64,000 nt of DNA from Poriferisphaera corsica (GTDB lineage Bacteria; Planctomycetota; Phycisphaerae; Phycisphaerales; Phycisphaeraceae): NCBI RefSeq assembly GCF_007747445.1, contig NZ_CP036425.1, positions 1,596,175-1,660,174 of the forward strand. Reading direction: 5' to 3'. This document shows positions 1 to 64,000 of this stretch, one piece after another. The translations under genes and the position numbers were made by a program. The notes below the pieces were generated by a model that was not told the origin of the DNA, ran no database searches, and saw nothing but the letters and a program-made list of their open reading frames with translations. Positions within the stretch are counted from its first letter, which is position 1. Each line of letters begins with the position of its first letter.

Positions 1-146
1 TGGGCAACGAAGATGAAGTCGTTATTAAGATCCGTAAGAAGTCTGAGCAGATGAGCCAGGTCGCTGTTCGCGTCGGTGTATTTGGTGACGAACGCACAAG
101 CGCTAAGCTCTATAATCAAATTAAAGCACGGCTGCAATCAGACTAA
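1..146 (+). CDS. C-terminal end of a DUF3568-like protein (partial)
   Basis: The open frame enters from the left edge (first full codon at base 3) and stops with TAA at 144-146, leaving 47 residues. The tail has a basic stretch (KIRKK) followed by VAVRVGVFGDE and a short amphipathic helix. This resembles the end of the DUF3568 family, small exported proteins of unknown function seen in planctomycetes and relatives. The family call rests on that pattern alone. A clean hairpin terminator follows about 70 bases after the stop, so this is the last gene of a plus-strand unit. No function is known. Confidence 0.6.
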   Translation, partial: GNEDEVVIKIRKKSEQMSQVAVRVGVFGDERTSAKLYNQIKARLQSD

Positions 147-215
147 ACTAACCTACGGTTAGATAGTCGGTTGAACGGCAGGATATAGTTATGATGTGCC
201 TCCTCGCATGTGTTT

Positions 216-242
216 AAAGCTACGATAGCATCGTAGCTTTTT
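216..242 (+). terminator. Rho-independent terminator
   Basis: An 11-bp perfect stem (216-226 with 230-240) with a 3-base loop ends in a T run. It lies between the partial plus-strand gene and the convergent trpF, and its flanking A residues give weak activity on the minus strand too, so it may serve both genes. Confidence 0.8.
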
Positions 243-259
243 CCTATAAAAACACATAT

Positions 260-940
260 TTAGTCGCATTTAGCTTGTTGAGATTGTTCACAGAATTGAA
301 CGATCAGATCAGGGTCTTTGATGCCGCGTGATGATTCGACGCCGCTTGATACATCAACCGCATAGGGCTGGACAATCTCGATTGCATGAGCAACATTGTC
401 GGGGTTTAATCCGCCTGCGAGAATCGGTTTGGGCAACCTATCTATCTTGCCGCTGTAGATTAGCTTGGCGAACGCGTCCCAGTCAAAGCGATGGCCAGTG
501 CCGCCAAGCAGTCCTTCATTCGCATCGCTTGCATCAGCATCCCAGAGCAGTGCCTTAAGGTGAGAAGGCGGGTCGCTCCATTCGTCGATCAGTTCCTCGA
601 GTTTTTGGGGATCGTTAGAAAACGTCACTGCTTTGAGGACCGTCAAATTATCAAGTGCTAAGACGTCATCCATGGATTCGCGGCCATGTAATTGAACGGT
701 ATTAATTCCAACCTGCTCGGCTACATGTCTTACATGGTCCGCGTCTTCATCCACAAATAAGCCAATCGGCTCAACCAATGGCGGGAGCGATTGAACAATC
801 TGTCTAGCGGTATCGATAGCGATGTTGCGAGGTGACTTTTCTACAAAAACCAATCCAATCGCATCTGCACCTGCTTGGGCAGCGATATTGGCCATTTGCT
901 CATCGCGTATGCCGCAGATTTTGATTCGGGTTCGAGACAT
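260..940 (-). CDS. trpF: Phosphoribosylanthranilate isomerase
   Basis: Converts N-(5-phosphoribosyl)anthranilate to the 1-deoxyribulose-5-phosphate form in tryptophan synthesis, in the cytoplasm. The 226-residue (beta/alpha)8 protein begins with KICGI at residues 7-11; Cys9 aligns with the catalytic cysteine of the family. The later LLWDADASD segment carries the expected catalytic aspartate, and LAGGLNPDNV near the C-terminus is the phosphate-binding region. The ATG at 940 is preferred over an upstream in-frame start because the protein then begins just before the first strand. It is the last gene of a minus-strand run (cysE, LON protein, epimerase, pcrA, trpF) with short spacers. No other trp gene is nearby, so it is an isolated pathway gene. 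Confidence 0.93.
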   Translation of the reverse strand: MSRTRIKICGIRDEQMANIAAQAGADAIGLVFVEKSPRNIAIDTARQIVQSLPPLVEPIGLFVDEDADHVRHVAEQVGINTVQLHGRESMDDVLALDNLTVLKAVTFSNDPQKLEELIDEWSDPPSHLKALLWDADASDANEGLLGGTGHRFDWDAFAKLIYSGKIDRLPKPILAGGLNPDNVAHAIEIVQPYAVDVSSGVESSRGIKDPDLIVQFCEQSQQAKCD

Positions 941-1038
941 GATTCCCCAGTCCTCTTGATGCCACAATCTGTTAGATCCTTATGATTATCATCGCCGATT
1001 GGTCGGAAAGCAAGAACTGAACACTAAGTCACACAGGA

Positions 1039-3366
1039 TTAAAATGGCAGATCATCATTCATATCGACAATTTCAAGTTTTGCATACTCAAGAATCAGTG
1101 GTTTTACGCCATACTGATTAAAAGCAACTGAAGCTTTCGTATGGCCACCCGAACTTGACACCTGCTGGATTCGCCCTAGGCCAAACTTCGGATGACGGAC
1201 CAGCATGCCGACTTGATATTTACTGTCGCGTGCACTTGACGATGTTTGCCCCCAAGATGAGCTTGAATCAGATGACGTATCACCGAAGCCGCCATCTGAA
1301 AGATCGATCTGTTCGCAAAGCTCTTCAGGTAGTTCTTTGAAAAAACGGCTTTTCATCGTTGGCATTGTTTGGCCAAAAACCGTTCGGTAGCGTGCGTTTG
1401 AAAGAATTAGCCGTTTCATAGCACGCGTTATGCCTACAAAACATAGACGCCGTTCCTCTTCCAATTCATTGTCATCGTTTTGCGACCGTTCGTGTGGTAA
1501 TAAACCATCCTCAACACCGATCATTGCGACAGCATTAAACTCAAGCCCTTTCGCTGCATGCAGTGTCATCAGCGTGACTGATCCTTGGTCAGATTCAATT
1601 GCATCGACATCACTGACTAATGCGATTCGTTCCAAGAAGCCTAGCAATTGCTGGCTTGCAGGGGCGTCATCTGCCGCTTCATCATCGATGATGAATTCTT
1701 CAAGAAAGTCCTCGGTGAATTGCTGCGCACTATTGACAAGTTCGCTGAGGTTAGCCAGACGTTCACGATCTGGGTCTGACTTGTCGTTCTTATAGAAAGT
1801 CGCCAGCCCCGAACCTTCAAGCACTTGCTCAACAAAATCTGGCAACGACATATATCCCGCGGCTAATGTTGCGGTTTCATTCAGACCAATCAGGCGACGC
1901 CATTCACGCAGTTGATCCAGGAATTTATTCACACTGTTTATAGCACGCGTGTTCAAGCCGGGGATTTGTTCGGGTTGGCTGAGAACTTCGATGACTGAGC
2001 GGTTGCTGGCAACAGCCTGAGCTTGTGCTGTCTTGACCGTTTTATCGCTGATACCACGTGCAGGTGTATTGATAATACGCAACAGATTGATTTCATCCGC
2101 TGGGTTGACGATCGTTCTCAGGTACGCAATAGCGTCCTTGATTTCCTTACGGTCATAGAACGCTGTACCCCGGGCAATCTGATATGGAATCCCCGAATCT
2201 CGGAATGCATCTTCCATCACGCGAGATAAACTATTCATGCGATAGAAGACAGCCATGCTCCCCCAAGGAATGCGTTCATCGCTATTAAGCTTCTCAAATT
2301 CTTGTACGATCTGTCTTGCTTCATGACGTGAATCACGGCAAGTAAGACATTCGATTAGATGGCCCTGCTCATTATCTGTCCAGAGTTCTTTATGCTTGCG
2401 TGCTGTATTGGACTGGATCAGCGCATCTGCCGCGGCAAGAATCGTTTTCGTGGAACGATAATTCTGCTCAAGCCGAACAGTTTGCGCATCAGGGTAATGC
2501 GATTCAAAATCGAGTATGTTCTGAATATTCGCGCCACGCCAACCGTAAATAGACTGGTCAGGATCACCCGTTGCACAGATATTCTTATGTCGGGCTGCGA
2601 GCGCATTGGCGATCATGAATTGAGCATGATTCGTATCCTGATATTCATCGATCATGATGTACTGATACCGCTCTTGTAATTCTGCGAGCACGATCGGATG
2701 TTCGCGGAAAAGCTGGACCGTTTTCATCAACAGATCATCAAAATCCAGGGCGTGGCTTTGATTAAGAATACTCTCGTATTTCTTGTAAATTTGGGCGATT
2801 TTTTTTGTATAAAAATCACCCGCCATCGCTTCAAATGCGCTCGCGTTCTGGAGCTCATTTTTTGCGTTACTGATCGCGCTTAAAACACTCGCAGGAGGGA
2901 AATTCTTTGTGTTGATTTCCAGTTCTTCAAGAGCGCGCTTGACGGCTCGTTGTTGGTCAGAAGAATCGTAGATCGAATACGAAGCAGGCAAGCCAATCTT
3001 GTCTGAATAGATACGGATGATGCGGGCACATAAGCTGTGGAATGTGCTGATTGTGGCCGCGTCACTTTGTCGCTGGCTGACGACTTGGCTGACACGTTCA
3101 CGCATCTCGCCGGCCGCCTTATTCGTAAAAGTAATCGCAAGAATATTCCAAGGCGGGATACCGCACTCAAGCATCAGGTACGCGATACGGCTCGTAATAA
3201 CCCGCGTCTTGCCTGATCCGGGGCCGGCCAAAACAAGCAACGCACCTTCGGTCGTGGTGACAGCCTGAACCTGAGGTTCAGTGAGTCCTTCAAGAAGATT
3301 ACGCTTACCCGACGGGATTTCGTAGGGTTCATCAGTTAGTGGGGCATCAAAAGCATCGTTCGACAT
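1039..3366 (-). CDS. pcrA: UvrD/PcrA-type superfamily 1 DNA helicase
   Basis: ATP-driven 3'-5' DNA unwinding in repair and in clearing proteins from DNA. The 775 residues match family length. Walker A GPGSGKT is at residues 48-54, ITFTNKAA (motif Ia) follows, DEYQDTN is the Walker B region near residue 240, GDPDQSIYGWRGA is motif III, LEQNYRST is motif IV, and VTLMTLHAAKGLEF plus EERRLCFVGITRA are motifs V and VI. The extreme C-terminus (VGMLVRHPKFGLGRI) is the Tudor-like domain by which PcrA/UvrD binds RNA polymerase. A Ser-rich linker precedes it. It starts with ATG at 3366 and lies 98 bases upstream of trpF. Confidence 0.95.
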   Translation of the reverse strand: MSNDAFDAPLTDEPYEIPSGKRNLLEGLTEPQVQAVTTTEGALLVLAGPGSGKTRVITSRIAYLMLECGIPPWNILAITFTNKAAGEMRERVSQVVSQRQSDAATISTFHSLCARIIRIYSDKIGLPASYSIYDSSDQQRAVKRALEELEINTKNFPPASVLSAISNAKNELQNASAFEAMAGDFYTKKIAQIYKKYESILNQSHALDFDDLLMKTVQLFREHPIVLAELQERYQYIMIDEYQDTNHAQFMIANALAARHKNICATGDPDQSIYGWRGANIQNILDFESHYPDAQTVRLEQNYRSTKTILAAADALIQSNTARKHKELWTDNEQGHLIECLTCRDSRHEARQIVQEFEKLNSDERIPWGSMAVFYRMNSLSRVMEDAFRDSGIPYQIARGTAFYDRKEIKDAIAYLRTIVNPADEINLLRIINTPARGISDKTVKTAQAQAVASNRSVIEVLSQPEQIPGLNTRAINSVNKFLDQLREWRRLIGLNETATLAAGYMSLPDFVEQVLEGSGLATFYKNDKSDPDRERLANLSELVNSAQQFTEDFLEEFIIDDEAADDAPASQQLLGFLERIALVSDVDAIESDQGSVTLMTLHAAKGLEFNAVAMIGVEDGLLPHERSQNDDNELEEERRLCFVGITRAMKRLILSNARYRTVFGQTMPTMKSRFFKELPEELCEQIDLSDGGFGDTSSDSSSSWGQTSSSARDSKYQVGMLVRHPKFGLGRIQQVSSSGGHTKASVAFNQYGVKPLILEYAKLEIVDMNDDLPF

Positions 3367-3453
3367 AGACCGTTATTTTATCATATATCTGCGACAATGT
3401 TTGGGGGTTGTTCGTGAGAAATTTGAAAAGGTTTAGCAGGCTTCGGAAGCAGA

Positions 3454-4404
3454 CTACTGGCGAGAGGCGAGGAGGCTATCACGTATACCCTCAACAAAAT
3501 CAGTGTATCGAGGTGTCCACCCGGTCCGTTGACATGTGATTTCATTGCTGAGTTGTTTGGATGATGAGCGTTTGAGCCGTTCGAGATTCAAGCCGAATCG
3601 CGCCGCCGCCGTTTCGTTACTTATTGCTTCGGGTTCTGGTGCCGCAATCAATCTTGCAAGCGTTGCGTAATATTGTTTGCGTTGTATCGGATGGCCATCA
3701 CATCCCAGCTCAATCCGGTTAGCCAGCCGATCTTGTTTCATTATCTGAATCAATAGATCGGCAGCATCCTCAACATGAATCAGATTGAGATACGCATCGC
3801 GATCCCCAATTAATGGGCTGCCTGCCTGGATCGCACTCATGCCAATGATGCGCCTAGGCCCATAAATCCCAGCCAGCCTGACGACACTAAAATTATTCCC
3901 ACTTGCCAGCCACGTTTGTTCAGCATCAAGTAGCCATTGCGCACGTTGATTGTTCGGTTTGGCTTCCGTATCCGCATCAATCAATTCGCCATCCGATTGC
4001 CCATAAACAGCGGTTGAAGAAACAAGTATGCTCTGTTGGATATGCGATTTGAATTGGCTCATCACATTGCAGACATTTGTAATACCCTCATGTAATGCCT
4101 CTTCCGCATTCTCACGGCCAGGCGGGATCATATAAAAAATATCAACCCGTCTGTCAGGATTCTCAGAGGCTTTGCCCCAAAGCCTATTGATCGGATAGAG
4201 TGTCATGGGTTGCAGGATATCGCCAATAATAGCGCGAACGCCCAACTGCGATATTTGCTTGCCGCTTGTTTGTTTGCGCACGAGACCATAGACATTTTCA
4301 TATAGCGGATTTTCGATAATTTTCTTTGCCAAAATCCGCCCGAGATACCCGCAGCCCAAAATGAGCGCATCTCGTTTTTTATGATGTCGGGGTTCACTTC
4401 TCAT
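3454..4404 (-). CDS. NAD(P)-dependent epimerase/dehydratase (SDR, YeeZ-like)
   Basis: An extended short-chain dehydrogenase of 316 residues. The N-terminal Rossmann motif GCGYLG is at residues 17-22, and VSSTAVYG is the region that carries the catalytic Ser/Thr-Tyr. VRLAGIYGP and LIHVEDAADL are typical of the nucleoside-sugar epimerase branch, including the YeeZ group whose substrate is not known. It sits between the LON-domain gene and pcrA on the same strand with spacers of 52 and 87 bases, so co-transcription is likely. The substrate cannot be read from the sequence. Confidence 0.8.
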   Translation of the reverse strand: MRSEPRHHKKRDALILGCGYLGRILAKKIIENPLYENVYGLVRKQTSGKQISQLGVRAIIGDILQPMTLYPINRLWGKASENPDRRVDIFYMIPPGRENAEEALHEGITNVCNVMSQFKSHIQQSILVSSTAVYGQSDGELIDADTEAKPNNQRAQWLLDAEQTWLASGNNFSVVRLAGIYGPRRIIGMSAIQAGSPLIGDRDAYLNLIHVEDAADLLIQIMKQDRLANRIELGCDGHPIQRKQYYATLARLIAAPEPEAISNETAAARFGLNLERLKRSSSKQLSNEITCQRTGWTPRYTDFVEGIRDSLLASRQ

Positions 4405-4456
4405 GTGAGTGATTGTATAGCGAATTGGTTTTGTGTGATAATTGATGTGTTGGATG

Positions 4457-5131
4457 CTAGTTCAGGCAATACCCATCATCTGATCTGGGTAAGCCGTACT
4501 TCTCAGCAATTTCAATTAAATGGCGAGTTTTTTGCAGGTATTCTGTTAGCCATGCCGCGCGTTGATATACATCACGCTCACGCAGCATGCTGTATCTTAT
4601 CTCGTTATCACTGCATGTCATTAATGTGGTCTGGTCTATAAGCGTATCTGTTGGAATTTCGCTACTAAGCCAGTGATTGACCGCGCCAATACTTGATAGG
4701 CCCATCAATCTGGAATCGTGAAGCAATCGTTCAATCCGTGCTCTCTCTTCCTGTAGGTCAATTTCCATAATTTGATCACCGGTCGTCGGCTGCACGGTAA
4801 CCTTTCGGTAGGGCGTGTGTATCACTTCTTCAATGATTTTCGCTCGACATATACCTTGTAGCAATATGTGATATCTACCCCCAGCGAGCATCTCGTATTT
4901 GGCAATATAACCCACGCAAACACATTCACGAATTGAATGATCGTCCGGTTGGCTATCGCTCGAATAGATTCCCATCGAAATGATACGATCGCTACCAAGT
5001 GCATCCTCAACCATCACGCGGTATCGGGGTTCAAAAATAGTTAATGGCACGGTTGTATGTGGAAGCAGCACACAACTGCCCAGTGGAAATAATGGAATTG
5101 GCTTACTGAAATCGATTGCTCGCTCTGGCAT
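4457..5131 (-). CDS. LON substrate-binding domain protein
   Basis: A 224-residue protein that consists of a Lon N-terminal (substrate-binding) domain only. IPLFPLGSCVLLPHTTVPL and IFEPRYRVMVEDAL near the start are the family's conserved segment, followed by a VGYIAKYEMLAGGRYHILL stretch. There is no AAA+ or Ser-Lys protease domain, so it is not Lon protease itself. Standalone LON-domain proteins are widespread; their role is unclear, probably peptide or protein binding. It is 45 bases downstream of cysE and 52 upstream of the epimerase gene. Confidence 0.85.
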   Translation of the reverse strand: MPERAIDFSKPIPLFPLGSCVLLPHTTVPLTIFEPRYRVMVEDALGSDRIISMGIYSSDSQPDDHSIRECVCVGYIAKYEMLAGGRYHILLQGICRAKIIEEVIHTPYRKVTVQPTTGDQIMEIDLQEERARIERLLHDSRLMGLSSIGAVNHWLSSEIPTDTLIDQTTLMTCSDNEIRYSMLRERDVYQRAAWLTEYLQKTRHLIEIAEKYGLPRSDDGYCLN

Positions 5132-5176
5132 ATCCTCACGCCCCTATAACCCGAATGCACCCTGAATTTTAGCCTG

Positions 5177-6121
5177 CTATTTATTCTTTCGCTCACGTTT
5201 CGGTTTTATTTTTAGATCCAAATTATCCATCGAGACCGTTGTATTGCTTGGGATTGACTGTGTAATGAACACTGCGCCGCCAATCGTTGTGCTTTCACCA
5301 ATCGTCGTTGATCCACCCAAAATAATGGCACCACCATAAATTGTGACGTTATCTTCAATTTTTGGATGCCGTTTCATGCCTTTCCAATCCTGTCCTCCCT
5401 TTGTAGATAACGCGCCCAAAGTTACGCCTTGATAAATCTTGACGTTATTACCAATATCGCAAGTCTCGCCAATCACAATTCCAGTGCCATGGTCAATGCA
5501 GAATCGTCGGCCAATTGTGGCGCCGGGATGGATGTCAATTCCCGTTTCGTTATGCGCATACTCCGTCATGATCCGAGGTAGCAGAGGGACATTAAGTTTG
5601 TATAGTTCATGAGCCATGCGATAGGTGAAAATCGCATCAATACCGGGGTAGCAGAAGATATTCTCATCTGTCGATGCTGATGCCGGGTCACCATCAAATG
5701 TTGCCCGGACGTCATCAGCAAGAATTTCACGAAGCTCAGGAAGTTTTCGCATAAATGCTTCCGTGGCTTCCATAGCCACATCGCAGCATTGGTCGCACTC
5801 ATTGTCTGTTTCGCCTCGCTCATTTTGCCCATAGCACATCGCCTGATGCACCTGCTCGTATAGCAAGTCATGAGTCTGCACCAAAAGCTCCCCCACGTGA
5901 TAGCTTACGTTCTCGCTTGTAATACGCTGTTCATCAAAAAAACCTGGAAACACCAGCTTTCTCAATCGCTCAATAATCTCAATCGTTTTCTGGCGATTAG
6001 GTAGAAAAATAGAATCCAGATGCTGCATGCTTGATTCGCTCTGATAGCTTGCAACCAAATCACGCACTAGATCTTCTAGGAACTGCTTCTTGTCACGTTG
6101 TGGTTTCTCTAAATCGCTCAT
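5177..6121 (-). CDS. cysE: Serine O-acetyltransferase
   Basis: Transfers acetyl from acetyl-CoA to L-serine, the first step of cysteine synthesis. The 314-residue protein has a helical N-terminal half and a C-terminal left-handed beta-helix of hexapeptide repeats. HPGATIGRRFCIDHGTGIVI followed by GET is the family signature with the catalytic His; GVTLGALSTKGG and DNVTIYGGAIILGG are further coils. The length fits the longer EpsC-type enzymes. The extreme C-terminus is basic (KIKPKRERKNK). It is the first gene of the minus-strand run that ends in trpF. No cysK is in the window. Confidence 0.93.
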   Translation of the reverse strand: MSDLEKPQRDKKQFLEDLVRDLVASYQSESSMQHLDSIFLPNRQKTIEIIERLRKLVFPGFFDEQRITSENVSYHVGELLVQTHDLLYEQVHQAMCYGQNERGETDNECDQCCDVAMEATEAFMRKLPELREILADDVRATFDGDPASASTDENIFCYPGIDAIFTYRMAHELYKLNVPLLPRIMTEYAHNETGIDIHPGATIGRRFCIDHGTGIVIGETCDIGNNVKIYQGVTLGALSTKGGQDWKGMKRHPKIEDNVTIYGGAIILGGSTTIGESTTIGGAVFITQSIPSNTTVSMDNLDLKIKPKRERKNK

Positions 6122-6237
6122 TTTTGCTTATATCCTAGCACGAGCCGCGTGCGCTTTCCCCGCCTTGCATTCTTGAATCACCTCAACCGGCGTTCTGACC
6201 GTATTATTCCATATCACCCATCCCGACCATTCTACCT

Positions 6238-6266
6238 AAAAAAACACGGCCCACATCTGCGGGCCG
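6238..6266 (-). terminator. Rho-independent terminator of the small RNA
   Basis: A 6-bp GC stem (CGGCCC/GGGCCG, 6247-6252 with 6261-6266) is followed on the minus strand by GTG and a run of seven T. It ends the small RNA transcript, 14 bases beyond its closing stem. Confidence 0.75.
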
Positions 6267-6478
6267 ATTCAAAGTTAACCGTTTGTCTCGAAGGGGAGCT
6301 CTAGAAGGATTTGCTCGAACCCCAATTTAAGGTGGGTGCATTGCCAGATCATCCCGGTCTTCCACTCGTAGGTGGCTTGGCCATTGTGCCCAGTTCCAGC
6401 TCCCTTGGGGTTCTCAAAGGTTCGAGCAAATACGCGACAGACGCTCTTGATCCCTTCGGGCAAACGTTCACTTTCTGC
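6240..6478 (-). ncRNA. Structured small RNA, 6S RNA-like
   Basis: Seen: a near-consensus promoter, a start site expected near 6476-6478, about 200 nt of extensively self-complementary RNA, and a terminator. The ends pair (6452-6466 with 6280-6295) to form a closing stem of about 13 bp. A bubble of 20 nt (6432-6451) against 13 nt (6296-6308) follows. Above it, 6419-6431 pairs perfectly over 13 bp with 6309-6321, then CCAA/TTGG, and an apical CCAC/GTGG hairpin. A closing stem, large central bubble and long upper arm at about 200 nt is the layout of 6S RNA, the RNA polymerase-binding regulator. RNase P, tmRNA and SRP RNA motifs were looked for and not found. The 6S identity is inference (about 0.4); that it is a noncoding RNA is firmer. 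Confidence 0.6.
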
Positions 6479-6483
6479 AAACT

Positions 6484-6512
6484 ATTATACCCACCCAATC
6501 AACCTCAACCAA
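6484..6512 (-). promoter_or_regulatory. Sigma-70-type promoter of the small RNA
   Basis: On the minus strand a -35 box TTGGTT (6507-6512), a 17-base spacer and a perfect -10 box TATAAT (6484-6489) sit directly before the structured RNA. It is among the closest matches to the housekeeping consensus noticed in the window. Confidence 0.75.
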
Positions 6513-6644
6513 CACCATTCTCTTTTTCACATGTCATGAACATCAAAGTTTCTTTTTTGCAAGAAATTAAACATTATTTTACTTGACTTGACGAAAACAG
6601 TATTCATCGCGTACATAAATGATGGACATGCAAATTCCAACAAA

Positions 6645-6674
6645 AAAGAGACTGCTATGTAGCAGTCTCTTTGT
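6645..6674 (-). terminator. Rho-independent terminator of the LysM gene
   Basis: Minus-strand hairpin AGAGACTGCTA/TAGCAGTCTCT with a CA loop followed by a T run, about 20 bases after the LysM stop. It separates that gene from the small RNA downstream. Confidence 0.8.
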
Positions 6675-6695
6675 CTATTCAGTAAATAGTCTGAC

Positions 6696-7859
6696 CTACT
6701 TATTTGGTACGACTAGCTTCATACCCGGTTGGATTGCGTCTGGATCGTCATTCAACGCTTTTTTGTTTGCATTGAAGATTTCACGCCAACGGTTAGGCGT
6801 TCCGAAATACTTATTCGAGATACTTGAAAGCGTTTCACCCGCTTTGATTGTATGAACCTTCACCTTGCTGCCTGTTGTCGCATTGCTTGAGGAGCTACGG
6901 CTGCGTGATGTCACGTTCGATTTTGCACGCGTTGCCTCAGCTGCTTTAAGCTTATTAATGTCAGGTAAATTCAGCTTCATGCCCGGCTTGATCCGCTTAG
7001 GATCTACTGTTGGATTCGCCTTCGCAATTTCTTTGAAGTACTTAGGTGTTCCAAAAACCTTCACGCTAATCTTATACATGCTATCACCCGACTGCACCGT
7101 GTATTGTTTTGCAGAAGCAGGCGTAGAAGTACGAGGTATAACGCGTGATGCCGTGTTTGTTGCCCGCGCAGGTGATGTTGTCGCTGTAGCAGTTGTTCGC
7201 GTACCTACAGAGCGAGAAGATGGGGCTGGGCGATTCACCCTTGTTGGAATGGAGCGGCCTGCCGTTGCCGGCGTTGCGATTGCTCTCGGCCCTGTCGCTG
7301 ATGGCGAGGTTGGACGGGCTTGATTGCCGCCTAGTGTTAAGCTTCTTGATCCGGTTGTATTAGGCGTTGTTGACCCGCTTGCCGTGGTAGCGTTTCGAGA
7401 AGCATTTGCTGTGTTACCTGTCGTAATTGGTGCCCGAGTAGATGCTCTGCTAGTCGGTGTTACCGTGCTGCCTACTGACGAACCGGTACTTGGTTCGCTC
7501 GTTGTATTCGCATTTCTGCGACTACGGTTCAGCAAATCACGCACACTATTCGAAGTCGATCGGTTTCCCGAAGCGCTCGTTGATGTACCTTGCGGTAATG
7601 ATCGCCTCGCACTGCTCGTAGATGAGCTGCTCAGTGAATTACCACTCAGTGTTCTACGCGAACGATTAGTCGAAGCAGTTGTGTTACTCGTCGGTTTAAT
7701 CGTCGAAGTGTTTGCGTTTTCTGTCTGTTCAATCGTGGCACCCGGTTCACCAGTCTCAGCAACCGTCGTTTTGTCGGCATTGATATTGATGTAGTAAACC
7801 ACGCAAAAAACAAACAAAATACAGGCAAACAACAGCGCGATCTTGTAAGAGCTGTTCAT
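6696..7859 (-). CDS. Membrane-anchored protein with two LysM domains
   Basis: The 387-residue protein starts with one hydrophobic segment (about residues 7-25), then a long Ser/Thr/Asn/Arg-rich low-complexity region of about 190 residues, then two LysM domains. The first begins YTVQSGDSMYKIS and ends GMKLNLP; the second begins HTIKAGETLSSIS and ends GMKLVVP. LysM binds peptidoglycan or chitin, so a cell-wall tether facing the periplasm is likely. The ATG at 7859 is chosen because GGAGG lies 8 bases upstream; an in-frame TTG further up would leave that site inside the gene. A terminator follows. The specific role is unknown. Confidence 0.85.
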   Translation of the reverse strand: MNSSYKIALLFACILFVFCVVYYININADKTTVAETGEPGATIEQTENANTSTIKPTSNTTASTNRSRRTLSGNSLSSSSTSSARRSLPQGTSTSASGNRSTSNSVRDLLNRSRRNANTTSEPSTGSSVGSTVTPTSRASTRAPITTGNTANASRNATTASGSTTPNTTGSRSLTLGGNQARPTSPSATGPRAIATPATAGRSIPTRVNRPAPSSRSVGTRTTATATTSPARATNTASRVIPRTSTPASAKQYTVQSGDSMYKISVKVFGTPKYFKEIAKANPTVDPKRIKPGMKLNLPDINKLKAAEATRAKSNVTSRSRSSSSNATTGSKVKVHTIKAGETLSSISNKYFGTPNRWREIFNANKKALNDDPDAIQPGMKLVVPNK

Positions 7860-8033
7860 CGCAGCGCCTCCATGCAAGAATTATCAGACAATAGTGTAAC
7901 ATCCTACCCACAAATCAGCTAGGCACACTTTGCGCAGCTTTATACCTACTGCTCATCCCGCACTGATATCAACCGTCCACGCTCAACCGCATAGACCTAA
8001 AAACGTGATACTTCTACCTTTTCACCGTAAACT

Positions 8034-8813
8034 ATGGCTATGCCCAAGTTTTCCGTCGCTATCTGCTCTATGAACGCCGCCGACACCATCCGTCAGGCTT
8101 GCGAATCCGCCTCATTTGCCGATGAGATCATCATCGTCGACTCTGGCTCCACCGATGCCACGCCTGAAATCGCAAAGCAATACGCTTCCAAATTTGTCCA
8201 CCAGCCCTGGCTTGGCTTCACTGAACAGAAAAAATGTTCTGCTTCACTCTGCTCCAATGACTGGGTTTTGATCCTCGACTCGGATGAAGAAATCTCCCCG
8301 AAGTTAGCTCAGCAAATCCAATCACTCACCGATGAGCAACTCGAAAAACTCGACGTCCTCAATATGCCTCGCCGTAATTACGTCATGGGCCGATATGTCC
8401 GGGCTTGGGATCCTGACATGCAGTCTCGCCTGATCCATCGCGATCGGGCTGTTTGGCCCGATGAGACCCTGCATGATGCCCGTCTTCCCTCCCATCCCTC
8501 AAGAGTTAAAAACCTGACGGGCCATCTTGAGCACAAAAAAGCTTCTGCTGCCGATTTTGCGGACTACTTCTCAGGCAGCCGTATGGATGCTCGACTCATG
8601 AAAGTCGCAAAACAGATGTATGAACGCGGCAAAAGGGCGAAATTCACTGATTTCCTCTTCCGCCCCTCATTAGCTTTCATCAAGTTCTTTATCCTCAAGC
8701 GAGGTTTCCTCGACGGCACCTTCGGCTTCATCATTGCCCAAAAGGCAGCTTCCTCGGTTCAACTCAAATATGCCGCTCTCTGGGCCTACCAACAGCAGCA
8801 ACGCAACCAATAA
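8034..8813 (+). CDS. Family 2 glycosyltransferase, WaaE/KdtX-like
   Basis: A 259-residue GT-A fold enzyme. The N-terminus VAICSMNAADTIRQ, then IIIVDSGSTDAT, is the nucleotide-sugar binding region, and LILDSDEE (about residue 80) is the DxD-type metal site. The spacing and FTEQKK segment resemble the WaaE/KdtX group, which adds glucose to the lipopolysaccharide inner core. The C-terminal region (FIKFFILKRGFLDG) is typical of that group and probably contacts the membrane. It is divergent from the LysM gene with a 174-base spacer. The acceptor is inferred from family only. Confidence 0.85.
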   Translation: MAMPKFSVAICSMNAADTIRQACESASFADEIIIVDSGSTDATPEIAKQYASKFVHQPWLGFTEQKKCSASLCSNDWVLILDSDEEISPKLAQQIQSLTDEQLEKLDVLNMPRRNYVMGRYVRAWDPDMQSRLIHRDRAVWPDETLHDARLPSHPSRVKNLTGHLEHKKASAADFADYFSGSRMDARLMKVAKQMYERGKRAKFTDFLFRPSLAFIKFFILKRGFLDGTFGFIIAQKAASSVQLKYAALWAYQQQQRNQ

Positions 8814-9138
8814 TCTCAGCTCTCTTGCCGCTCAACCTGCGATAACCCACGCTACGCCCTTTCCAGCCTCCTCAGCAGACCCATTTGTCGTGATTAATCC
8901 GATTGTGACGCCTTCACCACGTCCTTCTTAACTTATTCTCCCCATTTTTATATCTTCACCTCGCAGTCCAAAGCCCGAATAACCGAACAGAACCATAGGG
9001 CCGGGAACGTGTTATGATACGATGCGATGGCATCCGTTTTTGCCCGGATTGCCCATCTTGACATTTGTATTAACGAACGGTAATTTCATAAGTTACGTTT
9101 ATTAAGCATCATTATGCATGGCATTGGAGATAGGGTAG
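8814..9138. other. Gap of about 325 bases with no gene
   Basis: Between the glycosyltransferase and the STAS gene. A TTATGATACGATG sequence near 9014-9026 could hold a -10 box for the STAS gene but no good -35 box is visible. No hairpin terminator was recognised and no convincing ORF is present. Confidence 0.4.
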
Positions 9139-9498
9139 ATGACCGCGAAGGAATCCCGTTTGGTAGTCAGGGAAGAAGACGAAATCGTCAAGGTTTCATT
9201 CCTCGACCGTAATATCCTTGAAGAAGCATACATTCAGCAGATCGGAGACGAGATCTCCTCGCTGATCGATGGGTCCACTAATCCCAAGATCCTGCTCAAT
9301 TTTGCTAACGTTGAGCATCTCTCTTCTGCAGCCCTAGGCACACTTATTACGATTAATAATAAAGTGAGGCAGAAAGGCGGCCAGCTGCGCCTCTCAAACA
9401 TCGACCCTCAGATCTATGAGGTCTTTGTCATCACCAAACTCAACAAGCTCTTCCAAATACACGAAGAAGCCGATGCAGCGCTCGCCAGCTTTCAGTAA
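9139..9498 (+). CDS. STAS-domain anti-sigma factor antagonist
   Basis: A 119-residue single STAS domain of the SpoIIAA/RsbV type. LLNFANVEHLSSAALGTLI contains the Ser that a partner kinase phosphorylates (one of the SSAA serines). In the known system the unphosphorylated form binds the anti-sigma kinase and frees a sigma factor. The next gene is exactly such a kinase, 62 bases away, so the pair is probably a partner-switching module. No sigma factor or PP2C phosphatase gene is adjacent, so the output is unknown. Confidence 0.88.
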   Translation: MTAKESRLVVREEDEIVKVSFLDRNILEEAYIQQIGDEISSLIDGSTNPKILLNFANVEHLSSAALGTLITINNKVRQKGGQLRLSNIDPQIYEVFVITKLNKLFQIHEEADAALASFQ

Positions 9499-9560
9499 CT
9501 TCTACTGACAACGGTAGTGTTTTTGTAATCTTGCCAGTTCAATCTACTGATGGTTACCGC

Positions 9561-9986
9561 ATGGGTGATGTTTCTCAAAATACCATAACCATCCCGTCAC
9601 GCCTCTCCGAAGTCGCCAAAGTTCAATCTGCGATTGTCGGTGCCGCGCGTGAACAGGGATACTCAAAAGAAGTGATCTTTGCAGTACAGCTTTCGCTCGA
9701 CGAAGCTGTCACCAATGCAATACGTCATGGCAACAAACTCGACGAATCCAAATCCGTCTCTGTTAACTATGTCATCACGCCCTGTAAAATCACCATCACC
9801 ATCTGCGATGAAGGTGACGGCTTCGACCCTCACCATATCCCCGACCCAACCCTCGACGAAAACCTTACATGCCCCTCAGGCCGAGGTGTCATGCTCATCC
9901 AAGCCTACATGACCTCCGTCTCATACAACGATAAGGGCAACTGCCTCACACTTGTTAAAGAAAAAGACTGTGCTTTGCCTCAGTAA
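9561..9986 (+). CDS. Anti-sigma regulatory factor (RsbW-like HATPase)
   Basis: A small GHKL ATPase of 141 residues. The N box LDEAVTNAIRHGNK, the G1 region CDEGDGFDP and the GRGVMLIQAYM segment are clear, giving an RsbW/SpoIIAB-type serine kinase and sigma-binding protein. It follows the STAS gene. The start is uncertain: ATG at 9561 is used; an in-frame TTG at 9531 would add 10 residues, and neither has a strong ribosome site. A strong terminator follows at 10029, closing the two-gene unit. Confidence 0.87.
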   Translation: MGDVSQNTITIPSRLSEVAKVQSAIVGAAREQGYSKEVIFAVQLSLDEAVTNAIRHGNKLDESKSVSVNYVITPCKITITICDEGDGFDPHHIPDPTLDENLTCPSGRGVMLIQAYMTSVSYNDKGNCLTLVKEKDCALPQ

Positions 9987-10028
9987 TAATCATCCCCTCA
10001 TCTTACGTCGACAAAATTGAACAAATCG

Positions 10029-10051
10029 CCCCGCACACTGCGGGGTTTTTT
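10029..10051 (+). terminator. Rho-independent terminator after the STAS/HATPase pair
   Basis: Perfect 7-bp GC-rich stem CCCCGCA/TGCGGGG with a CAC loop and six T. Confidence 0.85.
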
Positions 10052-10114
10052 ATTCCCCGTCAAACCATTTGGCTGCAATCCAGCTCCCATATCCCTGCTT
10101 TACCGCTCGCCACT

Positions 10115-10143
10115 TTGTTGACCTACGCTTCTACAGTTATAAT
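10115..10143 (+). promoter_or_regulatory. Candidate promoter for argB
   Basis: A perfect TATAAT (10138-10143) lies 17 bases after TTGTTG (10115-10120); an overlapping TTGACC is only 14 bases away. The start would be near 10150, giving a leader of about 45 bases before the argB ATG. Confidence 0.5.
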
Positions 10144-10195
10144 GACCCGTTTCCCCCACGCCCCCACAAACCAGACGTTACCGCGGAGCAGTACC

Positions 10196-11083
10196 ATGGC
10201 CGACTTCATCAATCAGGAAGCAATCACAAAAGCCGCTGCACTCGTCGAAGCACAGCGCTACATTCAGCAATTTGCCGGCAAAACCGTTGTCGTCAAAGTC
10301 GGTGGCTCCATCATGGATCAGCCTGACGATCTCCGCGCCGTCATCAACGACATCTGCTTCATGGCCTCCGTCGGCATGCGCCCCATCATCGTCCACGGCG
10401 GCGGCAAAGGTATCACCGCAGCCATGCAGAAAGCCGGGCTCGAAGCGCACTTCGTCCAAGGTCGGCGTTACACCGACGAACGCACCCTCGCCATCGCCGA
10501 ACACGTCCTCACTCAAGATATCAATACCGAGATTCAAACCATGATCTCGGATCGTGGACTCCAGCCCATGGGCCTCCACTCACTCTCATCCTGCGCCATC
10601 ATCGCAAAACGCCTTTTCCTTGATGGTGAAGGTGACCGCAAAATCGACATCGGCTTCGTTGGCGAAGTCGAATGGGTCAACGGCGAACTTCTCAACGCGC
10701 TCACCCTCTCTGGCGTCATTCCTGTAATCGCCCCGATCGCCCGTGATAAAGCCGGCGGCAAACTCAACGTCAACGCCGATTCCATCGCCGGCCACGTAGC
10801 CGCTGCAACCAAAGCCGAAAAACTCGTACTCATCTCCGATACCCACGGCATCCGAACGTCCGCTGACGCCGATGACCTCGCTCGCCACCTCACAAAACCA
10901 CAAATCGAAAACCTTATCGACACCGGTATCATCACCGCAGGGATGCTCCCCAAAGTCGAATCTTCTTTCATCGCACTCGTTGGCGGTGTTAAAAAAGCAC
11001 ACATCGTCGACGGCCGCATCCAGCACGCAGCCCTCCTCGAAGTCTATACCGACACCGGCATCGGAACCGAAATCGTACTCTAA
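10196..11083 (+). CDS. argB: Acetylglutamate kinase
   Basis: Phosphorylates N-acetyl-L-glutamate, the second step of arginine synthesis. The protein is 295 residues, normal for the family. VVKVGGSIMDQ and VHGGGKGI are the ATP and substrate glycine loops of the amino acid kinase fold; NVNADSIAGHVA and the TAGMLPKVES segment are further conserved sites. The ATG at 10196 is chosen over an earlier in-frame ATG because of a GGAG about 9 bases upstream and the family's usual length. It is followed by argF after 119 bases, so the two arginine genes are neighbours though argC, argD and argJ are not in the window. Confidence 0.95.
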   Translation: MADFINQEAITKAAALVEAQRYIQQFAGKTVVVKVGGSIMDQPDDLRAVINDICFMASVGMRPIIVHGGGKGITAAMQKAGLEAHFVQGRRYTDERTLAIAEHVLTQDINTEIQTMISDRGLQPMGLHSLSSCAIIAKRLFLDGEGDRKIDIGFVGEVEWVNGELLNALTLSGVIPVIAPIARDKAGGKLNVNADSIAGHVAAATKAEKLVLISDTHGIRTSADADDLARHLTKPQIENLIDTGIITAGMLPKVESSFIALVGGVKKAHIVDGRIQHAALLEVYTDTGIGTEIVL

Positions 11084-11202
11084 TCATTAGTTAGGCCGCC
11101 ACAAAAAAACACACGCCACGTTAAATCGATTGATAAATCTCGAATAAACGACCGCCGCCGCGCGTTTGACAATTGAGTGTTACTTTCAGTGAGGTACTCA
11201 TC

Positions 11203-12126
11203 ATGAAACATTGCATCACCATCGCAGACTTCACCCCAGAACAGATCAACCACATCCTTGATGTGGCCATCGCCCTACGCGATCAACGCGCTTCTGGCCG
11301 TGGTAATGATCCCATCCTCAAAGGCCAAACACTCGCGATGCTCTTCGAAAAACCCTCGCTCCGCACACGCGTTAGTTTCGAGCAAGCCATGTACGAGCTT
11401 GGCGGCAACGCGATCGTTCTATCTAACAGTGAGGTAGGCCTCGGCAAACGCGAGTCCGTCGCTGACGTTACCCGTGTCCTCGCCGGCATGGTCGATGGTG
11501 TCGCCGCGCGTGTTTTCGAACACACCAAACTCACCGAGATGGCCGACAACACCTCAATGCCCATCATCAACATGCTCAGCGACTACTCCCATCCATGCCA
11601 GGCACTAGCCGACATCATGACCCTCATCGACGAGTTCGGCCGCGACCTCGCCGGACGCACACTCACCTACATCGGCGATGGTAACAACGTTGCCCTCTCT
11701 CTCGCTTCAATCTGCTCAAAACTCGGCATCAATTTCTCCATCGCTACCCCAGTCGGCTACGAACTCCCGCAAACCGAAGTTGACGCGATCCTGGCCCACA
11801 ACCCCGCCTTCAAATTTAAAGCCTCAACCTCTCCCGCCGACGTCGTTAAAGATACCGACGCCATCTATACCGACACATGGGTTTCCATGGGACAGGAAGA
11901 AGAAAAAGCTCAGCGTCTCAAAGAATTTGATGGTTTCCAGATCAACGACGAGCTACTTGCGCAAGCCCCCGATCACGCCATCGTCCTCCACTGTCTTCCC
12001 GCCTATCGCGGCATCGAAATTACCGACTCCGTCATGGATGGCCCGCGCTCTCGCGTCTTCCCAGAAGCGCATAACCGTCTGCACGCACAAAAAGGTGTCC
12101 TTGCCGTGCTCATGGGCAACCAGTAA
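11203..12126 (+). CDS. argF: Ornithine carbamoyltransferase
   Basis: Makes citrulline from ornithine and carbamoyl phosphate. The 307-residue protein carries FEKPSLRTRVSFE (carbamoyl-phosphate loop), SDYSHPCQALAD (HPCQ motif), the YIGDGNNVALSL linker region and LHCLPAYRG (HCLP motif). Asp in DTWVSMGQEEE is the ornithine-binding SMG loop, which marks ornithine rather than acetylornithine carbamoyltransferase, although this separation by eye is moderate. GAGG lies about 9 bases before the ATG at 11203. Codons strongly favour C endings, as in argB. Confidence 0.94.
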   Translation: MKHCITIADFTPEQINHILDVAIALRDQRASGRGNDPILKGQTLAMLFEKPSLRTRVSFEQAMYELGGNAIVLSNSEVGLGKRESVADVTRVLAGMVDGVAARVFEHTKLTEMADNTSMPIINMLSDYSHPCQALADIMTLIDEFGRDLAGRTLTYIGDGNNVALSLASICSKLGINFSIATPVGYELPQTEVDAILAHNPAFKFKASTSPADVVKDTDAIYTDTWVSMGQEEEKAQRLKEFDGFQINDELLAQAPDHAIVLHCLPAYRGIEITDSVMDGPRSRVFPEAHNRLHAQKGVLAVLMGNQ

Positions 12127-12256
12127 CCCAACCGTTTCTGAGAATTACAGCTATCGCTATTCGCACTTATGCGAATCTCTAGCGCCCCATCTGTCTCAAC
12201 TCATTACAATGGATGTGCTGTATTAGCGCCCATTGCCAAAGCCAACGGAGTATCAC

Positions 12257-12754
12257 TTGTCCGATTCAGAACAACATCCAGACCCAACCCCCACAAGCGG
12301 AAAGCCCTACAAGCTCCTCATCGTTACGGGTTCTCATCTCCGCGCTGAAACTGCTGACCGCCCCCTCGCGTACAAGCTTCAAACCAAAATCGAAGAATGG
12401 CTCACCGAGCACGAGCAGTTTCTTAACGTCAACATCGACCCAATCGTCTGCTCTGACATCTGGTTCCTCAACAACCAGGACCTCCAGCAGCGCCCCGTCA
12501 TCTGCATCGGCGGCCCCGGCGTCAACGCGCTCTCCGCATATTTCGCCAAATTCATACCCGAATCCGCCGAAGACGAAACCACCGGCGAACCTCGCGTCCT
12601 CATCCAAATCGACCCCGAATTCACCGATCTTCACGCCTGTATCTGGGGCACCAACCACGAACTCACCACCAAAGGCCTCGACCTCTTTTCCGAGCAATAC
12701 CTTGATCCATACCTCCGAGCTGTCGCCAATCAGGTCGAACCCGACGTTGACTAA
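12257..12754 (+). CDS. Conserved-looking hypothetical protein
   Basis: A 165-residue protein of unknown family. YKLLIVTGSHLRAETADRP begins an alpha/beta fold, VICIGGPGVNALSAYFA is a glycine-rich loop in the middle, and CIWGTNHELTTKG lies in a helix near the C-terminus. There are no membrane segments. The TTG at 12257 is preferred because GGAG lies 7 bases before it. Codon use is the same C-ending style as argF and the phosphatase on either side, which supports it as a real gene. The GxGGPGVN loop could bind a nucleotide or phosphate, but that is a guess. Confidence 0.7.
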   Translation: MSDSEQHPDPTPTSGKPYKLLIVTGSHLRAETADRPLAYKLQTKIEEWLTEHEQFLNVNIDPIVCSDIWFLNNQDLQQRPVICIGGPGVNALSAYFAKFIPESAEDETTGEPRVLIQIDPEFTDLHACIWGTNHELTTKGLDLFSEQYLDPYLRAVANQVEPDVD

Positions 12755-12910
12755 CCACTCCACACCTCCTTCGCCTTGCATTATCCTCACGAACCCATCA
12801 CAATACCCACCCCTCAGCGACCCACTCATGACACAATCTCACACAATTCCACAACGCAAAATTTCATGCCTTGTCGCTGTAACTGCAATTTAAACCAAAG
12901 GATACAACCC

Positions 12911-13378
12911 TTGGCTGACACAAAAACCATCCTCATGGTCTGCACCGGCAATACCTGCCGCTCTCCCATGGCCGAAGGTTTCGCCAAGCACCTCATCGCT
13001 CAACACCTCGGCATCACCTCAGATGACCTTCCCGCTCGCGGCTACGACATCCGCTCCGCAGGCTCTTTCGCCTACGATGGCGCACCCGTATCCCCCGAAT
13101 CCGTTCAGGCACTCCAAACCCACAACATCGACATCGCCGCCCACACCTCCTCAGCCCTCACCCCAGATCTCATCGACAAAGCCGATCTGATCTATTGCAT
13201 GACCGATTCTCATCGTCAGGCAGTCCTCTCAATCGCCCCCCAAGCTGCCCATAAAACGCACCGCCTCATCCCTGATCAAAACGTCAGCGACCCCATTGGC
13301 ATGGGCCTTACCGCTTATCTCAAAACCGCAGACATGATCCTTGCAGGCCTCAAAAACCGTCTGAGTGAAATGCTCTGA
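12911..13378 (+). CDS. Low-molecular-weight protein tyrosine phosphatase family protein
   Basis: A 155-residue protein starting almost at once with VCTGNTCRSPMAEG, the P-loop (C-x5-R) of the low-molecular-weight phosphatases and ArsC-type reductases. VSDPIGMGL carries the general-acid Asp in the DP pair of the family. The TTG at 12911 fits best: AAAGGA lies about 8 bases upstream and the protein then begins shortly before the first strand. An earlier start would add an odd basic, Asn-rich segment. In other bacteria such genes often lie beside rpiB or ywlE-type genes, as here; the substrate may be a phospho-arginine or phospho-tyrosine protein. Confidence 0.87.
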   Translation: MADTKTILMVCTGNTCRSPMAEGFAKHLIAQHLGITSDDLPARGYDIRSAGSFAYDGAPVSPESVQALQTHNIDIAAHTSSALTPDLIDKADLIYCMTDSHRQAVLSIAPQAAHKTHRLIPDQNVSDPIGMGLTAYLKTADMILAGLKNRLSEML

Positions 13379-13534
13379 TCCTCACCCGCTTCCACCCAAT
13401 TGCGACACCAAAAAATCGCAAGGAAAACCGTAAATACCCATTGGATTGAACACCCAATCCGTTTAACCTGATGGAGCACACGCTCCCTTTCTTCTCCCCC
13501 GCGTTAGACGCATTTTCTGTTCGGAGACAACGCA

Positions 13535-14011
13535 ATGATTATTGCAGTAGGTAGTGACCACCGCGGCGCCGATGTCCTTTCAAAGCTCGTCCTCGAGCTT
13601 CAGGCACGTGGCTGCAAAGTTCTCGAAGTCGGAGCCTGTGAAGGCAAAATCTGTGATTACCCCGATATGGCCTACCCAGTCTCAAAAGCCGTCTCCACCG
13701 GCGAAGCTGATCGCGGCATCCTTATCTGCGGTTCAGGCATCGGCATGTCCATTGCCGCCAACAAAGTCAAAGGCGTCCGTGCCGCCCTCGTCCACGACGA
13801 AATCGGCGCAGAAATGTCACGTCGTCACAACGATGCCAACGTTCTCTGTCTCGCCGCCGACCTCCTCGGCGTCAGCGTCATCGATCGTGTTATCAAGATT
13901 TGGCTCGAAACCGAATTTGAAGCCGGCCGTCACGCCCGCCGTGTTGAAAAGATCTCAGCCATCGAAAACGACACGTTCGAAGAATTCGCTTGCGATCAAA
14001 CGACCGCCTGA
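13535..14011 (+). CDS. rpiB: Ribose-5-phosphate isomerase B (RpiB/LacAB family)
   Basis: Interconverts ribose 5-phosphate and ribulose 5-phosphate. The 158 residues begin IAVGSDHRGADV, then contain ILICGSGIGMSIAANKV, the anion-hole and catalytic Cys region of RpiB (Cys in LICGSG), and HNDANVLCLAADLLG. All are family hallmarks. It has a GGAG ribosome site 9 bases before ATG. It lies 156 bases after the phosphatase gene. The pairing with a low-molecular-weight phosphatase recurs in Gram-positives; whether they are co-transcribed here is not clear because the spacer holds a weak hairpin. Confidence 0.92.
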   Translation: MIIAVGSDHRGADVLSKLVLELQARGCKVLEVGACEGKICDYPDMAYPVSKAVSTGEADRGILICGSGIGMSIAANKVKGVRAALVHDEIGAEMSRRHNDANVLCLAADLLGVSVIDRVIKIWLETEFEAGRHARRVEKISAIENDTFEEFACDQTTA

Positions 14012-14240
14012 GCCTGATGATCCCGTTTTAATCAATCCCCATGACCCACCAAGGCTTCCCTTGCGCCCTATATTACTGCGCGCCGATCCTTCCTAACCTC
14101 ACACTGCCACTTCCCCGCTATTGGCACACCACCTCACCTCACTTATCATGTCCCTGACCGCTGTGCACCAGCATCGGATCACGGATGAATCTTCTTCACA
14201 CTTTCCCACACACGGGTGACACAACCACACGGAGTAACAC

Positions 14241-15479
14241 ATGCTGCAGGACAGATCCTACCGCGTCCGCGTTGAAGGCCTCGACTGGAACGCCCTCTTC
14301 TCATTCATCAACATCACTCGCGCCTTTCGCACCGCCATACACCCCGCAAAAATGCTCCTCGCCATGCTCATGGTCATCATTACCTACCTCTCAGGTCTCG
14401 GCCTCGACGAGATCTTCACCCAATCCATCTTCCAAAACACCATCCAAGCCGAACTCTTCGCTTTCCGTGACCTCATCCTCTCCGCTGTCTCGCTCGACTT
14501 CGGCTACCACAACTTCATGGCCGACGTCCCCACGCAATCTTCCGGCGTCATCGGCGCTCTCTTCCAAATGGTCGTCGGCATTCCCATGTCCCTCGCCATC
14601 AACCATACCGCATACTTTGCCATCTTCACCTTCTGGATCTTCATCCTCAACCTCTTCTTCGGCGGATCCATCTCACGCCTGGCCGCACTACAGGCCACAC
14701 GCAATCTTAGGCCCTCATTCATCACCGGCCTCCAGTACGTCTACCACAACTTCTTCTCCTTCCTGGGCTCCGTACTCCTCCCCCTCATCCTCATCACACT
14801 TTTCTCAGTCATTCTCGCGCTCGTCGGCCTCCTCTTCAACCTACCCGTACTCAACTTCATCGCCGCACTCACCTTCGGCCTGCTCATCTTCCTCGGCATC
14901 ATTATCTCACTCCTCCTCATCGGCTTCGCCGGCGCCGCCAACCTCATGTTCCCCTCGGTAGCCACCGACAATACCGATGCCTTCGACACCATCTCCAGAA
15001 CTTACAATTACGTCATGCGCCAACCTTGGCGTTTCGTTGCCTATAACGCTTTCGCACTCTTCTACGGCGCCATCACCTACCTCTTCCTCGCGCTCGTCAT
15101 CTTCCTCGCGCTCTGGGTCACCATCACCTTCACCGGCTTCTTCGTTCCCTCATTCCACGAACTTCTCCCTGACCCCAAGCTCGGTGAGCTCCCCTTCTAC
15201 ACCTCACAATCCTCGCTCGGCCAGACCACCATCGCCAACGTCGTCACCGTCTGGGTCAAGCTCCTCATCGCCCTCCTTCCCGCTTTCGCCTTCTCTTACT
15301 ATTACACCGCACAAACCTTCATCTACCTCCTGCTCCGCAAGCATTCCGACGGCACCGAACTCGAACACGTCCACCTCACCCCCGGCGATGACCCCCTCGA
15401 GAACTCCATGGACGATCCCACCTTGGCCGACAAGCTCATCAAAGACAAAACACCAGACCCTTCCAGCGAGACAGAATAG
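14241..15479 (+). CDS. Multi-pass membrane protein of unknown family
   Basis: A 412-residue protein with about seven hydrophobic stretches (near residues 30-50, 110-140, 170-195, 200-230, 265-300 and 325-350) and a polar, acidic C-terminal tail. The gene starts with ATG at 14241 after GGAG with 7-base spacing. No catalytic or transport motif was recognised. The N-terminal cytoplasmic lead (SYRVRVEGLDWNALFSF) precedes the first membrane segment. It stands alone between rpiB and the iron/cobalamin uptake genes, with 229 and 196 base spacers. Function unknown. Confidence 0.8.
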   Translation: MLQDRSYRVRVEGLDWNALFSFINITRAFRTAIHPAKMLLAMLMVIITYLSGLGLDEIFTQSIFQNTIQAELFAFRDLILSAVSLDFGYHNFMADVPTQSSGVIGALFQMVVGIPMSLAINHTAYFAIFTFWIFILNLFFGGSISRLAALQATRNLRPSFITGLQYVYHNFFSFLGSVLLPLILITLFSVILALVGLLFNLPVLNFIAALTFGLLIFLGIIISLLLIGFAGAANLMFPSVATDNTDAFDTISRTYNYVMRQPWRFVAYNAFALFYGAITYLFLALVIFLALWVTITFTGFFVPSFHELLPDPKLGELPFYTSQSSLGQTTIANVVTVWVKLLIALLPAFAFSYYYTAQTFIYLLLRKHSDGTELEHVHLTPGDDPLENSMDDPTLADKLIKDKTPDPSSETE

Positions 15480-15675
15480 TCTGGCCAGCAACCCATAAAA
15501 ACAATTTCAACGCGCAGTTCTCGGGTTACGCTTCGTGAACTCTATAACTCCCAATTCAGCCCACAAATCACCCACGTAACCCAAATCGGCTCATAGCCTC
15601 TACTTAGCAATCAGAAGTTTCGAGCACGAATCACTAGCACGAGCACGCCCCCATATTTGCTACAATACCCCCACT

Positions 15676-16752
15676 ATGACAAACACCCCCCAGAAGTTTC
15701 TGCCGCTCCTCTTGACCCTCACGCTCACCTTTCTTCTCTCTGCATGTGGCGAACAATCAGCACCAGCACAACCCGCAAATCGCAACGCACCACAAAGCAC
15801 CAACGCTGCTCCCGCACCAGACACGAACCCCGCGTCTAATTATCGAATAGTGACCCTCGCACCCACCCTCACCGAGATCGCCTTTAACCTCGGCTTCACC
15901 GATCAAGTCGTGGGTGTCGGCCAGTATGATATGATCGCCTCACCCGACACACCCGTACTCGGCACGTTCTATCAGATCGACACCGAAAAACTTCTTTCAC
16001 TCAAACCCACCCATATCTTCATGCTTACCGGCAAAGACGGCCCTCCCGCCGACCTCACTAAACTTGCCGATCAAGGTCTCTTCAAACTCTTCGCATACAG
16101 TTACCCTGAAACCATTGACGATGCGCTTCAGCTTCTCGACTCTGATGGAACCGCACTCACCAATATCGATACACCGCAAAACTCGTTTACCGGCCCAGAT
16201 GCTCCCGGCCTCGGCCAAGCACTCAATAAAACGCAACTTGCTTCCGAACTCAAATCCGAACTCTACACACGCCTCAATAAAATCATGCAGCTCACCAAAA
16301 ACCTCGACAAGCCAAATACCCTCATGATCTTCGCACTCGCCGAACCCGTCATGGCCTCCGGCTCCGGTTCTGTCAACGATCAATTGCTCGGCATCGCCGG
16401 TGGTACAAACGCCGCCGCCAACGCCGCCATCTCCGCACCTACCTTCGATCGCGAATCGCTCATCGCACTCGCCCCCGATGCTATCCTCGCTCTCCTCCCC
16501 GACGTCAACCCGCAAGTCGAAAACGATCCCCGCCTCGCCTCACTCACCTCACTCCCCATTCCCGCCGCAAAAAACAAACAAATCTTCATCCTCAACTCAC
16601 CAACCATCCTCATCCCCGGCCTCACCATGCATCAAACTGCCGCCAGTTTCGCGCAATCAATCCACCCCAATCTCAAAGATCAACTCGCACCCATCGCCCA
16701 AACCCCTCTCACGCAACCACTCCCAGAATCCGAACCCGCAAACCAAAACTGA
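15676..16752 (+). CDS. ABC transporter substrate-binding lipoprotein (BtuF/FepB type)
   Basis: Periplasmic binding protein for vitamin B12, haem or a ferric siderophore. It begins with a lipoprotein signal and lipobox LSAC (Cys24), then a Gln/Asn/Ala-rich linker. From about residue 55 the class III periplasmic-binding fold begins: YRIVTLAPTLTEIAFNLG, VVGVGQYD and LLSLKPTHIFM are typical. The C-terminal lobe contains IFILNSPTILIPG. The permease gene follows after 66 bases. The two domains and neighbouring FecCD permease fix the transporter class but not the ligand. Confidence 0.88.
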   Translation: MTNTPQKFLPLLLTLTLTFLLSACGEQSAPAQPANRNAPQSTNAAPAPDTNPASNYRIVTLAPTLTEIAFNLGFTDQVVGVGQYDMIASPDTPVLGTFYQIDTEKLLSLKPTHIFMLTGKDGPPADLTKLADQGLFKLFAYSYPETIDDALQLLDSDGTALTNIDTPQNSFTGPDAPGLGQALNKTQLASELKSELYTRLNKIMQLTKNLDKPNTLMIFALAEPVMASGSGSVNDQLLGIAGGTNAAANAAISAPTFDRESLIALAPDAILALLPDVNPQVENDPRLASLTSLPIPAAKNKQIFILNSPTILIPGLTMHQTAASFAQSIHPNLKDQLAPIAQTPLTQPLPESEPANQN

Positions 16753-16818
16753 CCATTGAACCCTGCAAGCACTCCCAATTGCCTCGCTTGCGTCTAGCAC
16801 TAACAACTAGCACTATTC

Positions 16819-17949
16819 ATGACTACCCAAACCACACAACCTCAATCTAATCAGCCGCTGCAAGATGCTCCCGCCATCGCAGCCACACCCGCGACGCGCA
16901 CATGGATCGTCCTCAGCCTGCTCACGCTCATGCTCGCACTGACCGCTTTCCTCCGCCTCTACGTCGGCTCCTCATCCATCGGTTTTCCTCCCGATACCTC
17001 GACCCCTCAAGCCCAGCAACTCGCTGACTACATCATGCAAACCCGCCTCACCCGCCTCTACATCGGCCTCATTATCGGCGCCGCGCTCGCCGTCTCAGGT
17101 GTCGCCCTCCAGGCCCTCCTTCGCAACCCGCTTGCCGAGCCCTACATCCTCGGCCTATCCACCGGCGCAGGTCTCGGCCTCTTCCTCACACTCTTCCTCG
17201 TTAACTACACAACACTCATCGCAACCACACCCTTACTCCAGGAACTCTCCGGCGCTCTCGTCAACTCACTCGGTGCTCTCGCCGGCGCCTCCGCCTCGAT
17301 GCTCATCGTCTACCTCGCCTCACGCCGCCGCGGCATCATCGACCCGCTCGGCCTCCTCCTCACAGGCGTCGTCCTCTCGACCATTAACGGCGCACTCATC
17401 ATGCTCGCCAACTACATCAACGGCCCCGCAGGCCTTCGCGCCGATATCGCCCAATGGATGATGGGCAACATCAACTCAGCTGTCACCACCCCACTCCTGC
17501 TCACTGCCGCCACCGTCACCATCCTCGGCTTCCTTCTCCTCCTCCTCTACGCCCGTCACATGGACATCGCCACACTCTCCGACATCGAAGCCCAATCCCT
17601 CGGCGTCAACCTCCGCATACTCCGCATCATCCTCTTCTTTGTCTCCTCCGTCCTCGCCGCATGCGCCGTCACCCTTGCCGGTCCCATCGCCTTTGTCGGT
17701 CTCATCTGCCCACACATCGTCCGCATGCTTCTCGGCCCCAAACACCTCACCCTCCTCATCGGCTCCGCCATCACCGGCGCAGCCCTCATCGTTGCCGCCG
17801 ACACCTTCAGTGCATACCTGAAAATACAGGTCGAAATCTCCTTCGGCTACAACATGGGCCTCCTCCCCATCGGTATCTTCACCGCCCTCCTCGGCGGCCC
17901 CGTCTTCCTCTACATCCTCCACCCCAAACTCGGCCGCACCGACGCCTAA
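16819..17949 (+). CDS. FecCD/BtuC-family ABC transporter permease
   Basis: Inner-membrane permease of 376 residues with about ten hydrophobic segments. RLTRLYIGLIIGAALAVSG and LQALLRNPLAEPYILG are the family's conserved opening; LAGPIAFVGLICPHIVRM is the cytoplasmic coupling region that contacts the ATPase. It pairs with the binding lipoprotein immediately upstream. No ATPase gene follows, which is unusual because btuC/fecCD is normally followed at once by its ATPase. The ATPase must be elsewhere, or the set is incomplete. Confidence 0.92.
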   Translation: MTTQTTQPQSNQPLQDAPAIAATPATRTWIVLSLLTLMLALTAFLRLYVGSSSIGFPPDTSTPQAQQLADYIMQTRLTRLYIGLIIGAALAVSGVALQALLRNPLAEPYILGLSTGAGLGLFLTLFLVNYTTLIATTPLLQELSGALVNSLGALAGASASMLIVYLASRRRGIIDPLGLLLTGVVLSTINGALIMLANYINGPAGLRADIAQWMMGNINSAVTTPLLLTAATVTILGFLLLLLYARHMDIATLSDIEAQSLGVNLRILRIILFFVSSVLAACAVTLAGPIAFVGLICPHIVRMLLGPKHLTLLIGSAITGAALIVAADTFSAYLKIQVEISFGYNMGLLPIGIFTALLGGPVFLYILHPKLGRTDA

Positions 17950-18109
17950 ACACCACTCCCATTTGATATGCAACCTTATCGCCGTGCTCTCCCTCATACT
18001 CCTCACTCAACTAAAAAAAGCCCACCTGCAACCACAGATCTTTACCCCCAAACCAAACGGCATCCTGTATACCCCGATAGATTCACTTCATTTTCCAGAA
18101 CCACACGCC

Positions 18110-18337
18110 ATGGGAAATACTTTATACATAGTATTTCTCACATTCCTCCTCTTTCTAACCCTCGGCTGCAATGAACTAACCAACTACTGGGCAGCCAAGA
18201 TTATCCGCATCATGACAAAAGGAAATACCTTCATCGTAGCTGTTGATTTCACTAACGATCAGCCCGCCATAATGGGCATCATACGCTATGATCAACCAGA
18301 GAACAGTCCATCTAATCGTATCATAGACCTTTGGTAG
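18110..18337 (+). CDS. Possible small lipoprotein (weak)
   Basis: A 75-residue frame whose start MGNTLYIVFLTFLLFL ending TLGC is a good lipoprotein signal with Cys20 as the modified residue. The rest is unrecognised. It has no clear ribosome site and it overlaps a minus-strand frame (18176-18457), so only one is likely real. The signal peptide favours this frame; the low codon bias here does not help. Codon use is less C-rich than in the upstream transport genes. Confidence 0.33.
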   Translation: MGNTLYIVFLTFLLFLTLGCNELTNYWAAKIIRIMTKGNTFIVAVDFTNDQPAIMGIIRYDQPENSPSNRIIDLW

Positions 18338-18457
18338 ATCGTGTTTACACTGCGCAGTATCTTTGCTTATGTACGTGAAGTACTGGGCGACAAACTTCAA
18401 TTCTTCATCCGAAAATCTGATGGACAGGGCTTCCTTGCAATCAAAACAGTATTCCAT
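18176..18457 (-). CDS. Possible small cytoplasmic protein (weak)
   Basis: A 93-residue frame starting MEYCFDCKEALSIRF, with an amphipathic helix-like SDEELKFVAQYF stretch. No family recognised. It has ATG but no purine-rich ribosome site upstream. It competes with the plus-strand lipoprotein-like frame at 18110-18337. The region past 18338 is open only on this strand, and the residue mix is protein-like, so it cannot be dismissed. Confidence 0.25.
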   Translation of the reverse strand: MEYCFDCKEALSIRFSDEELKFVAQYFTYISKDTAQCKHDLPKVYDTIRWTVLWLIIAYDAHYGGLIVSEINSYDEGISFCHDADNLGCPVVG

Positions 18458-18527
18458 TAGCTTTTACTATTCATAACACGCTCTAACTGTTAGCATCGCC
18501 CACAACGTGCAGGTCTGTAGGAAAACC

Positions 18528-18914
18528 ATGAAAAACTATGCTCAAGTTTATGTGAAAAACAGTTTTGAAGCGGCAGCAATATATTGCGAAGCTTTTGGTG
18601 CAGAAATTACATTTGAAGTGAAAAATGATGACAAGACTGCTTATGCGCACTGTGAATTGTCTATAGACGGCGAAGGATTTTTAGCATTAAGTGAAGCAGC
18701 GAATCCTTGTGATATTAACATAGTTCATAAAATGAAATGGGAAACAATGACGTTTAATGTTTTTGAAATGGGAAGCGAAGAATCTGTTTATAACGCCTTT
18801 AACGTTTTAAGTAATGGTGGTGTCGTTATTAATCCCATTCAGAAAGTGCCATGGAGCAAATGCTGCGCGACTGTTATTGATAAGTTCGGAGTGTGTTGGT
18901 GGATTGCAATTTGA
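18528..18914 (+). CDS. VOC-fold (PhnB/glyoxalase-like) protein
   Basis: A 128-residue vicinal oxygen chelate protein. It opens AQVYVKNSFEAAAIYCEAFG, the usual first half of the PhnB-like group, and ends with DKFGVCWWIAI, typical of its last strand. A GGA lies 8 bases before the ATG at 18528. Codons are AT-rich and end in A/T far more than the C-rich transport genes upstream, suggesting it was acquired separately. The activity of PhnB-like proteins is mostly unknown. Confidence 0.75.
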   Translation: MKNYAQVYVKNSFEAAAIYCEAFGAEITFEVKNDDKTAYAHCELSIDGEGFLALSEAANPCDINIVHKMKWETMTFNVFEMGSEESVYNAFNVLSNGGVVINPIQKVPWSKCCATVIDKFGVCWWIAI

Positions 18915-19416
18915 TATACCTGTATGAGCATAGACTACAGTCTAAAATATGTATTTGATAGTATGGTAAAAATGACAGGTCTAGCGGGATTGCTTTGAAG
19001 CTGAGTGAGACAATTTCTTATAACAAAAGATATGCGCAAGTTCCGGGTAGGAACAAGAAACCTCAATGGGTAAACGAGGTTGTATATGATGGCATATTAA
19101 TACCCTGAGATAGAATTAATTCATGGTCAATTTTGCTAAGCCCAAAAAGTGAACAGCTAATTTTTCATAGAGCATTTTTCGCAAATATTCTAGACACGCG
19201 ATCATAGCAAGCATGAGCTATTCTCTCTGCAAAGAGCAAATCTATATCACGGCTAAGGTAATCCAAGATGCCCTCTAATCATCAGTTAAATTTCATCCAC
19301 AGAGCGAACATATATCGCTTGCCCAACTCGCATAGGGTGGGGTTGGTCGCTATTCTTTTTGCAGGAATGTGACTGGTTTTTCAGTTTGGGATGGGGCAAC
19401 TTTCGGAGAATGCGTG
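18915..19416. other. AT-rich gap of about 500 bases with no firm gene
   Basis: Between the VOC gene and pyrF. One frame at 18965-19108 reads through 47 codons with a lysine/tyrosine-rich, protein-like end (RYAQVPGRNKKPQWVNEVV) but lacks a start, so it may be a gene remnant. No hairpin terminator or promoter was recognised. Confidence 0.35.
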
Positions 19417-20325
19417 ATGGTAACTCATTTTGCAGACAAATTTTACGAAGCGGCGGCGGCGAAGGGTGCGCCGGTTTGTGTCGGGATTGACCCTGTTTTC
19501 TCAAAGATGCCAAAAAAGCTGACCGGCGGTGCGGACGTGCCGGACGACGATCAGCATGCAGCGGAAGTGTTTGAAAAATATACAGTTGCGCTTCTTGAAG
19601 CGGTCGCGCCGTATACACCCATCGTGAAGCCACAACTTGCCTGCTTTGAACGTTATCACGCGGCCGGTTTTGTGGCGTATCACAACATTGTCCAAGCCGC
19701 GCAAGGTCTTGGTATCATGGTACTTGCGGACGGCAAGCGTGGTGATATCGGCATCTCATCCGATCATTATGCGAATGGATTATTGGGTTCGCCGGACGGT
19801 GCGGACGCGTTGACGGTCAATCCGTACCTCGGTATGGATGGAGTCGAACCGTTCGTAAAGCTTGCAGCAGCAGAGGGTAAAGGGATATTTGCTCTGGTCA
19901 GAACGTCGAATCCCGGCAGTGATGGGATCCAATCACATGAATTGGCAGATGGGCGAACAGTTGCGCAAATGGTTGCAGATGAAGTATTTAGGTTCGGGCG
20001 AGGTGACAAAGCATACATTGGGGACTGTGGTTATTCACTTTTAGGGGCGGTTGTCGGGGCTACTAAGTCCAGTGATGCTAAGGATTTGCGAGAGCGTATG
20101 TCGGAGCAGATTTTCCTTGTGCCGGGCTTTGGAGCGCAGGGCGGGACGGCGGATGATGTGCGTGCATGTTTTAATGAGAACGGCACAGGTGCGATCATAA
20201 CCGCTTCCAGGTCTGTAATTTATGCTTACATGAACGGCGATGGATCGCAACAGGATGACTGGAAATCGGCGATTGCTGCAGGTGCCAAAGACTTAAACGA
20301 GCAGATCGCGGCTATTCTGAAATAA
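19417..20325 (+). CDS. pyrF: Orotidine 5'-phosphate decarboxylase
   Basis: Decarboxylates OMP to UMP, the last step of pyrimidine synthesis. The 302 residues match the longer class of the enzyme: VCVGIDPVF near the start, KPQLACFERY, then LADGKRGDIG with the catalytic Lys/Asp set, and PGFGAQGG and ITASRSVIYA near the end. The ATG at 19417 is chosen because GGAG lies 9 bases upstream; an earlier in-frame start would add 16 unlikely residues. It is an isolated plus-strand gene. Confidence 0.94.
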   Translation: MVTHFADKFYEAAAAKGAPVCVGIDPVFSKMPKKLTGGADVPDDDQHAAEVFEKYTVALLEAVAPYTPIVKPQLACFERYHAAGFVAYHNIVQAAQGLGIMVLADGKRGDIGISSDHYANGLLGSPDGADALTVNPYLGMDGVEPFVKLAAAEGKGIFALVRTSNPGSDGIQSHELADGRTVAQMVADEVFRFGRGDKAYIGDCGYSLLGAVVGATKSSDAKDLRERMSEQIFLVPGFGAQGGTADDVRACFNENGTGAIITASRSVIYAYMNGDGSQQDDWKSAIAAGAKDLNEQIAAILK

Positions 20326-20825
20326 CCTCAGTAAAGTTTGAATTTGGATGCATGATTCATGGTATATCTCCTTCTAATCAATGATTAGAATGTGGGCTTT
20401 TGCTTTTTGTGTTTGTGCGCGCGTTTGGCGCGATTTGCCTATACCTTTTGCTGTAAGTATTGGACGGAGCAGGGGATGACGATTGTGGATAAGCCGAAAT
20501 TACGGATTTCGGAAATGGGCTGAAATGAGTTGGAAATCGTTGATTTTGCCAAGGATTGGTTCACTTTGGCGCGTTTTTTGCCAGAAATCGTGAAGTTTTT
20601 AAATTTATTTTGCACAACAAAATCAGAAGTGCGGTGGATTGTGCGCGCCAGCAGGTATTTGAGTCATCGCAGTGGTTTAGCTTACGAGTTTCGTTTTGGC
20701 ATGAGGTGATATTTTTGGTGGTTGGATGCTTGTCGCTTTGGGAATATGGTTTACTTTTCGGAATTGGGTTGCTTTAATTAAATTAAAGTGTACTTTAATA
20801 AAAATAAAGTATGAGGCGATGCGAA
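20326..20825. other. Gap of about 500 bases; palindrome cluster at its end
   Basis: Between pyrF and the DUF2089 gene. A TTCTAATC/GATTAGAA hairpin lies at 20372-20390 with no T run directly after. The last 60 bases are AT-rich and hold the palindromes described separately. A 73-residue open frame at 20556-20777 has no family features and was not called. Confidence 0.4.
20772..20810 (+). promoter_or_regulatory. Palindrome cluster, probable operator
   Basis: CTTTAATT-A-AATTAAAG (20772-20788) overlaps ATTAAAGT-GT-ACTTTAAT (20782-20799), and a further ATAAAGT half-site follows at 20804-20810. Four half-sites of the same AATTAAAG type lie just before a gene whose product has a helix-turn-helix-like region, so autoregulation is a fair guess. 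Confidence 0.5.
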
Positions 20826-21140
20826 ATGAAGGTCAAAATTGAAGACATACCGGCATGGGTGAGGGGGTTAGGTGATGAAGATTTACAGTTTGTGAAGAAG
20901 TTGGTTTTGGCATCGGGTTCGCTAAAGGAGATGGCGAAAGCGTATGGGGTGACCTATCCGACGCTTAGGATTCGTTTGAATCGGTTGATTGAGAAGGTCA
21001 GGGTTTTGGATGACCCGAAGCCACGTGATGCTTTTCATGAGAAGTTGCAGGGGTATGTGTCGGAGGGAAAATTAGATTTGAAGATGGCGAAGTTGTTGTT
21101 GAAGGATCATAAGCGTGCAGTGCAAGAAATAAAGGAATAG
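20826..21140 (+). CDS. DUF2089-family probable regulator
   Basis: A 104-residue protein that matches the pattern of DUF2089: IPAWVRGLGDEDLQFVKKLV, then a helix-turn-helix-like SLKEMAKAYGVTYPTLRIRL and a C-terminal helix with RAVQEIKE. Family members are thought to be DNA-binding regulators, often beside a small membrane protein. That layout is present: the next gene starts 4 bases after this one stops. A GAGG lies about 10 bases before the ATG, and an operator-like palindrome cluster lies directly upstream. Confidence 0.8.
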   Translation: MKVKIEDIPAWVRGLGDEDLQFVKKLVLASGSLKEMAKAYGVTYPTLRIRLNRLIEKVRVLDDPKPRDAFHEKLQGYVSEGKLDLKMAKLLLKDHKRAVQEIKE

Positions 21141-21144
21141 AACG

Positions 21145-21471
21145 ATGTCGAGATTTAATTGGGCGGATGCGATCCAGAAGAAAAAATCGATTGATGTGAT
21201 GCAGGGTTTGAAACGCACGGAGCTTTATTATTGGGTGGGGATTGTGGCCTCGGTGCCGTTTGTTGTGGTGGGCTTGGCGATGATGTTTGTGGCATCGGAT
21301 GGTGATGCGAGACAGATGATCTGGGGCCTATTTTTTGCGGTGATGGGTTTCATGGAGATTATGTACATGAAGCTATGGGCGCAGGTACGGATCGGGATGT
21401 TTATGGCGGTTTGGGACAGGCAGAAATGGGTGGAGGATGAGATTAATAAATCGGAGAGCGAAGATTTCTGA
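21145..21471 (+). CDS. Small membrane protein paired with the DUF2089 gene
   Basis: A 108-residue protein with two hydrophobic segments (about residues 33-52 and 63-80) separated by a short polar loop with an aspartate (DGDARQM), and a charged tail. No family recognised. It starts 4 bases after the DUF2089 stop and shares its operator region, so the two are one unit. A role as signal partner or target of the regulator is inference. Confidence 0.75.
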   Translation: MSRFNWADAIQKKKSIDVMQGLKRTELYYWVGIVASVPFVVVGLAMMFVASDGDARQMIWGLFFAVMGFMEIMYMKLWAQVRIGMFMAVWDRQKWVEDEINKSESEDF

Positions 21472-21655
21472 GGTGAGAGTGAGTTATTTTGTAGCTGGCA
21501 AAATAAGTGTGATCACAATCAATGCAAGTTTGACGAGTGGTCACCTTGCAGGGTTGATTCGGCTATGTGGGTGTCTAAATAGTTGAGATTGATTCGCTCA
21601 TTTAGTGGCGGAGTTGGGAAAGTGAGCTATTGAGGGGTGAGGTGAGCGGCATCAT

Positions 21656-21691
21656 TAAAAATGGAATCCCAAAGCAGGGCGATGGGATTCC
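21656..21691 (-). terminator. Rho-independent terminator of the PEP-CTERM gene
   Basis: Minus-strand hairpin GGAATCCCA/TGGGATTCC (9 bp) with an 11-base loop, followed by ATTTTT, about 30 bases after the stop. Confidence 0.75.
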
Positions 21692-21723
21692 GAAGAAATC
21701 TAGGATGAATGCTGTTTGTAGCT

Positions 21724-22461
21724 TTAGTTATTATGCTGACGTTTAAGCAGAAGTGGTAAGAGTAATACGAAGCCACCTATTGCGGCAGGTGTTGGTACGG
21801 CTGTTGGTGGATCAACGATGTTTGGTGGTATAACGCTGAGGGGCGTATCAAGTAGGCTGATGCTGTCTGCATTGAATGAGATTCTGGTGTAAGAACCATC
21901 TTCGCCATAAACGAAAAAATCACTTGTGCTGGATTCGGTGCGTAGCGGTTCGAAGCGGACACCAAAGTCGTCGTATGCGCCGAAGGTGTCTACGTCGTAG
22001 GTTAATGCGATGATTGCGCGGTCAGGTGGGAAGTTACCGTTGGAGTAAGCAGGAGCGTCTCCTGTAGAGTCAGCAATGAAAAAGAGTGCATCCTCGACAC
22101 CGCTGAACCGGTCATCTATTTGGCGGATAGAATTGTAAACATTATCACGCCCTTCAACGAATTCATAGCTTTGGTCGCCTGACTGAAGAGAAACAGAAGC
22201 GATTAGGTTAGTACCATCGAGGTCGCCATAAAAGTATTGGTTGATGGTCACTTCGCCGAATGTGGGATCGTAGACGACTCTGAAGGAGGCGACGTCGCCG
22301 ACCGTTGCATCGCTTAAGACATGTTGTTGGTCGCCGGTATTTGTTATTCCAGAGATTGTGCCGGTGACTTCAAATGCAACAGGCGCAGCGTACGTAGTAA
22401 CAGGTATTGCAGCGACTGAAAGAACGCCTAGAAGGGGGCGCAGTATGGGGTGGATCATCAT
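21724..22461 (-). CDS. PEP-CTERM sorted exported protein
   Basis: A 245-residue secreted protein. It begins with a signal peptide (LLGVLSVAAIPVTTYA-AP) and ends with VPTPAA, a hydrophobic stretch GGFVLLLPLLL and a basic KRQ tail, the PEP-CTERM signal recognised by exosortase. The body lacks cysteines and is rich in Asp and Thr, a beta-rich surface type, with no recognised domain. Such proteins are surface or matrix components in Phycisphaerae and other Gram-negatives. No exosortase gene is in the window. Function unknown. Confidence 0.85.
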   Translation of the reverse strand: MMIHPILRPLLGVLSVAAIPVTTYAAPVAFEVTGTISGITNTGDQQHVLSDATVGDVASFRVVYDPTFGEVTINQYFYGDLDGTNLIASVSLQSGDQSYEFVEGRDNVYNSIRQIDDRFSGVEDALFFIADSTGDAPAYSNGNFPPDRAIIALTYDVDTFGAYDDFGVRFEPLRTESSTSDFFVYGEDGSYTRISFNADSISLLDTPLSVIPPNIVDPPTAVPTPAAIGGFVLLLPLLLKRQHNN

Positions 22462-22913
22462 AAAGTCCTTATGTTATATGCAATCGCTTGGTGCGATATG
22501 TCGGCAGCATATCTATGGTTATCTGAGTGAAATAATGACGATTAGCTTTGCTGAAGCTTTTAACTTTTATTGAAAACAAATACTGTCGCGTTCAGAGCCG
22601 AGGTATATATTGAGAGGCTGTTGAGAGGCTGTATTGAATTTACACAATTGGCCTAGTTATTCGAGAGTGATGTTATTGATTAACAGTTGTGAATTCTGGC
22701 GTCAGGTAATTAAAAAGTGATATGAAGATGACATATGGGCTATACGTGCAATTAGTTGCAGGTATGTTGGTACTTTGTAGACAGAAAGCTGTGAGAATAG
22801 TAGGAAATCCTAAAACGTCTTTACCACGTTTATTATGCCACTTAATAGACAAGGTTTCAGATGATGGATGGGCTTGCGTGATTATGTGATAAGTGTTTGG
22901 GGAATTTGTGAGG
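22462..22913. other. Gap of about 450 bases with no gene
   Basis: Between two minus-strand genes. It holds the upstream region of the PEP-CTERM gene and the trailing region of the Na/Pi cotransporter. No terminator with a clear T run and no plausible ORF was seen; a long open frame on the minus strand here is antisense-style shadow of the cotransporter's codon bias. Confidence 0.4.
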
Positions 22914-24554
22914 TTAGGATACTTCGTGGTGTTTGATGATGGCGTAGGCGACGTGGGTGACGCAGGAGTTGATGGATTTGAGGTGGGTGAGCATGTCGAG
23001 GTGGACGGCTGAGGATTCGTGTGTGAGTTGTACGCCGGTGGAGAGGCGGGCGAAGTGTTGATCGCGGAGTTCACGTTCGATATCGCGGAGGCGTTCTTTG
23101 TGGCGGAGGAGTCGTTGGGCGAGGACACGGTCGGAGGTTGCGAAAGCGGTCTCTGCGATGAGGACGTTTTCAGCAACTTTGGTGTAGAAGTCTTTGAGTT
23201 CTGACCAGCCTTCGGGTGTGAAGGAGATGTTTTCGCGGCAGCGTTTGATGACGATTTCCGCGAGGTTTTTGTCGATGATGTCGCCGATGGTTTCGAGCTC
23301 GTTGAGGTAATCGAGTTGGCGGATGATTTCGTTGGCGGTGGCTTCGGAGTTGTCGGCGTTGGAGACTTTGGCGAGGTAGCGTTTGATCTCTGCGTCGAGG
23401 AGGTCGACTTTGTCGTCTTGTTCCTGGATCTGTCGGGCGTTGCGGATGTCGCGGTCTTTAAAGGCGAGCCACAGGTCGTCGAGCATGCGGCGGACGAGTT
23501 CGGAGACGCGGAGGATTTCGCGGAGCGATTGGCCTGTGGCGAGTCCGGCTTCGTCGACGAGTTTGGGGTTGATGTAGCGCGGGCCGAAGGCGTCGGATTC
23601 GCGGATGGGGGGTGTGGGGATGACGCGTTGTGTGAAGGTGTCGATGAGTCCGATGAATGGGAAGAAGACGATGGCCATGAGGACGTTGAAGCCGGTGTGT
23701 GTTGCGGCGATTTGTTTGTCGAGTGTGGTGGGGATGTCGGCGATGAGGTCGGCGACGAAGGGTAGGGCGATGAGGATGGCGGTGGCGATGATGGTTTTAG
23801 CGGCGAGGTTGCCGAAGCCGAGCCGGCGGGATTCAACCTGAGGCCAACCGACGATGGTGGTACTGACACCGATGCCGACGTTTGCGCCGACGACGACGGC
23901 GATGCAGGTGTCGAGTCCGAAGAGGGACTGGCCGTCTGCGGCGGTGAGGCTGGAGAGGCCGATGAGGAGTGCGATGGCGGCGGTGGAGGATTGCATGGCG
24001 ACGGTGAGGAGGGCGGCCATGATGGCGATGCCGATGGGGTAGTGCGAGAGGACGCGGACGAGTTCGATGAATTCGGTAGAGGGGGTGAACTGTTGCGCGG
24101 CGGCGGAGATGGTGCCGATGCCGGTGAAGATGAAGCCGAGTGAGAGGAGGAGTTGTCCGACGCCTCGGGAGTTGTTTGCTTTGGTGAATTGGAAGAGGAG
24201 TACGCCGAGGAAGATGAGGACGGGGGCGTAGAGTTCGAGTCGTAGTGCGATGAGGAGCACCATGACGGTGAGTCCGACGTCTGCGCCGAGGATGACGGCG
24301 AGCATTTGGCGAGCGGTCATGTGTCCGGCTTGTACGGACTGGACGGAGAGGATGGACATGGTGATGGAGGAGGGTGCGAGCACGGAGATGCCGAGGCCCA
24401 TGAAGAAGGACTTGATGCGGGAGTCTCCGACGGATTGCATCCATCGAGCGAGTTTGGGGCCGAAGAGTCGGTCGAGTCCTTTTCGGAGAAATCGGACGCC
24501 GAAAAGAATCAATGCAACACCGCCGGCTGTTGTCAGCAAGGTCATAAGAGCCAT
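22914..24554 (-). CDS. Na+/phosphate cotransporter (NptA type) with PhoU-like tail
   Basis: A 546-residue protein. The first 300 residues hold about eight membrane segments with two NaPi repeats containing GLGISVLAPSSITMS and VAMQSSTAAIALLIG (QSSS/QSST motifs that bind sodium and phosphate). The last 200 residues are cytoplasmic helices resembling PhoU (SELVRRMLDDLW..., DREIRELR). This is the family of bacterial Na/Pi cotransporter II proteins (YjbB-like). It sits alone. Codon use on the minus strand is very C-rich. Confidence 0.9.
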   Translation of the reverse strand: MALMTLLTTAGGVALILFGVRFLRKGLDRLFGPKLARWMQSVGDSRIKSFFMGLGISVLAPSSITMSILSVQSVQAGHMTARQMLAVILGADVGLTVMVLLIALRLELYAPVLIFLGVLLFQFTKANNSRGVGQLLLSLGFIFTGIGTISAAAQQFTPSTEFIELVRVLSHYPIGIAIMAALLTVAMQSSTAAIALLIGLSSLTAADGQSLFGLDTCIAVVVGANVGIGVSTTIVGWPQVESRRLGFGNLAAKTIIATAILIALPFVADLIADIPTTLDKQIAATHTGFNVLMAIVFFPFIGLIDTFTQRVIPTPPIRESDAFGPRYINPKLVDEAGLATGQSLREILRVSELVRRMLDDLWLAFKDRDIRNARQIQEQDDKVDLLDAEIKRYLAKVSNADNSEATANEIIRQLDYLNELETIGDIIDKNLAEIVIKRCRENISFTPEGWSELKDFYTKVAENVLIAETAFATSDRVLAQRLLRHKERLRDIERELRDQHFARLSTGVQLTHESSAVHLDMLTHLKSINSCVTHVAYAIIKHHEVS

Positions 24555-24928
24555 GAGTCGTCAACCCAGTAAAGTATCGTGAATGTAATGTGGAAGTGTG
24601 ACTTAGATTGCTGCGCTTGTCCGCGTGCAAGCGTCTGGCTTTCTCTAGATCTCGTGTGCCGCACAATCGGGAAACGTGTTAGCGTTGCGTGAAGATTGTG
24701 AACAATGTAAGTCAGTACCAAACAGTTCAACGATAAGCATTTCGAAAGATCTGTCAATGATTGATGCGTTTTGCGTGATGAGGAGGGGATGAGGTTGGGC
24801 ATGAAAAAACCCCTGCCAAATAAGCGGAATCAGGGGTTGTATTGGCCTAGGTTGTTATCGGTTGTGTGGCGTTTGAGGGGTGAGAAATTGTATTAGGGGA
24901 ATGAGTTAAGGAACGCACGCAAGCCTGG
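24555..24928. other. Gap of about 370 bases with a purH terminator
   Basis: Between the cotransporter start and the purine gene stop, both minus strand. It contains the terminator at 24803-24838 and upstream sequence of the cotransporter. No second purine domain or other gene is present here. Confidence 0.5.
24803..24838 (-). terminator. Rho-independent terminator of the IMP cyclohydrolase gene
   Basis: Minus-strand stem AACCCCTG/CAGGGGTT with a 15-base loop followed by TTTT. Confidence 0.75.
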
Positions 24929-25543
24929 TTAGGTTGTGACGTTCCAGCGGTTTGTCATCCATGAGCTGATGGCGGTGTCGTACTCGGCGGTGCGTGTGAA
25001 TGCGGCGGCGGCGAGTTCGCGGCGGAGGTTGAAGGTTGTGGAGCCGGCGTTGTCGTCCATATCGTTACAGATGCGGTCGTATTGTTTGGGATCGGTGACG
25101 CAGGTGACGAAGCGGTGGTTTTTGGCTGAGGAGCGGATCATACATGGGCCGCCGATATCGATTTGCTCAATGGCTTCGGGGTCGGTGACGCCTTCTTGTG
25201 CGACGGTAGATTCGAAGGGGTAGAGGTTGACGCAGACGAGATCGATGGGCGTGATTTCGTGGTCTTTGAGTGCTTTGACGTGGTCTTCTTTGTCGCGAAG
25301 AGCGAGGAGGCCGCCGTGAACTTTGGGGTGGAGTGTTTTGACGCGTCCATCCATCATTTCGGGGAAGCCGGTGAGTTCGGAGATGGGTGTGACGTCGATG
25401 CCAGCTTCGATGAGGGATTTGGCGGTGCCGCCGGTTGAGACGATGCGGACGTTGTGGCTGATGAGTCGTTTCGCGAAAGCGACGAGGTCGGTTTTGTCGC
25501 TCACGGAGACGAGGGCGGTTTTAATTTTGACAAGCTCACTCAT
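24929..25543 (-). CDS. purH: Standalone IMP cyclohydrolase (PurH N-terminal domain only)
   Basis: Closes FAICAR to IMP, the last step of purine synthesis. At 204 residues the protein equals only the MGS-like N-terminal domain of bifunctional PurH (usually about 510-530 residues). Family marks are clear: ALVSVSDKTDL at the start, IVSTGGTAKSL, FPEMMDGRVKTLHPKVHGG, and IDIGGPCMIRSSAKN. It stops at the domain boundary. The AICAR transformylase half is not adjacent on either strand. A normal stop, terminator and codon use argue against a recent frameshift. The transformylase is presumably a separate gene elsewhere. Confidence 0.9.
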   Translation of the reverse strand: MSELVKIKTALVSVSDKTDLVAFAKRLISHNVRIVSTGGTAKSLIEAGIDVTPISELTGFPEMMDGRVKTLHPKVHGGLLALRDKEDHVKALKDHEITPIDLVCVNLYPFESTVAQEGVTDPEAIEQIDIGGPCMIRSSAKNHRFVTCVTDPKQYDRICNDMDDNAGSTTFNLRRELAAAAFTRTAEYDTAISSWMTNRWNVTT

Positions 25544-25657
25544 GGTGGTTGATCCTTGTATTTACTGCGCTGGCTGATGGCCAGTGATGCTGGTATTGCT
25601 TTTATTTACGATTGTTATCCGATTCTAGCTAACTGTTGAGTGGTGTCCATCTGGCAA

Positions 25658-25705
25658 GAAAAACGGTCACGCGGGTGAGCATTTTAGATGCTGTCCGGTG
25701 ACCGT
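25658..25705 (-). terminator. Rho-independent terminator of the beta-propeller gene
   Basis: Minus-strand stem ACGGTCAC/GTGACCGT (8 bp) with a 27-base loop that can form an inner hairpin, followed by five T. Confidence 0.65.
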
Positions 25706-25731
25706 GTGGATTTTGTAGTTGGATGTGTGAT

Positions 25732-26853
25732 TTAGCGTTTGTTGAGTTTGATGATGTCGCCGTTGCGGCCAATGAGGATGAGGTTGTCATCTTTGAGTGG
25801 TGTGGCTTTGAGGATTCTGTGAGCAGGAGCTGCACGGAGGATGTCGCCTGTTTTTGCGTCCAAGACGGCAAGAACGTTTGGCTGTGCTACGAGGACGGAG
25901 TTGTCGTCACCAGTGATGGCGTAGATGGATGAGTTCTTCTTCCACTTGATTTCGCCTGTCAGAGCGTCGAGAGCGTAGAGCCCGTCGCCATTGACTGGGA
26001 GGTAGACGGAGAGGCCGATGGCCATTGGGTCGTGTTTGAGAGGCGTGCCGAATGGGCGTTTCCATTGTTCAACGCCATCGGTGCGGTTGAGAGCGTAGAC
26101 GAATTGGTCTTCACTTGCGATGAAGATTGAGAGGTCGTTGACGGCGGGCTTGGCGACGATGGGGCCAAAGGTTTTCTCGCGGAAAAGCATGGTTCCGTCG
26201 AGGCCAGAGACTTTGCCGAAGATGCCGCGGATGTCAGCGATGACGAGCGATTGGTCGGCTTGAGCGATTGGCGCTTTGATTTCGCTGTGGAATTTGTAGC
26301 CCCAGAGTTCGATGTTGCGTAGGAGGTCCATCGAGTAGACGAGGCCGGTGATTGTGCCGAAGATGGCGCGGTCGTCGATGATGGTTGCGCCGGTGGAGGA
26401 CACATGAGGAAGCTTGATGATGTTAACAATTTCGCCGGTTTGCTCGTTGAGCAGGAAGGCTTCAGCTTCGTTGTTTACGAGGATGTATTCCTCGAGTTTG
26501 GATGCAGGGTAAAGGTTGCCGCTTCGTTCGATGCGTTTTTTCCAGATGACGCTGCCGTTGTTGATGTCGATCGCGGTGATGACACGGCTGGCACCTTGGA
26601 TGACGACAAGCATTTTGTCGTCGAGAACGGAAGTTGCGGTAACGGGGTCCGCGTTTGAAGCGTTGACGGCCTGATGCCAGGCAGTGGAGTAGCCGAGATC
26701 AACGGCGGCTTGAGGTGTGATGAGAAGTTTAGCGGCAGGTGCTTTAGCAGCCTTTTTAGCAGGTGCGGAAGCCTTGCTGGATTGCGCTGACTGGCATGCA
26801 ACCAGTCCGAGCATGCCAAGGACGATCAACGACCGGAACAACAGTGATTTCAT
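25732..26853 (-). CDS. PQQ-type beta-propeller lipoprotein
   Basis: A 373-residue exported lipoprotein: signal MKSLLFRSLIVLG..., lipobox LVAC with Cys20, then an Ala/Lys-rich linker of about 25 residues. From residue 60 there are repeated strands of the WD-like/PQQ type (ITAIDINNGSVIWKKRI, VKVSGLDGTMLF, YALNRTDGVEQWKR, YALDALTGEIKWKK, LAVLDAKTGDIL). The repeats end in GxIxW/K blades like those of BamB or quinoprotein propellers. This could be a BamB-like outer-membrane assembly factor, but the linker is not diagnostic. Terminated at 25658. Confidence 0.83.
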   Translation of the reverse strand: MKSLLFRSLIVLGMLGLVACQSAQSSKASAPAKKAAKAPAAKLLITPQAAVDLGYSTAWHQAVNASNADPVTATSVLDDKMLVVIQGASRVITAIDINNGSVIWKKRIERSGNLYPASKLEEYILVNNEAEAFLLNEQTGEIVNIIKLPHVSSTGATIIDDRAIFGTITGLVYSMDLLRNIELWGYKFHSEIKAPIAQADQSLVIADIRGIFGKVSGLDGTMLFREKTFGPIVAKPAVNDLSIFIASEDQFVYALNRTDGVEQWKRPFGTPLKHDPMAIGLSVYLPVNGDGLYALDALTGEIKWKKNSSIYAITGDDNSVLVAQPNVLAVLDAKTGDILRAAPAHRILKATPLKDDNLILIGRNGDIIKLNKR

Positions 26854-27067
26854 GCGTCTACACTCCGTCGACTCGAATGGAGGATTATTCTTCGGACCAG
26901 AGCGGCCCTTTATATGGCTCCAAGTATCAACCCTGAGGGCTTCTAGGTCAAGCCGAATCCTGATTTTATGAAAAATTCTCGCTGTAAAAATGTGTGGTTT
27001 GGTGGTGTGAGAATGTGTGAGAGGTTGAGGTTTGGATCAGAAGCGAGAATTAGAGGCATAGGTGTGG

Positions 27068-27952
27068 TTAATTACGTGATCTGAAGGCGTCTTGGAACAT
27101 CTGTGGGTTGAGGTTTTGAGGGACAGATTTGCCTGTCGCGTAATTGTACAAAATTGCTTTAAATACGACGTCGGCTGCGGAACTCCAGATGGAGACGATG
27201 AGGACGGTGAGGACGATGATGGCGATGCCGAGTCCGATGAGTAGGCCGGAGGATGCGGCGCCTGCGCCGAGGAAAAGGATGATGCCACCGATTAGGATGC
27301 CGGGGATCATGAGAAGGAGGCCGACCCAGCCCATGGAGAAGTTGCCGACGAGGGCAGTGCCCCAGTTGTCTTTGAGTATGGAGAGAGAGCGTTTGACGCT
27401 GGTGATGGGGCCGGAGCCCTCGATGACGAGTGTGGGGACGACGAAGTAGGTGATTGCGGTCCATGCCATGCCGAGGATTGAACTGATGAAGGCGCCGACT
27501 TTTTCGTTTGAGTTTTCGATGGCTTTGAGGATGACGCCGATGACGGCGGAAAGGAGTGCCCAGCCGAAGATTTGGGGTAGGCGTTTGGAGGCGATGCCGA
27601 AGCCGTGTGAGATGGATGGGGGTTCGCCTGAAACGACCTGCATGGCGCAGGCGGTGAGGGCGGTGTTGAAGAAGACGATGACGAAGTAGTTGCAGAAGTA
27701 GAAGAGGAAGGTGGTGGTCCAGATGGCGATGTGTGTTGCGGGTGTGGCTTGTGCTGTGTTTGAGGAGTCCATGAGTTCTAGCCAAGATTGCGCGGTGCCG
27801 GTGAGGAAGAGTGGGCCGAGGAAGCTAGCGGAGACGAGTATGGTGGCGATGCCGGAGATGATGGGGAAGATTGTGAGTTGTTTGTGATCCCAGATGACGC
27901 GGTAGGAGCACTTTGCGTATTCCCAGCTTCGAGAGAGTGTGTCTAAGAACAT
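27068..27952 (-). CDS. DUF6159-like multi-pass membrane protein
   Basis: A 294-residue protein with about five membrane segments (near residues 30-52, 75-100, 135-155, 165-185, 210-260). The N-terminus SRSWEYAKCSYRVIWDHKQL followed by a hydrophobic FPIISGIATILV stretch is the start typical of a family annotated DUF6159. No active site is evident. The frame codon use is like its minus-strand neighbours. It stands between the propeller gene and the chitinase gene with spacers over 200 bases. Confidence 0.7.
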   Translation of the reverse strand: MFLDTLSRSWEYAKCSYRVIWDHKQLTIFPIISGIATILVSASFLGPLFLTGTAQSWLELMDSSNTAQATPATHIAIWTTTFLFYFCNYFVIVFFNTALTACAMQVVSGEPPSISHGFGIASKRLPQIFGWALLSAVIGVILKAIENSNEKVGAFISSILGMAWTAITYFVVPTLVIEGSGPITSVKRSLSILKDNWGTALVGNFSMGWVGLLLMIPGILIGGIILFLGAGAASSGLLIGLGIAIIVLTVLIVSIWSSAADVVFKAILYNYATGKSVPQNLNPQMFQDAFRSRN

Positions 27953-28122
27953 TTGAGGTTCCTGTGTGAGATTAAGTTTCAGGTTGATCCAACTGACGTT
28001 ATGACTTGGCTCAATTGTAACAATCTATGGCTACGAAAAATGAGAGGAAAGTGGTGAGGATTCCCATTTATGTGTGCGGATATACGGTGTATGTGGTATT
28101 GGGGGACGTGCGATGAATGCGC

Positions 28123-28147
28123 AAAAAACCAGCTCGATGCTGGTTAT
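28123..28147 (-). terminator. Rho-independent terminator of the chitinase gene
   Basis: Minus-strand stem CCAGC/GCTGG extended to AACCAGC/GCTGGTT, with a short loop and six T. It lies about 60 bases after the stop. Confidence 0.7.
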
Positions 28148-28205
28148 TATGCAGAACATTCGAGCTGGGACAGTTGGCGAATAGGTTGTTTTTGCTAAAT
28201 GAGGT

Positions 28206-29534
28206 TTATGGTTGTTTGTTGCGGAGGAGTTGGTCGGCTGTGAAGTTGATGAGGGCTTGTGGGTGGGATTGGTCGTTGAGGTCGTTTGAGACGTCCCAGA
28301 AGAACATGCCGCCGAGGTTGTGTTGGTTGACGTAGTCGATTTTGGCTTGGAAGGATTCACGGCTGGGGCATGTTATCCAGGTGCCGCCATCGACGGTTGG
28401 GGCCCAGACGTAGGCGGCTTTGGCTTCGGGATCGAGTTTGAGTTGGAACTCATGGGAGCGATCTTCGAGGAGAAGTTTGACGATAGATCGCCATTCCCAA
28501 TAGCCTTTGTGCTCGGTGACGCCGAAGGCGAGGGATTTTGCGGGTTGTGAGATGCCGTTGTCTTTGTGGGAGACGCCACGCCAACCTGCGGCGTAGAGTG
28601 GTGCGCCCATCATGACTTGTTCGGGCTTGAAGCCACGGGTTAGGTAACCTTGAATGCCGTTGTCGCCATTGATGTTTTGGTTGATACCGCCGGCGGCGCT
28701 ACTTGGGTAGAGAGCTGAGAGATGGCCGGTTTGGTCTTTGACCCAGCGGCCGTGCATGTCGTAGACCATGACGTTGACGAAGTCGAAGATGTTGGCGAGT
28801 TTTTCGAGCTCAAGATGTTTCTGACGGAAAACGCCTACAGTTACAGCAGCAGTGAGCAGGTATTGTTTTTGGTCTTGTGACTGGAAGCGATCCATTTCGT
28901 CGCGGATGTCTTGCATGAGCAGTGTGAAGTTTTGTTTGTCTTCGGGGCGTTGTTTGTCTTTGTATTTGCTGCCTGAGACGGGGAATTCCCAGTCGATGTC
29001 GATGCCATCAAATTGATATTTACGCATAAATTCGACGGCGTTTTGTGCGAGGGTTTGCCGGCCTTGTTCGGTGGTGGCGAGTGAGGAGAAGTGCATGGAG
29101 AGTTCCCAGCCGCCGATGGAGATGAGGGTTTTGAGGTGTGGGTATTGTTTTTTAAGTTCGATGAGTTGATTGAGGTGGCCCCTAACGCCTGGCGTACCTT
29201 TATCAACAGGGTAAATGTGGTCGAGGGCTTTTTCTTTGGAGTCTACGGTGACGGAGCCATCGGCGTGAAGTTTCGCGAAGGCGTAGAAGATATGGGTGAG
29301 GTTTTGTGCGGGGATGTCGGCAACGGTGTAGTCGCCGTAGATACCGCCCCATTCGGGGAAGTATGCCATGACGTATTTGTTGGGGTTATTGAGGTTTGGG
29401 TGAACGGTTTGCTGTTGCGTGTCGTTAAGTGGCGGTGTGAAGGATTGGCAGCCAATTGATAGGCAAGAAATTAAGAGTGCAATGCAAGCTGCCAGCGTTG
29501 TGTTACGAATGTTGGTGTTTTCGCGTGTATTCAT
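28206..29534 (-). CDS. Family 18 glycoside hydrolase lipoprotein (chitinase-like)
   Basis: A 442-residue exported lipoprotein (LSIGC lipobox, Cys29). The GH18 barrel shows LISIGGWE, then FDGIDIDWEFP, the catalytic DxxDxDxE motif with Glu as acid, then VNVMVYDMHGRW. VMMGAPLYAAGWRG is the conserved later strand and FFWDVSNDL the C-terminal one. This is a chitinase or chitin-binding relative. The ATG at 29534 is chosen over an in-frame start 51 bases up because it gives a proper lipoprotein signal. G-tract-rich sequence lies upstream on its strand. Confidence 0.9.
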   Translation of the reverse strand: MNTRENTNIRNTTLAACIALLISCLSIGCQSFTPPLNDTQQQTVHPNLNNPNKYVMAYFPEWGGIYGDYTVADIPAQNLTHIFYAFAKLHADGSVTVDSKEKALDHIYPVDKGTPGVRGHLNQLIELKKQYPHLKTLISIGGWELSMHFSSLATTEQGRQTLAQNAVEFMRKYQFDGIDIDWEFPVSGSKYKDKQRPEDKQNFTLLMQDIRDEMDRFQSQDQKQYLLTAAVTVGVFRQKHLELEKLANIFDFVNVMVYDMHGRWVKDQTGHLSALYPSSAAGGINQNINGDNGIQGYLTRGFKPEQVMMGAPLYAAGWRGVSHKDNGISQPAKSLAFGVTEHKGYWEWRSIVKLLLEDRSHEFQLKLDPEAKAAYVWAPTVDGGTWITCPSRESFQAKIDYVNQHNLGGMFFWDVSNDLNDQSHPQALINFTADQLLRNKQP

Positions 29535-29603
29535 GGTGTGCTCACAACATGGTTGTGTGGATGTTGAAGATGATGCAATGATCATGTTGTTGCCTTGGGT
29601 TGA

Positions 29604-29775
29604 GGCAACCCCATTGGGGTTGCCCCCGGAAAACCATCCCCCCCCTTTTCCCCTATCCCTCCCCCCATTTTGAATCCCTCCCTCGAATCCTTTGCATCCC
29701 CTCCCGTCCCAGCTTTAACTGATCCATCATGACGAGGATGCAGTTGGATTCCCCCCCCCCCGCTTAATCCCCCGC
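29604..29775. repeat. Homopolymer C-tract region
   Basis: On the plus strand this stretch is about three-quarters pyrimidine with repeated CCCC to CCCCCCCCCCC runs; the minus strand is therefore G-tract-rich and could form G-quadruplexes. It begins with the perfect 9-bp inverted repeat at 29604-29624. Confidence 0.75.
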
Positions 29776-29930
29776 CTAACCCATTCCAGAAGCGCGGCCG
29801 AACAACGGCTTAACTCTGCTGTACTGATGTGGAAGATCAATACAGATTTTGCCCAAAAATTGTCCCCGGTAATGTCGAGTATAATAAATGTTCAATGATT
29901 GACAAGATAATTATTGAGTTTGAGCGAATT

Positions 29931-29959
29931 AAAAAAGCCTACCCAAATGGGTAGGCTTG
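29931..29959 (-). terminator. Rho-independent terminator of the transaldolase gene
   Basis: Minus-strand stem AAGCCTACCC/GGGTAGGCTT with an ATTT loop and a run of T, about 80 bases after the transaldolase stop. Confidence 0.85.
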
Positions 29960-30034
29960 AACTCCTTACTCTTTCGAGTGACACCGTTTGCTCATCACGC
30001 CCTGTTGGACAATTCGGTGTGTTTGTTTGGATTG

Positions 30035-31090
30035 TTAGGCGACGGCAAGTTTGCGTCGTTTTTCAGCGATGTTGCTGAGTAGTTGTTTGAATGGGTCGGC
30101 GAATTTTTCGGTGCCTTCGCGCATGAGTGTTTCTTCGAGTAGCGTCATGTCGACTTTATGATCGATGTCGTTGAGGATTTCGGAGGCTGGGAGTTGGTTG
30201 ACTCGCCGCATATAGGATTTACCGAGCTTCTCGACAGCGTCGTTCGTTTCGGGCGGATTGGTTTGGATGTCGCTGCCGGCGAGGGCTTCGACGTATTTGT
30301 CGGGTGAATCTTGAGGGTTCTTGGTGCCGGTACTTGCGAAGATGATTTCCTGCTCGAGCGGTAGTTTTTTCTCGCGCCACCATGCTTGGTTTGAAGACCA
30401 GATGCGTTTTGCATTGACAATGCCGACAAGGCCTTGCGCTTGTGGTGTGAGGTTGGTGACGTGTTGTTCGGTGTAGACATCGACACGTGAAACGAAGATG
30501 GAATAGACTGATTTGAAGTTATCGAGTTGGCCGAAGCGTTGGCGTCCTCGCCATAGGTTTTCGCGAGCGATCTCGTATTGGCGTTCAGTGAAGATAAGTG
30601 TGACGTTGATGGTGATGCCTGCAGCGGCGAGATCTTCGAGCGCGTCGAGGCCTGCGGCGGTGGCGGGGACTTTGATCATGCGATTTTTTTGGCTGGCGGA
30701 CCATTTTTTACCGAGTTCGATGTACTTTCGGACACGTTCTTCGTGGGATGGGCCGAGTTGATTGTCTTCGAGGAGTGGGTCGAGTTCGAAGGAGACGTAG
30801 CCATCGTTTCCGAGGGTGCGTTCCCAGGTTGAGATGAATTCTTTTTGTGCGAGGGAGACGAGTTTGTCGGTCATCTGCCAAGCGACGGCGTTGTCGTCGA
30901 AGCCTTGCTGGAAGAGTTGTTGCATGACGCTGTCGAAGCGGCCGGTGTTGATGAGTTTTGAAATGATGATGGGATTGGAGGTTGCGCCGGTGGCGCCGCG
31001 TTTTTTATTGAGTTGGATTTCATCTGGATCAATGGAGTCTAACCATAGCTTAGTGCCACATTCAACAAGAGAACGGAGTGGAGAAGACAT
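30035..31090 (-). CDS. tal: Transaldolase
   Basis: Moves a dihydroxyacetone unit between sugar phosphates in the pentose phosphate pathway. The 351-residue barrel shows [12 protein letters not shown] near the start, [17 protein letters not shown] with the Schiff-base Lys, [10 protein letters not shown], and [10 protein letters not shown]. Family length suggests the longer transaldolase group. The ATG at 31090 is preferred because AAAGGG lies 8 bases upstream; an earlier frame start would add 22 residues. A terminator follows. Confidence 0.93.
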
Positions 31091-31244
31091 TGCTGGAACC
31101 CTTTCAACGATGAATAGCGTAGGTGGTGTTAAGTGATGATAGCGCAGTGATCTCATGTTTGCTCAAGAAAGGCAATAAGGTTTAGCCGCAATGTGAGCAA
31201 ATGAAACGGTATAGTTGATACAGAGTGAATGAATGGGAAAGGCG

Positions 31245-31751
31245 TTATGGGATGGGTTGTTTGGGGGCGGCGTTTTGGGCCGATAATGTGACCCATTCGG
31301 CGAATTGCTGCTTATCCATGGCGCCTTCTTGGCGGGCGACGACGTGGCCCTTGTTGTTGAGGATGAGGTAGGTGGGGGTGGCCCAAATTTCGTACATGGT
31401 AGCGAGCTGATTGGCTTGCTGGACGTCTAGTTCGGTGATGTCCAAGCGGATAGGGATGACGTTGCGTGTGATCGTGTCGGCGGTTTTCTGATCAGAAAAG
31501 ACGTTGATTTTCATGGCAACACATGCGGGGCAAGAGGGGGACGTGAACTCGATCATGGCGGGGATGTTGGAATTGCGGGCTTGCTTGAGGCCTTGTTCGT
31601 AGTTGAGAACCCAGGGGATTTTTTCGTTGTTTTTGAGGTAATATTGACGTGTTTGGACGGCGAAAATGACACCAATGCAGGCGAGAAGCAGGAGCAGCCA
31701 TCCGAGCCGCCCTTGTTTTTTCATTCGCTGTTCTTCGGTACGATCACTCAT
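31245..31751 (-). CDS. Membrane-anchored thioredoxin-fold protein
   Basis: A 168-residue protein with one N-terminal membrane segment (about residues 16-32) and a thioredoxin domain. The active site SPSCPACVAM places Cys74 and Cys77 in a CPAC pair, after IEFTSP. ATPTYLILN carries the cis-proline (TP). The domain would face the periplasm. The CPAC motif is nearer to thiol-reducing than oxidising types. The gene is between transaldolase and the kinase gene, both minus strand. A periplasmic disulfide or cytochrome role is possible. Confidence 0.87.
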   Translation of the reverse strand: MSDRTEEQRMKKQGRLGWLLLLLACIGVIFAVQTRQYYLKNNEKIPWVLNYEQGLKQARNSNIPAMIEFTSPSCPACVAMKINVFSDQKTADTITRNVIPIRLDITELDVQQANQLATMYEIWATPTYLILNNKGHVVARQEGAMDKQQFAEWVTLSAQNAAPKQPIP

Positions 31752-31922
31752 ATTAGCCTCGGTATGCTGTCATTGGGTAATGCATTAAGGACGTCTGCAT
31801 GAAAGTCGTGTTTACCCGGTTGTGATGCCAACCATCACGTACCATCGGTATAACTGGCGGATAGCGATCGACTATTCCCAAGATTTGAATATGTCGTGAT
31901 TGTGTTTGTGTGAAGAGATGGG

Positions 31923-33185
31923 TTAGCGGGGTGCCATGACGACGAGAATGACGATGAGGATGAAAACGAAGATCCAGCCAGCGAGTGCAATCCAGAAGAG
32001 CGGGCGTTCGGCGAGGGGTTTTTCGGATCGGTGTTCGATGTTGGCGAGTTCGTCGCGTGTTGTGGCTTCGCTGTTGTCGAGTGCGGCCCAAGAGGAGATG
32101 TCGAATTTATTTCTAGCGTGAATGGGTGCGTCGCCCAAAAGAACTGCTTCAAGGTCTTCGACGAGTTCGGAGGCGGAGCCGTAGCGTTTGTCACGGTCTT
32201 TGGCCATGCATACTTCGATGATTTCGCAGATGCCGGTGGTGAGTTCTTTGGTGATGTGGTCTGGCGGGACGAGTTCTTGTTTGAGGTGTTTGTGCATGAC
32301 GGCAGAGGGGTTTGGCCCGTCGAAAGGTACGGAGCCAGTGACCATGTGGTACATGGTTGCGCCGAGCCCGTAAAGGTCAGCGCGGAAGTCGACGTCAACT
32401 TCGCCACGGATTTGTTCGGGTGAGATGTAGTAGGGTGTGCCGAAGGCTTTGCCGGATTCGGCTTCGGCTGCGTCGCGGTCTTCGATCGCGCGGGCGAGGC
32501 CCATATCGGCGAGCTTTGCGACACTATCAGTAGTGATCATGATATTTTTCGGTTTGACATCGCGGTGGATGAAGCCGGCTTGGTGTGCGTGGTGGAGTGC
32601 TTTGGCGATCTGGATGCCGATGTTGAGGGCATTTTTTTCGGAGTAGATGCCGTTGTCGTTCATTTCCTCGAATACGCTTTTGCCTTTGACGTATTCCATG
32701 ACGAAGTAGTGGGTGTCACCGGCGCGGCCGACGTCGAGTGCGCCGACAATGTTGGGGTGATTGAGTTTCGCGGCGGCGCGGCCTTCGGCGTAGAAGCGGT
32801 TGATGAAGTCCTGATTGCGTGTGTATTTTTTGGGCAGGACTTTAATGGCAACGAGGCGGTCGAGAGAGATTTGACGGGCTTTGTAGACGGTGGCCATGGC
32901 GCCTGCGCCGAGTTTTCCGAGGATCTGGTAGCCGGGGATTTGGCGGCTGACCTTTTGTTCCTCGATTTCGGGCATGAGGCGTTCGATTTGTTTTTTTGTG
33001 ACGTGGCCTTCTCTGATGAGAAGCTGGGCAAGGGAACTCTGATTTGGGTCGGAGTCTTCGAGTGCTTCTTTTTGGCGTTTGACACAGATATCGACTTCTT
33101 GATCGGTAGCGAGGCCTCGTTCGACAACGAGTCGCCCCAGAAGTGTGTCTGCTCCGGTCTGTGATTGTGAAGACTGATCCGTCAT
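31923..33185 (-). CDS. Membrane Ser/Thr protein kinase with N-terminal helical repeat region
   Basis: A 420-residue Hanks-type kinase. Residues 1-80 hold two copies of a LLGRLVVERGLAT / LAQLLIREGHVTK motif like the N-terminal domain of type II secretion ATPases. The kinase domain follows: GKLGAGAMATVYKA (Gly loop), VAIKVLP (catalytic Lys), FIHRDVKPKNIMI (HRD loop), KLADMGLAR (DMG instead of DFG), GTPYYISPEQI. A single hydrophobic helix near residue 400 anchors the C-terminus. The DMG variant and helical N-terminus are frequent in planctomycete kinases. Target unknown. Confidence 0.9.
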   Translation of the reverse strand: MTDQSSQSQTGADTLLGRLVVERGLATDQEVDICVKRQKEALEDSDPNQSSLAQLLIREGHVTKKQIERLMPEIEEQKVSRQIPGYQILGKLGAGAMATVYKARQISLDRLVAIKVLPKKYTRNQDFINRFYAEGRAAAKLNHPNIVGALDVGRAGDTHYFVMEYVKGKSVFEEMNDNGIYSEKNALNIGIQIAKALHHAHQAGFIHRDVKPKNIMITTDSVAKLADMGLARAIEDRDAAEAESGKAFGTPYYISPEQIRGEVDVDFRADLYGLGATMYHMVTGSVPFDGPNPSAVMHKHLKQELVPPDHITKELTTGICEIIEVCMAKDRDKRYGSASELVEDLEAVLLGDAPIHARNKFDISSWAALDNSEATTRDELANIEHRSEKPLAERPLFWIALAGWIFVFILIVILVVMAPR

Positions 33186-33500
33186 AAAAGCTCGGTAATG
33201 GCAGGTAATGGCCTGCTTCTTCGGAAATTAAAAACTGCCTTGATGCGTTTATAGACATATTAGGCATAAAACCACGGCTGACATCAGTTTACCCGCATTT
33301 GAGGAGAGTTACACACTCTTTTGTGATATGTGAACTGAGAAAGTGTGTTCTAAAGGTGCGTGGCGGGGTTGTCAACTCATAAAAGTTATATCGGACTGAG
33401 AGGTCTGCTAATTGATGTATGTTTTGAAGAAAATAGTCCTGACTAGGCAAAGAACCCCAAACACGATTACAATCAGGGTTCGATATGATCCGCCGCGGGT
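33186..33500. other. Divergent spacer of about 315 bases
   Basis: Between the kinase gene (minus) and the polyprenyl synthase gene (plus), so it should contain both promoters. No consensus pair was recognised with certainty and no small gene is evident. Confidence 0.35.
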
Positions 33501-34562
33501 ATGCGGCTTGTAGAAGGTGCTATTTTCATGCTGGTGTTGGCACAACAGGACAGTTTGATCATTGAGCAGTTAGGCGAAGATCTCGCTGATGTTGAGGCGA
33601 GGTTTGCAGAGGAATTGCGTTCTGATCTGGAATGCGTGAATGATCTTGCTGCGCATATCGAACGGTACCGTGGAAAAATGCTGCGGCCTACGCTGGTGCT
33701 AGTCTCCGCGTTGGCTTGCCCTAAGGAAGATGGGGAGGCTGCATCGACGAGCGATGCGCACCGTATTATTGCGACGGTTGCTGAGATGGTGCATATGGCA
33801 ACACTGGTGCATGATGACATCTTGGATGATGCTGAGATTCGGCGGCGAGGTAAGACGATTAACAATCTGACGACGAATGAGACCGCGGTCATGCTGGGGG
33901 ATTATCTGATCTCACATGCTTACCATCTGTGTTCATCGTTGCCAGATGCTGAGTTGGCGCGGATGATTGCATTTGCGACGAATACGGTTTGTGAGGGGGA
34001 GCTTTATCAGCTTCATAACCGTGGCAATTTTGCGCTTAGTGAATCCGCATATTTTGAAATAATCCGAAGAAAAACAGCTTCTTTGTGCGGTATGTGCTGC
34101 AAATTGGCAGGGTATATTAATGGGGTCGATGAGGCGGTTTGTGAAACGTTGTATGGGTACGGGGAGAAGCTTGGGATTGCTTTCCAGATTGTGGATGATG
34201 TGCTTGATCTGACGGGCGATGAGCAGACGGTTGGTAAGTCGCTTGGGCGAGATCTTGAGAAGTCGAAATTAACTTTGCCTTTGATTCATTATCGGGAAAC
34301 GAGTTCGGCTGAGGACGCGGCGAAGATGGTGGAAGTGTTGAAGCGGTTGTCAAACCCGGAGCTGGATGTTGCGGAGAGAGAGAAGCATGTTGGGCAGATC
34401 GCGATCGATCTGCGTGAGCATGCATCGGTTGAATATGCACGTGATGTGGCTTCGAAATTGATTGAGGAAGCGAAAGAGAGCATCATAGCTTGCCTGCCAA
34501 AGTCTGCAGCACAAGAATTAATGTTGAGCATGGCGGATGCGGTGTTGTCGCGTGATTTTTAG
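33501..34562 (+). CDS. Polyprenyl diphosphate synthase (IspB-like)
   Basis: Builds a long isoprenoid diphosphate for quinone or carrier synthesis. The 353-residue all-helical protein has GKMLRPTLVL, the first Asp-rich motif LVHDDILDDAEIRRRG, and the second IVDDVLDLTGDE, preceded by GEKLGIAFQ. The lack of two bulky aromatic residues just before the first DDxxD suggests a long-chain product, but length cannot be set by eye. ATG at 33501 is used; an in-frame ATG at 33528 with GAAGG upstream would shorten it by nine residues. It is followed by the ICL/PEP mutase-like gene after only 7 bases. Confidence 0.9.
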   Translation: MRLVEGAIFMLVLAQQDSLIIEQLGEDLADVEARFAEELRSDLECVNDLAAHIERYRGKMLRPTLVLVSALACPKEDGEAASTSDAHRIIATVAEMVHMATLVHDDILDDAEIRRRGKTINNLTTNETAVMLGDYLISHAYHLCSSLPDAELARMIAFATNTVCEGELYQLHNRGNFALSESAYFEIIRRKTASLCGMCCKLAGYINGVDEAVCETLYGYGEKLGIAFQIVDDVLDLTGDEQTVGKSLGRDLEKSKLTLPLIHYRETSSAEDAAKMVEVLKRLSNPELDVAEREKHVGQIAIDLREHASVEYARDVASKLIEEAKESIIACLPKSAAQELMLSMADAVLSRDF

Positions 34563-34569
34563 ATGACGT

Positions 34570-35469
34570 ATGAATTCATTTTCAGGGTTGAGCGACAAAA
34601 TGGACTTGCAGAGACAGATTTATCTGGCAGAAACTTTCCAATCACTGCACAGGGCGAATGAGATGTTCGTTTTGCCCAATGCTTGGAACGGTGGGTCGGC
34701 GGTCGTATTTGAAAAGCAAGGTTTTAAAGCGATCGGTACGACTAGTGCGGGGATTGCGTATGCGATGGGGTATGCGGATGGTGAGCAAATTACAATCGAT
34801 GATTTGTGTTATGTGACGAAGCAGATGACGTCCCGGGTTGGGTTGCCGGTGTCAGTGGATATGGAATTGGGGTATAGCAGTCACATTGAAGGCATCAAAC
34901 GCAATGTTGCGCGGATCATAGAAGCGGGGGCTGTGGGGATTAATATTGAGGATGGGTATCCGTCTGTGAATGGGCGTAATGCAAGGCTTGAGGATCTGAG
35001 CCGACAGATTGAAGTGATCGAGGCGATTCGTGAAGTTAAGACAGATTTGGGGATTCCATTTGTCATTAATGCTCGAACATGTGCTTACTGGCTGAAGATT
35101 GGTGTAGAGTCGAGCCGTCTTGGGTTGGCGATTGAACGTGGTAACGCATTTGCGAATGCGGGTGCGGATTGTGTGTTCATTCCCGGTGCGTTGAGTGAAG
35201 ATATTGTGAAGGAATTGGTCGAGGGGATTGATGTGCCGTTGAATACGATTGCGAATCCAGCATTTCATGATTTTGAGAGATTGAATGAGATTGGTGTGAG
35301 GCGGTTGAGCATTGGGTCTGGGGCGGTGCGAGCGGTTTTTGCGGCGTTGATGGGTGTTTCGGAAAGCTTGTTTGTGGATGGCGATATCAAGCCGATGTTG
35401 AATCATGAACTAACGTATGATGCGGCAAATCTTTTTTTTAGGAAATTGCGGTCGTTTCAAGGCCGATAA
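34570..35469 (+). CDS. PEP mutase/isocitrate lyase family enzyme
   Basis: A 299-residue barrel enzyme. NAWNGGSAVVFEKQGFKAIG, TTSAGIAYAMGYADG and LPVSVDMELGYSSH are typical of the phosphoenolpyruvate mutase/2-methylisocitrate lyase superfamily; GAVGINIEDGYPSVNG carries the conserved acidic metal ligands. The KKCGH motif of isocitrate lyase is not present, so it is not ICL itself. C-P bond mutase, oxaloacetase or methylisocitrate lyase activity cannot be told apart. It starts 7 bases after the polyprenyl synthase gene. Confidence 0.82.
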   Translation: MNSFSGLSDKMDLQRQIYLAETFQSLHRANEMFVLPNAWNGGSAVVFEKQGFKAIGTTSAGIAYAMGYADGEQITIDDLCYVTKQMTSRVGLPVSVDMELGYSSHIEGIKRNVARIIEAGAVGINIEDGYPSVNGRNARLEDLSRQIEVIEAIREVKTDLGIPFVINARTCAYWLKIGVESSRLGLAIERGNAFANAGADCVFIPGALSEDIVKELVEGIDVPLNTIANPAFHDFERLNEIGVRRLSIGSGAVRAVFAALMGVSESLFVDGDIKPMLNHELTYDAANLFFRKLRSFQGR

Positions 35470-35719
35470 TGCTAAATTTTTCAGTGATTGGCGGTGGTTT
35501 GAGGTGATATTTGAGGGATGTGTCGGCATAATTTCATCGTTCTAGCTGTTTTCACTTACCCATGAGTTCTAATATTCATTAAACTCATGTGATCAAGCGG
35601 GCAGCATATTCGCTGTGGTATGTGCATTGTGGGAGCAGATAGCCGATAAGTAACTTGTCGAGCAAGACATCTGTGGGTTGATATTCGAATCGGAACTGGG
35701 ATTTGGTAATAAAGGGCTT

Positions 35720-37465
35720 ATGAGTATCCAGCGACCGAAAGTATTGGTTTTCAAAGGACGTGTCACCGGCAACATGAATGTTGCGGGTCTTCTTTCTGAT
35801 CATTTCGAAGTCGAAATTGTGACGACGATGGAGGATGCGTTAGAAGCGATGAGGACGGAGACGTTCCACGCGGTTTATGCTGATACTGGGGATTTCTTGC
35901 CGCTGGAACGAGCGTTGGTCGGTGAGAAGGCATCTATGGTGCTGAACACGATTGGCGAAGGGGTGCTGATTGTTGATTCGGACGGGCGGTGTTCATGGTC
36001 AAATACGAAGATGCAGGGCTTTGCTCCCGAGGTTGCGGAGCACGCGAAGCGGATCTGTACGCAGGCACTTCACATTTTCTCATCGTTGATTGCTAGAAGT
36101 TCTTCGAAGCAGACACCAAGATCTAAGAAGTTTACGTTCCAAGTTTTGGATCGATACTATGAGATGATTACCTCGCCAGTGGTTGATGATACGGGCAAGG
36201 TAAGGCAGGTTGTCGCGGTGGTTTGGGATGCAACATCGGGTCGGCGTTTACAGTCGAAAATTGATGCGATTGACTCGGCGGGTCGTGAGCTTACAAGAAT
36301 TGAGTCGGATGTTGTGGCGAAGGCAACGCCTTCAGACCGGCTGAAGATACTGCAAGAAAAGATCATCAAGTATTCGAAAGACTTGATGCATTTCGATCAC
36401 TTCTCTATTCGACTATTAGACAAGCGTACGAATAAGTTGGAAGTGGTGATATCTGAGGGGTTGCCTCACGAAGCTTTAGAAATCGATTTGTATGCACAGC
36501 CTGAAGGGAATGGTATTTCAGGTTATGTCGGTGCGACAGGGCGTTCGTATATCTGTCATGATACTGAGAAGGATTCGCGTTATGTGATTGGGCTTGCGCA
36601 TTGCAAGTCGTCATTAACGGTTCCGTTGACGATGTTTGATGATGTTGTTGGTGTGTACAATATTGAATCATCTCAGGTTGGCGCGTTTACAGAAGAAGAC
36701 AGGCAATTTGCTGAGATCTTTGGTCGTAATGTGGCGCTTGCGCTTAATATTCTAGATTTGCTGGTGGTGGAGCGGTATACGACATCCGGACAGATTACGG
36801 ATTCGGTTGCACAAGAGATGTCGCAACCGATCAACGATATTGTGACTGAAGCACAAACGCTGATGGAAGAATACATCGGTGACGATTCGATGCGTGCACG
36901 TTTGAATCGAATTTTGGAGAACGTGATTTCCTTGCGTGATTCAGTGCGTGCGGTGACAGCTGGGCCGAAGGCTGTATTGGGAACGGAGAAGGTCGCTGAG
37001 TCGATTGATGATCCGGCACTTAAGAGTAAGAAGATCCTTATTGCGGATGACGAGCCAAACATTCGACAGACGATTTCGGATGTGCTCAAGAAGCATGGCT
37101 GCAATGTGACGTCTTGTAAGGATGGTTATGAGGCGTGTTCACAGTTGGAGCAGCATCAAGATTTTGATCTTGTGATTTCGGATATCAAGATGCCATACCG
37201 TAATGGGTATGAGATTTTTGCTGCGGCCCAGCGAACGCAAGAGGGGTTGCCGGTCTTGCTGATGACGGGGTTTGGATATGACCCGCATCACTCGATTGTG
37301 AGAGCATCGCAAGAGGGATTATCCTCAGTGCTGTTTAAGCCTTTCAAGGTTGATCAGCTTATCGAAGAAGTACGTAAGGCATTGGGGATTGTCGAGCCGG
37401 AATTGCCACCTGCAGATGAGATGATCGAAGCGGATGAGCAAAAAGGTCGTGCGACTTCCGATTAA
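35720..37465 (+). CDS. GAF-sensor protein with C-terminal receiver domain and altered H-box
   Basis: A 581-residue signalling protein. Order: N-terminal region with a receiver-like fold (VLVFKGRVTGNM...), a PAS-like segment (MVLNTIGEGVLIVDSDGRCSW), a GAF domain (about residues 190-345), helices resembling a histidine-kinase dimerisation domain, and a true response-receiver domain (KILIADDEPNIRQTI, Asp in DLVISDIKMP, Lys in LFKPFKVDQL). The dimerisation helix reads SVAQEMSQPIND where active kinases have a His in HEINNPL, and no ATP-binding HATPase follows. It thus cannot autophosphorylate as an ordinary kinase. ATG at 35720 has AAAGGG 6 bases upstream. Confidence 0.8.
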   Translation: MSIQRPKVLVFKGRVTGNMNVAGLLSDHFEVEIVTTMEDALEAMRTETFHAVYADTGDFLPLERALVGEKASMVLNTIGEGVLIVDSDGRCSWSNTKMQGFAPEVAEHAKRICTQALHIFSSLIARSSSKQTPRSKKFTFQVLDRYYEMITSPVVDDTGKVRQVVAVVWDATSGRRLQSKIDAIDSAGRELTRIESDVVAKATPSDRLKILQEKIIKYSKDLMHFDHFSIRLLDKRTNKLEVVISEGLPHEALEIDLYAQPEGNGISGYVGATGRSYICHDTEKDSRYVIGLAHCKSSLTVPLTMFDDVVGVYNIESSQVGAFTEEDRQFAEIFGRNVALALNILDLLVVERYTTSGQITDSVAQEMSQPINDIVTEAQTLMEEYIGDDSMRARLNRILENVISLRDSVRAVTAGPKAVLGTEKVAESIDDPALKSKKILIADDEPNIRQTISDVLKKHGCNVTSCKDGYEACSQLEQHQDFDLVISDIKMPYRNGYEIFAAAQRTQEGLPVLLMTGFGYDPHHSIVRASQEGLSSVLFKPFKVDQLIEEVRKALGIVEPELPPADEMIEADEQKGRATSD

Positions 37466-37683
37466 AATTGTTAAATTGGTACTATCATCTTTGGCCGTTC
37501 AAGCCCTGTCTCACGTCTTGAAGCCTATGTTATGAGAATCATTTGGGTCATTGGCACCATGTCACAGAAAGCCAATAACCAATTATGGGGTGGGATGTTC
37601 GTGATTCACTGGCCAATGTAAAGAAGAGAGCGTTCTGCAGTTTGTTACTTGTGGAGCGGTTTTTGGGGCATATTTGTTCGTTA

Positions 37684-37717
37684 GCTGATCCGCGTATGAT
37701 CAGCCTGACCTGTCAGG
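37684..37717 (+). promoter_or_regulatory. Two hairpins overlapping the rsmB ribosome site region
   Basis: GCTGATC/GATCAGC (37684-37690 with 37698-37704) is followed by CCTGA/TCAGG (37704-37708 with 37713-37717), whose right arm runs straight into the AGGAGG site of rsmB at 37715-37720. The two hairpins share one base and cannot both be complete. Confidence 0.4.
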
Positions 37718-37728
37718 AGGAGCTTTGA

Positions 37729-39096
37729 ATGGCCGGCAAGCAGATACAGACTCAGGCTCTGCAGCAGTTGATGCCACCATTTGCCAACCCACGAATTGCG
37801 GTTGCGGCTTCGATTGCGCGGATTGTTGATCGATTTCCTAATTTGCCGCCAACGCCTCTAGATACGACGGGTTTGTCTCATCTTGATACAGCTTTGGCGA
37901 CAGCGATTCACCGAACGGTTCTGCAGCGATACATCACGCTGGAGTTTATTGTGTCGCAATATTTGAAAGGGAAGCCGTTTTCGGCTCTAGAAGCTCCTGT
38001 GAGGGCCATATTGCTTTCAGGGGCAGCTCAGTTGGTCTTCATGACCCGATTGCCAGCCTATGCGGTGGTGGATGAATCTGTGAAGATGACACGAACTCAT
38101 GTGCGTGCGAAAGCAGCTGGGCTGGTGAATGCGGTGCTACGCCGTGTTGCAGAGGTTGTGGAAGGATATGATCCGGATGAGCCTTGGCGGCCTGCTGCAG
38201 ACGCTCTGCCGCTTGAAGCGGGAACGCTGAAGTTGAAGCAGCCTCTGTTACCTGATCCGAATGATCTGGTGGCGAATCTAGCTCTGGCGACATCTCACCC
38301 CCGGAGGCTACCACGTCGCTGGATCGAGGCTTATGGGGCTGAGGAAGCGACGATGCTTTGCCAACACAATATTCTGACGCCACCCACGTTGGTTGTGACA
38401 GAGGCTGAGTTTGAAGCAGATCCGGAGTCGAATGATTATGACATCCACACGACGCCGAATTGTTTGGTCTGGCGATCGACACATGCGGAGTTAGTCGCTT
38501 TTTTAGCGCAGTCTCATCATCGACGGGTTCAAGATCCCGCACACACCAAAGCGGTTCGTTCGACAGCGGATTTGCCGATTAAGTCGGCATTGGATTTTTG
38601 TGCGGGCAGGGGGACTAAAACTAGGCAATTGGCAAACCTTCACCCCGAAGCAAAAATCATTTCGACAGATGTTGATGATAAACGCAGGCGAGATTTATCA
38701 CAGATTCCGGATGAATTCCCAAATGTTCAGGTTGTTGAGCCAGAAGCATTACCTGCTGAGGAATTTGATTTACTTTTGCTGGATGTGCCATGTTCAAACT
38801 CGGCTGTTTTGGCAAGGCGGCCAGAGGCTCGATACCGGCTTAACGATCAGTCGCTTAAGGAACTTGTCTCACTTCAGCATGAGATTATCACGGAATTGTT
38901 CGGGCATGTACGAGATGGGGGATATATCTTGTATACGACCTGTTCATTAGAGTCAGAGGAAAATCAACAGCAAACACAGTACATCCTCGACACCACAGGT
39001 GGATCGTTAGTTCGTGAAACAGCCATTTTCCCGGCTGGGACGACACCGCCTACCTATCATGACGGTTCGTATCATGCATTAATTCAATTGCCGTGA
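37729..39096 (+). CDS. rsmB: 16S rRNA (cytosine(967)-C5)-methyltransferase family protein
   Basis: The 455-residue protein has an N-terminal NusB-like RNA-binding half (APVRAILLSGAAQLVFMTRLP, the NusB pattern) and a C-terminal SAM-dependent methyltransferase. LDFCAGRGTKTRQLA is the SAM motif, LLLDVPCSNSAVLARRPEARY holds the first catalytic Cys and YTTCSLESEENQQ the second. Length matches RsmB. It has an AGGAGG site just before ATG. An m5C methyltransferase of this group is certain; the exact position of methylation is inferred. Confidence 0.92.
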   Translation: MAGKQIQTQALQQLMPPFANPRIAVAASIARIVDRFPNLPPTPLDTTGLSHLDTALATAIHRTVLQRYITLEFIVSQYLKGKPFSALEAPVRAILLSGAAQLVFMTRLPAYAVVDESVKMTRTHVRAKAAGLVNAVLRRVAEVVEGYDPDEPWRPAADALPLEAGTLKLKQPLLPDPNDLVANLALATSHPRRLPRRWIEAYGAEEATMLCQHNILTPPTLVVTEAEFEADPESNDYDIHTTPNCLVWRSTHAELVAFLAQSHHRRVQDPAHTKAVRSTADLPIKSALDFCAGRGTKTRQLANLHPEAKIISTDVDDKRRRDLSQIPDEFPNVQVVEPEALPAEEFDLLLLDVPCSNSAVLARRPEARYRLNDQSLKELVSLQHEIITELFGHVRDGGYILYTTCSLESEENQQQTQYILDTTGGSLVRETAIFPAGTTPPTYHDGSYHALIQLP

Positions 39097-39190
39097 TGCT
39101 GGCGAGAGCTTTTCATTGGGTAAGACTAGATCTTTCACCCAATCCTGCCCACAATACATGTAGCCTCACGATTAGCAGAAGGGGACATTC

Positions 39191-39592
39191 ATGCTTATAC
39201 AGGTTGAATTAACACGAATTCTGATTCAGGAAACCGACGACACGCACATTGTCGAATTGCGTGAAAAAGATGGGGAGCGAGTCATGCCCATCACGATCGG
39301 TTATTACGAAGCAGCTGCGATAGAACGGCGATTATTGGGCAACCTACCACCACGTCCTTTGACACATGAGCTTTTAGCCAACGCGATTGCTCAATTGGGG
39401 GGTAAGATTGACAGAATTATCATATCGGATTTGCAAGAGCATACATTCTTCGCTCAGATCGTTTTGAGTGGTCGTGAAAAAGAAATTGTGCTCGACGCTC
39501 GACCTTCAGATGCCATTGCACTGGGTTCGGCCACAAATGTTCCACTTTTTATTGAAGATCATATTCTCGATCAAATAACAAAACCTTTTTGA
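39191..39592 (+). CDS. Bifunctional nuclease (BFN/DUF151) domain protein
   Basis: A 133-residue single-domain protein. VMPITIGYYEAAAIERRLLG, PLTHELLANAIAQLGGKIDR and LDARPSDAIALGSATNVPLF are the family's recognisable segments. BFN proteins are linked to nuclease activity in plants; in bacteria the function is not settled. It is close to rsmB (94 bases after its stop) and may be co-expressed. Confidence 0.88.
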   Translation: MLIQVELTRILIQETDDTHIVELREKDGERVMPITIGYYEAAAIERRLLGNLPPRPLTHELLANAIAQLGGKIDRIIISDLQEHTFFAQIVLSGREKEIVLDARPSDAIALGSATNVPLFIEDHILDQITKPF

Positions 39593-40016
39593 TCACGGTG
39601 ATTGATTGAGTGTCGTAAGTCATTTTGTCTATTGATTTTATGATTTTATGGTATGACTGAAAATGAGCTGGTTATCCTTTAGAAAACCCACAAATTGATG
39701 AGATAGCGAAGGTAAACAGAAGTTTAACTGAAATTTATTTGCGGATTTAGTTGCTTATTTCTGTGAATATGCCGAGAATGGACTAAGTCTGTTACGGCGT
39801 ACGTGCGGTAAACAGGAGAGTACGCGTTTTCTGGTCTAAGATCTGAACTCTTCTCTATCTGCTAATCACACATTAAGTTTCCGCTTTTTCAGATTCGTTG
39901 ATTGAATCGGTGCACCCGCATCGACTTATGACTCTATGGGTCTGGCCACTTGGTTTGGCCCTTGTATTTTTTCTTAGATGAGCTGCAAAAAAGGCAGCAG
40001 ATGGAGAACGTTTCCA
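39593..40016 (+). other. Long leader region of the RRM gene (about 420 bases)
   Basis: No gene here. A GCGTAC/GTACGC stem-loop lies at about 39798-39827 followed by GTTTTC, and a GGCC/GGCC pair before a T run at 39952-39971 gives a terminator- or attenuator-like element just upstream of the ribosome site. RRM proteins of this type in other bacteria have long regulated 5' leaders. Confidence 0.4.
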
Positions 40017-40481
40017 ATGAACATTTATGTCGGCAACATGAGCTATCAGACGACTGAAGACTCACTTCGCGCTCTGTTCGACAACTTTGGCACCGTTGAT
40101 GAGGTGAAAATCATCATCGACCGTGCGACCGGCCGCTCAAAAGGCTTTGCCTTTGTAATTATGTCAGATGACGAAGAAGCGAATACTGCGATTGCCGAGC
40201 TCAACGATACTGAATTCGAAGGCCGTAATCTCAAGGTTAATGAAGCACAACCTCGCGAATCACGCCCACGCGGCGGTGGTGGCGGTGGCTACGGTGGTGG
40301 CGGCGGCGGTGGCCGTGGTGGCTACGGTGGCGGCGGCGGTGGCGGCGGCGGTCGTCGTGGCGGCGGCGGTGGTTACGGTGGCGGCGGTGGCGGCGGTGGT
40401 CGTCGCGGCGGCGGCGGTGGCTACGGCGGTGGCGGCGGCTACAGCGGTGGCGGCGGCGGTTACTCAAACCGTAGCTTCTAA
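40017..40481 (+). CDS. Glycine-rich RNA-binding protein (single RRM)
   Basis: A 154-residue protein. An RRM covers residues 1-80: IYVGNM (RNP2) at the start and KGFAFVIM (RNP1) at about residues 43-50. The remaining 70 residues are an Arg/Gly/Tyr-rich tail of repeated GGGGGY and RRGGGGGYGGG blocks, clear and uninterrupted. Such rbp proteins are cold- or stress-induced in cyanobacteria and also occur in planctomycetes. The ATG at 40017 follows a GGAG at 10-base spacing; an upstream in-frame start would be odd. A strong terminator follows. Confidence 0.93.
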   Translation: MNIYVGNMSYQTTEDSLRALFDNFGTVDEVKIIIDRATGRSKGFAFVIMSDDEEANTAIAELNDTEFEGRNLKVNEAQPRESRPRGGGGGGYGGGGGGGRGGYGGGGGGGGGRRGGGGGYGGGGGGGGRRGGGGGYGGGGGYSGGGGGYSNRSF

Positions 40482-40527
40482 GACTGTAATAGGTCTTACA
40501 CCTAGTAGACTGCACATTTAAACATTC

Positions 40528-40557
40528 ACAGCCCTCTTATCGGAGGGCTGTTTTTTT
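40528..40557 (+). terminator. Rho-independent terminator of the RRM gene
   Basis: Stem ACAGCCCTC/GAGGGCTGT with a 6-base loop and seven T. Confidence 0.85.
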
Positions 40558-40636
40558 GTTTACATGACGATCATTGTCGGATCAGCACTTGTCTATGATT
40601 CCTATCACGACCGTCTTTGCGCAAAGAGAGGTTCTA

Positions 40637-41152
40637 ATGACTAAAGAAGTTCAAAATGTCTATCCGCGTCGATTCTCACATGTTGGCTTATCTGTACCAA
40701 ATCTTGATAAAGCGGTTGAGTTTTATCTTGAAGTGATGGGTTGGTATATCATCATGCCGCCTACCACGATTCACTCGGATGATTCTGCGATCGGTGTTAT
40801 GTGTGATGATGTGTTCGGCAAAGGCTGGGGTTCATTCAAAATTGCCCATATGTCTACCGTCGACGGGATTGGTGTAGAGTTGTTCGAGTTTAAAGACAAC
40901 TATACGCCAGATGAAAATCTCGACTACAACCGCACAGGGACATTCCATTTTTGCATACAGGATCCAGATGTCGAAGGTTTGGTAGAAAAAATTGTCGCAC
41001 TAGGTGGTAAGCAACGAATGCCAATTCGATACTACTATCCTGGCGAAAAGCCATACCGTATGGTTTATGTCGAGGATCCATTCGGTATAGTTTTTGAAAT
41101 TTACTCGCATTCTTATGAGCTAACATATTCTGCGGGGGCGTATCAAGAGTGA
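40637..41152 (+). CDS. VOC (glyoxalase-like) metalloprotein
   Basis: A 171-residue VOC-fold protein. FSHVGLSVPNLDKAVEFYLE starts with the usual metal-binding His, GTFHFCIQDPDVEGLV has the second His, and YVEDPFGIVFEIYSHS ends with the third ligand Glu. All three metal ligands look present, so a metal-dependent lyase or dioxygenase is likely; the substrate is unknown. The ATG at 40637 has GAGG 5 bases upstream; earlier starts would cross the preceding sequence without support. A terminator follows. Confidence 0.88.
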   Translation: MTKEVQNVYPRRFSHVGLSVPNLDKAVEFYLEVMGWYIIMPPTTIHSDDSAIGVMCDDVFGKGWGSFKIAHMSTVDGIGVELFEFKDNYTPDENLDYNRTGTFHFCIQDPDVEGLVEKIVALGGKQRMPIRYYYPGEKPYRMVYVEDPFGIVFEIYSHSYELTYSAGAYQE

Positions 41153-41179
41153 TACGAAATTCGTACTGAAATCATTGAG

Positions 41180-41208
41180 ACGTGGCCAAGTTTGGGTCAC
41201 GTTTTTTT
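41180..41208 (+). terminator. Rho-independent terminator of the VOC gene
   Basis: ACGTGGCC/GGTCACGT stem (one internal mismatch) with a short loop and seven T. Confidence 0.7.
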
Positions 41209-41213
41209 GTGGA

Positions 41214-41242
41214 TTCTCATGTCCTACTGCTCTTGTTATAAT
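41214..41242 (+). promoter_or_regulatory. Promoter of the EamA gene
   Basis: TTCTCA (41214-41219), 17 bases, then perfect TATAAT (41237-41242) preceded by TGT (extended -10). It sits directly after the VOC terminator and 44 bases before the ATG. Confidence 0.6.
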
Positions 41243-41285
41243 CCGCCTCAATCGATTATGTTTCCCCACAATGAAGTAGAAGCAC

Positions 41286-42257
41286 ATGAGTAAGCAGTTA
41301 GATTCGAAGTTCCTCCCCATCATCGCCTTTTGGACAGTTGGTATCGTCTGGGGGATGACATACATTTTCATGAAATACGCGACCGATTTAATCACGCCAG
41401 ATCAGGTCGCTTTTAGCCGCGTATTTTTTGGTTTCATTCCTGTCTTTATTGCGGCGCTTATTCAAAGAGCGATGAGTTTTAGTCATATTAAGCATATTCA
41501 CCATTTCTTTGTCGCATCTTTGTTGGCTGCAACCGTCTACTACTTTGGATTCGCAAACGCAGCCGCATTACTGCCTTCAGGTATTAATGGTGCATTGGGT
41601 GGGAGCATTCCGCTGTTTGCTTTTATCTGTGCGGTGCTATTTTTACGAGATGAAAAAATCAATCTGAAAAAGATTGTTGGTGTACTTGTTGGGTTTGTTG
41701 GCGTCGTACTTATTGCTCGGCCAACGGGCCAAGATGTTAACGCGATCAATCCAATGGGCGTGTTCTACATCTTGCTCGCATCACTCAGTTGCGGTGCATC
41801 TTTTGTATATGTCCGGAAGTATATTTCGCCGCTAAAGATTCAACCCATCGCATTGGTAACCTATCAGCTTGGGCTCGCTACAATTACTTATCTGGTAATA
41901 ACTGATTTTACAGGCTTTAATAATATCTGGACGTCACCGCGAGCTTATCTCGGTCTCATCATTGGGCTTGGACTGCTTGGGACTGGTTTTGCCTACATGA
42001 TCTATTACTACATCGTCGATAAACTTGGAGCGATCACCGCATCTGCTTCAACTTATATTCCGCCCGTCGTCGCGTTATTAATCGGCTCTCTATTCACTAG
42101 TGAGTCTATTAGCCTAATAGACTACATTGCGACAGCTATTATTTTTCTTGGGGTACTATTACTCAGAGATGGTAAGCCAAGTAAGGCTGGCAAAGAAATT
42201 GAGAAGCAACAAAAGATCGAATCTGAAAAAACAGTTGTTCATGCAGATAGCATGTAA
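41286..42257 (+). CDS. EamA-family drug/metabolite exporter
   Basis: A 323-residue inner-membrane transporter with about ten membrane segments arranged as two EamA repeats. AFWTVGIVWGMTYIFMKYA starts the first repeat, and SASTYIPPVVALLIGSLFTS with FLGVLLL closes the second. Members export amino acids, nucleosides or drugs; the substrate is not known here. It has its own promoter. It faces a minus-strand gene that ends only 20 bases away. Confidence 0.9.
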   Translation: MSKQLDSKFLPIIAFWTVGIVWGMTYIFMKYATDLITPDQVAFSRVFFGFIPVFIAALIQRAMSFSHIKHIHHFFVASLLAATVYYFGFANAAALLPSGINGALGGSIPLFAFICAVLFLRDEKINLKKIVGVLVGFVGVVLIARPTGQDVNAINPMGVFYILLASLSCGASFVYVRKYISPLKIQPIALVTYQLGLATITYLVITDFTGFNNIWTSPRAYLGLIIGLGLLGTGFAYMIYYYIVDKLGAITASASTYIPPVVALLIGSLFTSESISLIDYIATAIIFLGVLLLRDGKPSKAGKEIEKQQKIESEKTVVHADSM

Positions 42258-42277
42258 TCAAGCAAGATGCAATTGGC

Positions 42278-43474
42278 TTATTCGCGGCCCAGATCGACAA
42301 TCCAGATCATGATTCTGCCATCAATAGCACTTGTTTTCTTGTCCGTGCTCTCACTATCTTTGCTTAATTGCTCTTCGTTACTGAGATCCCACCAAACACT
42401 TTGGACAACAACCAGACTACCTGGCAACCGAACTTCGCTTACCGAGCGATAACGCCCGCCATACTCATTCACGCCACCTTCAGCATCGGTTTTTTCTAGC
42501 CGAGTTTCTTTTGTCTTATCTTGGCTTAAGCCAAGAAAGTGCTGTCTGCGATAGGCTTCCTCGTCTAGATCAGGATTAATATCCGCTTCGACTTCAACCT
42601 CGCGATAGCCTGCGGTTTCTGTACCTTGAGCACGCAAGCCAAGTGTTAATCCGACTCGTGCTATACCGTCGTCATTGATCTCGAACACCTTCACTTTCGC
42701 GCGAGCATGCCCTTGCATATTAGAATATGCAGCTTCGCCAACACCTTTTGGATTATCATCTGCGGATACCATCCACTGTTTACCAATGCGGCTTACCCAA
42801 CTACTTCCGCCACCTTCAATCACTTGCCCCATCATCTGTACGGCTGCCCCACCGACCATCCCATCCAATCGTCGTTTGAGTTCTGTTGAATCCGCCGTAT
42901 CAAGTGTGTGATGCTTCATTCGTACCAAGCCATCAATTCCTTCAGCATCAACATCAACCAAATAACCTCTGACAGTTATACCTAGCACATGTTTCGCATG
43001 CATCTGTTGATACATATTGAGTAACTTTTCGAAACGCTCTACTCCAGCTAAATCGCCTTCGACAAGCATCATTCTCCCGCCTTCACCCAGTACTCGTACT
43101 TGTACATCCTCAGACATATCACTCAAAAGCTGCATATCCTTTTGCATTCGCATGCTGATTCGAAGATTTCTTGAGGCGAAACGCCCTTCTTCACTCACAC
43201 TGACGCCAGCTCGATCTGTTTCATCTGAAACATTTCGCTTTTCCAGGTCCTCAAGTCCCCAATTATCCTCTGCTAGTCCCCAATCGAGAACAGCAGCTCC
43301 CCATGACATGTCGTAAGTACGCGTCACGGATGTGTTGCCATTTGTGTCAACGACAGATATTTCATCTGTGGCGGTGATAGCAGAATGGCCTGTGGAGACA
43401 AATGAAATCACCACGAGGATAATCAAAAACATGATCAAAACGTGGATAAGACGGTAGGGTGTCATATCGTACAT
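42278..43474 (-). CDS. Exported protein of unknown family
   Basis: A 398-residue protein with an N-terminal membrane segment (LIHVLIMFLIILVVISFVS) that may be a signal anchor. The body is acidic, rich in Asp/Glu and Gly, with a predicted beta-rich end that resembles parts of secretin-type or pilus-docking proteins (VKVFEINDDGIARVGLTLGL, VRLPGSLVVVQSVWWDL), but the match is loose. No cysteine or catalytic motif is evident. It ends 20 bases from the EamA gene, tail to tail. Not recognised. Confidence 0.78.
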   Translation of the reverse strand: MYDMTPYRLIHVLIMFLIILVVISFVSTGHSAITATDEISVVDTNGNTSVTRTYDMSWGAAVLDWGLAEDNWGLEDLEKRNVSDETDRAGVSVSEEGRFASRNLRISMRMQKDMQLLSDMSEDVQVRVLGEGGRMMLVEGDLAGVERFEKLLNMYQQMHAKHVLGITVRGYLVDVDAEGIDGLVRMKHHTLDTADSTELKRRLDGMVGGAAVQMMGQVIEGGGSSWVSRIGKQWMVSADDNPKGVGEAAYSNMQGHARAKVKVFEINDDGIARVGLTLGLRAQGTETAGYREVEVEADINPDLDEEAYRRQHFLGLSQDKTKETRLEKTDAEGGVNEYGGRYRSVSEVRLPGSLVVVQSVWWDLSNEEQLSKDSESTDKKTSAIDGRIMIWIVDLGRE

Positions 43475-43739
43475 CGCGCATCCCGTCTCTCCCCATTACA
43501 GAACTACATGAAACCGAAGCGCATCGACAGCTTTCGTCGTTTTAGTAACTTTCTCCTTACTCACCTTATCATCCAATCCAAACTCTTCGCCTTCTACCTT
43601 CCATTTTTCATCCGCCATCAAACCTCTTGAATCCATCTTCCAAATCTCTATCCACACAATCGATCGGATAGATAAATCATCTTTCATTTTTTAGTTTATC
43701 ACGTAGTTATCAGCCGCCTGTTTCTTGTCGGACGCACAT

Positions 43740-43772
43740 AAAAAACGGCCAACTGCAAGAGCTAGCCGTTTT
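43740..43772 (-). terminator. Terminator at the end of the ribosomal cluster
   Basis: Minus-strand stem AACGGC/GCCGTT with a long loop, followed by six T. It lies about 25-60 bases after the rplQ stop and closes the S10-spc-alpha run. Confidence 0.65.
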
Positions 43773-43798
43773 AATATTTATTGATGTCGAATCAAAGA

Positions 43799-44413
43799 TT
43801 ACTCTTTGTCTTCTTCAACCTCAGCTTCAACTTCTGCTTTCACCTCAGGGGCTTCCTGAGCTTCTTCCTTCGCGTCAGCCTTGCGTAGTTTCGCAGCGAA
43901 CTCCATACGCTTGTTCGCTTTATCGCGACGACGTGAGAGCTGACCGCCGACCTGTGGTCCGGTGTCTTCATCACTCACGAGCATGATCACGCAGAGATCC
44001 GCACCGTCACCGATTCGGTGTTTGCCGAGCTTGACGATACGAGTGTAGCCGCCGTTACGGTCAGCAAACTTCGGTGCGATTTCATCGAAGAGATGCTTCA
44101 CAACCTTAGGTGCTGCTTTACGCTCAATCTTTGTGATTTCGCCGTACTTGTTACGTGGTACGTTCTCGTCGTTTTCACCACGAACCATCAGCTTGTTTCC
44201 GCCGAGTGCAGCGATTGCACGACGACGTGAAGCAAGATCACCCTTCTTCGCGGATGTGATCAGCTTTTCTACGAATGGCTTAAGTGCTTTCGCCTTAGGG
44301 ATGGTCGTTGTGATCTGACCATGTGTGAACAGAGCAACAGCCATGTTGCGGAACAATGCTTTACGATGTGCAGTATTTCGGCCAAGTTTACGGCCTGCGA
44401 TACGGTGTCTCAT
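43799..44413 (-). CDS. rplQ: Ribosomal protein L17 with acidic tail
   Basis: Large-subunit protein near the exit tunnel. RHRIAGRKLGRNTAHRKALF and the GQITTTIPKAKALKPFVEKL segment are clear. At 204 residues it is about 80 longer than E. coli L17; the extra part is a basic region followed by an Glu-rich tail (EEAQEAPEVKAEVEAEVEED). It is last in the cluster, separated from rpoA by a 254-base spacer of hairpins. Tail function unknown. Confidence 0.95.
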   Translation of the reverse strand: MRHRIAGRKLGRNTAHRKALFRNMAVALFTHGQITTTIPKAKALKPFVEKLITSAKKGDLASRRRAIAALGGNKLMVRGENDENVPRNKYGEITKIERKAAPKVVKHLFDEIAPKFADRNGGYTRIVKLGKHRIGDGADLCVIMLVSDEDTGPQVGGQLSRRRDKANKRMEFAAKLRKADAKEEAQEAPEVKAEVEAEVEEDKE

Positions 44414-44667
44414 CTTGGGTTCTCCTTATTGGATTATTGACGGGTCATCGCGGCTGAGACTGCTGCAATAACGAGCCACTCCCGTGAAACCAATCTATGC
44501 GTCACATAGATTCATTTACAACACATTCACGGGGCGGAGGTCTGACATCAGACCGAGGCGTTGAGGCCTCTTGAGATCACTATGTTTCAAGTGTTCTCGA
44601 AAGACACAGCCGTGACGTTAATCAGGGCTGTGCGTAAATTGCCTTATTTAACATCTCTAATCATAAA
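44414..44667 (-). other. Hairpin-rich spacer between rpoA and rplQ
   Basis: The 254-base spacer contains four perfect or nearly perfect hairpins on the minus strand: 44492-44512 (AATCTATG/CATAGATT), 44539-44554 (GGTCTGA/TCAGACC), 44555-44570 (GAGGC/GCCTC) and 44605-44632 (CACAGCC/GGCTGTG). No gene is present. They may include processing or attenuation sites that set L17 levels apart from rpoA. Confidence 0.6.
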
Positions 44668-45690
44668 TTAGAGGCCGGGGTTGCCGGTTTCGACTGCCTT
44701 CTTGATCTCAGGTGGCAATTGCATGCCAAGCTCAAGGCCAAGATCTGACAGTTTACGCTTCACTTCGCGGAGTGAAGTCTTGCCGAACGAACGAACCTTC
44801 ATCAGGTCAGTCTCTGCGTATGCAACCAATTCTGCAACCGTTGCAGCTTTTGCTGACTCAAGGCAGTTGTTTGCACGGACAGACAAGTCTAATTCGCTGA
44901 CAGGCATCTGAAGCTTACGGATCAGTTCCTCATCAACACGAGCAGCTGCAGCAGCTTGCTCTGAAGCTGTTTCCTGGCCCAACTCGAAATACATCACGAA
45001 TGGGTTCAGGTGCTTACGCATGATCTTAGCGGCTTCAACCATGGCCATCTCAGGCGTCACAGTACCGTTTGTCCAGATCTCAAGCGTGAGTTTGTCGTAG
45101 TTGGTCTTTTGGCCCACACGCGTGTCATCGGTGCGGTAACGCACACGGGTAACAGGTGAGAAGTTCGCGTCAACCGGAATCACGCCGACTTCCTGATCCT
45201 TCGTACCATCGTACTGCTCGGAAGCAGGCATGTAGCCGCGGCCTTTTTCAACCGTGAATTCCATATCAAAGTCGATCTGCTTTGTCAGCGTAGCGATCAC
45301 TTTCTCTGGATTCTCAATCGTGATTGATGTATCTGCTTCGATCAGTTCAGCGGTAACTTCACCGGGGCCTTCCGCCTGCAGACGCATGGTGCGGGTTTCA
45401 TCACCTTCCATGTCAACGATGATGTCCTTGACGTTCAAAATAACGTCCGTGACATCTTCCATTACACCGTCAAGTGAGGAAAATTCGTGAGCAGCACCCT
45501 TGATTTTCACATTCGTGATCGCAGCACCTTCCAAAGAGGAAAGCAGGATGCGGCGAAGTGAGTTACCAATCGTCGTACCAAAACCACGCTCGAATGGCTC
45601 AACAGTAAATTTACCGTACGTGTCGGATGCGGTTGAATCTTCAAGATTCACGCGGTGAGGAAGTTCTAAACCTCTCCATCGGATTCGCAT
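44668..45690 (-). CDS. rpoA: RNA polymerase alpha subunit
   Basis: The 340-residue protein has both domains. Alpha NTD starts MRIRWRGLELP, contains FERGFGTTIGNSLRRILLSSLEGAA (assembly helix), and the CTD reads LDLSVRANNCLESAKAATVAELV and FGKTSLREVKRKLSDLGL, the UP-element and activator contact surface. The ATG at 45690 has GGAG with 7-base spacing. It follows rpsK after a terminator-like hairpin, with no rpsD between them, so it may have its own promoter. Confidence 0.96.
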   Translation of the reverse strand: MRIRWRGLELPHRVNLEDSTASDTYGKFTVEPFERGFGTTIGNSLRRILLSSLEGAAITNVKIKGAAHEFSSLDGVMEDVTDVILNVKDIIVDMEGDETRTMRLQAEGPGEVTAELIEADTSITIENPEKVIATLTKQIDFDMEFTVEKGRGYMPASEQYDGTKDQEVGVIPVDANFSPVTRVRYRTDDTRVGQKTNYDKLTLEIWTNGTVTPEMAMVEAAKIMRKHLNPFVMYFELGQETASEQAAAAARVDEELIRKLQMPVSELDLSVRANNCLESAKAATVAELVAYAETDLMKVRSFGKTSLREVKRKLSDLGLELGMQLPPEIKKAVETGNPGL

Positions 45691-45796
45691 ATCATGCTCC
45701 AATGATTCAGCAGATGTTATGAGGTAGTTGGCCGTGATTATCGCAATTCAGTTCTCTGCCGAATTAAACCAAATGCTTCTCTTCACGGGTAACAAA

Positions 45797-45830
45797 GAAA
45801 ACAACCCTACTCTCGTTAAAGAGCAGGGTG
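45797..45830 (-). terminator. Terminator-like hairpin between rpsK and rpoA
   Basis: Minus-strand stem ACCCTGCTCT/AGAGTAGGGT (one G-T pair) with a 6-base loop followed by TGTTTTCTTT. It lies directly after the rpsK stop at the place usually occupied by rpsD. Confidence 0.65.
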
Positions 45831-45841
45831 CGAATCGTTTA

Positions 45842-46219
45842 TTAGACGCGACGTTTCTTGCGTGGGCGGCAACCATTGTGAGGAATGGCAGTGTGATCTT
45901 CGATCGCTGTGATCTTGATACCAGCTGATTGAAGAGCAGTGGTTGCTGATTCGCGGCCAGGGCCTGCACCCTTGATGCGAACTTCAACTTCCTGAACACC
46001 CATCTTAGCAGCCTTTTGAGCCGCCTCTTCTGATGCACGCGTTGCGGCAAACGGGGTTGACTTACGTGAACCCTTGAAGCCGACTGCGCCAGCAGAACCC
46101 CAACAGATCGTTTCACCATTCATATCGGTGATCGTGATGATCGTGTTGTTGAAGGTGGATTTGATGTGGGCGATGCCACGTGAAACGTTACGACGTACTT
46201 TTTTCGTGCGCTTTGCCAT
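45842..46219 (-). CDS. rpsK: Ribosomal protein S11
   Basis: Small-subunit platform protein of 125 residues. It begins with a basic [13 protein letters not shown], then [33 protein letters not shown], and ends with the conserved [10 protein letters not shown] tail. The ATG at 46219 fits; an in-frame earlier start is not needed. GAGG lies about 11 bases upstream. It follows rpsM and precedes a terminator and rpoA. Confidence 0.97.
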
Positions 46220-46444
46220 TTGGCTATTACCTCGAAAATTGCTTGCGTTGCCACTCTCCTGAATGAACAAAAGGCGGGCAACTCATCCTCGATTATGTAG
46301 AAACGCGACCCACAATGAGTCGCGCATCAATATTTTGTCTGCATGCAGTAAGCTTGTCAAATTCAAGCCGCATGTAATTCCAGCATTCCCAATATCTTGA
46401 GAACAGTATCCAGAAGCTTATGATTAGCTTCCAGAACCCGTGGA

Positions 46445-46828
46445 TTACTTCGCGCCCTTGATTGACTTCTTACCTGCAACCGTCTTCTTACGCCCCTTAC
46501 GGGTACGAGCATTCGTCTTCGTTCGCTGACCACGACAAGGAAGACCTGCACGGTGACGGTAGCCGCGGTATGAACGAATGTCACGTAAGCGTTGGATGTT
46601 CTGGCCGATTTGACGACGCAGTGCACCTTCAACAACGTAATTGTTCTCAATCAGGTTTGCTAACTGAGCGAGTTGGTCCTCGTTCAGTGTGTGTGCACGA
46701 ACCTGGCCGTCAATACCGGCTTCTTCGAGAATCAATTTGGCATGGTGGGGACCAACGCCGTAGATATACGTGAGTGAGATCCGGATTGGCTTATTATCCG
46801 GGATGTCAACACCGAGAATACGTGGCAT
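46445..46828 (-). CDS. rpsM: Ribosomal protein S13
   Basis: Small-subunit head protein of 127 residues. It starts PRILGVDIPDNKPIRISLTYIYG, contains GVGPHHAKLILEEAG, and the C-terminal basic extension HRAGLPCRGQRTKTNARTRKG that reaches the tRNA sites. Typical length for the family with a slightly longer basic tail. It lies upstream of rpsK on the same transcript after rpmJ. Confidence 0.97.
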   Translation of the reverse strand: MPRILGVDIPDNKPIRISLTYIYGVGPHHAKLILEEAGIDGQVRAHTLNEDQLAQLANLIENNYVVEGALRRQIGQNIQRLRDIRSYRGYRHRAGLPCRGQRTKTNARTRKGRKKTVAGKKSIKGAK

Positions 46829-46898
46829 GTTTAATTCCTCTTATCAATTCAAAACGGACGCGGATTATAGCAGAATCCGTCCGATTGTGTGCGGTTAA

Positions 46899-47012
46899 TT
46901 ACCCTTGGCGCTGCTTATGCTTTGGGTTTGTGCAAATCACGCGAACGACGCCTTTGCGACGCACGATCTTGCAGTTCTCACAGATACGCTTGACTGAAGC
47001 ACGTACTTTCAT
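46899..47012 (-). CDS. rpmJ: Ribosomal protein L36
   Basis: A 37-residue protein starting [10 protein letters not shown]. Cys11, Cys14, Cys27 and His32 form the zinc-binding CxxC...CxxxxH set, so this is the zinc-containing form. It ends KHKQRQG. It lies between infA and rpsM, the normal place. A GAGGT sequence lies just upstream of the ATG. Confidence 0.95.
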
Positions 47013-47046
47013 AATTCACCTCAAGATGCCCTTAACAGGCTTTATC

Positions 47047-47262
47047 TTAGTGTCTATAGGTAATGCGGCCCTTCGACAGATCGTATGGACTGATCTCAAC
47101 AGTCACTCGGTCACCGGGAAGAATACGAATGTAGTGCATACGCATCTTTCCAGAGATATGAGCGATCATTTCATGATCATTTTCCAGCTTTACTCGAAAC
47201 ATTGCGTTAGGCAACGCCTCGAGAATCTCGCCATCAAATTGAAGTTTGTCTTCCTTGGCCAA
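47047..47262 (-). CDS. infA: Translation initiation factor IF-1
   Basis: A 71-residue OB-fold protein that binds the A site of the 30S subunit. It starts [19 protein letters not shown], contains [21 protein letters not shown] and ends [11 protein letters not shown], all near-universal. It lies between map and rpmJ. Confidence 0.97.
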
Positions 47263-47346
47263 GTTTTACCTCGTTTTTCTCACAGTTATGCGAGTTATCT
47301 TATCTCTACATCAGCACGCTGATGTTACTTACTTCCTTGTACAGGC

Positions 47347-48126
47347 TCAATTACCATCAGTCAGAGGCACAGCGCCGTCTTTCGTGATCGCAACCGTGTG
47401 CTCGTAGTGAGCAGATGGTTTCCCATCTAGTGTCACAACCGTCCAACCATCACGAAGTGTTTTCACTTCTTTTGTGCCCAGATTGCACATCGGCTCGACC
47501 GCCAAAACCAGTCCCTCGCGTAAATTAATGTCATTTCGCATCAATTCACGCGACACATAGTTCGGCACCTTCGGGTCTTCATGCATTTGTCTGCCAATAC
47601 CGTGGCCAACAAAATCCTGAACAACACCATAACCCTGCTTATCAGCATACCTTTGCATCAGTCGAGCGATCTGTGACCACTTCCGACCTGGCTTCATTTC
47701 ACTGATCGCCAGATTCAGGATGTGCTCCGTATCCTCACACAGTTTGCGTGTTTCAGGAGCGACATCCCCGACTAAAATCGTTACTGCTGCGTCTCCACAC
47801 CAGCCATCGATCTGTACGCCAACATCCAGCGAGATGATATCACCGTCTTTTACGACTGTTTCATCAGCGATCCCATGTACCACAACTTCATTCATGCTGA
47901 TGCATGCGTTGCTTGGGAACCCCTCGCCAGAGCGGTAGGTTGGATAATTGAGAAAGAGGTTTCGGGCACCCGCATCTTTAATCAGACGCCCTACTTCTTC
48001 ATCGAGATCCAGCAGTGTCACGCCTGGCTTGCAGATTTCTTCGATTCGACGATGAATCCGCTTCACTATGCGGCCGGCTGCACGCATTTTCTCGATTTCT
48101 TTGGGGGATTTCAGTACTACTGCCAT
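47347..48126 (-). CDS. map: Methionine aminopeptidase, type I
   Basis: Removes the starting Met from nascent proteins. The 259 residues contain the metal ligands in DGDIISLDVG (Asp), WCGDAAVT (Asp), GHGIGRQMHEDP (His) and FVAVEPMCN-type (Glu in VLAVEPMCN), ending with VVTLDGKPSAHYEHT (Glu, His). It lies between secY and infA. Normally adk sits just upstream of map; here the space holds a hairpin instead. Confidence 0.95.
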   Translation of the reverse strand: MAVVLKSPKEIEKMRAAGRIVKRIHRRIEEICKPGVTLLDLDEEVGRLIKDAGARNLFLNYPTYRSGEGFPSNACISMNEVVVHGIADETVVKDGDIISLDVGVQIDGWCGDAAVTILVGDVAPETRKLCEDTEHILNLAISEMKPGRKWSQIARLMQRYADKQGYGVVQDFVGHGIGRQMHEDPKVPNYVSRELMRNDINLREGLVLAVEPMCNLGTKEVKTLRDGWTVVTLDGKPSAHYEHTVAITKDGAVPLTDGN

Positions 48127-48280
48127 GGGGCTGTCCTCATGAATGGTCAGCCGACTGGCGAATCTGAAATCGTACCACGGCTGTACATCCTTGACAAGTC
48201 AAGCTTGCTTACGAATGAACGATTGTCTAATAGCCCATGAGTCTTCAGGAACTGTCTAGTCCGCCTTATTTTCAGCGATC

Positions 48281-48308
48281 TAGTTCTCTCGGCTTACCGA
48301 GAGAACTA
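48281..48308. repeat. Perfect 12-bp hairpin between secY and map
   Basis: TAGTTCTCTCGG pairs with CCGAGAGAACTA around a 4-base loop (48293-48296). No T run follows on either strand, so it is not a simple terminator; it may be a processing or stability element. Confidence 0.8.
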
Positions 48309-48401
48309 TTCCGGGGGGGATGAGTGCCGTGTTTGCGTGTTGGGGCTGAGTTTTCGATGTACTTCTTTGCAGGGCAGGGGCTTACAGCGATTTAAACCGC
48401 C

Positions 48402-49796
48402 TTAATGCCTAGCTCCGCGTATTTTCGGTCCCTTGCCATCGCCTTGAGCGAGGAAGCCAGGATAGTTACGCATCAGTAATTGAGCCTCGATCCGCTGCAC
48501 GAAGTCCAGCATCACGGAAACAACAATCAATAGACCCGTACCACCGAGGAACTGTGATACCCGGAAATCGACGTTCATTAAACCCGCCACAATGGTTGGG
48601 ATAATCGCGATCACTGCCAAGAAGCCAGCACCGACATATGTGATGCGCTCCATGACTGTTTCCAAATATTCAGCCGTACGTGGTCCCGGACGACGGCCCG
48701 GGATAAATGAGCCATGATCTCTTAGCTGATTAGCCATTTCCTTCGGCTGGAACTGAACCGTGGTCCAGAAGTAAGCGAAGAAGAAGATCATACCCACGAA
48801 TGCCAGCACATACAGGTAGCCCTGAAGGTTGGCAAAGTTTTCATTCAGAATCCGAACAACATACGCCCACCATACCGGGCTGTCGTTACCAACCGTGTTA
48901 TTGAGCAAACCAACCAGCATTGACGGGAAGATCATCAGTGACTGAGCAAAGATGATCGGCATCACGCCGCCGTGGTTCACTCGCAATGGCAAGTATGACT
49001 TCTGACCACCATACACGCGGCGACCGCGAGTGTGTTTCGCCTGCTGGATCGGGATGCGGCGCTGACCCTGTGTGATAATGATCGCACCAGCGACAACCGC
49101 GATAAACGCAGCCACTAGGAACACAACCGTCATCGGGCCATATTGAGCATCACCCGCGTTCAGCGAGAAACCATCATAAATCGTACCGATTGCTGCTGGC
49201 ATGCCTGCAATAATACCCGCCGTAATAATCAGCGAAATACCGTTACCGATGCCGTACTTATCAATCTGCTCCCCCAACCACATCAGGAATACCGTACCCG
49301 CGGTCAGACAGACAACGCCTGTGACCCAGAACAGTAAGCCACCAACATACTCTGGATAAACCAGTGGTGATGCACCAGACTGTAAGAATTTCAGCCAGAA
49401 AACTGACTGTACCAGACACAACGCAACCGTCGCGTACCGAGTATATTCTTGAATCTTTTGACGTCCCGCAGGCCCTTCCTTCTGAAGTGCCTTCAGTGGT
49501 TCCCAAACCGTACCCAGCAGCTGGAAAATAATCGCAGCTGAGATGTATGGCATGATCCCCAGACCAAAAATCGTTGATTGTGCTAGGTTACCACCGGTGA
49601 AAATACCCACATAGGCAATCAAGTTGCCCACCGCTCCGCCTTCTGCCTTTTCAGCCCATTCCTTCAGAGCGATCTGGTTGACGCCCGGGAGTGTGATGAA
49701 GAAGCCGATGCGATAAATCGCGAGCATCGCAAGCGTAAATAGTAGCTTGACTCTGAGTTCGCGGATTCGAAATATGTTGAAGAATGCTTGCAGCAT
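48402..49796 (-). CDS. secY: Preprotein translocase subunit SecY
   Basis: Central channel of the Sec translocon, ten membrane segments. The 464-residue protein has the expected order: RELRVKLLFTLAMLAIYRIG, LGIMPYISAAIIFQLL (first half), GIGNGISLIITAGI, and YPGFLAQGDGKGPKIRGARH at the end. The acidic/charged C-terminal loop QFQPKEMANQLRDHG between segments 8 and 9 is typical. It lies between rplO and map. Confidence 0.97.
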   Translation of the reverse strand: MLQAFFNIFRIRELRVKLLFTLAMLAIYRIGFFITLPGVNQIALKEWAEKAEGGAVGNLIAYVGIFTGGNLAQSTIFGLGIMPYISAAIIFQLLGTVWEPLKALQKEGPAGRQKIQEYTRYATVALCLVQSVFWLKFLQSGASPLVYPEYVGGLLFWVTGVVCLTAGTVFLMWLGEQIDKYGIGNGISLIITAGIIAGMPAAIGTIYDGFSLNAGDAQYGPMTVVFLVAAFIAVVAGAIIITQGQRRIPIQQAKHTRGRRVYGGQKSYLPLRVNHGGVMPIIFAQSLMIFPSMLVGLLNNTVGNDSPVWWAYVVRILNENFANLQGYLYVLAFVGMIFFFAYFWTTVQFQPKEMANQLRDHGSFIPGRRPGPRTAEYLETVMERITYVGAGFLAVIAIIPTIVAGLMNVDFRVSQFLGGTGLLIVVSVMLDFVQRIEAQLLMRNYPGFLAQGDGKGPKIRGARH

Positions 49797-50014
49797 GTGC
49801 TTTTCAATCCTGATGCGTCGTCTCTTGGAATTCCGGAAATTCTATCCCTCTCCCGTACAACCCTCTTTAGGCCTATGTAAATGGGAAAGGAGGGAGTTTA
49901 GGCCCTCCTGTCACTTTCATCTTTAGACCTGCTCATAGTTTAACGAATTTGAGCGATTCATGTGTAATTGTGGGATTGTGTTTGCCGTGGATTGTAGACG
50001 GGGCTGCTGCTGAT

Positions 50015-50464
50015 TTACTCAGCAACTGTGACCGAACCGCCAGCTTTCTCGATTTTCTCCGAAGCAGACTTGGAGAATTTCGCAGCCGTTACGTTCAGCT
50101 TCTTCGCAATGTCACCCTGACCAAGGATCTTCACCGGCAGCTTCGTGCTGCGGATCAGGCCAACCTTGACCAGCATGTCTGGATTGACTTCTGCACCATC
50201 GTCAAAACGAGCTTCGAGAGCTTTCGTATTCACGATTGAGAAGTGTTTACGGAAGTTTGCATTCGTAAACCCACGCTTAGCGACACGTCTAAACAGCGGC
50301 ATTTGACCGCCTTCGTGGGCACCATTATTGGAGTACCCTGAACGTGACCCGGCACCCTTATGCCCGCGACCGGCAGTCTTGCCAGTTCCGGACCCAGGAC
50401 CGCGGCCGACTCGCTTGCGCTTTTTGTGTGCGCCAACCTTTGCTGTAATCTCGTGGATCATCAT
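50015..50464 (-). CDS. rplO: Ribosomal protein L15
   Basis: Large-subunit assembly protein of 149 residues. It starts IHEITAKVGAHKKRKRVGRGPGS (family opening), contains GQMPLFRRVAKRGFTN, and ends ASEKIEKAGGSVTVAE. It lies between rpsE and secY. rpmD (L30), which usually sits between rpsE and rplO, is absent: only about 65 bases separate the two. Confidence 0.96.
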   Translation of the reverse strand: MMIHEITAKVGAHKKRKRVGRGPGSGTGKTAGRGHKGAGSRSGYSNNGAHEGGQMPLFRRVAKRGFTNANFRKHFSIVNTKALEARFDDGAEVNPDMLVKVGLIRSTKLPVKILGQGDIAKKLNVTAAKFSKSASEKIEKAGGSVTVAE

Positions 50465-50530
50465 GGTGATTTATCACTCCTGCTTTCAGAGCCTCGCTCC
50501 GATAAAGCTAATTAATCTTGTTCAATCGAA

Positions 50531-51256
50531 TTATTCGCTCTTGGTTTCTTCCGCAGGTGCGTCAGCCTTAGGAGCTGCTGCTGCCGGGGCTTCTGCCTTT
50601 GGAGCTTCTTGCTCGTTGCGACGTGGACGACGGCCACCCTTTTTACCACCGGGCTTCTTCTGCCCAACAGTGTTAACAGGTGCTTTCGCCTTCTCGGTTG
50701 CTCCAGCCGTGTCAGTTGCTTCTGACATGTACTTCTTCGAAGCATCGAGAATCTCGTCAACAGCAGTCTTCTCGAGTTTCACACCGCGAAGTGCTTCAAC
50801 ATCTGTACGAAGACGTAGTGCGAGCAAACCTTCAAGAACAGCCTTAGAAAGGTTCTTGTGATTGTTTGAACCGTAAGACTTCGTCAAACAGTCAACAACA
50901 CCAGCCATTTCCAATACCGCACGAACTGTCGCACCGGCAATAACACCGGTACCAGGTGCAGCAGGGATCAAACGTACGCTTGAAGCGCCGAATTTGCCCT
51001 GAACTGGGTGAGGAAGGGTACCTGCTTTAAGGATCACCTTCTTCATGTTCTTTTTAGCGTCTTTTTGTGCCTTTTCGATTGCAGCTGGCACGCCTGGGGC
51101 TTTGCCATAGCCGATGCCGACGGAACCGTTACGGTCACCGACAACAACCAATGCTGCGAAGGAGAAACGACGTCCGCCTTTAACGACAGTCGCGGTTCTA
51201 TAAATGCCCAGGGTGGTTGATTCCAGGGCTTGTGTTTCTGCTAATACTTCCGCCAT
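50531..51256 (-). CDS. rpsE: Ribosomal protein S5 with long Ala-rich tail
   Basis: Small-subunit protein involved in decoding accuracy. The core (about residues 14-175) contains TVVKGGRRFSFAALVVVGD and GVIAGATVRAVLEMAGV plus the DEILDASKKYMSEA end. Then comes an extra tail of about 60 residues, basic then Ala/Pro/Lys/Glu-rich (GQKKPGGKKGGRRPRRN, APAAAAPKADAPAEETKSE), making 241 residues against about 165 in E. coli. Tail purpose unknown. Confidence 0.96.
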   Translation of the reverse strand: MAEVLAETQALESTTLGIYRTATVVKGGRRFSFAALVVVGDRNGSVGIGYGKAPGVPAAIEKAQKDAKKNMKKVILKAGTLPHPVQGKFGASSVRLIPAAPGTGVIAGATVRAVLEMAGVVDCLTKSYGSNNHKNLSKAVLEGLLALRLRTDVEALRGVKLEKTAVDEILDASKKYMSEATDTAGATEKAKAPVNTVGQKKPGGKKGGRRPRRNEQEAPKAEAPAAAAPKADAPAEETKSE

Positions 51257-51280
51257 GTTCTTTCCTATCAGCCTTTGGTA

Positions 51281-51637
51281 TTAGAACTTCAGCCCAGCTT
51301 CACGAGCAGCGTCGGCAAGAGCCTTGACGCGACCGTGATAACGGAAGCCGTTTCGATCAAACTGAACTTTTTCAATGCCCGCAGCCTTGGCTTTTTCAGC
51401 AATATCCTTGCCGATTAGCTTTGCCGCTTCAACGTTGCCACCATTGCTGGCCTTCGCTGCGATCGAGCTGGTAGACACAAGTGTCTTACCCGCAAGGTCA
51501 TCAACGATCTGAGCATATGTGTGCTTCGCTGAACGGAAGATGCTGAGGCGTGGGTGATCCGCCGTGCCGATGACACGCTTGCGGATGCCGATCTTTCGGC
51601 GGGTGCGACGCAATGTTTTAAGTTTATTCTTTTCCAT
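51281..51637 (-). CDS. rplR: Ribosomal protein L18
   Basis: Binds 5S rRNA. 118 residues, typical length. It starts [21 protein letters not shown], contains [20 protein letters not shown] and ends [20 protein letters not shown]. It lies between rplF and rpsE. Confidence 0.97.
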
Positions 51638-51697
51638 CTCTTACTCTCATCTTCAGGCGTCAGGTGCGCCTTACTGGTTGATGGTTGATATTCTGGT

Positions 51698-52243
51698 TTA
51701 GCTACCGAATGCTTTGCCTTGCTTACGCGTGACAACTTCGTTGAGGTAGCGAACGCCCTTACCGTTATATGGTTCAGGCTTACGGTGGGAACGACAAGCC
51801 GCGGCACATTCGCCAACTTTCTGCTTGTCCGCACCAGTAATCGCAATGTGCTGCTGCTGTTTAACTTCAACAGTCACACCCATTGGGATAGGCACGATTC
51901 GTGTGTCAGCATAACCCAAGTTCAGGTGCACTTCTTGCCCCTTCACCTGTGCCGACCAACCGACACCAACGATCTGCAATTCTTTTTTGTAACCCTTAGT
52001 CACACCTTCGATCATGTTAGCGATCAGTGTGCGGGTTGTGCCGTGCATTGACTTCGCAGCTCGAGAGTCATCGATGCGTTCCACAACGACTTCTTTTGCT
52101 TCTTCGTCAACTTTAACAGTCACTTCAGCACGGTGTGCGTATGTCAGGGTTGCATTACCCTTGCTAACGACAATGTCATTGCCGTTGAGCTTCACATTAG
52201 CGCCGTCTGTGATCGGGACTGCTTTTTTGCCGATTCTTGACAT
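51698..52243 (-). CDS. rplF: Ribosomal protein L6
   Basis: Large-subunit stalk-base protein of 181 residues in two similar domains. It starts SRIGKKAVPI, contains MHGTTRTLIANMIEGVTKGY and ends with the conserved KPEPYNGKGVRYLNEVV motif. It lies between rpsH and rplR. Confidence 0.97.
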   Translation of the reverse strand: MSRIGKKAVPITDGANVKLNGNDIVVSKGNATLTYAHRAEVTVKVDEEAKEVVVERIDDSRAAKSMHGTTRTLIANMIEGVTKGYKKELQIVGVGWSAQVKGQEVHLNLGYADTRIVPIPMGVTVEVKQQQHIAITGADKQKVGECAAACRSHRKPEPYNGKGVRYLNEVVTRKQGKAFGS

Positions 52244-52302
52244 TACTTATTCCTTTAAAGTCTGCATCCCATGCAGAGATTACGACTGAATAGTGACTCG
52301 CA

Positions 52303-52701
52303 CTACTCAACAATACAAATCAGTTCGCCACCGACGTTCTCAGTGCGTGCTTTACGGTCTGACATCACACCCTTAGGGGTGGAAACGATACAGATACCGA
52401 GGCCTGCGAGAGGACGTGGGAGATCACTCACCTTCTTGTACACACGACGGCCAGGCTTGGATTCACGAGTCATACTGTGGATCACTTGTTCGCCATTAGG
52501 GCCGTAGCGCAGGTCGAGTCGAAGAATACCTTGGCGGCCATCTTCAATGACATTAAAGTCATTGACATAGCCTTCCTCTTTAAGGACGCCAGCTATACCA
52601 CTACAGACTTTGCTGTTGCGGATATCAACGTTCTTCTTATTCGACCGAGCCGCGTTGCGGATTCGGGTGAGCATATCAGCGATAGGGTCGCTCAGAGACA
52701 T
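52303..52701 (-). CDS. rpsH: Ribosomal protein S8
   Basis: Central-domain small-subunit protein and, in E. coli, the spc operon repressor. 132 residues, starting SLSDPIADMLTRIRNAARSN and ending with the conserved LPRPLAGLGICIVSTPKGVM and MSDRKAR region. It lies between rpsN and rplF. Confidence 0.97.
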   Translation of the reverse strand: MSLSDPIADMLTRIRNAARSNKKNVDIRNSKVCSGIAGVLKEEGYVNDFNVIEDGRQGILRLDLRYGPNGEQVIHSMTRESKPGRRVYKKVSDLPRPLAGLGICIVSTPKGVMSDRKARTENVGGELICIVE

Positions 52702-52773
52702 CTACGTTCTCCAGAAATTCGCTGGTCAGTGGTTCGTTTATGTCCGAACCGGGGACTGACGATGGTGTTCGGT

Positions 52774-53043
52774 TTACCAGGAAGCCTTACGCATGCCGGG
52801 AATCTTGCCTTCTAATGCAAGCTTGCGAAGCATGTTACGGGAAATCTTAAACTTGCGATAATAGCCCTTGGTTCGGCCTGTCAACGCACACATATTTACC
52901 TGACGAGTCGGGCTGGCGTCGCGGGGCAGACGTGTCAAACCAACGTAGTCGCCTTCTTCCTTCATCTTCTTACGGATTTCAGCATACTTATCAATGGTTT
53001 TTTGCACGCGGGCATTGCGAGTATAAGTCGATTTCGAGGACAT
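52774..53043 (-). CDS. rpsN: Ribosomal protein S14, zinc-independent form
   Basis: Small-subunit head protein. It is 89 residues, the longer C-minus form lacking the zinc CxxC pairs (a single Cys is present in NMCALTGR). It ends TGRTKGYYRKFKISRNMLRK and KIPGMRKASW. It lies between rplE and rpsH. The zinc-free form contrasts with zinc-binding L36 in the same cluster. Confidence 0.96.
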   Translation of the reverse strand: MSSKSTYTRNARVQKTIDKYAEIRKKMKEEGDYVGLTRLPRDASPTRQVNMCALTGRTKGYYRKFKISRNMLRKLALEGKIPGMRKASW

Positions 53044-53088
53044 TTATCTCTCCAATCTTCGGCTTTCACCGAACGATTTTCTTATTCC

Positions 53089-53658
53089 TTAGTTACGCTT
53101 CTCTTTCTTAGCAAAGGGCATGCCAAGCTGCTTCAATACTTCACGGGATTGATCATCAGTTGAGTTTTTAAAGACCATCGTGATGTTCATACCGTGCGTG
53201 AACGATGCATTCGCCATATCAACTTCTGGGAAAATCGCTTGTTCTTGGATTCCGAAGTTGTAATTGCCGCGACCATCAAAGCTTTTGTCGCTAAGGCCAC
53301 GGAAGTCCTTAATTCGTGGAATCGAAAGATTGATCAAACGATCCAAGAACTCCCACATACGGTCACCGCGAAGTGTCACCATGGCACCGACTTCATAACC
53401 AGCACGAAGCTTAAAGTTAGAAACGGATTTCTTCGCCTTCTTCATTACAGGTGCCTGACCTGTAACCATAGCGAGCGTTTTGATGACCTGTTCACGAGCA
53501 GCTGGCTTAATCTTCGTGCCTTCAAGCTGCTTACCAAGACCGACACTCAGGACGATCTTTTCTAAACGAGGCAGAGCCATGATATTCTTCACGCCGAATG
53601 TTTCAGCGATCTTGGCTTTGATCTCGTCGTTGTATTGTACTTTAAGCCTGGGTTTCAT
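53089..53658 (-). CDS. rplE: Ribosomal protein L5
   Basis: Binds 5S rRNA and contacts tRNA. 189 residues: PRLKVQYNDEIKAKIAETFG, then MALPRLEKIVLSVGLG, LRAGYEVGAMVTLRG, and FPEVDMANASFTHGMNITMV near the end. It lies between rplX and rpsN. Confidence 0.97.
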   Translation of the reverse strand: MKPRLKVQYNDEIKAKIAETFGVKNIMALPRLEKIVLSVGLGKQLEGTKIKPAAREQVIKTLAMVTGQAPVMKKAKKSVSNFKLRAGYEVGAMVTLRGDRMWEFLDRLINLSIPRIKDFRGLSDKSFDGRGNYNFGIQEQAIFPEVDMANASFTHGMNITMVFKNSTDDQSREVLKQLGMPFAKKEKRN

Positions 53659-53713
53659 TGTTTTATCCTTGCTTGGCAGGGGTCAAGTACCGCTACCTGG
53701 ATGCGAAATTAAT

Positions 53714-54052
53714 TTACTTCTTTGCTTTTTTAAGCTCAGGTCCGATCTGTTCACCGGTTGACGCTGCAACACGGATCTTCGAACCGTCATCTTTCTTTAC
53801 GAAGCGTACGCGGGTCGCTTTTTTGTTCCCGTCGACTGGCTGTACGTTGGAAATGTGTATTGGCATTTCCTTTTCGATAGTGCCGCCTTGTGGGTTGGTT
53901 TGCGTTGGCTTCAGGTGCTTCTTGCGAACATTAACACCTTCAACGATAACGCGATCTTGCTCAGGAATGACGCGGAGGATCTTAGCGATCTTTCCTTTGT
54001 CACTACCAGCGTTGACCTTCACTTCGTCGCCTTTTCTTACGTGTCTTGCCAT
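53714..54052 (-). CDS. rplX: Ribosomal protein L24
   Basis: Starts large-subunit assembly. 112 residues; KGDEVKVNAGSDKGKIAKILRV is the KOW motif, then IVEGVNVRKKHLKPTQTNPQGG and VRFVKKDDGSKIRV. It ends with a short extra tail. It lies between rplN and rplE. Confidence 0.96.
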   Translation of the reverse strand: MARHVRKGDEVKVNAGSDKGKIAKILRVIPEQDRVIVEGVNVRKKHLKPTQTNPQGGTIEKEMPIHISNVQPVDGNKKATRVRFVKKDDGSKIRVAASTGEQIGPELKKAKK

Positions 54053-54097
54053 GACTTTACCTTTTAAATCTATCTGGCTGTTTCGTGCTGAGCTTGC

Positions 54098-54484
54098 TTA
54101 CACAACCTCAGAAGCGAGCGAAACGATCTTCATGTAATTCTGTTCACGCAATTCACGGGCGACTGCACCAAAGATACGTGTGCCGCGTGGGTTGCCGTCG
54201 TCGTTGATCAGTACGATCGCGTTACGATCAAACCGAACATAAGAACCGTCTTTACGACGAACAGGGTAATTTGTGCGGACGACAACACCTTTGACGATGG
54301 TGCCTGTCTTCATGTCACTGCCGGGCAGGGACTTCTTAACAGAGCAAACCACTTTGTCACCAACGCCTGCGGATGGGCGAGTGCTTCTTCCGCGAGCAGT
54401 ACTTGTACCGAGTACGCGGATTACATATGCAATCTTTGCACCCGTGTTATCTGCTACATCTACTCTGGATTCTTGCTGAATCAT
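54098..54484 (-). CDS. rplN: Ribosomal protein L14
   Basis: Large-subunit interface protein of 128 residues. It opens [20 protein letters not shown], contains [20 protein letters not shown] and [12 protein letters not shown], all conserved. An acidic-basic insert [11 protein letters not shown] is slightly longer than usual. It lies between rpsQ and rplX. Confidence 0.96.
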
Positions 54485-54536
54485 TGCTGTTATCCTTCAA
54501 GCGGCCTTGCCGCCGTACACAAACTGTCAGCTGTGA

Positions 54537-54818
54537 TTAGTTTTCGTTACGAGCTGCTTCGACCACGCGGACGAGTCTCCAAGACTTCGTCTTGCTGATT
54601 GGCCTGCAGGATGCGATCTCAACGCGATCGCCATTCTTTGAGGCATTCTCAGGGTCGTGCACATGGAACTTCGCTGTACGTGCAAGGAACTTGCCGTACT
54701 TTTTGTGCTGCGACTGGTAGTCGATCGCAACGGTACGAGTCTTGTCACGCTGGTCGCTCACGACAGTACCGATCTTAGTACCGGTCAAACGCCTTTTGTT
54801 TTCAGTTGCATCAGTCAT
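54537..54818 (-). CDS. rpsQ: Ribosomal protein S17
   Basis: Small-subunit protein of 93 residues with an OB-like fold. [20 protein letters not shown] and [16 protein letters not shown] are the conserved parts, ending [16 protein letters not shown]. Its ATG overlaps the rpmC stop by one base (TAATG), so the two are translationally coupled. Confidence 0.96.
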
Positions 54819-55018
54819 TATTTGCTCTCCTGCAGCTGGCGCTGGCGCTGCTCTGTCAAGATACGTGCGATATCGCGTTTGATGTTGCCGAGCTGACGGG
54901 GGTTCTCAATCTTCTCAGTCACTGCCTGACACTTGAGTTCAAACAGTTGCTTGCGAAGACGAGCAACCTCTTCGGTCATCTCTGCATCGCTCATTTTGTG
55001 AACTTCGCTCTTCTTCAT
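54818..55018 (-). CDS. rpmC: Ribosomal protein L29
   Basis: Small helical protein near the tunnel exit, 66 residues. The conserved pattern [20 protein letters not shown] followed by [19 protein letters not shown] is clear. The stop TAA shares one base with the rpsQ ATG. Confidence 0.96.
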
Positions 55019-55057
55019 GGTCTTTATCCAATTCCGCTTTCACGGATTAATTCTTCC

Positions 55058-55474
55058 TTACGCGTGACGACGCTCAACGAAGCGGCAACGGAATGGCATC
55101 TTGTACGCAACACGCATGAACGCGCTACGTGCCAAGTCTTTTGGCACACCGGTCAGTTCGTAAATCACCTGACCAGGCTTGATGCATGCCACCCAGTATT
55201 CGGGCTCAGCCTTACCTTTACCCATACGGGTTTCCAGTGGCTTCTTACTGATAGGCTTGTCTGGGAACACGCGGACAAACAATTTGCCTTCGCGGCTCAC
55301 ATACTGACGGGCTGCAATACGACCAGCTTCAATCTGGCGTGCTGTCAGCCAGCCACCTTCAGTGACCTGCAGACCGAAATCTCCGTACGCAACATAGTTG
55401 CCACGGGTCGCAACGCCGCGGTTTTTACCACGTTGTTGCTTGCGGAATCTAACTCGTTTGGGCATAAGAGGCAT
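55058..55474 (-). CDS. rplP: Ribosomal protein L16
   Basis: Large-subunit protein at the A site. The 138-residue form starts [16 protein letters not shown], the usual family opening, and contains [40 protein letters not shown] and [11 protein letters not shown]. The ATG at 55474 is chosen because GGAAG lies 7 bases upstream. It lies between rpsC and rpmC. Confidence 0.96.
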
Positions 55475-55531
55475 GGTATTGCTTCCCAAACACGACGAAA
55501 CTCGCCGTGAAAAACGTTTTTAATATTGAAT

Positions 55532-56236
55532 TTAGCGACGACCACGGGCACGAGGACGTGCACCTGCTGCCTTCGACTGAATTTCACCTTCTTTGATCTC
55601 TTCATACAGACCCTTGTAGATCCATACTTTGACACCAAGAATGCCGTACGTCGTGAGTGCTTCAGCGAAACCGTAATCAATGTTTGCTTGAAGCGTTGCC
55701 AGTGGAACCGCACCAAGGCGGATATCTTCCCGGCGACTCATCTCATGACCACCAAGGCGGCCTGAAAGCTGAATCTTCACGCCCTTCGCACCAGCTGTCA
55801 TACATGCGTCTGCCTTCATCTTCATGATGCGGCGGAAGCTTGCACGCTTCTTCAGCTGCTCTGCCAAAGATTCTGCAACCAACTGAGCTTCAAGATCAGG
55901 ATTACCAATCTCAATACAGTTGATCACTACGTTACGGCCAGTTAGCTTCTGAAGTTCCTGAGTCAGAGCGTCAATCTCTGAACCCTTAGGACCAATCACA
56001 AGACCCGGACGTGCCGTGCGAACGATGACTTTCAATTCTTCGCGGGTACGCTCGATATGAATGTCACTCACCGCTGCGAACGGAGGACGACGATTCAATC
56101 GCTTATCACAGAACTCACGGATTTTCTGGTCTTCGACCAGCAACTCGCCGTATAGCGCCTTTGGTGCATACCAGCGACTCTTGTGAGCTTCCGTAATACC
56201 GACGCGGAACCCGAATGGATGTACTTTCTGTCCCAT
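55532..56236 (-). CDS. rpsC: Ribosomal protein S3
   Basis: Small-subunit head protein with a KH domain, at the mRNA entry site. 234 residues: GQKVHPFGFRVGITEAHKSR, then GLVIGPKGSEIDALTQELQK (KH loop), ARRLGGHEMSRREDIRLG-like later segment, ending with VWIYKGLYEEIKEGE and an Arg/Gly tail. It lies between rplV and rplP. Confidence 0.97.
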   Translation of the reverse strand: MGQKVHPFGFRVGITEAHKSRWYAPKALYGELLVEDQKIREFCDKRLNRRPPFAAVSDIHIERTREELKVIVRTARPGLVIGPKGSEIDALTQELQKLTGRNVVINCIEIGNPDLEAQLVAESLAEQLKKRASFRRIMKMKADACMTAGAKGVKIQLSGRLGGHEMSRREDIRLGAVPLATLQANIDYGFAEALTTYGILGVKVWIYKGLYEEIKEGEIQSKAAGARPRARGRR

Positions 56237-56245
56237 GTTATTTCC

Positions 56246-56575
56246 TTATGCTTCGCTTACCGCAACGGTGATGTGGCTTGAACGCTTCATAATCGGGTGA
56301 GCACGGCCACGGTCCTTCGGTTGGAAACGCTTCATCGTCGGCCCTTCATCTACACGTGCTTCTGTCACCTGCAAATTCCGGATATTGACCTCTGCCTGAT
56401 CTGCATTTGCGATCGCGGCATTCAGAGCATTTTTCACAAACACGGCTGCGCGTTTCTTGGACGTCGCCAGCATCGACAGTGCTTCATCCACTGACTTGCC
56501 GCTGATCATGTCCGTCACCAACCGAGCTTTGCTCGGGCTGATGCGTGCACCGCGATGTACATTTGTATAAGCCAT
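56246..56575 (-). CDS. rplV: Ribosomal protein L22
   Basis: Lines the exit tunnel. 109 residues: RGARISPSKARLVTDMISGK, then VKNALNAAIANADQAEV and the tunnel hairpin region MKRFQPKDRGRAHPIMKRSSH. It lies between rpsS and rpsC. Confidence 0.97.
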   Translation of the reverse strand: MAYTNVHRGARISPSKARLVTDMISGKSVDEALSMLATSKKRAAVFVKNALNAAIANADQAEVNIRNLQVTEARVDEGPTMKRFQPKDRGRAHPIMKRSSHITVAVSEA

Positions 56576-56614
56576 CGTAATTTTTCCTGCTTATATTCAG
56601 GCTTCGATTACTAA

Positions 56615-56902
56615 CTAAAGGCCGCGTGCTCGCTGTGCCTTCGTACCAGTCGTGTGCTGTCTAAAAGCACGCGTCGGAGCGAATTCGCCCAACCGATGTC
56701 CGACCATATCTTCTGTTACGAAGATGCGAACGAATATCTTGCCGTTGTGTACCTCAAAGGTATGACCGACGAATTCGGGGATGATGGTGCAAGCACGTGC
56801 CCAAGTCTTAATTGGGGAGTGACTGCCCGCTTCATTCAACTTCTCGACCTTACGAAAAACTTTTTCGTTGATGTAAGGTCCTTTTTTCAGTGAACGTGCC
56901 AT
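56615..56902 (-). CDS. rpsS: Ribosomal protein S19
   Basis: Small-subunit head protein of 95 residues. ARSLKKGPYINEKVFRKVEK opens it, then KTWARACTIIPEFVGHTFEV and HRLGEFAPTRAFRQHTTGTK. It lies between rplB and rplV with a 3-base gap to rplB. Confidence 0.97.
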   Translation of the reverse strand: MARSLKKGPYINEKVFRKVEKLNEAGSHSPIKTWARACTIIPEFVGHTFEVHNGKIFVRIFVTEDMVGHRLGEFAPTRAFRQHTTGTKAQRARGL

Positions 56903-56905
56903 CTA

Positions 56906-57763
56906 TTATTTCAACCTCAGCTGGCCATAGCGCTTCGATACGCGACGACGGATGATACGTTTGTTAGAGGCTTTACCACGCTTACGGGTGCCGCCACCTT
57001 TTGATTGAACACCAGTTTTTGACGCCGGTGGACGATTACCTTTACTACGACCATCACCACCGCCCATTGGGTGATCGTGGTGGTTCTTTGCCGCACCACG
57101 AACATGTGGACGTCTGCCCATGTTTCGTGCGCGACCCGCTTTACCCAGGACAACGCGGTTGTGATCGGAGTTGCCGACCGAACCAATCGTTGCTCGGCAC
57201 TCAAGCGATACCTGACGTACTTCACCAGATGGGAAGACGAGCGTTGCCCATTTCCCTTCCTTATTGGTCAAGCGAGCATAAGTACCAGCCGAGCGGCAGA
57301 GCTGTGCGCCCTTGCCTGGAAGCATTTCGATGCAGTGAACATTCAAACCTGCTGGAATCGACTTCAGAGGCATGCAGTTACCTGCTTCTGGCTCAGCCTT
57401 ACCCTTGGTTGACACAATCGTGTCGCCGTCGGTCAGGTTCGCCGGAGCGATGATGTATCGCTTCTCGCCGTCTGCATACTCAAGAAGAGCAATGTTTGAT
57501 GAACGGTTCGGGTCGTATTCGATCCCGATGACCGTTGCCTCGACATCCATCTTATTGCGGAGGAAGTCAATGACACGGTAACGCTGCTTATTGCCGCCGC
57601 CACGAGATTGAACAGTGATCTTACCATGATGGTTACGACCGCCGTGCTTCTTCTTAGCGCGGAGCAGAGACTTTTCGGGCTTGTTCTTAGTCACCTCTGA
57701 GTAGAGGTTGACCGACGCATTGCGGCGCCCGTTAGTCGTTGGTTTGTAGATGCGAATCGCCAT
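56906..57763 (-). CDS. rplB: Ribosomal protein L2
   Basis: Required for the peptidyl transferase centre. 285 residues: IRIYKPTTNGRRNASVNLYS, LLRAKKKHGGRNHHGKITVQ, then AGTYARLTNKEGKWATL, and the conserved C-terminal RGAAKNHHDHPMGGGDGRSK region. It ends with RGKASNKRIIRRR. It lies between rplW and rpsS. Confidence 0.98.
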   Translation of the reverse strand: MAIRIYKPTTNGRRNASVNLYSEVTKNKPEKSLLRAKKKHGGRNHHGKITVQSRGGGNKQRYRVIDFLRNKMDVEATVIGIEYDPNRSSNIALLEYADGEKRYIIAPANLTDGDTIVSTKGKAEPEAGNCMPLKSIPAGLNVHCIEMLPGKGAQLCRSAGTYARLTNKEGKWATLVFPSGEVRQVSLECRATIGSVGNSDHNRVVLGKAGRARNMGRRPHVRGAAKNHHDHPMGGGDGRSKGNRPPASKTGVQSKGGGTRKRGKASNKRIIRRRVSKRYGQLRLK

Positions 57764-57815
57764 TGTGGCGTTTCCTTTACTATTTTGGGCTAATCAGTGA
57801 TTAGCGTTCTACAAA

Positions 57816-58100
57816 TCAGAACAATTCGATTGTTTGCTCAGCCTTGAGCTCAACAGTCGCTTTTTTCCAGGTAGACGTTTTCGCAGGGCCGAAGCGAGTA
57901 CGGAAGTACTTGCCTTTGCGGATCTGAGTCGACACCTTTTCAACTTCAACGCCGTAGATCGCTTTCACTGCAGACTTAATGTCTGTCTTGTCAGCTTTCA
58001 TCGCTACTTCAAACGAGTAGCGGTTACGGGCTTCAGCTTCCCATGCTGTCTTCTCTGTAATCAGCGGCCGCTTGATGACTTGGGTTGCGTCGAGTTTCAT
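57816..58100 (-). CDS. rplW: Ribosomal protein L23
   Basis: Tunnel-exit protein where trigger factor and SRP dock. 94 residues: QVIKRPLITEKTAWEAEARN and YSFEVAMKADKTDIKSAVKA are the conserved parts. It overlaps nothing; rplD ends at 58101, directly adjacent. Confidence 0.97.
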   Translation of the reverse strand: MKLDATQVIKRPLITEKTAWEAEARNRYSFEVAMKADKTDIKSAVKAIYGVEVEKVSTQIRKGKYFRTRFGPAKTSTWKKATVELKAEQTIELF

Positions 58101-58754
58101 TTACGCAGCCTCCTCATTTGCTTTTGCCTGAGCTGAAACCTTAGCGATAAACGCTTCAAAGGCATCTTTGTCAGCCAGAAGATAGCGGTGATTAAGCAGG
58201 TCAAACACATTGAGATGGTCGACCTGAATGGTATCTACATTTTCGAGGTTTTTTGCAGACCGCGCTTCGTTTGAGCGGGTGTCTGCGAGAGCAACCAGAC
58301 ATGTGCGGTTGATCTTTAGAGCAGCCAGAAGTGAATTGAACTGGCTTGTGGAAGGTTTGTCGAAGTTGAGTCCTTCGACCAGCTTGATTTCGCTGTCAAC
58401 CGCTTTCGCTAGAATCGCGTTGCGGTTTGCTAACCGGCGCATCTTTGTCGGCATCTTCTGACGCCATGACTTCGGACGCTTCGCAAAGGCTTGGCCACCA
58501 TGACGCATGATGTTCGTGCCAGCCGAACCGCGACGGGCGTTACCTGTACCCTTTTGCTTATATAGCTTGCGGGTTGAGTATGCCGTGTCCGCACGGTTCT
58601 TTGTGCGAGCAATACCAAGACGTCGGTTCGCATGGTAGCGTACGTAGGCCTGCTTGAGCAGGACGTCGCGAACTTCGCCGCCGAGAATTGCTTCGTCGAT
58701 GTCGACGCTCCCGACTTGTTCGCCTGAAATATTATGTACTGGGATCTGAATCAT
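58101..58754 (-). CDS. rplD: Ribosomal protein L4
   Basis: Tunnel protein and, in E. coli, the S10 operon repressor. 217 residues: IQIPVHNISGEQVGSVD, then RKLYKQKGTGNARRGSAGTN and LVALADTRSNEARSAKNLEN. The ATG at 58754 has AGGTGA 6 bases upstream; an in-frame GTG 9 bases further up is less likely. It is preceded by a 182-base structured spacer after rplC. Confidence 0.96.
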   Translation of the reverse strand: MIQIPVHNISGEQVGSVDIDEAILGGEVRDVLLKQAYVRYHANRRLGIARTKNRADTAYSTRKLYKQKGTGNARRGSAGTNIMRHGGQAFAKRPKSWRQKMPTKMRRLANRNAILAKAVDSEIKLVEGLNFDKPSTSQFNSLLAALKINRTCLVALADTRSNEARSAKNLENVDTIQVDHLNVFDLLNHRYLLADKDAFEAFIAKVSAQAKANEEAA

Positions 58755-58763
58755 ATTCTTCAC

Positions 58764-58936
58764 CTACGGTCCCGTAATAAGGGATGCGTTTTGTTCGCCG
58801 CCATAAAGACCTGATACATGGTGGATGTTCAGTCTTCGCGACTCGGTTCTACTTAAGGACCAAGTTGTGGCGGCGTTGCAGTTTCGGGGTTCTGATTCAC
58901 CTGCCCAAACACAGGGCAGGATGAGTCACCGACACA
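58764..58936 (-). other. Structured spacer between rplC and rplD
   Basis: On the minus strand this 173-base region contains a hairpin CCTGCCC/GGGCAGG (58900-58906 with 58914-58920) and an 8-bp long-range pair CGCCGCCA/TGGCGGCG (58868-58875 with 58796-58803), enclosing a shorter GGT/ACC element. Most ribosomal operons have only a few bases between rplC and rplD, so this is unusual. It could hold an internal control element for L4. Confidence 0.6.
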
Positions 58937-59608
58937 CTACGCCTTGGCGATTCTCGCCTTACGCTTCCAGAGCCGTGTGGCCTCCCTGATGTAAACTAAA
59001 CCTTTGTTAGCACCGGGTACTGGACCCTTCACCAACAAAAGATTCTTCTCTTTATCGATGCCGATGATCTGAGCACTACGCAGCGTCACACGTTCGCCGC
59101 CCATACGCCCAGCCATGCGGATACCCTTCTTCGGGCGACCACCACCCAAGTCACTTGCGCGACCTGAAACGGAACCCGGTGAACGGTGCTTACGCTCGAC
59201 GCCGTGTGAAGCTTCCTGCCCTTTAAAAGCATACTTCTTCATGACACCAGCATGGCCTTTGCCTTTGCTTGTGCCGATCACGTCGACGAACTTGATTGCT
59301 TCAAAATCTTCTACAGAGACTTTTTGGCCGAGTTCGACACCGTCTACTGATTCGACTTTGAATTCCTTGTGAAAGCGTTTAGGTCCAACACCTGCTTTAG
59401 CATCATGCCCGATCAAAGGCATTGTCGTGTTGCGGCCCTTGACGTCTTCAAATGCGATCTGCACCGCATTATACCCGTCAGCTTCCTCAGTCTTGATCTG
59501 ACTCACAAAACAAGGACCCGCCTCGATGATCGTAACAGGAACATTATTCCCATCATCATCGTACAAGCGAGTCATTCCAATTTTGCGGCCAAGAATAGCG
59601 TTAGCCAT
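58937..59608 (-). CDS. rplC: Ribosomal protein L3
   Basis: Large-subunit protein near the peptidyl transferase centre. 223 residues: NAILGRKIGMTRLYDDDGNN, then HAGVMKKYAFKGQEASHGVE and HRSPGSVSGRASDLGGGRPK. It lies between rpsJ and the structured spacer before rplD. Confidence 0.97.
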   Translation of the reverse strand: MANAILGRKIGMTRLYDDDGNNVPVTIIEAGPCFVSQIKTEEADGYNAVQIAFEDVKGRNTTMPLIGHDAKAGVGPKRFHKEFKVESVDGVELGQKVSVEDFEAIKFVDVIGTSKGKGHAGVMKKYAFKGQEASHGVERKHRSPGSVSGRASDLGGGRPKKGIRMAGRMGGERVTLRSAQIIGIDKEKNLLLVKGPVPGANKGLVYIREATRLWKRKARIAKA

Positions 59609-59696
59609 TTTTTTTAACCTCCCAGGGAGCCGTACTACTGGCGGTCTTGCAAGCAGCGGACCCGGCCCTGATTGATTGAGTTTACGTTACTGTTAT

Positions 59697-60005
59697 CTAA
59701 GCTTTGATCTTCACGAACACACCAGCCGGTACCACCAAGCGATTCAATGCTTCAACTGTGCGAGCATTGGGTTCCTTGATGTCAATGATTCGCTTATGTG
59801 TGCGAATCTCGAACTGTTCACGGGATTTCTTGTCAATATGTGGTGAACGAAGAACCGTGTAACGCTCGATGCGTGTTGGCAGTGGAACTGGGCCCGCTAC
59901 CTTGGCTTGGGTGCGCTTGGCGTGATCAACGATCTCACGAGCCGAAGCGTCGAGAGCCTGGTGATCATAAGCTTCCATTCTGATGCGAATTTTACCCGCA
60001 GTCAT
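59697..60005 (-). CDS. rpsJ: Ribosomal protein S10
   Basis: Small-subunit head protein and NusE transcription factor. 102 residues: [20 protein letters not shown], then [20 protein letters not shown] and [15 protein letters not shown]. It is the first gene of the cluster. fusA, rpsG, rpsL and tuf, which often precede it, are not in the adjoining sequence, which instead holds the opposite-strand gadB. Confidence 0.97.
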
Positions 60006-60629
60006 AAGCTTCTTGCCTTTAACTTACTGTTGTAAAAGGACTGACACGTGGCATTCGCGCTGAACGCCAACGGTGAGCAAGGTAGTTTACATAAACGTAA
60101 ACCCATGTCAAATCGGGCTTCCAACACCAATTTGCAGTTGGGGATTGTTGTGGGAACCACCGACCGAGTCAATCAATCTCACGTTCATAATCACTCAGAT
60201 TACCCCTCACTCACAGCCAATTTCCTGCCTTCTTTATATATAGATCAGTGCAGCCATGCCCTAAATCCCTCCTGATCGTCTCAAAACAGCATTCCCCATC
60301 TTCCAGAGTATTCCGCCACCTGTTCATCTTCTTCCCACCAATCTTTTCGTGATAATCCGCATCCGCTTAGGCAATGTGGATAATTACCGGACCTTCCTCA
60401 GAGCTTTGCTCACTCGCTTCTTGCCCATGCCCAATAACCCAGCACGCAACCCATAATCTGAGACAGGCCAACCATTTCTGGCGATAACACACCAAGCGGC
60501 CTCGCCGCATCAGGTGTCTTGGTACCTGTCTCCTACCTCAATCGCATCAATCCACTCTAGGTCTCACCCCTCCCACCATCACGTTTACCGCGTGACCTAT
60601 GACCCAATACCGCCTCAACCTACTCCCAT
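60006..60629. other. Divergent spacer of about 620 bases
   Basis: Between rpsJ (minus) and gadB (plus). It should hold the main promoter of the ribosomal cluster. A candidate minus-strand pair is listed separately. No gene or clear terminator was seen. Confidence 0.45.
60237..60265 (-). promoter_or_regulatory. Candidate promoter of the S10 cluster
   Basis: On the minus strand TTTAGG (60260-60265), 17 bases, then TATATA (60237-60242) about 232 bases before the rpsJ ATG. The -10 box is good, the -35 box poor. If used, the leader would be long, as is common for S10 operons. Confidence 0.35.
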
Positions 60630-62033
60630 ATGCTTTCAGACAAAGACCAACTTCAGGACATACCTCACCATAAGCGATATCACGCTCTCACTTATGGGTC
60701 ACGCTATACCGCCGAACCCATCCCCAAACTCGTCCTCCCTGAAAAAGGCATGCCCTCAAAGATCGCCTACCGCATCATCAAAGACGAACTCAATCTCGAT
60801 GGCAACCCTTCTCTCAATCTCGCCTCTTTTGTCACCACCTGGATGGATCACCACGCCGATCGCCTGCTCGCCGAAACCCTCGGCAAGAATTACATCGATC
60901 AGGACGAATACCCCCAAACCACCAAAATCCAGAACTACTGCATCAACATGCTCGCCCGCCTTTTCAATGCCCCCGAGCACGCCCAATCCACAGGCACCTC
61001 AACCATCGGCTCTAGCGAAGCCATCCACCTCGCCGGCCTTGCCATGAAATGGAATTGGCGCAAAAAACGCAAAAAACAGCGTAAAAAGATCGATTCACCC
61101 AACATCGTTATGGGCCAGAACGTCCAGGTCGTCTGGGAAAAGTTCGCCCGTTACTTCGAAGTCGAACCCCGCTATGTCCCCCTCACTCATGACCGCTACA
61201 TTCTTGGTGTTCCCGAAGCTCTCAAGCTCATCGACGCCAACACCATTGGCGTCGTCGGCATCCTCGGCTCAACCTACACCGGCGAATACGAACCCATCGA
61301 GCAACTCAACGAAGCGATCAATCAACTCAACAATCAAACCAACTGGGACGTACCCATCCACGTCGACGCTGCATCCGGCGGCTTCGTCGCTCCATTCACC
61401 CAACCCCAACTCAGATGGGACTTTCGCCTCAACTGCGTGAAGAGCATCAACACCTCAGGTCACAAATACGGCCTCGTCTATCCCGGCATCGGCTGGGTCG
61501 TATGGCGCGATAAACAAGACCTCCCCGAAGACCTCATCTTTCACGTCAACTACCTAGGCGGAGATCAACCCACTTTTCATCTCAACTTCTCCAAATCCGC
61601 ATCCCACATCCTCGGCCAGTATTACAACTTCCTCTTTCTCGGTAGAGACGGCTACCGCGCCATCATGCTCAACCTTCAACACATCACTGAGCATCTCACG
61701 ACCGCCATTGAAGGCTTGGGAATCTTTAAGATCCTCTCAAAGCTAGGCGACCTCCCCGTCATCACATTTAGCATCAAAAACCCCGAAAAACACAGCTTTT
61801 CTGTATACGACATCTCTCAAAAACTCCGTGAACGCGGTTGGATTGTCCCCGCATACACCCTTGCACCAAACGCTAGTGATATCACCGTACTTCGCATCGT
61901 TGTTAAAGAATCCATGTCCCTCGATATGGCAGAAAATCTAATCAATGATTTGAATAGTGCAATCCAAGCACTCACATCTTCAAAACCACAGCCCCCCGAA
62001 CAAACCGACAACAAGCATCAAGGTGTCTGCTAA
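60630..62033 (+). CDS. gadB: Glutamate decarboxylase
   Basis: PLP-dependent conversion of glutamate to GABA with proton use, part of acid response in other bacteria. At 467 residues it matches GadA/B length. GSSEAIHLAGLAMKW is the substrate loop, VDAASGGFVAPFTQPQLRWD is a conserved central segment, and INTSGHKYGLVYPGIGW holds the PLP lysine (HK). It lies just upstream of a sugar-type ABC system; no antiporter gene (gadC) is seen. Start ATG at 60630. Confidence 0.93.
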   Translation: MLSDKDQLQDIPHHKRYHALTYGSRYTAEPIPKLVLPEKGMPSKIAYRIIKDELNLDGNPSLNLASFVTTWMDHHADRLLAETLGKNYIDQDEYPQTTKIQNYCINMLARLFNAPEHAQSTGTSTIGSSEAIHLAGLAMKWNWRKKRKKQRKKIDSPNIVMGQNVQVVWEKFARYFEVEPRYVPLTHDRYILGVPEALKLIDANTIGVVGILGSTYTGEYEPIEQLNEAINQLNNQTNWDVPIHVDAASGGFVAPFTQPQLRWDFRLNCVKSINTSGHKYGLVYPGIGWVVWRDKQDLPEDLIFHVNYLGGDQPTFHLNFSKSASHILGQYYNFLFLGRDGYRAIMLNLQHITEHLTTAIEGLGIFKILSKLGDLPVITFSIKNPEKHSFSVYDISQKLRERGWIVPAYTLAPNASDITVLRIVVKESMSLDMAENLINDLNSAIQALTSSKPQPPEQTDNKHQGVC

Positions 62034-62047
62034 GCAAAGTGAGCATC

Positions 62048-63085
62048 ATGAAACGCATACAGTATTACGTCACGCTCGCCATCACAATCATGTTCCTTGT
62101 CGCATGCAGTGACCGTGTCGATCTCAGCGACGATTCCATGAAAGTTCAGATGAAACTCGTTGGCAAAAACGTTGTTCCCGAGAAAACCATCATCACAGAC
62201 AACAAAAAAATCAAACTCGCTGTCATCCCCAAAGGCACCACACACAAATACTGGAACTCCGTCAAAGCTGGCGCCGAACAAGCCTGTAAAGACCTTGGCG
62301 TTGAAATGGTCTGGAAAGGCCCACTCAAAGAATCCGACCGTGCAGGCCAGATCGTTATCCTTCAGCAATTCGGAACCTCCGACGACATCGACGGTATCGT
62401 CATTGCTCCGCTCGATGAAAACGCACTCCTCCGACCCATCCAACATGCGCTACGCATGGGCAAACCAGTGGTTCTTGTCGACTCTCCCCTCAACGGCAAG
62501 CCCGGCGTTGACTACGTCTCGCACGTTGCCACCGACAACGTCAAGGCCGGTGAGCTCGGCGCTAAAGAGCTACTCAAATACATGGGCGGCCCCAATAAAG
62601 TCGTCCTCATGCGATACCTCGAAGGCAGCCAAAGCACACTTGCCCGTGAAAAAGGTTTCCTCGACGTCATGCACAACACGCCTGGTGTCGACATCCTCGT
62701 CGACAACCGATACGGCGGCGCAACCTCCGGCGAAGTGAAAATCTCCGCGCTCAACCTCATCGACAAAATCAAAGAGGCCGACGGTATCTACGCACCCAAC
62801 GAGCCCTCATCCATCGGCGTCATGCTCGCACTCGAACAGGTTCGACTCGCAGGCAAAAAACACTTCGTCGGCGGCGACGCAGCACTACCTCTCCTCCGCG
62901 GCCTGCGCAAAGGTGAAATCGACGCACTGATCGTTCAAAACCCCTACAAAATGGGATACGAAGGCGTAAAGCTGATGGTCGAATTCCTCCACGGCAAACC
63001 CGTCCCCGCAAAAATCAATACCGAAGTTGCCGTTGTCACAAAAGAAAATATCGATTCACCCAAAATCCAGGAATTCTTCAAATAG
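62048..63085 (+). CDS. Sugar-type ABC substrate-binding lipoprotein
   Basis: Periplasmic binding protein of the ribose/xylose class. Lipoprotein signal MKRIQYYVTLAITIM with LVAC (Cys20). The fold starts IKLAVIPKGTTHKYWNSVKA, and contains GIVIAPLDENALLRPI, VVLVDSPLNG, VSHVATDNVKAGELGA and VGGDAALPLLRGLRKG. The ATG at 62048 is preferred over an in-frame GTG 9 bases up because it gives a normal lipoprotein signal. The ATPase gene follows. The sugar is not known. Confidence 0.9.
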   Translation: MKRIQYYVTLAITIMFLVACSDRVDLSDDSMKVQMKLVGKNVVPEKTIITDNKKIKLAVIPKGTTHKYWNSVKAGAEQACKDLGVEMVWKGPLKESDRAGQIVILQQFGTSDDIDGIVIAPLDENALLRPIQHALRMGKPVVLVDSPLNGKPGVDYVSHVATDNVKAGELGAKELLKYMGGPNKVVLMRYLEGSQSTLAREKGFLDVMHNTPGVDILVDNRYGGATSGEVKISALNLIDKIKEADGIYAPNEPSSIGVMLALEQVRLAGKKHFVGGDAALPLLRGLRKGEIDALIVQNPYKMGYEGVKLMVEFLHGKPVPAKINTEVAVVTKENIDSPKIQEFFK

Positions 63086-63228
63086 CACAAATCACACGAT
63101 GGCTCATGAACGCTGCCAAATCCGTCCTAGGTATCAGGAGCATCAAATCAGCGATTTGCAACGGCCAGACCAATTTATCAACACCATGGATAACCTCGTG
63201 AGATACGCAAAAAAATGGGGATGCACAC

Positions 63229-64000
63229 GTGAATCAGCCAGTACCTCGATTAAAAATTGAGAACGCAATAAAACACTTCGGCCAAACCATCGCGCTCGAC
63301 GGCGTCGACCTCGAACTCATGCCCGGCGAAATCCATGCCATCATCGGCGAAAACGGTGCCGGCAAAAGTACACTCATGAAAGCCCTCTCTGGCGCACACA
63401 AGCTCGACACCGGAAAAATGTGGCTCGACGGCCAAAGCTACAAACCTTTATCTCCTCACGACGGTAGATCCTCCGGCGTCAGCATGATCTATCAGGAGCT
63501 TTCACTCGCACAACATCTCTCTGTCAAAGAAAACATCCTCCTAGGCGTCGAACCCAACTACCGTGGTCTCATAAACTGGCCTAAAGTTAAACGTCAAGCT
63601 AATCAGGCATTAGAGGGTGTTGGCCGCCCCGATATCAACCTGGATCTACCTGTGATGGAACTCTCCAACGCTGAACAGCAACTCGTAGAAATCGCCCGAT
63701 CACTCGCCACCGGTTGCAAAGTCCTCGTACTCGATGAACCCACGAGTTCACTGACTCAATCCGATACCCAAAAACTCTTCAGCATGATGCGGACCCTTAA
63801 AAAACAGGGTGTTTCTATCCTCTACATCTCTCACTTCCTCGAAGAAGTCAAAGAAGTCTGTGATAATTTCACCGTCCTCCGTGACGGTGTCTCCGTCGGC
63901 AACGGTTCCGTCGCAGAGACATCCACTGATGAAATTGTCTCCATGATGGTTGGCCGCGACGTCAAGCAGATGTACCCCAAGTCGAAACACGATGTCGACG
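63229..64000 (+). CDS. RbsA/MglA-like double ATPase of a sugar ABC transporter (partial)
   Basis: Energises the sugar uptake system whose binding protein precedes it. The first 257 residues are present; the gene runs off the right edge. Walker A GENGAGKST, the Q loop YQELSLAQHL, the signature region ELSNAEQQLVEIARSL, and Walker B LVLDEPTSSL are clear in the first ATP-binding half; the second half and a permease gene should follow. The GTG at 63229 is chosen because GGGGA lies 8 bases upstream and the protein then begins just before the first strand. Confidence 0.9.
   Translation, partial: MNQPVPRLKIENAIKHFGQTIALDGVDLELMPGEIHAIIGENGAGKSTLMKALSGAHKLDTGKMWLDGQSYKPLSPHDGRSSGVSMIYQELSLAQHLSVKENILLGVEPNYRGLINWPKVKRQANQALEGVGRPDINLDLPVMELSNAEQQLVEIARSLATGCKVLVLDEPTSSLTQSDTQKLFSMMRTLKKQGVSILYISHFLEEVKEVCDNFTVLRDGVSVGNGSVAETSTDEIVSMMVGRDVKQMYPKSKHDVD

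Follow-up and report, generated by a model that had tools for sequence, protein, structure and literature searches.

Does the compact transcription unit that lies between a LysM gene and a cysE-like gene in the planctomycete Poriferisphaera corsica encode a 6S RNA, and how much of the 6S mode of action could it retain? 6S RNA is a small RNA which mimics an open promoter and thereby restrains RNA polymerase. The locus was picked out by a sequence-only reading of a 64,000-nucleotide stretch of the chromosome (NZ_CP036425.1, positions 1,596,175 to 1,660,174; the whole stretch is hereafter the window), in which a 6S-like RNA was proposed from a promoter, a body of about 200 nt with a 20 x 13 nt loop and a perfect 13-bp arm, and a terminator. 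All of these parts were found to be present on the minus strand, between the LysM protein (6696-7877, minus) and the cysE-like serine acetyltransferase (5177-6121, minus), and a tRNA/tmRNA scan of the window returned none. The layout of the locus is as follows.

6507..6512, minus strand: -35-like hexamer TTGGTT, read from the sequence and a member of the best -35/-10 pair in a promoter scan
6484..6489, minus strand: -10 hexamer TATAAT, read from the sequence
6267..6478, minus strand: predicted 6S RNA body of about 200 nt (RF00013 match 6429-6311; fold z -3.5 for 6482-6240)
6238..6266, minus strand: intrinsic terminator CGGCCCGC-AGAT-GTGGGCCG followed by a T-run, read from the sequence
5177..6121, minus strand: cysE-like serine O-acetyltransferase, the conserved downstream neighbour (TIGR01172)

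The two promoter hexamers are separated by a 17-nt spacer on the minus strand. An RNA start at about 6478-6476 was placed by reference to the -10 hexamer and the 3' end was placed before the terminator, so that the length of about 200 nt and the RNA's own promoter, both typical of 6S RNA, are predictions from these positions. Promoter conservation lends them weight: 22 of 30 copies, the window's own counted, carry an exact TATAAT 40-100 nt ahead of the core, vs 7 of 2314 background tiles of 60 nt, while the -35 shows only a loose likeness among relatives in the promoter scan. A terminator-type hairpin with a T-run follows the RNA in 27 of the 30 copies (own counted) by a permissive scan run without a control. 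The minus strand itself folds at -90.1 kcal/mol compared with -74.4 +/- 4.5 for 200 shuffled sequences (z -3.5), none of which folded as well.

The score of the window copy against the standard 6S model is marginal. Rfam at its gathering thresholds gives no match in the window, and the best match in a permissive scan of 551 nt is the 6S/SsrS family RF00013 at 25.8 bits (E 0.0026), well short of the 46.4-bit curated cutoff. Over 40,689 bases the E-value rises to 0.19, and RF00013 run against the whole P. corsica genome finds nothing at E 0.001. Five other Rfam families gave weak matches at the locus in the permissive scan, all far under their cutoffs, and were rejected. Given the marginal score and the empty whole-genome search, the family had to be decided on homologues. 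In an Rfam scan of 13 loci, L015 (69.2 bits) and L019 (48.4 bits) pass the cutoff over the full model, with some homologues covering all of its positions 1-187; seven loci match below the cutoff (L028, L012, L008, L003, L018, L002 and L001, the window copy), and four (L006, L009, L023 and L027) have no match at E 1. A covariance model built from 30 copies, R1, makes a single match in the P. corsica genome. In the 11 class genomes matched by both R1 and RF00013, the two models fall on the same place and strand in all 11. The window RNA is thus homologous to sequences that Rfam accepts as 6S, and the proposed family call holds through these homologues and not through its own score. The comparisons show a real 6S RNA that has diverged too far to be called by the standard model; it joins the known 6S family and is no new kind of RNA. 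The feature is almost certainly a single-copy 6S RNA gene, which would be transcribed from its own sigma-70-type promoter, end at an intrinsic terminator and yield a rod able to occupy the polymerase.

Homologues are widespread in the surrounding taxa. At the DNA level, BLAST detected them in 41 of 61 genomes, P. corsica counted, leaving 20 without a match. Searches over more than 40 genomes ran with stricter filters at which weak matches are lost; under such conditions R1 matches 30 of 198 class genomes (own counted), RF00013 matches 89 of the same 198 (50 above cutoff), and across the phylum RF00013 matches 167 of 392 genomes (101 above cutoff). RF00013 contributed 68 class loci (L061-L128), of which R1 recovers 33 and misses 35; the 30 recovered loci that were checked against RF00013 coincide with it in position and strand without exception. 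A wider model, R2, matches 91 of the 121 genomes of the order, a figure reached partly by construction because some of the genomes behind R2 belong to that order. When 19 genomes were rescanned with R2 (16 of the 20 BLAST-negative genomes and three missed by R1), 12 remained without a match at E 1. For four of these 12, the cysE neighbourhoods (L168, L169, L171 and L172, the last cut by a contig end) yielded at best 11.5 bits (E 0.34) in an unfiltered search, and RF00013 finds nothing there at E 2. Several near-complete genomes of family f2, from genus g34 and others, likewise have no 6S RNA by R2 or RF00013. This suggests either loss or divergence beyond detection, and lineage loss in g34 and other f2 genomes is possible. 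In four g34 genomes (G037, G042, G046 and G050) that lack a 6S RNA by these models, a cysE match is also absent at 1e-20. Separately, genome G017 bears, besides L024, a second 6S-like locus (L173:1012-1133, minus strand) which scores 49.1 bits with R2 and on which RF00013 is silent at E 2; it is either a paralogue or contamination.

The secondary structure was then resolved into the following elements.

6458-6452 / 6295-6289, minus strand: outer end pairing CGAAGGG:CCCUUCG (inverted-repeat search)
6419..6431, minus strand: 5' strand of the closing stem, AUUUGCUCGAACC, the predicted pRNA template (Rfam alignment, inverted repeat I1)
6405..6418, minus strand: 5' side of the central bubble, UUUGAGAACCCCAA (Rfam alignment)
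6334..6404, minus strand: apical arm, starting with GGGAGC:GCACCC and including the terminal loop (helices 2-5)
6322..6333, minus strand: 3' side of the central bubble, ACCUUAAAUUGG, the expected site of a -10-like element (Rfam alignment)
6309..6321, minus strand: 3' strand of the closing stem, GGUUCGAGCAAAU (inverted repeat I1 and compensatory-change test)

The outer end pairing, the internal loop of 20 x 13 nt (6451-6432 / 6308-6296) between outer stem and arm, and the perfect 13-bp inverted repeat formed by AUUUGCUCGAACC and GGUUCGAGCAAAU (I1, 6431-6419 / 6321-6309) all exist in the sequence as originally described. Their register was nevertheless wrong, because the Rfam alignment puts the 13-bp helix, previously labelled an upper arm, as the 6S closing stem beside the central bubble. 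By the same alignment the 20 x 13 nt loop is not the central bubble: the true bubble is UUUGAGAACCCCAA opposite ACCUUAAAUUGG, followed by GGGAGC:GCACCC and the apical arm, and the loop belongs to the less conserved outer portion of the closing stem. Two further inverted repeats, I5 and I6, were not used; I6 extends into the promoter region and I5 appeared genus-specific by eye.

The structure was tested on the alignment of 30 sequences. Pairing holds in 93.8% of the cells of its 32 pairs, compared with at most 49.0% when the partners are slid, and 16 of the 32 show changes on both sides vs a mean of 7.3 in shuffled controls, none of 500 shuffles reaching 16. The closing stem (helix 1, 12 pairs) is paired in 94.4% of cells, helices 2-5 of the apical arm change on both sides at 12 of 20 pairs, and the CCCAC leading into the 3' bubble is invariant. 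The closing stem, central bubble and apical arm are therefore backed by compensatory changes, whose absence in relatives the sequence-only reading had named as counter-evidence, and the structure stands beyond chance because the homologues keep the fold while changing both sides of its pairs. A class-wide alignment of 65 rows gives 90.2% paired compared with at most 54.8% when slid, although this alignment was fitted to the model and leans towards it. In the class alignment, the apical arms of L111, L125, L098 and L090 do not align to the model columns and are possibly longer or shorter. From genus to genus the alignment of the outer closing stem is poor: RNAalifold predicts no outer-stem pairs on the long alignment A2, and for this reason no cross-genus support is claimed for that stem, some homologues matching the Rfam model over 1-187 all the same.

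Taken against 6S/SsrS (RF00013), the window RNA shares the closing stem, the central bubble, the apical arm and a similar 3' bubble sequence, and its homologues attain the curated cutoff over the full model; it departs from the family in its own score of only 25.8 bits, its divergent outer closing stem and its cysE neighbour. The overall architecture is likewise that of E. coli 6S RNA, via RF00013.

A second pairing within the same rod offers a candidate for the switch by which a 6S RNA could leave the polymerase.

6405..6413, minus strand: 5' strand of the collapse-helix candidate, GAACCCCAA (perfect 9-bp repeat I2)
6317..6325, minus strand: 3' strand of the collapse-helix candidate, UUGGGGUUC (repeat I2; shares its last 5 bases with the closing stem)

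The full collapse helix and the closing stem are mutually exclusive, because five bases of UUGGGGUUC lie within the latter. Across the 30 sequences the candidate helix is paired in 90.0% of cells, with both-side changes at four of nine pairs (7 cells in total). Three of these four sit among the four bubble-side pairs, which are compatible with a standing closing stem, and the five exclusive pairs show a both-side change at one pair, in one cell. When nucleotides 1-16 of the core were blocked, as a pRNA would block them, the 5' bubble formed a mean of 9.6 pairs with the last 20 nt in the 30 copies, vs 3.6 for a shuffled bubble; between 0 and 13 of 60 shuffles matched the observed pairing, depending on the sequence, with two of the 30 sequences matched by 12 or 13. 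Among 53 further class rows (the 65 class rows minus 12, L001 to L040), the mean was 7.5 vs 3.1 shuffled; 43 of the 53 reach five pairs and 10, L056 and L103 included, fall under. In the closing stem (P2), the 3' strand is thus able to pair with the distal 5' bubble, which is a measure of pairing capacity only. This alternative 9-bp helix is conserved, and folding predicts that it appears when the 5' strand becomes occupied.

From these elements a cycle can be proposed. By virtue of its family membership, the central bubble of the rod would imitate an open promoter, such that the RNA would occupy the holoenzyme of RNA polymerase and the housekeeping sigma factor. Upon the return of nucleotides, the polymerase could initiate, on the bubble's 5' side, a short pRNA reading 5'-A(A)GGUUCGAGCAAAU..., its start presumably lying at about U6418/U6417 by analogy with E. 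coli 6S RNA. The expected 5' start of such a pRNA would be AAGGUUCGAG, or one base off, and the template strand is conserved in the 30-copy alignment. Synthesis of the pRNA would unwind the closing stem, the freed UUGGGGUUC would pair with GAACCCCAA in the 5' bubble as the collapse helix, and the RNA would then be released. The -10-like role ascribed to the 3' bubble element is taken from PMC8876501. The same paper describes a collapse-type helix in the 6S-1 RNA of B. subtilis and the 6S RNA of A. aeolicus; in B. subtilis 6S-1, as in the candidate, the alternative helix links the distal 5' bubble to the 3' strand of P2, the closing stem. The window helix is a perfect 9 bp derived from comparison and folding alone, whereas that of B. 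subtilis was derived from probing and mutants. In the E. coli type, by contrast, release entails a 9-bp hairpin within the 3' bubble (PMC8876501); unlike this, in the six blocked folds inspected the 5' bubble is joined to the 3' strand of the closing stem. Release by a collapse helix may hence operate in Phycisphaerae too.

The neighbourhood of the gene raises the question of whether the RNA also serves cysE. The window cysE-like protein matches TIGR01172 with E 7.3e-50 and 169.2 bits, under the curated cutoff of 210.65. For 52 relatives' loci, flanks of about 1.5 kb were fetched, some of them truncated at a contig end. A cysE match is present in 30 (29 downstream on the same strand; one, L038, on the opposite strand); in the other 22, some with truncated flanks, the RNA is there but no cysE could be detected in the flank. 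The window's LysM protein finds a match in two. Conservation of 6S gene neighbours within particular taxa has been described in PMC9130861. Read-through into cysE could occur alongside 6S function. A fuller version, in which a Phycisphaerales 6S RNA combines a conserved switch between closing stem and collapse helix with a conserved 6S-cysE unit, read-through tying cysteine synthesis to 6S transcription, is doubtful; it is rated lower because most of the compensatory changes fall where the helix can coexist with the closing stem.

That the structured RNA and its terminator instead constitute a cis-acting leader or attenuator controlling cysE is very unlikely. The arrangement would permit it, with RNA and cysE co-stranded, the T-run ending about 116 nt before the window cysE start and 29 of the 52 relatives' loci repeating the order, but the 22 loci without a detectable cysE and the opposite orientation in L038 do not fit such a role. 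Moreover, G225 carries the RNA with no cysE match at 1e-20, G054 and G157 carry cysE with no detectable RNA, and Rfam calls the homologues 6S.

An RNA akin to Ms1, which would bind the core polymerase instead of the sigma holoenzyme, is extremely unlikely. Ms1 is polymerase-associated and structurally related to 6S RNA (PMC9130861), and fold alone cannot separate the two; the homologues, however, match the Rfam 6S family across the full model and the 3' bubble retains the 6S family sequence. Ms1 is set apart by its description as well, being a core-binding RNA of another phylum, the Actinobacteria (PMC9130861).

Finally, a small protein of 62 codons has practically no chance of being the product, as the open frame (6463-6275, TTG start), although stop-free before codon 62 in 8 of 29 aligned relatives, retains its start in 0 of 29, meets a stop ahead of codon 62 in 21 of 29, differs from the nearest relative by 11/10/7 substitutions at the three codon positions and by one gap column, and matches no Pfam family at E 0.001. 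The starts, stops and substitutions led to rejection of a coding role and reveal no codon-level conservation, in keeping with the original view of the frame as a chance one.

With the 6S RNA assignment retained, its place in the literature can be considered. PMC5673643 reports no 6S homologue in Thermogutta (T. terrifontis) and cites the 2014 survey of Wehner for the absence of 6S RNA from Pirellula (P. staleyi) and Rhodopirellula (R. baltica). Within the accessible open-licence literature on 6S RNA and planctomycetes, this paper alone takes up planctomycete 6S RNA genes. The 6S collection was expanded in PMC2864571, which refers to an additional file for details, and planctomycete 6S RNAs may be listed there. 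The remark that 6S RNAs are poorly documented in Phycisphaerae thus agrees with the open-licence literature, but sits less well with the 89 of 198 class genomes that RF00013 already matches. The P. corsica gene adds a 6S RNA below the Rfam cutoff, in a bacterial group where 6S RNA has been little described and in a phylum with reported 6S absences (PMC5673643). With some near-complete relatives lacking a detectable copy, the loss of 6S RNA becomes a testable question.
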